Source: JAWOFN01 sp046497505 [NCBI: bacterium]
GTDB lineage: Bacteria > Blakebacterota > Blakebacteria > Blakebacterales
Length of the DNA: 26,117 nucleotides
Direction: 5' to 3'
NCBI GenBank assembly: GCA_046497505.1
Contig: JAWOFN010000008.1
Span: 1 to 26,117, forward strand
Numbering within the stretch: position 1 is the first letter of the stretch; the number at the start of each line of letters is the position of its first letter. Positions 1-26,117 of this stretch are shown one piece after another. A program made the translations under genes and the position numbers. Below the pieces are notes generated by a model. It did no database searches and was not told where the DNA came from. It worked only from the letters and a program-made list of their open reading frames with translations.

Positions 1-2185
1 AGCCGATCCCCCCTACGATATCGCCATACGCCTCGTAGTAGGCGGCTGCGTCGGTGGACTTGTAATAGAGAGCATCGTAGGTGATGAGGCCGGAGAAGAG
101 CATGGCCGCTCCGTGCTGGACGTCCCGGATGCCGGCGTTGGAATAGCGGATCGTGTTGTCCAGCCGGTGGTCCCCCGACCAGCCGAACATGTCGTTGTTC
201 AGGGCACCCACCAGGTTGAGACCGTTATCCACCGCGTGCTGCACGTAGGCCCGGCTCCCCAGCAGACCCGCCTCCTCGCCGTTGAAGGCCGCGAAGACGA
301 TGGTGGCGGGCTGGGGCTGATCCTTCATGACCCGGGCCGCTTCCAGGATCACCGCGGCGCCGGTGGAGTTGTCGTCGGCCCCCGGTCCCCGCCGGTTGGA
401 GTCGAAGTGGCTGCTCACCACGTAGACCACCTCGGGGTGTTCGGTGCCCTCCAGGGTGGCCAGCACGTTGGCGATGCGCAGGGTCTCGTCGCCCCGTTCC
501 ACCTCGAACCTGTGATACTCGGGCTCATATCCGAAGGAGGCGAACTTCTCGTAGATGTACCGGGTGGCCGGCTCGTTCCCCGGCATGGTGATGTACTTGG
601 AATCGAAGGTGTAGAGGTCCGCCTGGTAGTCGTAGAGCATGGTCATGCTCACCTGCTCCGTGACCTCTGCCACCCGCTCCCGGATGGGAGCGTACATGGT
701 CTCGACCTTCTCCTGGAGTTCCCGCTCGGAGGCGAGCTGGGCGTTGACCCGCTTCAGGATGGCCTCACGCCCCAGGGTGCGGGAACGGTCTACCAGGTAG
801 ACCCCCCGTTCGGGGGAGACCGTGTCGCCGTCTCGCTCTGAGCCGATGAGGATCCTCATGCCGTCCGAGCTGACCTGCCACTCGTACTCGGGGGCGATGG
901 TGCGGACGGTGTTGTTGTGGAAGAGGCGCCTGCGGCTCCCGTCTGCCGCGTCGTAGAGGTAGGAGCGGCGGTGGCGTCCCTCGCCCATGACGGCGAAGAC
1001 CGTTCCCTCGTCCAGGAAGCGGGGATTGAGGTCGTGCTGCAGCTCGTAGGTGAGCCGCTCGGCCTCACCGCCGGCGGTGGGGACGATGTAGAGCTCCCAG
1101 TTGTGCCAGGCCATCATCTGGAAGACCATCCGGTCCCCGGAGGGTGAGAGGGTGGGGGAGGATACATCCTCGGCGGTCTCGAAGAAGACCGAAGGCTCTC
1201 CGTCCCATGGGGCCCGCAGTATGGAGAAGGACGTTCCGGCCTCTCTCGAACGGGCCCAGACAAGAGTCCGTCCGTCACCCGATGGTACGGGGTCCTCTCC
1301 CGGAAGCATCCGCTCCACGCCGCGGGAGATATCGAGCAGTCCGATCCCCCGTGAGAGACCCGCAGCGGGTACTCCCACCCCCTGGACAGAGCTTCGGGGA
1401 CCCCGCTCGTAGGCCACGAAACCGCCGGCGAGTGCCACGGGATCGGAAGGGTATCCGGCCCCCTCGGCCACCATCGTCACAGGACCCCTGCCATCGGCGG
1501 CTACGGAGAGGACCACCCCGTGGTCTGCATCCTGCCCCGGGACGGCGGTGATGTAGAGTGCGCTGCCGTCCCGTGCGAAAACCGTTCCCGTGGGGATGGC
1601 GCCACCAAGGTCCACCCGGTGTAACCGGCCGGTGGTCAGGTCGAGGACCGCGAGACGGGCCTGCACGGCCTCCAGCCTCCGGACCTCACCCAGAGCCTGG
1701 TAGTAGGCCCTGCGGTCCCCGCTCTGCCGGGCCTCGTTTGCTGCCCGCCTCGCCTCCCGGAGCGGTGCGTTCTCCTCCACCAGGGTGATAGCCGCCAGGC
1801 GGTCTCCATGGTCGAAGACAAGGCCCTGGACCGCTCCCTCGTACACGGTCCGGTCCCCGTCCGAGATGTCCACCACACGCGTATCACCATCGTCCGGGGC
1901 ATTCCAGGCGGCGAAGCGTCCACCGGGACTGAGGTACAGGCTGCGCCCATCCGGAGCTATCGCCCGGACCGGGTACAGCTCGCCGGTGATGAGGGCGATC
2001 TCCTCCCGATGATCCGATTCCCCGGGACCCCTCAGGACCTCACTGAAGCCTTCCAGGGCGGAGATGTAGTCACCGGCGTCCCAGGCCAGACGAGCTTGCA
2101 GGAAGATATCGCCGCTGCTCTGACCCCGGACCGAAGAGGTCAGGACGAAGAGGAGGAAGAGACTGAGAAGGGCGGTTCTGCGCAT
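1..2185 (-). CDS. Secreted M28 family zinc metallopeptidase with PD40-like N-terminal propeller (3' end cut by window)
   Basis: Open frame of 728 codons from ATG at 2185 to the left edge with no stop, so the C-terminus lies outside. Residues 1-22 form a signal peptide ending near VRG-Q, implying export. Residues about 75-480 contain repeated SPDG/SPSGD-type turns (for example LSPSGDRM), as in WD40-like PD40 propellers. The C-terminal part is an M28 aminopeptidase-type domain: SSHFDS (H593), GADDNSTG (D605), FNGEEAGLLGS (E637/E638) and NNDMFGW (D665). The spacing matches the two-zinc site of this family; the last His ligand should lie just beyond the edge. Predicted role is periplasmic or extracellular release of N-terminal amino acids or peptides. 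A GGAG lies 7-8 nt before the start, and a promoter is visible at 2237-2264. It reads away from the neighbouring tRNA. Substrate cannot be told from sequence. Confidence 0.9.
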   Translation of the reverse strand, partial: MRRTALLSLFLLFVLTSSVRGQSSGDIFLQARLAWDAGDYISALEGFSEVLRGPGESDHREEIALITGELYPVRAIAPDGRSLYLSPGGRFAAWNAPDDGDTRVVDISDGDRTVYEGAVQGLVFDHGDRLAAITLVEENAPLREARRAANEARQSGDRRAYYQALGEVRRLEAVQARLAVLDLTTGRLHRVDLGGAIPTGTVFARDGSALYITAVPGQDADHGVVLSVAADGRGPVTMVAEGAGYPSDPVALAGGFVAYERGPRSSVQGVGVPAAGLSRGIGLLDISRGVERMLPGEDPVPSGDGRTLVWARSREAGTSFSILRAPWDGEPSVFFETAEDVSSPTLSPSGDRMVFQMMAWHNWELYIVPTAGGEAERLTYELQHDLNPRFLDEGTVFAVMGEGRHRRSYLYDAADGSRRRLFHNNTVRTIAPEYEWQVSSDGMRILIGSERDGDTVSPERGVYLVDRSRTLGREAILKRVNAQLASERELQEKVETMYAPIRERVAEVTEQVSMTMLYDYQADLYTFDSKYITMPGNEPATRYIYEKFASFGYEPEYHRFEVERGDETLRIANVLATLEGTEHPEVVYVVSSHFDSNRRGPGADDNSTGAAVILEAARVMKDQPQPATIVFAAFNGEEAGLLGSRAYVQHAVDNGLNLVGALNNDMFGWSGDHRLDNTIRYSNAGIRDVQHGAAMLFSGLITYDALYYKSTDAAAYYEAYGDIVGGIG

Positions 2186-2236
2186 GACGTGCTCCGTATC
2201 TCCGGGTGATGATGGAGCGGGACCTGCTACATCAGG

Positions 2237-2264
2237 AGTACAATCGAATGCGATGCCGCTTCAA
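2237..2264 (-). promoter_or_regulatory. Candidate sigma70 promoter for the M28 peptidase
   Basis: On the minus strand, TTGAAG (2264-2259) and TGTACT (2242-2237) are separated by 16 nt. The expected start near 2230 gives a 5' UTR of about 45 nt containing the GGAG site. Found by eye only. Confidence 0.4.
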
Positions 2265-2282
2265 GGGAGCGGGGGAAACGGC

Positions 2283-2311
2283 TTGAGCGGGGGACCCGGC
2301 CGGTCCATCTT
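2283..2311 (+). promoter_or_regulatory. Candidate sigma70 promoter for tRNA-Ser(TGA)
   Basis: TTGAGC (2283-2288) and CATCTT (2306-2311) with a 17-nt spacer, ending 17 nt before the mature tRNA 5' end. Weak -10 match. Confidence 0.35.
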
Positions 2312-2328
2312 CCGGAGTCGGAACGTGC

Positions 2329-2415
2329 GGAGGGCTAGTCCTAACTGGTAAGGCAGCGGTCTTGAAAACCGCCGGGCGCAAGCCCCTCGGGGTTCGAATC
2401 CCCGGCCCTCCGCCA
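2329..2415 (+). tRNA. tRNA-Ser (anticodon TGA)
   Basis: The acceptor GGAGGGC pairs with GCCCTCC, followed by discriminator G and an encoded CCA. The anticodon stem GCGGT/ACCGC encloses CTTGAAA, giving anticodon TGA. A three-pair D stem (GTC/GGC) and an extra arm GGGC-GCAA-GCCC make it a type II tRNA, as expected for serine. The T arm is CGGGG-TTCGAAT-CCCCG. The anticodon is TGA, not TCA, so this is not tRNA-Sec. It converges with the serpin gene 28 bp downstream. Confidence 0.95.
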
Positions 2416-2443
2416 TCTTTCGCTGCCCGCCGGTCGCCCTCCC

Positions 2444-3685
2444 TCAGCCTGGCAGCGGATCCATCATCTTCCCGATGAAGAGGATCGTCCCCGAGGTCCG
2501 CTCACGAATCACAAAGACGAAGGGCTCATCCAGCACGACCGAGGGGGGGACGGAGCGGTCGATCGAGACGACGGTGGCGGCAGCCGCCTCGGTTCCCTCC
2601 TCGTTCACCTTCACGAAGGTACTGTGGAGGACCCGGGAGATCGCAAGCCCGGCATCCCCTCCCTCGACCATGCGGTCGAAATCCGCGTCGGCTCCGAAGG
2701 CGATCTCCATGCCCAGGGCCTTGAGGACTTCGTTGAGGAGGATCTTGTACTCACACTCGAACCGGGGCATCTGGACGAGGCCCAGCTCCTGGGGCCTGAG
2801 CCCCTCGGTGATCTGCGCCCATCTCGGGCCATCCAGGCCCGCGATGAGCGAATCCAGGGTCCCTCCGGAAGGGCCGGGAGCAAGGAGGGTCATCGAGAAC
2901 AGCCCCCCTCCGTAGGGAAGGTCCACGGCGGTCACGTAGTCGTCGGAGTACAGCGGGAACTCCCCCTCCAGCTGCATGGAGGGTACCTGCACCACGCTTC
3001 CGTCGGCGCGGGTGAAGGGACGATCAGCGGTCTTATCCGGATCGAAGGGGTACTGCCAGGTCCCTTTGAAGTAGATCGCGTTGACCAGGAACATCACCTC
3101 GAGCGGGGATATCTGATCCAGGATCTCGGGGATCTTCTCCCGGGTGTTCCGGGCCACCCAGTCGTTGATCGTCTCCACCGCGGTGGGAGACCCGAAGTCC
3201 AGTCCCTGTACCACCGCGTCGAAGTACTCCTCGTTCCTCTCCACGAAATCGGCGGCGACGGGGAAGTCCTGCCGGTACCAGATGGAGTTGGCGATCTCCA
3301 GGATCACCTGAGGGTCCACGGTGGTGAGCAGCTCGATCAGGCTCTGGTAGGAGGTGTTGATCTCCTCCTCGGTCAGTCCGGCCAGCTCGAGGGTGTGCTG
3401 CATCGCCTCATAGGTCGCCCCCTCGGCCCCGTTGAGGGTCATCCCCAGCGCCATAGAGACACTGAGCGGTCCCAGGAACACGTTCTTGTTCCCCTCCGAT
3501 GCACTCACGGCCCGGAAGAGCTTGAGGCCGAAAGCGCCCCCGGCATCGGCGATCTGCTGTTCGGAGGCGGTGAGTTCCCGGGGTAGTTCGGAAGGGCTGG
3601 ATACACCGGGGTCTCTCGAGCAGGCTGTTAGAAGGACGAGTGCCGCAGCGGTGCCGAGCAGACCCGGGTTCCGTCGGATGGCCAT
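2444..3685 (-). CDS. Serpin-family serine protease inhibitor, lipoprotein (Arg-Ser reactive site)
   Basis: 413 aa, normal serpin length plus a lipoprotein leader. The start at 3685 (MAIRRNPG) is chosen over an in-frame ATG 18 nt upstream because AGGAGG precedes it. The lipobox LTAC (C22) predicts lipid anchoring. The fold is complete: the serpin hinge EEGTEAAAAT begins at residue 362, and the C-terminal strand has LDEPFVFVIRE and FIGKMMDP. Aligning the loop end with alpha1-antitrypsin (MSIPP against RSVPP) puts P1-P1' at R377-S378, which suggests inhibition of trypsin-like proteases. Serpins trap proteases by loop insertion, and the alanine-rich hinge fits an inhibitory member. It is second in a two-gene unit, 20 bp after its paralogue, and most of its sequence is nearly identical to that paralogue outside the loop. 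Target protease unknown. Confidence 0.93.
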   Translation of the reverse strand: MAIRRNPGLLGTAAALVLLTACSRDPGVSSPSELPRELTASEQQIADAGGAFGLKLFRAVSASEGNKNVFLGPLSVSMALGMTLNGAEGATYEAMQHTLELAGLTEEEINTSYQSLIELLTTVDPQVILEIANSIWYRQDFPVAADFVERNEEYFDAVVQGLDFGSPTAVETINDWVARNTREKIPEILDQISPLEVMFLVNAIYFKGTWQYPFDPDKTADRPFTRADGSVVQVPSMQLEGEFPLYSDDYVTAVDLPYGGGLFSMTLLAPGPSGGTLDSLIAGLDGPRWAQITEGLRPQELGLVQMPRFECEYKILLNEVLKALGMEIAFGADADFDRMVEGGDAGLAISRVLHSTFVKVNEEGTEAAAATVVSIDRSVPPSVVLDEPFVFVIRERTSGTILFIGKMMDPLPG

Positions 3686-3705
3686 GATGGATCCTCCTGT
3701 CATCC

Positions 3706-4956
3706 TCAGCCCGCCGTGGGGTCCATCATCTTCCCGATGAAGAGGATGGTCTCCGAGGTCCGCTCACGGATCACGTAGATGAAGGGCCGGTTGAACTGGA
3801 TCGAGGGCGGCATGGAGGTCACTCCGACCTCCACCGAGGTGACCGCCGCCGCCTCGGTACCCTCCTCGTCCACCTGCACGAAGGTCTTGTGCTTGACCTC
3901 GCTGATATAGAGCTCCTCCGCGGGTGCCGTTGCTCCCTGTTCCCACATCCGGTCGAAATCGGCGAGCCCCTCGGCGAAAGCGATCCCCATCCCCATGTCG
4001 GTCAACACGTCCTTCAGGGAGATCTCATACTCCGCGGTGAACTTGGGCAGGGTCAGGAATCCCGGGTCGGTCTCCGTGAAACCGGCGGTGATCTCCGACC
4101 AGCGTGCGGTATCCAGGCGGGCGATGAGCGAGTCGATGTGCCCTCCCGTTGCGGGCATGAGCAGGCTCATCGAGAAGAGCTCCCCGCCGTAGGGCAGGTC
4201 CACGGCGACCACCCGCTCGTCCTGGTAGACGGGGATCTCCCGCTCGAGCTTCATGGTGGGCACGTGCACGATGGTCCCGTCGGTCCGGGTGAAGGGACGC
4301 TCGCAGGTATCGTCCGGGTCGAACTGGTAGGTCCAGGTCCCCTTGAAGTAGATGGCGTTGATGAGATAGAGCATGGTCAGCGGATCGATCTCCTCGACGA
4401 TCTCGCTGATCTTGCCGTGGGTCTTCTCATCCACCCAGCCGTTGATGGTCTCGACCGCGCTCGGAGCGTTGAAATCCAGTCCCTGGACCACCGCGTCGAA
4501 GTACTCCTGGTTGCGCTCGGCGAAGTCGGGAGCGATGGGGAAGCCCTCGCGATACCAGATCGAGTTGGCGATCTCGAAGATCACGCGCGGGTCCACGGTG
4601 GTGAGCAGCTCGATGAGGCTCTGGTAGGAGGCGTTGATCTCCTCCTCGGTCAGCCCCGCCAGTTCGAGGGTCTGCTGCATCGCCTCGTAGGTGGTCCCTT
4701 CGGCCCCGTTCAGGGTCATCCCCAGCGCCATGGATACGCTCAGGGGGCCCAGGAAGACGTTCTTGTCCCCCTCCGCCTCGCTCACTGCCTGGAAGAGCTT
4801 CAAGCCGAACTCACCGCCGGCGTCGGCGACCTGCTGTTCGGCGGCGGTGAGGTCCCGCGGCATCTGGATGGGACCGGAACTGGTCGGGGAGTCGGTGCAG
4901 CCAAGGAGCAGAGCGAAGGAGAAGAAGGCGGCGAATAAGTTCCGTGCGCGGGCCAT
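3706..4956 (-). CDS. Serpin-family serine protease inhibitor, lipoprotein (Thr-Ser reactive site)
   Basis: 416 aa from ATG 4956 (MARARNLF), preceded by GGAGG. A longer in-frame ATG at 5100 has no visible ribosome site and would bury the leader. The lipobox LLGC (C20) predicts a lipoprotein. The body matches the downstream serpin closely, including long shared blocks such as NVFLGPLSVSMALGMTLNGA and a shared FIGKMMDP end, so the two are tandem duplicates. The hinge EEGTEAAAVT is inhibitor-like. The loop end aligns as TSMPP, giving P1-P1' T380-S381, a small residue typical of elastase- or subtilisin-like targets. The loop is one residue longer than in the neighbour. It is first in the operon. 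Probably protects the cell surface from host, predator or self proteases; that is inference. Confidence 0.93.
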   Translation of the reverse strand: MARARNLFAAFFSFALLLGCTDSPTSSGPIQMPRDLTAAEQQVADAGGEFGLKLFQAVSEAEGDKNVFLGPLSVSMALGMTLNGAEGTTYEAMQQTLELAGLTEEEINASYQSLIELLTTVDPRVIFEIANSIWYREGFPIAPDFAERNQEYFDAVVQGLDFNAPSAVETINGWVDEKTHGKISEIVEEIDPLTMLYLINAIYFKGTWTYQFDPDDTCERPFTRTDGTIVHVPTMKLEREIPVYQDERVVAVDLPYGGELFSMSLLMPATGGHIDSLIARLDTARWSEITAGFTETDPGFLTLPKFTAEYEISLKDVLTDMGMGIAFAEGLADFDRMWEQGATAPAEELYISEVKHKTFVQVDEEGTEAAAVTSVEVGVTSMPPSIQFNRPFIYVIRERTSETILFIGKMMDPTAG

Positions 4957-5037
4957 GGCGATACCTCCGGGGGGCCGATGTGCTGCGGTCTCCCATGGAT
5001 AGCGAGTAATTGCGGACTGGCAGATCACCGGGCGGGT

Positions 5038-5067
5038 ACTGTAGAGGAGACGGACGGGGCCTGTCTC
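5038..5067 (-). promoter_or_regulatory. Weak candidate promoter for the serpin operon
   Basis: Minus-strand GAGACA (5067-5062) and TACAGT (5043-5038), 18-nt spacer, in the 165-bp gap between glnS and the serpins. It would give a 5' UTR of about 75 nt. Nothing else is visible in this gap. Confidence 0.25.
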
Positions 5068-5121
5068 CGGTTTACTGGCGAGAGGGGTCCTCTGGGACAC
5101 CTTTTGCGCTGCCGGATCTTC

Positions 5122-6792
5122 TCAGCTCTTCTGCTGGATCTTCTTCCAGGTGTCCTTCAGGCTCACGGTGCGGTTGAAGACCAGGGCGTCGGGGCTGCTG
5201 TCCCTGCGGTCGGTGACGAAATAGCCCACCCGTTCGAACTGCACGGGCAGTTCGGAGCGGGCACCCTTCAGGGAAGGTTCCACCTTCGCCCCTTCCAGGA
5301 CGACCAGCGAGTCGGGGTTGAGGTTCGCGGTGAAGTCCTCCCCCTCCTCGGTCTCCGAGGGGTCCTCCTTCGTGAAGAGCCGGTCGTAGAGACGGATCTC
5401 CGCGTCCAGGGCGTGGGAGGCGGCGACCCAGTGGATGATCCCCTTCACCTTGCTCCCGTCGGGGGCCTTCCCCTTCTCGTCCGCCGACCCGTAGGTGCAG
5501 TGCAGCTCGGTGATGTTCCCCTCGTCGTCCTTGACGACCTCGTCACACTTCATCAGGTACGACCAGCGCAGGCGCACCCAGCGGCCGGGGGCCAGGCGGT
5601 AGAACTTGCCCGGCGGGTCCTCCATGAAGTCCTCGCGGTCGATGTAGAGCTCCCGGCTGAAGGGCACCTTGCGGGTGCCCATCGACTCATCACCGGGATG
5701 GTTGGGCATCTCCAGCTCTTCGACCTGGTCCTCGGGGTAGTTGGTGAGGACCACCTTCAGGGGCTGCAGTACCCCCATGGCCCGGGGGGAGCGCTCCTCC
5801 AGGTCCTGCCGTACCGAGTACTCCAGGTTCTCGATCTCCACCACGCTGTTGGTCTTGGACACCCCGATCCGGTCACAGAAGTCCAGCACGGCCTCGGGGG
5901 GATATCCCCTGCGGCGGATGCCCGAGAGCGTGGGCATCCGGGGATCGTCCCAGCCGTCCACGTATTTTTCCTGGACCAGGCGCAGGAGCTTGCGCTTGCT
6001 CAGGATGGTGTAGGTGAGTTCCAGCCGGGCGAACTCGTACTGGTGGGGCCGCGGAGAGACCCCGATCCGTTCCAGGAACCAGTCGTAGAGAGGACGGTGG
6101 TTCTCGAACTCCAGCGTGCAGATGGAGTGGGTGATGCCCTCCACCGCGTCGCTCTGCCCGTGGGCCCAGTCGTAGGTGGGATAGATACACCACGCATCCC
6201 CGGTGCGGTGGTGTGATTTCTTCAGGATCCGGTACATGATGGGATCGCGCATGTTCATGTTCGGGCTGGCCATGTCGATCTTGGCCCGCAATACGTGTTC
6301 CCCCTCCTCGAACTCCCCCGCGCGCATGCGGCGGAAGAGGTCCAGGTTCTCCTCGACGTCGCGGTCCCGGTAGGGGCTCTGCTTGCCGGGCTCGTCCCAG
6401 GAGCCCCGGTAGGAGCTGATCTGTTCCGCGGTGAGGCTGTCCACGTAGGCGTCGCCCTGCCGGATGAGCTGTTCCGCCCACTCGCAGAGCTGCTCGAAGT
6501 AGTCGGAAGCGTAGAGGGTCTCGCCGTTCCACTCGTACCCCAGCCACCTCACGTCCTGCTGGATCGACTCCACGTACTCCATCTCCTCGGTGATGGGATT
6601 CGTGTCGTCGAAGCGCAGGTTGCAGGTGCCCTCGTACTCCTCTGCGATGCCGAAGTTCAGGTTGATCGACTTGGCATGCCCTATGTGGAGATAGCCGTTC
6701 GGCTCGGGAGGGAACCGTGTGGCGACCTGCTCGACGCGGCCCGTCTCCAGGTCCTCGTCGATGATCTGCCGGATGAAGTCCTTCTGGGCCAT
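5122..6792 (-). CDS. glnS: Glutaminyl-tRNA synthetase
   Basis: 556 aa, matching the usual bacterial GlnRS length (about 554). It attaches glutamine to tRNA-Gln using ATP in the cytoplasm. Class I signatures are visible: [19 protein letters not shown] with HIGH at residues 36-39 and the KMSKS-equivalent ILSKRK at 263-268. GlnRS-specific blocks include [19 protein letters not shown] and [14 protein letters not shown], followed by the C-terminal anticodon-binding beta barrels. The start MAQKDFIRQ at 6792 is chosen because a GGAG-like site precedes it; upstream in-frame codons look noncoding. Presence of GlnRS means the organism need not make Gln-tRNA by GatCAB transamidation. tRNA-Gln and gltX lie nearby on the other strand. 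Confidence 0.98.
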
Positions 6793-6840
6793 GGATACTC
6801 CGTTCGAGGGATGCTTCGTGAGACGGGGGTGACAGGGCGC

Positions 6841-6869
6841 ATGATGCCCACGCCCGCAGGGGGATTCAA
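6841..6869 (-). promoter_or_regulatory. Candidate glnS promoter
   Basis: Minus-strand TTGAAT (6869-6864) and CATCAT (6846-6841), 17-nt spacer; predicted 5' UTR about 42 nt. Moderate match to the sigma70 consensus. Confidence 0.35.
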
Positions 6870-6912
6870 GGAGGGAATTGCCCTCACACCTCCGCATACA
6901 CCGCATGCCGCA

Positions 6913-6940
6913 TTGACGAGCGCCGAGGCATCCGTACCTT
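6913..6940 (+). promoter_or_regulatory. Candidate promoter for tRNA-Ser(GCT)
   Basis: TTGACG (6913-6918) and TACCTT (6935-6940), 16-nt spacer, ending 27 nt before the tRNA. Confidence 0.4.
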
Positions 6941-6967
6941 GTGAAAGTCTGAGATTGAAGGGATCAC

Positions 6968-7060
6968 GGAGAGGTGGCCGAGCTGGCTGAAGGCACTCGC
7001 CTGCTAAGCGAGTGAAGGGCTTACCCCCTTCCGAGGGTTCGAATCCCTCCCTCTCCGCCA
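6968..7060 (+). tRNA. tRNA-Ser (anticodon GCT)
   Basis: Acceptor GGAGAGG pairs with CCTCTCC, discriminator G, encoded CCA. The anticodon stem CTCGC/GCGAG encloses CTGCTAA, giving GCT. A long extra arm sits between the anticodon and T arms, as expected for serine type II. The last 20 nt (7041-7060) recur exactly at 7151-7170. Confidence 0.97.
7041..7060 (+). repeat. 20-bp direct repeat, copy 1 (3' end of tRNA-Ser)
   Basis: Exact 20-bp match to 7151-7170, running from inside the T loop through the acceptor to CCA. The flanks differ at both ends. A tRNA 3' end copied in direct orientation is the usual footprint of an integrase attachment site or of a partial tRNA duplication. Confidence 0.85.
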
Positions 7061-7150
7061 GCTGATACTGCGTTCAGTCCGCAGAGGCGGATTGGATGCC
7101 TGGGCGGTTCGAGGCGCGGGATCTGAAGGGCCGAGGCACGAAGCCCGGAA

Positions 7151-7170
7151 GAATCCCTCCCTCTCCGCCA
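7151..7170 (+). repeat. 20-bp direct repeat, copy 2 (orphan tRNA-Ser tail upstream of gltX)
   Basis: Perfect copy of the tRNA-Ser(GCT) 3' end, with no tRNA-like acceptor, D or anticodon arm before it. It lies 29 bp before the gltX start codon, so it is in the gltX leader. The 90 bp between the copies carry no recognisable gene. Confidence 0.85.
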
Positions 7171-7199
7171 TCCTCTTCCTTCCTTTCCGGGGACATCCC

Positions 7200-8651
7200 A
7201 TGAACGAGACACCCCGAGTTCGTTTCGCGCCATCTCCAACAGGTTTCCTCCATGTGGGGGGTGCGCGGACCGCGCTCTTCAACTGGCTCTATGCCCGTCA
7301 CCACGATGGGGTCTTCATCCTTCGGATCGAGGACACCGACCTGGAACGCTCCAGCCAGGAGATGGTGGATGCCATCACCGGCGGTCTGCGATGGCTGGGG
7401 ATCGACTGGGACGAGGGTCCCATCTTTCAGGCAGAACAGGTGGAGAAGCACCGCGAAGCAGCCCTCGGCATGCTCGAGACAGGCCACGCCTACCGCTGCT
7501 TCTGCGACCCGGAGCAGCTCGAGGAGGAGCGGCTGGATGCTCGTGAGAAGGGGGATTCGTGGAGGTACGACGGTGTCTGCCGGCGCATAGACCCCGGGGA
7601 GTCGAAGGAGCGGGCCGAATCGGGGGAGCCGTACGCCGTACGATTCAAGGTGCCCCACGAGGAGACCGTCCGCTTCCACGACCACATCCATGGTGACATG
7701 CAGGTCGACGCGATCCAGGTCGAGGATTTCGTCATGCTGCGCGGTGACGGCCAGCCCACCTATCAGCTGGCCGTGGTGGTGGACGATGCCGATATGGGCG
7801 TGACCCTGGTCATGCGGGGCGACGACCACCTGAGCAACACCCCCAAGCAGGTGATGCTCTACCGAGCCATGGGATCCCGGGTGCCCGATTTCGCCCACCT
7901 GCCCCTGATCCTGGGGCCGGACAAGAAGCGTCTGTCCAAGCGGCACGGTGCCACCAGCGTGGAGGAGTACCGCCAGAAGGGGTACCTCTCCGAAGCGGTG
8001 GTGAACTTCCTCAGCCTGCTGGGCTGGTCGCCCGGGGATGACAGGGAGTTCCTGCGCCGGGAGGAACTGGTAGAGCTCTTCAGTCTGGAGCGGGTGTTGA
8101 AGAAGCCCAGCGTCTTCGATGAGGAGAAGCTGGAGTGGCTCAACGGGCAGTACCTCAACCTGCTTCCCAGTGAGGAGCTGGCGGGGAAGGCACGGGAGGC
8201 GTTCGCAGAGGCGGGCTTCGATGTGGAGGAGAAGAGCGATGCCTTCATGACCCGGGTGGTGGACCTGCTCAAGGAGCGGGTTCGCCTCTTCACCGATTTC
8301 CCCGAGCAGGGGGACTTCTTCTTCAAGGCCCCGTTGGGATACGACCCCGAAGCGGTGGCCAAACGGTGGAAGAAACCGGAAGAGGTCATCCCTCGGCTGG
8401 AACGGAGTCTGGAGCAGGCCCGGGCGGACGAGGTCTGGACCGAGAAGTCCATCGAGACGTGGATTCGGGGCTTGGCCGAGGCGGAAGAGGTGGGGGCGGG
8501 GAAGTACATCCATCCCATCCGGGTCGCGATGACCGGTCGTCACACCGGCCCCGGACTTTTCGAGCTGATGGCCCTGCTGGGCCAGGACGAGGTGGTCCAG
8601 AGGCTCGACCGGGCCATCGCATGGCTCGAGGAGACCCACGGAGAGGGTTGA
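7200..8651 (+). CDS. gltX: Glutamyl-tRNA synthetase
   Basis: 483 aa, typical for bacterial GluRS. It charges tRNA-Glu with glutamate in the cytoplasm; Glu-tRNA also feeds tetrapyrrole synthesis in many bacteria. The N-terminus MNETPRVRFAPSPTGFLHVGG holds the HIGH-equivalent HVGG (18-21), followed by RIEDTDLERS, GDDHLSNTPKQ and the KMSKS-equivalent KRLSKRHG (243-250). A CxCx24C zinc-site remnant is seen at C100, C102 and C127, but the usual fourth ligand His is Arg129. The start at 7200 is preceded by GGGGA and matches the family N-terminus; an in-frame ATG at 7092 would translate the tRNA-tail repeat and is rejected. tRNA-Gln and tRNA-Glu follow directly. With glnS present, a discriminating GluRS is expected but not proven. 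Confidence 0.98.
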   Translation: MNETPRVRFAPSPTGFLHVGGARTALFNWLYARHHDGVFILRIEDTDLERSSQEMVDAITGGLRWLGIDWDEGPIFQAEQVEKHREAALGMLETGHAYRCFCDPEQLEEERLDAREKGDSWRYDGVCRRIDPGESKERAESGEPYAVRFKVPHEETVRFHDHIHGDMQVDAIQVEDFVMLRGDGQPTYQLAVVVDDADMGVTLVMRGDDHLSNTPKQVMLYRAMGSRVPDFAHLPLILGPDKKRLSKRHGATSVEEYRQKGYLSEAVVNFLSLLGWSPGDDREFLRREELVELFSLERVLKKPSVFDEEKLEWLNGQYLNLLPSEELAGKAREAFAEAGFDVEEKSDAFMTRVVDLLKERVRLFTDFPEQGDFFFKAPLGYDPEAVAKRWKKPEEVIPRLERSLEQARADEVWTEKSIETWIRGLAEAEEVGAGKYIHPIRVAMTGRHTGPGLFELMALLGQDEVVQRLDRAIAWLEETHGEG

Positions 8652-8676
8652 CAGCACCCCTTCCCGGCATTTCTTA
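8648..8676 (+). promoter_or_regulatory. Candidate promoter for tRNA-Gln/tRNA-Glu
   Basis: A perfect TTGACA (8648-8653) overlaps the gltX stop codon. After 17 nt comes TTCTTA (8671-8676), a poor -10. The same TTGACA...TTCTTA pair occurs before tRNA-Arg, which raises confidence slightly. Confidence 0.3.
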
Positions 8677-8718
8677 CGTAACTCTACCGTGCGGCGGCTA
8701 CCTGCGGCACGGACCCCT

Positions 8719-8792
8719 TGCGGGGTCGTCCAATGGCAGGACATGCGGCTCTGGACCGCAGAATCGGGGTTCGAATCCCTGCCCCGCAGCCA
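8719..8792 (+). tRNA. tRNA-Gln (anticodon CTG)
   Basis: Acceptor TGCGGGG pairs with CCCCGCA, discriminator G, encoded CCA. The anticodon stem TGCGG/CCGCA encloses CTCTGGA, giving CTG. The weak first pair (U-A) is a known GlnRS identity feature. It is 10 bp upstream of tRNA-Glu and shares its terminator, so the two are probably cotranscribed. Confidence 0.97.
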
Positions 8793-8802
8793 TTTCAGTC
8801 TT

Positions 8803-8878
8803 GGCCCGTTCGTCTAGGGGTTGAGGACGCCGGCCTCTCACGCCGGTAACATGGGTTCGAATCCCATACGGGCCACCA
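8803..8878 (+). tRNA. tRNA-Glu (anticodon CTC)
   Basis: Acceptor GGCCCGT pairs with ACGGGCC, discriminator A, encoded CCA. The anticodon stem CCGGC/GCCGG encloses CTCTCAC, giving CTC. T arm ATGGG-TTCGAAT-CCCAT. A strong hairpin terminator follows within 8 bp. Confidence 0.97.
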
Positions 8879-8885
8879 AGGTAAG

Positions 8886-8927
8886 GCCCCGTCCCGCAAC
8901 AGTTCATGCGGAACGGGGCTTCCTTAT
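8886..8927 (+). terminator. Intrinsic terminator after tRNA-Glu
   Basis: 13-bp stem with one mismatch (8886-8898 with 8907-8919), 8-nt loop, followed by TTCCTTATT. Ends the gltX/tRNA transcription region. Confidence 0.8.
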
Positions 8928-8988
8928 TCCCGGCTTTCCTCCCGACCGGGTGTGTCCGGAGGACGCAGGTCGGGATCCGCTGGTACTC

Positions 8989-9420
8989 CTAGTGTGGACG
9001 CTCGGTCCTGGCGGTGTAGTAGACTTCGCTGAAGCGCAGGATACTGTAGTCCACCACCTGGCAGATCGCGTCCAGAACATCGCTCACCGGATCCACCTCC
9101 ACCTCCCCGAGGACCAGTCCCTGGAGCAGATGGTCGCTGGCGATCCTTCGGAAGCCACGGAAGGCGTCTACCACCTCGTGTTCGGGGAAGGACATCGCCC
9201 CGCGCATTGAGACGATCACCCCGATGAACTTGTTCAGCGGTTCGAAGTCTTCCTCCTTGATGGCCGCGAAGTAGGCTTCCATGCACTGCCGGGTGGTCTG
9301 GCGGAGTTCCGCTATGGGGCGGGTGGTGTAGAGGGAGTTGGAGTCATGGAGCTCCTGGGCCCAGACCTCGATGATCTCGTCCTGTATGGCCTCGAGATAC
9401 TCCAGCGGATGCGCACTCAA
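8989..9420 (-). CDS. Stand-alone RsbRD N-terminal-like sensor domain protein
   Basis: 143 aa, all helical in appearance, no signal peptide. The N-terminal pattern (I-x-x-x-W-A-x-x-L, then Y-T-T-x-P-I-A-E-L and A-Y-F-A-A-I) resembles the RsbRD N-terminal domain (a globin-like helical sensor module of RsbR stressosome proteins), but the C-terminal STAS domain of RsbR is absent. The start is TTG at 9420, supported by GGGAGG about 8 nt upstream; the next Met (residue 48) would remove a third of the domain. A promoter at 9491-9519 suggests separate transcription from the thioesterase upstream. Probable regulatory or sensory role by protein contact; the partner is not in this window. Family call is from pattern memory and is moderate. 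Confidence 0.7.
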   Translation of the reverse strand: MSAHPLEYLEAIQDEIIEVWAQELHDSNSLYTTRPIAELRQTTRQCMEAYFAAIKEEDFEPLNKFIGVIVSMRGAMSFPEHEVVDAFRGFRRIASDHLLQGLVLGEVEVDPVSDVLDAICQVVDYSILRFSEVYYTARTERPH

Positions 9421-9490
9421 GGTACTTCCTCCCCTTCACGACAGGCTCGGGTCATTCGAGAACCGCGCTCGCAGGCAAACCGATCGACTG

Positions 9491-9519
9491 AGTCTAACAG
9501 AAGGGGACGGCCGCTCCAA
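9491..9519 (-). promoter_or_regulatory. Candidate promoter for the RsbRD-like gene
   Basis: Minus-strand TTGGAG (9519-9514) and TAGACT (9496-9491), 17-nt spacer; predicted 5' UTR about 63 nt. Confidence 0.45.
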
Positions 9520-9526
9520 CCACATG

Positions 9527-9928
9527 TCACTCATCCCGTATGGGCACCTTCTCACCGGCGACGGTGGCCACGTAGACCACCTCTCCTTCGGTGACGAAGA
9601 TGTTCTTCCCCACCTCTTCCCCGCTGTAGCGGATCGCCTCGACCCGTACCCCAACGGTGATCGATGTGGTCCCGACGCGGCGGGTCTCGGTATAGAAGGA
9701 AACGATGTCCCCAACGTACACCGGCTGATGGAACTCCACCTCCCGCATGGCCACCGTGACCATGGTGGCGTTCTTGTGGCGGCGGGCCTCGACGGCCCCC
9801 GCGAGGTCGATGTAACTCAGGATGACACCGCCGAAGATCGTGCCGGCCCCGTTCGTGTCCTTCGGGAGGAGGATCACCCGCAGGGCGGGCTCTTTGGAGG
9901 TATCCAGGGCATGCCCTTTCGGGGCCAT
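9527..9928 (-). CDS. Hotdog-fold acyl-CoA thioesterase
   Basis: 133 aa. The motif DTNGAGTIFGGVILSYIDLAGAVEA is the hotdog helix region of the acyl-CoA hydrolase (YciA/ACOT) family: the Asp-x-Asn and GG-(x)n-D residues are present, followed by EFHQPVYVGDIVSFY. It would hydrolyse acyl-CoA to free CoA and fatty acid in the cytoplasm. The start is placed at the ATG at 9928 because GAGGG lies 8-9 nt upstream; the earlier ATG at 9949 has no purine-rich site but is possible. It lies 34 bp (or 13 bp) after the RDD protein gene, so the two are probably one operon. Chain-length preference cannot be read from sequence. Confidence 0.88.
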   Translation of the reverse strand: MAPKGHALDTSKEPALRVILLPKDTNGAGTIFGGVILSYIDLAGAVEARRHKNATMVTVAMREVEFHQPVYVGDIVSFYTETRRVGTTSITVGVRVEAIRYSGEEVGKNIFVTEGEVVYVATVAGEKVPIRDE

Positions 9929-9962
9929 ATCGGATCCCTCTTCTTTCATGGTGGGGGTGAGT

Positions 9963-11033
9963 TCACTGGTCCATCCGCTCCCGCAGGATGTCCCGCAGCC
10001 TTTCGAGGTCCTCCCTGCCCAGCAGACCGTTCCGGCCCAGGGTCACCACCATCCGCACCGCCTCCTTGGGATCCGGCCCCAGATCGGCGGTCCGCATCCT
10101 CTCCACGAACTCCGTCCGTTTCCGTTCCAGCACCTTAGGCATGAGCTGGCCGCTGTCGACGAGGAAGGCGGTGTTGCGGAGGGCCTCCGCCAGGACCTCG
10201 ACCGTCGGTCCGCGGGCGGCCCGCTGTTTCCTCTCGTACGCGGTCTCACCCTCGGGTCGCCGGTAGATCGTCTTCGACGGATCGGAGACACGGTCGGCGG
10301 GCTCCCCGATGTGCGGCATGGGCCGGGCAGCTGAGGGCCTGGAGGGTACTCCCGTCTCTTCGGGGGCCGGCTGTCCCGGTATCGTCTCGCCTGTGTATTC
10401 CCCCGCGGCCTCCTGCCCGGGGGGGGGTGCGGTGTCTGGGGGTGCGGTGTCTGCACCGGAGGTGTCCTCCTGCGGGAGCTGGTCGGTATAGAGGATCCCC
10501 TCCTCATCGGCGGTGCGCAGGTCGGCGACCTGGTAGAGTTCAGGGCGCGGGCGGGTGAACTGGACCAGTCGTGTGCCGGCAACCCGGTCCTGCAGGGTTC
10601 GGGCCTTGGGATCCCGGGCGGCCACCAGGGTCCCGATCCCCAGGGCGGCGATACCCAGCGCGTGCCCGATCACTTCGCGAAGGACCACCTGCTCCGCCCC
10701 GAGGGGACGGTCCCTCTCGGGCACCACCCGCAGGTGGAAGAGCATCTTGCCGGGCGTGGAACCGGTGGCCAGCGGGACCACCACCCAGTATCCCAGAGTG
10801 CCCATGAACCAGGTCGAGAGGGTCAGAGTGCGGGCGAAGAGGGAACCGCCGGAGAGGGGGCCTGCCACGATGAGTTCCACGGCCCTGTGCAGGGAGAAGG
10901 TGATGATCACCGAGGCGATGATATCCAGGATGTAGGCCAGGGTCCGGGCGGGAAGAGGAGCGGGGATATAGTCCGCCCCGGGCAGCAGCTGGAGGGGCTG
11001 GAGGTGCGGTCTTTCGGATCGATCCTCGGACAT
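9963..11033 (-). CDS. RDD family membrane protein with long proline-rich cytoplasmic tail
   Basis: 356 aa. Residues 25-160 form an RDD domain: LPARTLAYILDIIAS (Arg30, Asp37) at the start of TM1, further hydrophobic segments near 70-90 and 125-140, and GSTPGKMLFHLRVV between them. Residues 175-260 are low-complexity and rich in Pro, Thr and Glu (repeated DTAPP). The last 100 residues are charged and probably helical. RDD proteins are membrane proteins of poorly defined, probably transport-related, function. The start at 11033 is supported by a promoter whose predicted +1 is only 4 nt upstream; longer in-frame starts (TTG 11123, ATG 11087) would lie upstream of that promoter. The thioesterase gene follows. 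Confidence 0.85.
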   Translation of the reverse strand: MSEDRSERPHLQPLQLLPGADYIPAPLPARTLAYILDIIASVIITFSLHRAVELIVAGPLSGGSLFARTLTLSTWFMGTLGYWVVVPLATGSTPGKMLFHLRVVPERDRPLGAEQVVLREVIGHALGIAALGIGTLVAARDPKARTLQDRVAGTRLVQFTRPRPELYQVADLRTADEEGILYTDQLPQEDTSGADTAPPDTAPPPGQEAAGEYTGETIPGQPAPEETGVPSRPSAARPMPHIGEPADRVSDPSKTIYRRPEGETAYERKQRAARGPTVEVLAEALRNTAFLVDSGQLMPKVLERKRTEFVERMRTADLGPDPKEAVRMVVTLGRNGLLGREDLERLRDILRERMDQ

Positions 11034-11043
11034 GGCCCATCGG

Positions 11044-11072
11044 AGAGTATGATCCAGGATGAGCCCGGTCAA
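11044..11072 (-). promoter_or_regulatory. Candidate promoter for the RDD gene giving a near-leaderless mRNA
   Basis: Minus-strand TTGACC (11072-11067) and TACTCT (11049-11044), 17-nt spacer. Predicted +1 near 11037, 4 nt before the ATG, leaving no room for a Shine-Dalgarno. Confidence 0.5.
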
Positions 11073-11116
11073 GAGAGGGGAGGTCATTGGATGGATCTCG
11101 CCAAAATGCCCAAAGA

Positions 11117-11146
11117 TTGACAATTCCGTGACAGGAGGTCTATTCT
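11117..11146 (+). promoter_or_regulatory. Strong sigma70 promoter for the FadL/SGNH operon
   Basis: TTGACA (11117-11122), 18-nt spacer, TATTCT (11141-11146). This is the best consensus match in the window. Predicted 5' UTR about 100 nt, with AAGGAG just before the start codon. Confidence 0.65.
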
Positions 11147-11254
11147 GCCGCTCTATGCCTGAACCCGGATGTTCAGCGTCGGTACGGGACCTCCCGTCCC
11201 GGTCGACGCCCGCACCCGGCCCGCAACGGGAGTCTAGGTTTCAAGGAGAACCGG

Positions 11255-12562
11255 ATGAGACGAGCAATCACATACCTCACCCTGACCTCGGCGGCGGTGG
11301 TGCTGTTCTCCGCCCCCCAGGCCCAGGCTGGAGGATTCAGCATCTATGAGCAGGGAGCTCGTGCCATGGGTCGGGCCTCTGCCTTCGTTGCTGCCCCCAA
11401 CGACCCTTCCGCCATGTTCTACAACCCAGCCGGGCTGGCACTGCTGGATGGCACCCAGCTCTACATCGGCGGGACGATCATCGCCCCCATCGGCAAGTTC
11501 TACGGTACCGACCCCTACCCGGGGTACGGTGTCGAAGAGCGGCAGCATTACCAGTTCTTCACCCCCCCCAACGCCTACCTGAGCCACCGCCTGAACGAGA
11601 AGGTGGTCCTGGGCTTCGGCATCACCGCGCCCTTCGGTCTGGGGACCGCCTGGCATCATCCCAACACGTTCACGGGGCGGTACCTCAGCACCGACACCAA
11701 TCTGGAGGCCATCAGCTTCACCCCCACGGTGGGCTACTCGGCCAGCGACAGGCTGTCTCTCGGGCTTGGTCTCGACTACCGGATCTCGCAGCTGACGCTG
11801 CAGCGGTACGTCGGGGCGCTGAACCCCAACGACAACAGGGTCCACGACATCGCCACCACGGCGCTGGAGAGCGAGTGGGGCAGCGGGTTCGGCTTCAACC
11901 TGGGCCTGCTCTACGATGTCTCCGAGAGGGTGAGCCTGGGGCTGGCCTACCGCGGCGGCATGAAGATCGAGTACGACGGGGCCGCTACCCTGACCCAGAT
12001 CCTCACCGGGGACACGTTCTTCGACACGCAGGTCGCATCGATGCTGGGGGACGGCACGGCCGACCTCACGACCAGCATCGACTTCCCCGGCAGCGTCACC
12101 GGCGGAGTGGCCTACAAGGTCAGCCCGGAGCTGCTGGTGGAGGGGGACCTGAACTTCACCATGTGGTCCGCCTTCGAGAAGCTGGAATCGGAGGGGCTGG
12201 CCGAGGACCCGGACAGCCAGCTGGAAGACCTGAACGTCCCGGAGGACTACGAGGACACCATCACGCTCCGGTTCGGGGCGGAGTACCTGTACACGGACAT
12301 GCTCACCCTGCGTGCCGGCTACCTCTGGGACCAGGGTCCGTCTCCGCCGGAGAGCGTCTCCCCCCTGCTGCCCGACGCGAACCGCAACGGGTTCACCGTG
12401 GGTATGGGGATCGACCTCGGCACCGTGACCCTCGACTGGGCAAGCATGTACCTGAAGTTCGACGAGGCCAGCACCGAGATGAAGAACCACGCCGGATTCG
12501 ACGGTGTGTACGACAGCTCGGCCTGGCTCATGGCGTTCAACGTCAGCTACCCCATCCGCTAG
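11255..12562 (+). CDS. OmpP1/FadL family outer-membrane transporter
   Basis: 435 aa. Residues 1-25 are a signal peptide (cut near AQA-GGF). The mature N-terminus GGFSIYEQGARAMGRASAFVA and the DPSAMFYNPAGLA block (about 50-62, with the family NPAG motif) are diagnostic of the FadL/TodX family, whose N-terminal hatch plugs a 14-strand beta barrel. Alternating amphipathic strands run to the C-terminus. FadL proteins pass long-chain fatty acids or other hydrophobic compounds across the outer membrane by lateral diffusion. An AAGGAG site lies 6-7 nt before the ATG. It is followed after 19 bp by an SGNH-hydrolase lipoprotein gene under the same promoter, which suggests uptake of the lipids that enzyme releases. 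Exact substrate not determinable. Confidence 0.94.
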   Translation: MRRAITYLTLTSAAVVLFSAPQAQAGGFSIYEQGARAMGRASAFVAAPNDPSAMFYNPAGLALLDGTQLYIGGTIIAPIGKFYGTDPYPGYGVEERQHYQFFTPPNAYLSHRLNEKVVLGFGITAPFGLGTAWHHPNTFTGRYLSTDTNLEAISFTPTVGYSASDRLSLGLGLDYRISQLTLQRYVGALNPNDNRVHDIATTALESEWGSGFGFNLGLLYDVSERVSLGLAYRGGMKIEYDGAATLTQILTGDTFFDTQVASMLGDGTADLTTSIDFPGSVTGGVAYKVSPELLVEGDLNFTMWSAFEKLESEGLAEDPDSQLEDLNVPEDYEDTITLRFGAEYLYTDMLTLRAGYLWDQGPSPPESVSPLLPDANRNGFTVGMGIDLGTVTLDWASMYLKFDEASTEMKNHAGFDGVYDSSAWLMAFNVSYPIR

Positions 12563-12581
12563 ACCCAAGGAAGGGATCGAC

Positions 12582-13916
12582 ATGCGCAACCGAACGAGCA
12601 GTAAGGTCGGTCTCGCGGCGGCACTGATCGTCTCCGCGGGTCTGGCATTCAGCGGGTGTGCGGTGGATCAGCCCAGCGCGCCCGAGGTGACCACCGGCAC
12701 CATCGACTTCACCACCATGTCCGTCATCGGCAACTCCCTCTCAGCCGGTGTGGTGAACGGCGGACTGGGGGGCTTCACCCAGGCCAACAGCTTCCCGGCC
12801 CTTATCGCCGGGCAGGTGGAGACCGCGTTCATCCAGCCCGCCATCACCGACCCCGGGATCCCGACCAAGAAGCAGCTGGTCATCACCGCCCAGGGTCCGG
12901 CCATCGTGGACCGGTCCGGTGAGGGCATCCCCACCAACACGGGATACGCCGGGATCTACAACAACCTGGCCGTGCCCGGGGCCACCTCGGTGGACGTGAT
13001 GAGTGACGACGGGTCTTCCGCCGGGACCATCAGCCAGGTCATCCTGAGAGGGCAGGGGACCCAGGTGGAGCTGGCGGTGGCCTCAAGTCCCAGCATCGTG
13101 TTCGTCTGGGCGGGCAGCAACGATGTGCTGGGCGGAGCTCTCTCCGGCGTGGTCGCCGACGGAGTCACCACGGTACCTATCGCGGCCACCACCGCGTCCC
13201 TCACCGGGCTCTTCACCACCCTGGAGTCCCAGACCACCGCCGAGATCGTGGCGGCCAACGTACCGGATGTGACCACCATCCCCTACGTGACCTACCTGAG
13301 CAGGGGCTACACCTCCCCCCTCACCGACGACGCGGGTACCCAGACCGTCTTCCCCGTGATCACCACCGGTACGGGCACGGAGCGGCAGGCGACGGAGGAC
13401 GACTACATCCTGCTGCCGGCGGCCACCGCCTTCGCGATGGACCCCACCCTGGGACAGCCCACCAACCCCGTCCCGAACGAGCTGGTGCTGGACGAGGCGG
13501 AGATCACCGACCTGCAGAGCCGGGTCGATGCCATCAACTCGGTCATCGAGACACAGGCCTCGAGTGCCGGTGCGATCCTGGTCGACACCCACGCCCTGAT
13601 GACCGAGGCGGCGGCATCTCCCATGACCATCACCGAGGGCGGGGTGGACTACGAGATCAACAGCCTCTTCGTCTCCGACGGCGGGATGACTTTCAGCCTG
13701 GACGGCGTGCATCCCACCACCGCCGGCTATGTGATGGTGGCCAACTACTTCATCGACGTTCTGAACCAGGCCCCGGGAGCGGCCATCCCCCACGTCTCCT
13801 ACTCCCGGACCGTCTTCCCGAGGGTGGCGGCGGAAGGGAAGGTGGCGTTGGAGAAGATGCCCGACTTCACCGGGCTCCAGGAACATCTGATGGAGATCTA
13901 CGGGATCCGGCGCTAA
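12582..13916 (+). CDS. SGNH/GDSL hydrolase lipoprotein
   Basis: 444 aa. The signal peptide ends in lipobox FSGC (C26), so it is probably membrane anchored. SGNH blocks are visible: GNSLSAG (S52 nucleophile; the usual GDS Asp is Asn), a candidate block II Gly in NLAVPGA, GSNDVL (N180) and DGVHPTTAGY (D374, H377). These give a full Ser-Asp-His set for ester hydrolysis, probably of lipids or acylated polymers outside the inner membrane. The start ATG at 12582 has AAGGAAGGG upstream; an in-frame ATG at 12504 overlaps the FadL gene and is rejected. A central insertion of about 100 residues (200-300) lacks recognisable motifs. It is second gene of the FadL operon, followed by a strong terminator. 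Confidence 0.9.
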   Translation: MRNRTSSKVGLAAALIVSAGLAFSGCAVDQPSAPEVTTGTIDFTTMSVIGNSLSAGVVNGGLGGFTQANSFPALIAGQVETAFIQPAITDPGIPTKKQLVITAQGPAIVDRSGEGIPTNTGYAGIYNNLAVPGATSVDVMSDDGSSAGTISQVILRGQGTQVELAVASSPSIVFVWAGSNDVLGGALSGVVADGVTTVPIAATTASLTGLFTTLESQTTAEIVAANVPDVTTIPYVTYLSRGYTSPLTDDAGTQTVFPVITTGTGTERQATEDDYILLPAATAFAMDPTLGQPTNPVPNELVLDEAEITDLQSRVDAINSVIETQASSAGAILVDTHALMTEAAASPMTITEGGVDYEINSLFVSDGGMTFSLDGVHPTTAGYVMVANYFIDVLNQAPGAAIPHVSYSRTVFPRVAAEGKVALEKMPDFTGLQEHLMEIYGIRR

Positions 13917-13978
13917 TCGGGACCCGGCAGCAGAAGGCATCCGGACCCCCGAGAGGGGGATCCCGTGCGGGAAACAGG

Positions 13979-14021
13979 AAGGGCGGCAGGCCCGATGGGG
14001 GACTGCCGCCCTTCTATTTGA
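13979..14021 (+). terminator. Intrinsic terminator between the SGNH gene and modC
   Basis: Perfect 11-bp stem (13979-13989 with 14003-14013), 13-nt loop, then CTATTTG. A smaller hairpin CCCCC-GAGA-GGGGG lies just upstream, at about 13945-13960. Lying between convergent genes, the main hairpin may act in both directions. Confidence 0.8.
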
Positions 14022-14118
14022 TCGGCACAGTCATTCCCTTCGCCCGGTCGAGCGGCGCCCCGCGGCAGGCGGGGGTCGTATCACCCCGGTCCCCGCGTTC
14101 CGGGAGATCGCGGGATGG

Positions 14119-15201
14119 TCACTCCAAATAGTGGATGCTGTGGGTCTTGAAGAGTACCCACACGTCCCGGCCGGTGCGCAGTTCGAGTTCGCGGACCGAT
14201 GCGGGTGTGACCTTCGCCGTGAGCCGGAGCGAGCCTCCGCAGTCCAGGTCCACGAGGGTCCACGGTCCCCGGGGGACCACCTCATCCACCGAGACGCGCA
14301 GCAGGTTCCGGGCGCTCGTGGGTCCCGGTCGCTGCGAGGCGAGGATCAGGTCCTCGGCCCGCACACCTATCCGCACCCGGCTGCCCTCGGGTAGATCGAG
14401 GAAGGGAGCCCGCAGTTGCAGGCCCCCGTCCAGCAGCACCCGGGCGGTCCCCGAGATGGGATCGCTCTGCTGCAGGGTCCCGGTGAGCACGTTCTCGAAC
14501 CCCACCAGGTGGGCCAGGACCGATCGATCCGTCTGTCGGAGGAGTTCGGGAGGCGCTCCCTGGTCCTGGACCCTCCCGGCCTCCAGCACCACCACGTGAT
14601 CGGCGAGAGCCAGCACGTCCTCCAGCTGGTGGGAGACCATCAGCGCGGGAGGCAGGAAGTGCTGCTTCACCCGTACCAGGTAGTCCAGGATGCGGCGGCG
14701 CAGGGCCGTGTCGAGCCCGGTGAGGGGCTCGTCCAGCAGCAGGAGAGCGGGGTCGGAGAGGAGTGCGCGGCCCAGGGCGACACGACGCTTCTCCCCGCCC
14801 GAGAGGGCGGCGGGACGCCGCTCCAGCAGGTCCTCGAGGTCGAGTACCTCCGTCACCTCGGCGAAGGCACGGTCTCGCCGGTCCGAGGGGGCCCCGGAGA
14901 TCCCGAACACCAGGTTCTCCGCCGCGGTCATGTGGGGGAAGAGGGCCTCGCCCTGGAAGACCAATCCCACCCTGCGTCTGCGGGCCGGAAGGTGCGCACC
15001 TTCAGTGGAGTCGTCCAGGACCCGTCCCTCCACCTCGATCCTGCCCCGCATCGGTATGAGGCCGGCTACCGCTTCCAGCAGGGAGGACTTGCCCGCACCC
15101 GAGGGTCCCACCACCCCGATCCAGGGACCGTCGCTGGCCACAGCGGTGCGGAGAGAGAAGTCCCCGCGGCGCAGCTCCAGGTCCAGGTGCAGGCGGCTCA
15201 T
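14119..15201 (-). CDS. modC: Molybdate ABC transporter ATP-binding protein
   Basis: 360 aa, normal ModC length. Walker A GPSGAGKSS (32-40), Q-loop VFQGE (Q83), signature LSGGE (133-137), Walker B LLLLDE (153-158) and the switch His in MVSHQLED are all intact. The C-terminal 130 residues form the molybdate-binding (Mop/TOBE) domain typical of ModC. It powers molybdate import through ModB at the inner membrane. Its ATG overlaps the modB stop (ATGA), indicating translational coupling. Identification as ModC rather than another sugar or sulfate ATPase rests on the neighbouring modA and modB. Confidence 0.94.
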   Translation of the reverse strand: MSRLHLDLELRRGDFSLRTAVASDGPWIGVVGPSGAGKSSLLEAVAGLIPMRGRIEVEGRVLDDSTEGAHLPARRRRVGLVFQGEALFPHMTAAENLVFGISGAPSDRRDRAFAEVTEVLDLEDLLERRPAALSGGEKRRVALGRALLSDPALLLLDEPLTGLDTALRRRILDYLVRVKQHFLPPALMVSHQLEDVLALADHVVVLEAGRVQDQGAPPELLRQTDRSVLAHLVGFENVLTGTLQQSDPISGTARVLLDGGLQLRAPFLDLPEGSRVRIGVRAEDLILASQRPGPTSARNLLRVSVDEVVPRGPWTLVDLDCGGSLRLTAKVTPASVRELELRTGRDVWVLFKTHSIHYLE

Positions 15202-15920
15202 AACGGCAGGACCGTGCTTCGGGCCTGCTCTCCAGTCCCTCCCTCATCCCGTCCGATATCGGTGACCAGCCGCTGTTCCACCATCGCCAGCAGGCCCACG
15301 AGGGCCATGGCCAGGACCACGGCTACCAGGGCGAGCATGACAGCCGTCTCATCGCGCCCCGTGGTGACGGCGGTATAGACACCGAGCGGGAGGGTCTGAG
15401 TGATCCCGGGGATGTTGCCCGCAACGATGATCGTGGCCCCGAACTCGCCCAGGCTCCGGGCGAGGGCCAGGAGCTGACCGGCCAGCAGTCCCCGGAGGCT
15501 GAGCGGCATGGTGATCTCCCAGAAGACACGCCACTCCCCGGCGCCCAGGGTACGCGCCGCCTGTTCCAGCTGCTCGTCCACCTGGCCCATAGCCACGGCC
15601 AGGGGACGGACCGCCAGAGGCAGGGCCACGACGAAGCAGGCTGCGATGGCCGCTCCGGCGGTGAAGGTGATCTCGATGCCCAAAGGGGCGAGCAGGGCGC
15701 CGATGGGCCCGTTGCGTCCAAGCAGCATGAGCAGGATGAACCCGGTGACGGTGGGGGGCAGCACGAGCGGGAGGGTCACAACCACCTCCAGCGGTCTGCG
15801 CCACCAGCCCCGGCCCCGGGCCAGCAGCCAGGCCAGCAGCATGCTCACCGGGAGCAGCAGCAGCGTCGCGGAGATGCTGACCAGCAGGGAGACACGGAGG
15901 ATGTCGAACAGTGGGGCCAC
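15198..15920 (-). CDS. modB: Molybdate ABC transporter permease
   Basis: 240 aa with about five to six hydrophobic helices, starting with SLLVSISATLLLLPVSMLLAW. The permease loop EQAARTLGAGEWRVFWEITMP contains the conserved EAA---G contact for ModC, and PLVLPPTVTGF is the typical ModB segment. It starts at GTG 15920, with GAGGGA about 8-10 nt upstream; no ATG fits. It lies 12 bp after modA and overlaps modC by 4 bp, so the three form one operon. Confidence 0.94.
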   Translation of the reverse strand: MAPLFDILRVSLLVSISATLLLLPVSMLLAWLLARGRGWWRRPLEVVVTLPLVLPPTVTGFILLMLLGRNGPIGALLAPLGIEITFTAGAAIAACFVVALPLAVRPLAVAMGQVDEQLEQAARTLGAGEWRVFWEITMPLSLRGLLAGQLLALARSLGEFGATIIVAGNIPGITQTLPLGVYTAVTTGRDETAVMLALVAVVLAMALVGLLAMVEQRLVTDIGRDEGGTGEQARSTVLPL

Positions 15921-15932
15921 GTCAGGGATCCC

Positions 15933-16739
15933 TCATTCCCCGGGCAGGGAGTCCGGAGGCCTGGAGGCCCGGATGGGGATGAAGCCGTATTCCAGCCACA
16001 GGCCGGCCGCCTCGTCCGATGCGAGCCAGTCCAGGAAACGCCGGGCGGCCCCGGGGTGCCGCGCGGTCTGTATCACACCCCCCGCGAAGATGATGGCCGG
16101 GGTGTGTTCTGCGGGGAAGTCCTCCGCGACCACCACCCTTTCCTCGACGGCGGCGTCGCTGGCGTAGACGATCCCCGCATCGGCCTCTCCCCGCACCACG
16201 TACAGCATGGCCTGCCGGATATGCTCGGCCCGGATGACCCCGGGCTCGATGTGTTCCCAGAGGCCCATGGATTCGAGGGCCTCCTTGCCGTATCGGCCCG
16301 CCGGCACGCTCTCCGGGTTGCCGATGGCGAACCGGCGCCAGCGGGTCTTCTGCAGATCGGCGAAGCTCCTGATGGGACTGGTCCTACGGGCCGGGACGAT
16401 CAGCACGAGGCGGTTGCGGAGCAGGGGAGTGAAGGTAGGGGCGTCGACCCGTTCCTCCTCGATCAGACGGCGTACGATCCGTTCATCCGCTGAGAGGAAG
16501 AGGTCGGCGGGAGCGCCCTGCCGGATCTGAGCCGCACAGACGTTGGAGCTGTGGAAATGGAAGCGGATGGCGTCCTCGGGCAGTCCTTCCTTCTCGAGAT
16601 AGCGCGCGGCCTGGGCCTGGAGGGCGTCGGTCAGGCCGGCTCCGGCGAAGACAAGCAGCCCCTGCTCGAACCCGCGACCGCATCCCGGGATCAGCAGGCC
16701 CGCCAGCAGGAATCCGATGCCGAGTTTGCGTATCCGCAT
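15933..16739 (-). CDS. modA: Molybdate ABC transporter substrate-binding lipoprotein
   Basis: 268 aa. The leader MRIRKLGIGFLLAGLLIPGC carries a lipobox (C20). It aligns throughout with ModA: FAGAGLTDAL, RQGAPADLFLSAD, GNPESVPAGRYGKEAL, RGEADAGIVYASDA and LEYGFIPI. Compared with E. coli ModA ligands, the second-loop Ser39 and the Tyr170 equivalents are kept, but the first-loop Ser12 is Gly (FAGAGL instead of FAAASL). It captures molybdate (or a similar oxyanion such as tungstate) outside the inner membrane for ModBC. The start at 16739 is supported by the leader and by a promoter with predicted +1 about 2 nt upstream; longer in-frame starts would run through that promoter. Confidence 0.93.
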   Translation of the reverse strand: MRIRKLGIGFLLAGLLIPGCGRGFEQGLLVFAGAGLTDALQAQAARYLEKEGLPEDAIRFHFHSSNVCAAQIRQGAPADLFLSADERIVRRLIEEERVDAPTFTPLLRNRLVLIVPARRTSPIRSFADLQKTRWRRFAIGNPESVPAGRYGKEALESMGLWEHIEPGVIRAEHIRQAMLYVVRGEADAGIVYASDAAVEERVVVAEDFPAEHTPAIIFAGGVIQTARHPGAARRFLDWLASDEAAGLWLEYGFIPIRASRPPDSLPGE

Positions 16740-16755
16740 GGTGGGCGAGTATAGG
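16726..16755 (+). promoter_or_regulatory. Candidate promoter for the class V PLP enzyme, overlapping the modA promoter
   Basis: TTGCGT (16726-16731), 18-nt spacer, TATAGG (16750-16755). Its -10 shares the TATA bases with the modA -10 on the other strand. Predicted 5' UTR about 52 nt. Confidence 0.4.
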
Positions 16756-16776
16756 TTGGATGTGCAGTCCGGGCAA
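16748..16776 (-). promoter_or_regulatory. Sigma70-type promoter for modABC, near-leaderless
   Basis: Minus-strand TTGCCC (16776-16771), 17-nt spacer, TATACT (16753-16748). Only 8 nt separate the -10 from the ATG, so +1 falls about 2 nt before the start codon and no ribosome site is possible. No ModE-like operator palindrome is visible. Confidence 0.55.
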
Positions 16777-16813
16777 ACGGCCCCGACACCGACTCCGACC
16801 AGGATGATGCACC

Positions 16814-17950
16814 GTGTGGGACGAATTCCGATCCCGATTCCCCATCTTCGAGACCACCACATACCTGAACACCTGTTCGCTGGGAGCGCTCAGCCGCACC
16901 GGTCGGGAGGCGACCGAACACTTCCTCGACCTGTGGCAGCGGATGGGCGCCTCGGCCTGGTACGAGCTGTGGCTGGGCGAGATCGAGGTGCTGCGGGAGC
17001 AAGTGGCCACCCTGCTGGGATGCGGTGAGCACGAGGTGGCGCTCTTCCCCAACGTCTCCGCGGGGGTGGCAGCCGTCGCCTCCGCTCTGGATTACTCGGA
17101 GCGTGACCGGGTGGCCGCAGCGGAGCTGGATTTCCCCACCGTGATCTACCAGTGGCATGCCCGGACCCGGGACGGGGTGGAGGTGGACCTGGTGCCCTGC
17201 GATGGGATGGGTACCCGGGAAGGGGCCTGGGAGCAGGCCATCGGTGAGCGCACGGCGGCGGTCGCCACCGGCCACGTCTTCTTCACCACCGGGTGGGCAC
17301 AGGACCTGGAGCATATCGGTGCCCTCTGCAGGGAGGCCGGAGCCCTCTTCATGGTGGACGCGTACCAGTCGGCGGGGATCCTTCCCCTCCCGGTGAAGGA
17401 ACTGGGGATCGATATCCTGCTCACCGGCGGACTGAAGTGGCTCCTGGGCGGTCCCGGCGTCGCCTGCATGTACGTGCGTGAGGGTCTCCACGACCGGCTG
17501 GACCCCCGCTGCACCGGCTGGTTCGCCGTGAAGGAACCCTTCGTCTTCGACACCTCTACCCGGGATCTGCGTGAGGATGCCCGGCGGTTCGAGGGAGGCA
17601 CTCCGGCCCCCGCCGCGGTCTACCCGGCGCGGGCAGGGCTCGATCTCGTGCTGGAGCATGGGGTGGAGCAACTGGGTTCCAGGACACTGGAGCTGGTTCG
17701 CTACCTGGCCCAGCGCGCCGGGGAAGAGGGGATGGAAGTGCGCATGCCCGAGGAGCCTTCCCGGCAGTCGGGAATCCTCATCCTCCCGGACGACGAGCCC
17801 CACGCTTCGGTCGGGGAACTGGCCCGTCAGGGGTTCATCGTGGATGCCCGGCCCACGGGCGTGCGGGTCTCTCCCTATGCCTACAACACCCGTGAGGACA
17901 TCGACCTCTTCGTAGAGAAGCTGGCTGCGATCAGGAAGAAGCGGGGGTAG
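16814..17950 (+). CDS. Class V aminotransferase-fold PLP enzyme
   Basis: 378 aa. Class V (NifS/kynureninase-like) signatures: N-terminal TYLNTCSLGALS, PLP-ring contacts FMVDAYQSAG (D182, Q185), the Schiff-base lysine in TGGLKWLLGGPG (K208), a FEGGTPAPAA loop, and the C-terminal SPYAYNTREDID. No cysteine lies in the C-terminal loop where cysteine desulfurases carry their persulfide Cys, so it is not an ordinary NifS/SufS; kynureninase-like, epimerase-like or lyase activity is more likely. The start is GTG 16814 with AGGAT upstream; nearby ATGs are out of frame. It is transcribed divergently from modABC from an overlapping promoter. That invites a link to molybdenum-cofactor maturation, but the missing Cys argues against it. 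Substrate unknown. Confidence 0.85.
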   Translation: MWDEFRSRFPIFETTTYLNTCSLGALSRTGREATEHFLDLWQRMGASAWYELWLGEIEVLREQVATLLGCGEHEVALFPNVSAGVAAVASALDYSERDRVAAAELDFPTVIYQWHARTRDGVEVDLVPCDGMGTREGAWEQAIGERTAAVATGHVFFTTGWAQDLEHIGALCREAGALFMVDAYQSAGILPLPVKELGIDILLTGGLKWLLGGPGVACMYVREGLHDRLDPRCTGWFAVKEPFVFDTSTRDLREDARRFEGGTPAPAAVYPARAGLDLVLEHGVEQLGSRTLELVRYLAQRAGEEGMEVRMPEEPSRQSGILILPDDEPHASVGELARQGFIVDARPTGVRVSPYAYNTREDIDLFVEKLAAIRKKRG

Positions 17951-17988
17951 GGGACGGGCAGGGGATGAAGACCCGGGAGCCGCGGTCT

Positions 17989-18007
17989 GCGGGCACGGGG
18001 TGCCCGC
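17989..18007. terminator. GC hairpin between convergent genes
   Basis: Perfect 8-bp stem GCGGGCAC/GTGCCCGC with a GGG loop, midway between the class V enzyme and the pseudo-kinase gene. There is no T-run, so termination is only a possibility. Confidence 0.35.
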
Positions 18008-18043
18008 CGGGTCGTGAGGCTGCAGGTCCGTGAGGACCCGGTC

Positions 18044-19876
18044 TCAGCCGGAGGCCTCTTCGGCGGCATCAGCGTCCAGGGAGGACCGCACCCCCCGGAT
18101 CAGACGCTTCATGGTCAGCGGCTTGGTGAGATAGGAGATCCCCTCCATGGACAGGTATCGTTCCATGGTGGGGGTGCGCTCCTCGTCCCCCATGAGGGTC
18201 ACACGGGCGCCGCTGTCCACCTTACGCAGGTCCATGAGGGTCTTCACCCAGACCATCTCGGGGACCTGCACGTTGACGAGAACGAGATTGACCAGGCGGC
18301 CGTGGCGTTTGAAGAGATCCACGCCTTCCACCCAGTTCCGGGCGGGCAGGACGTTGTAGCCGAGCTGCCCCAGGGACTCGGTGATCATGCGGCGAGCATC
18401 CACGTCCTCTTCCACAACCAGTACGGTCTCATGGCCGCTGAGCGAGGCGATCTCATCCTCGGTGAGCTCGTCCTCCAGCTCAGGTTCGGGCTCCGGCTCC
18501 GGTTCCGGCTCCGGTTCCGGCTCGGGTTCCGGCTCGGGTTCCGGGACATCACCGGTCTCTTCGATCCCCTCGGTCTCCTCCTCGACAGGAGCGACCTCCT
18601 GCCCCGCTTCCCCTGCGGTCTCTTCCTCGATCTCCTCTTCTTCCAGTCCGGGCCATTCTGCGGCGTCAGCCAGCGCTTCAGCCTCTTCGGACTGGGGAGC
18701 GGTCGGGGCGACTTCCTCTACGGACATCTGCTCCCGGACCCGGGATCGCGGCAGGAAGATCTCGACCGTCGTTCCAGATCCCGGGGTGCTCCGAAGGTCG
18801 ATGTAGCCGCGATGGTTCTTCACGATGGCATAGGCGGCGGCCAGCCCCAGTCCCGCAAGGGGGCGATCGGTCCGCGTGCTGAAGAGCGGTTCGAACACGT
18901 GATCCAGCAGTTCGGGCGGGATACCCGGTCCCTGGTCGGTGACCACGATATGGGCATACGTACCAGCCGGGACGATGAACCCCCGGTGGGGCTCGCCCCG
19001 CTGCACCTCGGCTCGCTCAAGTCGGACGCTGATGTCCCCTCCGCCGTCGCGAGCGGCTTCCAGAGCGTTGAGGAGCACCTGCTCGATGACCTGGCGGATC
19101 TCCGCAGCGTTCCCGAAGACCTCGGGAAGGTCCTCATCCACCTCAAGACCCACCCCGCTCACATCGTGCCCTTCCAGATCCTCTCGATCCAGTATCTGCC
19201 GGGTGAGGGACTCCAGGTCGACCTCGGCACCTTCCCGTATCCCGCGCACAGGGAATCGCTCTATCCGCTGCTGAAGGATGTGGAGCCGCCGGACGGCGCC
19301 TTCCATGTCATCTGCCGGAGCCGCTTCCGATCCTTCCAGTTCCTGCAGGCTCCGGCTGATATCGCTGCCGATGGTCTGCATCAGACGGGTGATGAGATCC
19401 GTCTTCTCGGTGAAAGTGATCCTGCGGCGGAGGGCTTCCTCCTCGGTGATGTCCTGGAGTCCGAGGGTGACGGCATGTTCCCGATCGGAACTGGGCACGG
19501 CGGTGGCCCGTACGACGTGGACTTCCCCGTGTCTGTCGATGAGCTGCATTTCGAAGGACTGGGGCTGGCCGGAGGCCCGTTGGATGTACTGCTGTACCTT
19601 CTCCACATCCGCCGGGTCCGAGAGGTTGGTGAAGGGTCGCCCCTTCAACTCCTGGGCGGAGAGAGCGGTGAGATCGGCGAAGGACCCGTCCACCCAGAAA
19701 AGGGTCCCATCCTCATCCGTGACCGCCACCCCGTCGAAAGTGGCGGAGACGAGGTTCTCGTAAGCGTCCCCCGCTTCCTCGCCGTCGTCCTTCTTCTTGC
19801 CGAAGACGAAAGCCAGACCGAGGAGCGGTGTGAGCAGGGTGACGGCGCCGGGTATGTCGGTGAGTTCGATCAGCAC
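18044..19876 (-). CDS. Hybrid sensor-kinase-like protein with degenerate His and Asp sites (PAS-HATPase-PE linker-receiver)
   Basis: 610 aa from GTG 19876. Order: one TM segment (about 7-26), PAS domain (38-145), a helical HisKA-like segment (155-205), HATPase (215-378), an acidic linker (385-470) with 11 Pro-Glu dipeptides (445-466), and a receiver (482-600). The ATP site looks intact: N-box N270, DQGPGI (D314) and AGLGLA. The H-box reads TIGSDIS where families have AHD/AHE, so the His is Ser171; no other His lies in that helix. The receiver keeps its acidic pair (E490, D491) and Lys585 (TKP), but the phosphoacceptor is Asn535 (LVLVNVQVP). It may bind ATP and partners without phosphotransfer. 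The start is uncertain: GTG 20011 is in frame, but it would overlap the nadA promoter and adds non-coding-looking sequence. Confidence 0.88.
   Translation of the reverse strand: MLIELTDIPGAVTLLTPLLGLAFVFGKKKDDGEEAGDAYENLVSATFDGVAVTDEDGTLFWVDGSFADLTALSAQELKGRPFTNLSDPADVEKVQQYIQRASGQPQSFEMQLIDRHGEVHVVRATAVPSSDREHAVTLGLQDITEEEALRRRITFTEKTDLITRLMQTIGSDISRSLQELEGSEAAPADDMEGAVRRLHILQQRIERFPVRGIREGAEVDLESLTRQILDREDLEGHDVSGVGLEVDEDLPEVFGNAAEIRQVIEQVLLNALEAARDGGGDISVRLERAEVQRGEPHRGFIVPAGTYAHIVVTDQGPGIPPELLDHVFEPLFSTRTDRPLAGLGLAAAYAIVKNHRGYIDLRSTPGSGTTVEIFLPRSRVREQMSVEEVAPTAPQSEEAEALADAAEWPGLEEEEIEEETAGEAGQEVAPVEEETEGIEETGDVPEPEPEPEPEPEPEPEPEPEPELEDELTEDEIASLSGHETVLVVEEDVDARRMITESLGQLGYNVLPARNWVEGVDLFKRHGRLVNLVLVNVQVPEMVWVKTLMDLRKVDSGARVTLMGDEERTPTMERYLSMEGISYLTKPLTMKRLIRGVRSSLDADAAEEASG
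18479..18544 (-). repeat. Pro-Glu dipeptide repeat (11 units) in the pseudo-kinase linker
   Basis: 66 nt encoding eleven Pro-Glu pairs from alternating CCG/CCC/CCT and GAA/GAG codons. A 12-bp unit (GGCTCCGGTTCC on the plus strand) recurs. Such runs form stiff extended spacers and are prone to length change by slippage. Confidence 0.9.
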
Positions 19877-19927
19877 GGACCGCGCATTGTCTGGGGGTGA
19901 GACTGCCTGGTACCCGCAATCTAGCAC

Positions 19928-19957
19928 AACATAGAACAACACGACGAGCGACTGCAA
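19928..19957 (-). promoter_or_regulatory. Candidate promoter for the pseudo-kinase gene
   Basis: Minus-strand TTGCAG (19957-19952) and TATGTT (19933-19928), 18-nt spacer, in a locally AT-richer stretch. Predicted +1 near 19921, 45 nt before GTG 19876. It supports that start over GTG 20011. Confidence 0.35.
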
Positions 19958-19971
19958 CCGGGGTGGAACGG

Positions 19972-19999
19972 TTGACCGGCATTTCCGCCGCTCTATCTT
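19972..19999 (+). promoter_or_regulatory. Candidate nadA promoter
   Basis: TTGACC (19972-19977), 16-nt spacer, TATCTT (19994-19999); predicted 5' UTR about 77 nt. It lies back to back with the pseudo-kinase promoter. No NadR-type or NrtR-type operator was recognised. Confidence 0.45.
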
Positions 20000-20082
20000 G
20001 TAGGCAAGCACCCGATCACCGATCGTAAGCCCGGGGTATCGAGCGCGAGACCCGGGTCGCGGTCCAGCAGGGAGAGTCAGCA

Positions 20083-21066
20083 GTGACCGGCGATGCCGCT
20101 CCCCGACTGCAGGAACAGACTGAAGAACTCCAGCATCGCATACGGCAGCTGGCCAGCGAGAAGTCCGCTGTGATCCTGGCCCATAACTACCAGGTCGGGC
20201 CCGTGCAGGATGTGGCGGACCATCTCGGGGACTCCCTGGGCCTCTCCCGCCGGGCTGCCGAAGTCGACGCGGAGCGCATCGTGTTCTGCGGGGTGCACTT
20301 CATGGCCGAGACCGCAGCCATCCTCTCCCCCGATAAGATGGTGCTGGTGCCCGACCTGGAAGCAGGCTGCTCGCTCGCTGCCACCATAGACGCCGAGGCC
20401 CTCACCGAGTGGAGGGCGGACCATCCGGAAGCCGTGGTGGTCTCGTATGTGAACACCACCGCGGAGGTCAAGGCCCTCTCGGACTATTGCTGCACCTCCT
20501 CGAACGCTGTAGAGGTGGTCAACAGCATCCCCGAGGATACCGAGATCCTCTTCCTGCCCGATATGTTCCTGGGATCCTACGTGGCGGAGGTCACCGGACG
20601 GAAGAACATGCGGATATGGCCGGGTGAGTGTCATGTCCATGCGGCGATCCCGCCGCATCTCATCAAGCAGCTCGCGGCGGACCATCCCGAGGCGGACCTG
20701 CTGGTCCATCCCGAATGCGGATGCTCCACCTCCTGCATGTACCTCTCGGCCAGCGGTGAACTGGACCTGGGGGAACGGGACCTCAAGGTGATGAGCACAG
20801 GCGGCATGATCCTGCACGCGGACCAGAGCCCCGCGCCGGAGTTCGTGGTCGCGACAGAGACCGGGATCCTCCACCGGCTCCGCAAGGAGAACCCCCGGAA
20901 GCGCTTCATCCCCGCTTCGGAAGACAGCGTGTGCGAGTACATGAAGAAGATCACGCTGGAGAAGGTGCTCTTCTCCCTCGAACATGATGTCTACCGGGTG
21001 GAAGTGGACGAGGAGACGGCCAGCGCCGCCCGGAAGGCCCTGGATCGGATGCTGGCCATCGGCTGA
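20083..21066 (+). CDS. nadA: Quinolinate synthase
   Basis: 327 aa. It condenses iminoaspartate with dihydroxyacetone phosphate to quinolinate, the precursor of NAD, in the cytoplasm. The [4Fe-4S] ligands are identifiable as C96 (EAGCSLA), C183 (WPGECHVH) and C284 (DSVCEYMKK); the C96-C183 spacing equals that of E. coli NadA (C113-C200). Other family blocks: ILAHNYQVGPVQDVADHLGDSL, FCGVHFMAETAAIL, HPECGCSTSCMY and FIPASEDSVCEYM. The start is GTG 20083 with AGGGAGAG upstream. nadB and nadC are not in the window, so the pathway genes are unlinked here. It is a single-gene unit, divergent from the pseudo-kinase gene. Confidence 0.97.
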   Translation: MTGDAAPRLQEQTEELQHRIRQLASEKSAVILAHNYQVGPVQDVADHLGDSLGLSRRAAEVDAERIVFCGVHFMAETAAILSPDKMVLVPDLEAGCSLAATIDAEALTEWRADHPEAVVVSYVNTTAEVKALSDYCCTSSNAVEVVNSIPEDTEILFLPDMFLGSYVAEVTGRKNMRIWPGECHVHAAIPPHLIKQLAADHPEADLLVHPECGCSTSCMYLSASGELDLGERDLKVMSTGGMILHADQSPAPEFVVATETGILHRLRKENPRKRFIPASEDSVCEYMKKITLEKVLFSLEHDVYRVEVDEETASAARKALDRMLAIG

Positions 21067-21341
21067 TCCGGTACGCCGGTCGGCAGGCCGCCCCGGTCCC
21101 GGGATAGACTCTGGACACCTCCGCGTCAGATTGCTAGCATCGCGTTGGATGCCCGATCCATATCGCACGATGACGGTCCGATTATAGGGGCCGTGCAGCA
21201 TCAGTGAGTTCGTGCCGTCGGCGGTCGATAAGGCCGATCTGGCAGGGGGCCTCGACGGTAAAGGGCATGTCTGCGGGTGACGTTCGGTCGTCAGGGTGTG
21301 TCCCCGGAGGCAGGTCAGGGCTCGTATATCCGTACACGACC

Positions 21342-21902
21342 ATGACGAATCTGTCTGATGTGCAGCTTATCGAGGCTGCCCGGAACGGCAGTCAGGAAGC
21401 CGTCTCGGTCCTATATGAGCGGCATCTTCCCTGCCTTCTGGCCCAGTCACGCACCTATGCCGGGGCCGACCTGGAGCCGCACGACCTCGTTCACGAAGCC
21501 TGGATCCGGATCCTGGGGGACCTGCACAGGTTCACACCCCGGAAGAGTTTCCGTTCGTGGGCGGTCACGGTACTCCGGAACCTCGGTCGGGACGCAGCCA
21601 CCCGACGTTCACGCCGAAAGGAACTGCTCTTCCAGCATCGTTTGGACCTGAACGGTCCGCCCCATGACGATCGGGAGAAGCATGTCCAGACGGCGAGGGA
21701 GAGGAAGGTGCGGCAGCTCATGGAACCCCTGACGGCTCGCCAACGGCTGGCCCTGCTGCTCCACGTGGGGCAGCGGGCCTCTTCCGGCGAGGTGAGCCGT
21801 GCCATGGGGTGTTCGCCGCCGACCGTGCGTACCACCTGTTTCTTCGCCCTGGAGCGTGTCCGGGTGGAGATGGGCAGGGCGCGGCCGCGGGAGGCCGGAT
21901 AG
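21342..21902 (+). CDS. ECF-like RNA polymerase sigma factor
   Basis: 186 aa. Region 2 (about 18-90) has LYERHLPCLL, DLVHEAWIRILGDLHRF and FRSWAVTVLRNLGRDAATRRSRR, the core-binding and -10 recognition helices. Region 4 (about 125-178) is LTARQRLALLLHVGQRASSGEVSRAMGCSPPTVRTT, a helix-turn-helix for -35 recognition. There is no region 3, as in ECF factors. The start at ATG 21342 fits the usual ECF N-terminus (LSDVQLIEAARNGSQEA); in-frame ATG 21267 and GTG 21204 would add an unconserved tail. No anti-sigma gene follows: the next gene is a tRNA. The 275 bp between nadA and this gene show no convincing promoter apart from a TATAGG near 21184. Confidence 0.88.
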   Translation: MTNLSDVQLIEAARNGSQEAVSVLYERHLPCLLAQSRTYAGADLEPHDLVHEAWIRILGDLHRFTPRKSFRSWAVTVLRNLGRDAATRRSRRKELLFQHRLDLNGPPHDDREKHVQTARERKVRQLMEPLTARQRLALLLHVGQRASSGEVSRAMGCSPPTVRTTCFFALERVRVEMGRARPREAG

Positions 21903-22019
21903 GTTTCCCCGGAGACCCGGCCGGGACGGGAGGTCTTCCACATGCACAGGGGGAGGCGCGCGGGGAGCCTCCCATGGACAGCTGTCCCCTCTCACGGGGT
22001 TCACGGCCCGGTACGCCGG

Positions 22020-22049
22020 TTGACACGAACCGTGCCCCGCCGTTTCTTA
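22020..22049 (+). promoter_or_regulatory. Candidate promoter for tRNA-Arg
   Basis: A perfect TTGACA (22020-22025), 18-nt spacer, then TTCTTA (22044-22049), the same element pair as before tRNA-Gln. The -10 is far from consensus. Confidence 0.35.
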
Positions 22050-22081
22050 TCTGCCTGTCCGCTCCGCACGAGTGTACATTC

Positions 22082-22158
22082 GCGCCTGTAGCTCAACTGG
22101 ATAGAGCACCTGACTACGGATCAGGAGGTTGAGGGTTCGAATCCTTCCGGGCGCACCA
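22082..22158 (+). tRNA. tRNA-Arg (anticodon ACG)
   Basis: Acceptor GCGCCTG pairs with CGGGCGC (one U-G), discriminator A, encoded CCA. The anticodon stem CCTGA/TCAGG encloses CTACGGA, giving ACG. This is the anticodon whose wobble A is converted to inosine by TadA, and tadA lies about 1.9 kb downstream. Confidence 0.97.
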
Positions 22159-22163
22159 TGATA

Positions 22164-22193
22164 CGGCCTCACCGGGATCCACCGGTGGGGCCG
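22164..22193. other. Hairpin directly after tRNA-Arg
   Basis: 12-bp stem with one G-T pair (22164-22175 with 22182-22193), 6-nt loop, starting 5 bp after the tRNA CCA. It is followed by purines and an A-run rather than Ts, so it is not a classical plus-strand terminator; it may be a processing or weak stop signal. Confidence 0.5.
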
Positions 22194-22200
22194 GAGCATG

Positions 22201-22245
22201 TAAAAAATGAGGCCGAGCACCGATCGAACGATCGTGCCCGGCCTC
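22201..22245 (-). terminator. Intrinsic terminator, minus strand, for the decarboxylase transcript
   Basis: Long inverted repeat 22209-22245 with CGATCG-AA-CGATCG at its tip (one bulge, one mismatch), followed on the minus strand by ATTTTTTA (22208-22201). It lies about 210 bp beyond the decarboxylase stop. Confidence 0.7.
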
Positions 22246-22453
22246 TGACCAAGCGTTTCGGGAGGTATGCTGTGTTGGAAACGCTTCGGTCGCCCAGTCT
22301 ATGTACGTCTCTCATCCCTGCAGAGTTACTAATAATACGCGCGGACCCCCCGTTCCATTCACCGGGAATGGCACGGGGGACCCCTATCGGAGGCTATCGA
22401 CCCTGCGGGATGTCTCGGCCGCACTCAGCGGAACGTGGTGCCCTGCCGGTCTG
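22246..22453. other. Intergenic region with a GC-rich hairpin
   Basis: No gene recognised. A 16-bp-class inverted repeat with one mismatch (about 22346-22360 with 22366-22379, CCATTC/GAATGG at the tip) sits beside an AT-rich TAATAATACGCGCGG patch. It may be a first, T-poor stop for the decarboxylase mRNA or a 3' stabilising hairpin. Confidence 0.45.
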
Positions 22454-23953
22454 TCATGCCAGAAAATCGGATGCAGCTTCGGCGGCCTTCCCGGGCAGGT
22501 AGTCGAGGAAGGCGTCGATGGTCTCCTCACCTGTGAGATAGGAGATGACATTAAGGCGCAGCCCCGTACCCCCGGGCAGGGGAGCGTCGGAGATCCAGAA
22601 ACGCCCCTCCGCCTGGACGCGGGCCGCCACGGCCTGCTGGACGGCATCGCGCCGCTCGAGGGCCTTTCGGTGTGTGGCCGCGTCCCCGGAACCCAGGGCG
22701 GTCCGCAGGGCAGGAGGCAGGTAGCGGAAGGTGACGATCGCCGTGGTGGGCGGCACGGCCACCTCCCAGTTCTCGAGGGAGGAGATGGCTTCGGCCGCCT
22801 TCCGGGTGAGGTGGAGCTGACGGTCCACGGCCTCGGTGTACCAGTCGGCTCCGGCATGCTTGAGGGTCATCCAGACCTTGAGGGCATTGAAGCGCCTCGA
22901 TCCCGCGATCCCGCGCTGGTAGTAGTCGGTGGCCGGACGACCCTCGCCGGGTGCCGGAGGTATGTAGGCGGCATCCATCTTGAACGTCTCCAGCTCGTGA
23001 TCCGGCCGCTTGTGGAGGATGCCTCCGGCTACGAAGGGCACGAAGAACCACTTGTGGGCGTCCACGGTGACCGAATCGGCTCGCTCGATGCCTGCCAGCA
23101 GTCCGGGATAGCGGCGGCTCAGACCGACGGCGCCGCCGTATGCAGCATCCACATGGAACCAGGCACCTTCGGCCTGCGCCAGGTCAGCCAGCTCGGCCAG
23201 GGGGTCCACCGATCCGGCCGCGGTGGTACCGGCGATCCCCACGATGGCCAGGGGTTCCCAGCCTTCCTCCCGGTCACCGCGTATCCGCGCGGCCATGGCT
23301 TCGACATCGATGCGGGCATCGGGAGCGGCCGGGATCAGGCGCAGAGAGGCCTGTCCCAGCCCGAGGACGTCCATGGCCCGGGCCACACTGAAATGGACCT
23401 GATCGGAGGTATAGACCGCCAGGCGCCGGCCGGAGGCCAGGAGGCCGTTCTGCCTCACCTCGGGCGCCTTGTGATGCAGCGCCAGCTTGATGCCCGTGAT
23501 GTTGGCGACCGTACCCCCGCTGGTGAGATGTCCGTGACAGCTACCGCCATATCCGGTGGCCTCGCCCAGCCATCGCATGACCGTCTCCTCCACCACGCTC
23601 CCGGCGGGACTGTGATGGGAAGCACCCTGGTTCTGGTTGAGCGCGCTGGCCAGGGCGTCGGCGAAGATGCCCATCAGGCTGGGTGTGGGGTTCATCAGGC
23701 CGAAATAGCCGGGTGCGGTGCTCGCGGTGGTATGGGCAGCCACCTTCTGGACGAACTCATCCAGGACCGCCTGGTGGGAGGAGCCCTTCCTGGGAAGCGG
23801 TTCGTAGAGGAGTTCTCTCAGCTCATCGACCGGCGTCGGGTCGGTGATGGGGCGTATGTGCTGGCTGGCGACGTAGTCGGCGACCGCCTTCGCGACCCGC
23901 TGTCCGATCTCCTCAGCCTGGGCGCGCGCTGACTCCGCGGATGACTCGTTCAT
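22454..23953 (-). CDS. Group II PLP-dependent amino-acid decarboxylase
   Basis: 499 aa, typical of the aromatic-L-amino-acid/glutamate decarboxylase family. Family blocks: PGYFGLMNPTPSLMGIFADAL, NQNQGASHHSPAGSVVEE, TSGGTVANITGIKLA, YTSDQVHFSV (H187 stacks on PLP), WFHVDAAYGG (D269) and SVTVDAHKWFFVPF (Schiff-base K301). It probably removes CO2 from an amino acid to give an amine; aromatic amino acids are the likeliest class, but the substrate cannot be fixed by eye. Its length and lack of a signal peptide indicate a cytoplasmic enzyme. The start ATG at 23953 has CAGGAG upstream. It is divergent from tadA, only 78 bp apart (or 36 bp if tadA starts at 23990), and ends toward a minus-strand terminator. 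Confidence 0.93.
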   Translation of the reverse strand: MNESSAESARAQAEEIGQRVAKAVADYVASQHIRPITDPTPVDELRELLYEPLPRKGSSHQAVLDEFVQKVAAHTTASTAPGYFGLMNPTPSLMGIFADALASALNQNQGASHHSPAGSVVEETVMRWLGEATGYGGSCHGHLTSGGTVANITGIKLALHHKAPEVRQNGLLASGRRLAVYTSDQVHFSVARAMDVLGLGQASLRLIPAAPDARIDVEAMAARIRGDREEGWEPLAIVGIAGTTAAGSVDPLAELADLAQAEGAWFHVDAAYGGAVGLSRRYPGLLAGIERADSVTVDAHKWFFVPFVAGGILHKRPDHELETFKMDAAYIPPAPGEGRPATDYYQRGIAGSRRFNALKVWMTLKHAGADWYTEAVDRQLHLTRKAAEAISSLENWEVAVPPTTAIVTFRYLPPALRTALGSGDAATHRKALERRDAVQQAVAARVQAEGRFWISDAPLPGGTGLRLNVISYLTGEETIDAFLDYLPGKAAEAASDFLA

Positions 23954-23995
23954 CGTCGTCTCCTGTCTGCTGCGTTGCTTTCCACCAATATGGAC

Positions 23996-24024
23996 ATGAC
24001 AGCGACTGCTGAGCGGCCCATTCT
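23996..24024 (+). promoter_or_regulatory. Candidate tadA promoter, near-leaderless
   Basis: ATGACA (23996-24001), 17-nt spacer, CATTCT (24019-24024), 7 nt before ATG 24032. Same geometry as at modA. Confidence 0.3.
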
Positions 24025-24031
24025 TGAGCCC

Positions 24032-24520
24032 ATGTTCGACGACCCCACACGCGATCCGGCCGCGGACCACGAACGCTGGATGGAGCAGGCCCTCAAGGAG
24101 GCGGCGCGAGCCGCCGAGGAGGGCGAGGTGCCGGTGGGGGCCGTGATCGTCCACAACGGGATGGTCATAGGCCGCGGCTACAACCGGCCCGAAGGACTGC
24201 GGGACGCCACGGCCCACGCGGAGATCCTGGCCATCGGTGCGGCTTCGGATGCCCTGGGCGACTGGCGCCTGGAGGACTGCACCATCTACGTGACCCTCGA
24301 GCCGTGTCCGATGTGCGCGGGAGCCATCGTGCAGGCCCGTATCCCGCACCTGGTGTACGGCGCTCCGGACCCGAAGGCCGGGGCGTGCGGCACCCTCTTC
24401 AACATCGTGGAAGACCCCCGGCTGAACCACCGGGTGGAGGTGGTCGCCGGGGTGATGGCCCGTGAGAGCACCGACCTGCTGCGAGCGTTCTTCCGCGAGG
24501 TGCGCAAGAAGGAGCGCTGA
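24032..24520 (+). CDS. tadA: tRNA-specific adenosine deaminase
   Basis: 162 aa from ATG 24032. Cytidine-deaminase fold: AHAEILAI (zinc His and catalytic Glu) and EPCPMCAGAI (two zinc Cys), with the TadA-specific EGEVPVGAVIV and GTLFNIVEDPRLNHRVEV. It converts A34 to inosine in tRNA-Arg(ACG), and that tRNA gene is in the same window. The start is ambiguous: TTG 23975, ATG 23990 and ATG 24032 share the frame and none has a Shine-Dalgarno. ATG 24032 is preferred because a promoter-like pair ends 7 nt before it and the family N-terminus begins soon after (HERWMEQALKEA). It converges with the M28 gene, 48 bp apart. Confidence 0.95.
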   Translation: MFDDPTRDPAADHERWMEQALKEAARAAEEGEVPVGAVIVHNGMVIGRGYNRPEGLRDATAHAEILAIGAASDALGDWRLEDCTIYVTLEPCPMCAGAIVQARIPHLVYGAPDPKAGACGTLFNIVEDPRLNHRVEVVAGVMARESTDLLRAFFREVRKKER

Positions 24521-24568
24521 ACGCTCGCAGGGGTCGGAGCTCGCTGCTGCGGGCCGCTGTCTCCCGCT

Positions 24569-26117
24569 CTACTCTCCTCCGCCACCCTTGCGGTTCGGAC
24601 TCCGCGGCTGCGGCCATTCCCTGCGCTCTCCGGTACGGGGATCGATCGGCATCAGCCGCTTGTCCCGGGGCATGAGTTCGGGATCCTCGGAAGCCAGATA
24701 GGTCATCGAGGCCACCAGCACCACGTTGTTGCGTACCTCGTCGAAGACGATCTTGTCGTACGAGTCGCGGTTGGTGTGCCAGGTGTAGGGACCGTACGCC
24801 CAGCTCAGGCTGCTCACACTGAAGCCGGGTACTCCGGCCGCCACGAAAGAGGCATAGTCGCTGCCTCCGCCTCCGGGCGTGCCCGGGAAGCGGGTGTCGA
24901 TGTGTCCGGTGACCTCCGAAGGCACCCTGGTGAGCCAGTCGGAGAGGAACTCGCCCGCTGAGAGGAAGCCCTGCCCGCTGATGTTCACCACCCGGCCGGT
25001 CCCGTTGTCCTGGTTGAACGCGGCCTGGAGACCTTCGATGATCTCGGGGTGGTCTTCCACGAAGGCACGGCTGCCGTTGAGACCCTGTTCCTCACTGCCC
25101 CAGAGTCCCACAACGATGGTGCGCTTCGGCGAAGGGTAGTGCTTCTTCAGGATACGGGCCGTCTCCATCATGATCAGGGAACCGGTCCCGTTGTCCACCG
25201 CACCGCAGGAACCGTCCCACGTGTCATAGTGGCCGGAGAGCACGATGTACTCGTCCGGCTTCTCGGTGCCGCGGATCATGGCGATGGTGTTGAAGGCGGG
25301 CTGTTCGCCGGTGAAGCGGGCCTCACACTCCACCTCGACGATCGGGCGGTCGCCGTATTCCGCCAGCCTGCAGAGGAGCGTGTAGTGCTCCAGGCCCAGG
25401 ACCAGCGAGGGGATCTCCTCGGTGTCGGCGTCGAAGACACGATAGGTCCCCCAGCCCCCCGACCAGTTGGAGGTCAGGATCCCCGCAGCTCCGGCCTCCT
25501 CGAGGGCCGCGATCATGGCGCCGCTGTCGGGATATTCACGATCTCCGCGTGAACGCGTGAACCCGGCGTTGATGATGCGCTGGTCCCACGCTTCCCGGGC
25601 CTCCTCGCGGCGGGTACGGTAGTTCTCGAGTGACTTCTCGGTGGCGTACTCCTGCCAGTTCTCCATGGGACGTCCGCTCGGCTCGGGGAAAGAGACCAGC
25701 ACGAACTTCCCTTCCACGTCCGCCAGCCACCGCTCGAACTCCTGGGGATCGGAGACCTCCGGTATGGTCACCGCCTCCCCGCGCACGGGTCCGCTGGTAG
25801 GCGGGCTCCAGGCCAGCATCATCCCTTCCAGGGAGCGTACCCGCGGTTCCACGAGGTCGATGTGGGTGATGCCGCGTTCCCATCCCTGCCAGGTGCCCCA
25901 CTGTTCGTTGCGGGCCTCGATGCCCCACTCCTGGAAAGTGGCTGCGGCCCAGTCATGGGCCTTCAGCTGACCGGGGCTCCCCGTGAGCCGGGGTCCGATC
26001 ACGTCCAGGAGCTCGTGCGCGAGCATCTCGAGCTGGGAGTGGTCCATGGCCTCGGTCCATATGTCCTGCAGGACCGGGTCGTCTGTCGCGAGTGTCTGGG
26101 CGGCCGCGGGCGCCGTT
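24569..26117 (-). CDS. M28 family zinc metallopeptidase with PA-type insert (5' end cut by window)
   Basis: The frame stays open to the right edge, upstream of the in-frame Met at 26047. The extra residues read TAPAAAQTLATDDPVLQDIWTEA without a stop; APAAA-Q looks like a signal-peptidase site, so the true start lies outside and the protein is exported. Numbering from Met 26047, the zinc site is complete: SGHYDT (H273), GAVDNGTG (D285), WGSEEQG (E319/E320), FNQDNGTG (D347) and WHTNRDSYDK (H424). A protease-associated-like insert (about 85-240, with AALEEAGAAGILTSN) precedes it. The tail is Pro/Arg/Gly-rich. Expected to cleave peptides at the N-terminus or as a carboxypeptidase-Q-like dipeptidase. 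It resembles, but is not a close copy of, the M28 protein at the left edge. Confidence 0.95.
   Translation of the reverse strand, partial: TAPAAAQTLATDDPVLQDIWTEAMDHSQLEMLAHELLDVIGPRLTGSPGQLKAHDWAAATFQEWGIEARNEQWGTWQGWERGITHIDLVEPRVRSLEGMMLAWSPPTSGPVRGEAVTIPEVSDPQEFERWLADVEGKFVLVSFPEPSGRPMENWQEYATEKSLENYRTRREEAREAWDQRIINAGFTRSRGDREYPDSGAMIAALEEAGAAGILTSNWSGGWGTYRVFDADTEEIPSLVLGLEHYTLLCRLAEYGDRPIVEVECEARFTGEQPAFNTIAMIRGTEKPDEYIVLSGHYDTWDGSCGAVDNGTGSLIMMETARILKKHYPSPKRTIVVGLWGSEEQGLNGSRAFVEDHPEIIEGLQAAFNQDNGTGRVVNISGQGFLSAGEFLSDWLTRVPSEVTGHIDTRFPGTPGGGGSDYASFVAAGVPGFSVSSLSWAYGPYTWHTNRDSYDKIVFDEVRNNVVLVASMTYLASEDPELMPRDKRLMPIDPRTGERREWPQPRSPNRKGGGGE

Follow-up and report, generated by a model that had tools for sequence, protein, structure and literature searches.

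A conserved hybrid histidine kinase-like protein that lacks both phosphotransfer residues, probably a PAS-controlled allosteric adaptor

The Gene and Its Surroundings

The window, meaning the whole 26,117-nucleotide stretch of DNA that was analysed, carries a gene for a pseudo-hybrid histidine kinase at 18044-19876 on the minus strand. The preliminary description had called this frame uninterrupted, and it is: the coordinates are correct, and the gene, which begins with GTG at 19876 and whose stop codon ends at 18044, encodes 610 amino acids with no internal stop. A longer start is possible, as an in-frame upstream GTG would add 45 residues if used, and the frame stays open upstream of the chosen start in the window protein and in its two orthologues, L001 and L021, alike. 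The shorter 610-aa form is preferred on the strength of an ATG preceded by a G-run, which both orthologues show at the position of the 19876 GTG.

The divergent upstream neighbour is nadA, encoding quinolinate synthase (PF02445; 20083-21066, plus strand). The same gene lies upstream of the L001 orthologue (73% identity over 165 aa by tblastn), and the L021 contig ends short of this point. On the other side, a class-V aminotransferase-like gene (PF00266; 16814-17950, plus strand) is the tail-to-tail neighbour in all three loci, with 62% identity between the window and L001 and 63% between the window and L021. Past the aminotransferase, L021 has a GDSL lipase-like gene (53%), the window counterpart of which is found at 12582-13916. 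A Pfam scan of 20 further window proteins detected no two-component domain, so none of these is a candidate local partner.

Other features of the window were noted in passing. In L021 the aminotransferase and GDSL genes are adjacent; in the window they are separated by ABC transporter genes for a solute-binding protein, a permease and a TOBE-domain ATPase (14119-16862, minus strand), which together look like a molybdate uptake system. Tandem genes for serpins (serine protease inhibitors) occur at 2444-3703 and 3706-5100 on the minus strand, both being full-length PF00079 matches. A 556-aa open frame (7074-8744, minus strand) is antisense to an entire glutamyl-tRNA synthetase-like gene (7092-8651, plus strand) and is most likely an artefact of high G+C content.

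Domain Organisation and Predicted Structure

The protein had been credited with the full layout of a hybrid histidine kinase, and both Pfam and the structure model bear out the order PAS, DHp, HATPase and receiver, with the PAS, HATPase_c and Response_reg matches all exceeding their Pfam cut-offs. At the N-terminus, a hydrophobic helix (residues 8-27; 19796-19855, minus strand, as are all the following features) is followed by KKK. This segment, modelled as a helix with a pLDDT of about 35-53, is a putative single membrane anchor. The PAS domain (residues 39-143; 19448-19762; PF00989, E 6.6e-11) is modelled with confidence (pLDDT 83-94 at residues 41-140). Next is the DHp helical hairpin, with helices at residues 144-182 and 188-207 (19256-19447), which was placed by alignment and is modelled with a pLDDT of 59-68 over residues 151-210. 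It lacks the phospho-His, and the HisKA domain has no Pfam match in the window protein, L001 or L021.

The HATPase_c catalytic and ATP-binding (CA) domain (18743-19228; PF02518 match at residues 256-378, E 3.7e-21) retains N270, D314, G316, G318, G342 and G344. It leads into an acidic low-complexity linker with an EPEPEP run (residues 384-470; 18467-18727), where model confidence is low; the linkers of the orthologues are also acidic, and their sequence is poorly kept. The C-terminal pseudo-receiver domain (REC; residues 482-605; 18062-18433) is built of alternating strands and helices with a pLDDT of 82-96 at residues 481-600. Its Response_reg match (PF00072, E 1.4e-11) covers residues 485-594 and scores 45 bits against a cut-off of 30.2.

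The AlphaFold model, for which 24 of the 33 aligned sequences served as input, has a mean pLDDT of 76.4 and a pTM of 0.42; the PAS and receiver domains are confident, the CA domain is mostly so, and the DHp hairpin is modest. When the model was compared with the PDB by Foldseek, the top matches were sensor kinases and blue-light and LOV kinases, and ranks 23-25 were taken by DivL (4q20, rank 23) and CckA (5idj and 5idm). By sequence, the nearest solved proteins are CckA 5idj (E 1.6e-25) and 5idm.

Residues at the Phosphotransfer and ATP Sites

Residue columns were read from an alignment that set the protein beside 30 further histidine-kinase loci. Seven of these rows are empty at the Asp column of the receiver and were excluded from the receiver counts (n = 23), and one locus with Leu at the His column (L029) is included in all counts. 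The two substitutions that the preliminary description had reported were both borne out. Ser171 (codon AGC, 19364-19366) occupies the phospho-His column, which is His in 29 of the 30 comparison kinases and Leu in the other. Asn535 (codon AAC, 18272-18274) occupies the phospho-Asp column, which is Asp in all 23 comparison receivers. Across the three family members the His column reads Ser, Thr and Thr and the Asp column is Asn throughout. Asp172, next to Ser171, is likewise invariant in the family.

A substitute phospho-His was sought within the dimerisation helices, and no His is common to the three family DHp sequences. H199, the sole His within residues 144-215 of the window protein, was considered and rejected, as it is not His in the orthologues; a single His in the DHp region of L021 is found in neither of the other two members. 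The H+4 position is also altered, being Arg175 in the window protein and Arg, Met and Met in the family, where the 30 comparison rows have 25 Asn, 4 Thr and 1 Glu.

An ATP site of intact appearance had been described, and this holds in part. N270, D314, G316, G318, G342 and G344 are identical across the family and in 30 of 30 comparison rows. However, the first Gly of the G2 box in the ATP lid, present in 30 of 30 comparison rows, is replaced by Leu340 (18857-18859), followed by Ala341 in the window protein, and the Leu is shared by all three orthologues. In the receiver, the lysine and acidic pair had been described as kept. Lys585 (18122-18124) is indeed retained, but the acidic pair is Glu489-Glu490, at the second position of which 22 of the 23 comparison receivers have Asp; Glu490 is identical in all three family members. 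A further loss concerns the receiver switch column, where the comparison receivers have 17 Ser, 5 Thr and 1 Ala and all three orthologues have Gly (Gly563, 18188-18190). All three known members have thus lost the phospho-His, the phospho-Asp, the switch Thr/Ser and the common H+4 residue, and purifying selection on the domains concerned is strong.

Orthologues and Selective Constraint

At least 13 loci matched the window protein in a contig scan. Among the matches listed, only L001, from the MAG bacterium Meg19_1012_Bin_119 (genome G001), spans residues 17-606, with 44% identity in the best segment; the other 12 loci among them are partial matches of 22-38% identity. Two of the four genomes in the phylum of G001 match at E 1e-30, the second match being L021 in G002; the other two, assemblies of 1.7-2.0 Mb with completeness unstated, gave no match at that threshold. 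The orthologues share 45% and 46% identity with the window protein and 67% with each other.

Close orthologues with a normal His and Asp did not appear: a three-sequence profile was run against 386 related genomes, with up to three candidates scored in each, and at E 1e-50 it recovered the same two proteins. At E 1e-25, 18 further genomes match among 193 (best 4.8e-33), and 17 of the 18 loci from these genomes carry the normal His. Among viral contigs, 455 pattern matches in one scan yielded no confirmed relative, and among the 824 plasmid records that match, none has a single place covering 80% of the query, the ten matches listed being 27-30% identical. The family therefore looks narrow, as judged by searches whose deepest part covered the relatives of G001. 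Because the family has three known members and two of these are close, few independent events stand behind the word "conserved", and the His column itself is Ser in one and Thr in two.

Codons were compared per domain by NG86, and dN/dS is below 1 wherever dS can be computed; several dS values are close to saturation or undefined. Identity between L001 and L021 is 92% in DHp, 78% in REC, 75% in CA, 64% in PAS, 64% at the N-terminus and 32% in the linker, with dN and dS of 0.07 and 2.4 for DHp, 0.14 and 1.2 for REC, and 0.18 and 1.8 for CA. The window protein, compared with L001 and L021 respectively, is 65% and 64% identical in REC (dN 0.30-0.31), 48% and 49% in DHp, 43% and 43% in CA, and 39% and 40% in PAS.

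The earlier suggestion that selection rather than decay explains the two losses is supported by these values, as both losses recur in three proteins that are 45-67% identical and the nominally dead domains are the most constrained. Decay is very unlikely, to judge from the sequences, because the His-less DHp and the Asn-bearing receiver are the most tightly kept domains. A sequencing artefact is unlikely because two other assemblies show the same pattern and because the codons at the His column (AGC, ACC and ACC) are at least two base changes from any His codon.

The Pseudo-Receiver Compared with Receivers of the Same Genomes

A PF00072 search of G001 and G002 found 80 places. Among 81 distinct receiver stretches from these genomes, L001 and L021 included, 76 have Asp at the Asp column, 4 have Asn and 1 is blank at this position. 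The pseudo-hybrid kinase family accounts for two of the Asn receivers, and its members are the only two of the 81 with Gly at the switch position. The other two Asn receivers form a second conserved pair (L114/L112).

This second Asn-receiver was recorded at L121:2238-2798 (contig C211 of G001) and at L112 (contig C220 of G002), and in G001 it is a 186-aa ORF, IVLLNVQIRDMDG. It keeps the Lys, and its acidic pair is E-S. In G001 it is flanked by genes that, named by reading, encode an NtrC-like regulator and an ordinary PAS-hybrid kinase, and it may thus be part of a two-component cluster.

Receiver α1 is a helix that docks on kinases and HPt proteins. Within the pseudo-receiver, the residues invariant in all three family members amount to 3 of 13 in α1, 8 of 11 in α2, 11 of 14 in α3, 6 of 10 in α4 and 7 of 13 in α5. 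For a comparison with other receivers, the 81 were filtered to remove duplicates and stretches of under 95 residues, leaving 45 and 28. The 24 other reciprocal-best pairs, among them the second Asn-receiver pair, have a mean identity of 0.87 in α1, 0.71 in α2, 0.82 in α3, 0.86 in α4 and 0.86 in α5, and the corresponding values for the family pair are 0.54, 0.82, 0.86, 0.80 and 0.69. By excess of α2/α3 over α1 conservation, the family pair comes out top of the 25 (0.30), with the second Asn pair next (0.15); with α5 added to the score, the family pair is again first (0.22), followed by an ordinary pair (0.19) and the other Asn pair (0.17). Because both helix scores were picked after the data had been seen, the excess is a lead.

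At the level of sequence, the drift of α1 is in keeping with phosphotransfer having been lost, and the conservation on the α2-α3 side suggests an alternative contact surface. There is a precedent for partner binding by a pseudo-receiver in FrzS, which is reported to use its α3-β4-α4 face (PMC12632262). The conserved α2-α3 surface gives the search for a partner a concrete place to start.

Relation to Known Systems

In RcsD, phosphate is relayed by an HPt domain; an HPt domain is absent from the Pfam matches of the pseudo-hybrid kinase. RcsD is described as a membrane protein, as the present one is predicted to be, and its kinase core is likewise missing the conserved His; autophosphorylation has nevertheless been reported for it, perhaps on another His (PMC3762810). 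By analogy, this precedent would point away from a pseudo-kinase reading.

The best reading of how the pseudo-hybrid kinase works is by likeness to DivL of Caulobacter, of which it is not an orthologue: the Tyr that marks DivL at the His position is Ser or Thr here. Both have PAS input, a DHp-CA core with its motifs and a hydroxyl residue in place of the phospho-His, and the His substitution is reported to be kept in nearly all DivL homologues (PMC4211667). The DivL layout given in that source, PAS domains followed by DHp-CA, lists no receiver, whereas the pseudo-hybrid kinase has a C-terminal pseudo-receiver and also differs by the G340L change in the lid. The same source reports neither kinase nor phosphatase activity for DivL in vitro and ties its influence on the CckA pathway to binding of DivK~P (PMC4211667).

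CckA and the HDFNN-type hybrid kinases resemble the protein as hybrid kinases with PAS domains. The best named model is NCBIfam CckA (E 2.4e-40), but the score is 138.2 bits against an equivalog cut-off of 1000, and the phospho-His and phospho-Asp are missing here. Tyr349 may align with Tyr514 of CckA, but a Tyr at this place is also common in ordinary kinases, which weakens the case for a CckA-like c-di-GMP site. In CckA, c-di-GMP binding is reported to occur via Tyr514 (PMC5189948).

Asp-less receivers have been described in RitR, FrzS, CikA and ShkA. RitR likewise has Asn at the Asp position, and Asn is given as 16% of receiver Asp substitutions (PMC4395418). In ShkA and CikA, the pseudo-receiver is reported to inhibit autophosphorylation of an active kinase (PMC12632262), whereas here the Asp-less receiver is joined to a His-less kinase core. 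A survey quoted in the same source counted 0.9% of HisKA domains as His-less (722/76,471) and 2.0% of receivers as Asp-less (3,111/152,269) (PMC12632262). In a literature search, no bacterial protein lacking both residues was found among the matches listed, as judged by titles and the starts of abstracts, and RcsD was the nearest partial precedent; two candidate leads, PMC6791715 and PMC11481889, proved to have no bearing on the question. Each loss on its own is known though uncommon, and their combination in a conserved protein counts as an uncommon variant.

Proposed Function and Alternatives

The kinase fold without a phospho-His, kept by selection in three members, places the protein among pseudo-histidine kinases, and a PF00072 domain with Asn535 places its C-terminus among Asp-less receivers; an active hybrid kinase would need both the phospho-His and the phospho-Asp, and it has neither. 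Automatic annotation would probably label the gene a hybrid sensor histidine kinase. Our main reading, to which we give a probability of roughly 0.7, is that of a vertically kept, PAS-controlled pseudo-hybrid kinase that acts as an allosteric adaptor, with output by protein contact rather than phosphotransfer. The protein would be a membrane-anchored sensor, dimerising via DHp, in which input at the PAS domain changes the conformation of the His-less DHp and the ATPase-derived module. The signal would leave through protein contact made by the pseudo-receiver, with a partner-binding output surface predicted on helices α2-α3. The likeliest class of partner, by the precedent of DivL, may be another kinase or a response regulator in a multikinase network. 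More tentatively, the family could exemplify lineage-specific, phosphotransfer-free hybrid "kinases" in which PAS-DHp-CA-receiver forms a conformational relay with output at the α2-β3-α3 face, not at α1 or α4-β5-α5; we lean against so specific a version. A conserved protein with both losses offers a clean natural test of two-component signalling on shape alone.

As a sub-case of the adaptor reading, nucleotide binding by the CA domain could be the main input, with ATP rearranging DHp and the pseudo-receiver. The six motif residues identical in the family and in the 30 comparison rows, together with 75% CA identity in the closer orthologue pair, lend this some credit, and residual nucleotide binding through an altered lid is possible. 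Even so, ATP binding is uncertain by analogy because the lid carries G340L and because DivL keeps its motifs yet is reported to bind TNP-ATP weakly (57 uM; PMC4211667). Measured against the window protein, moreover, CA (43%) falls behind REC and DHp in conservation, and a switch gated by ATP in the first place seems to us a serious option that we would not favour.

Improbable, by contrast, is a role as the phosphatase regulator of another system in which the protein's own His and Asp are dispensable. The conserved His is reported to be non-essential for HisKA phosphatase activity (PMC12632262), which would leave room for such a role. At H+4, however, the family has Arg, Met and Met against the prevailing Asn of the comparison rows. 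This position is linked to HisKA phosphatase chemistry.

Still harder to sustain is a hydroxyl-acceptor autokinase, in which CA would phosphorylate DHp on Ser171 or its Thr counterpart with Asp172 kept as the base. HATPase-fold Ser kinases such as SpoIIAB and pyruvate dehydrogenase kinase do this with other substrates. The hydroxyl residue in the His column of all three members, the invariant Asp172, the retained N and G1 boxes with most of G2, and the reported autophosphorylation of RcsD without the conserved His (PMC3762810) speak for such an enzyme. Ser and Thr are also merely small polar residues, though; Leu replaces the first G2-box Gly in all three, the protein's own receiver has neither the Asp nor the switch Thr/Ser, and DivL, with Tyr at the His column, is reported to have no autokinase activity (PMC4211667). 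Set against the adaptor reading, recent decay or a sequencing error in an ordinary hybrid kinase deserves almost no credence: a double residue loss is what decay might first look like, but nothing else was found in its support, and decay, frameshift and error are ruled out by two orthologues that have lost the same two sites in uninterrupted frames, with the affected domains constrained and the neighbours conserved.

A different departure from the usual kinase pattern was seen among the comparison loci. The hybrid kinase L029 (genome G007), with the H-box VVLEYNNTL, carries Leu where the phospho-His would be, together with Asn at H+4 and a receiver whose Asp is normal, and is possibly a phosphatase-only form.
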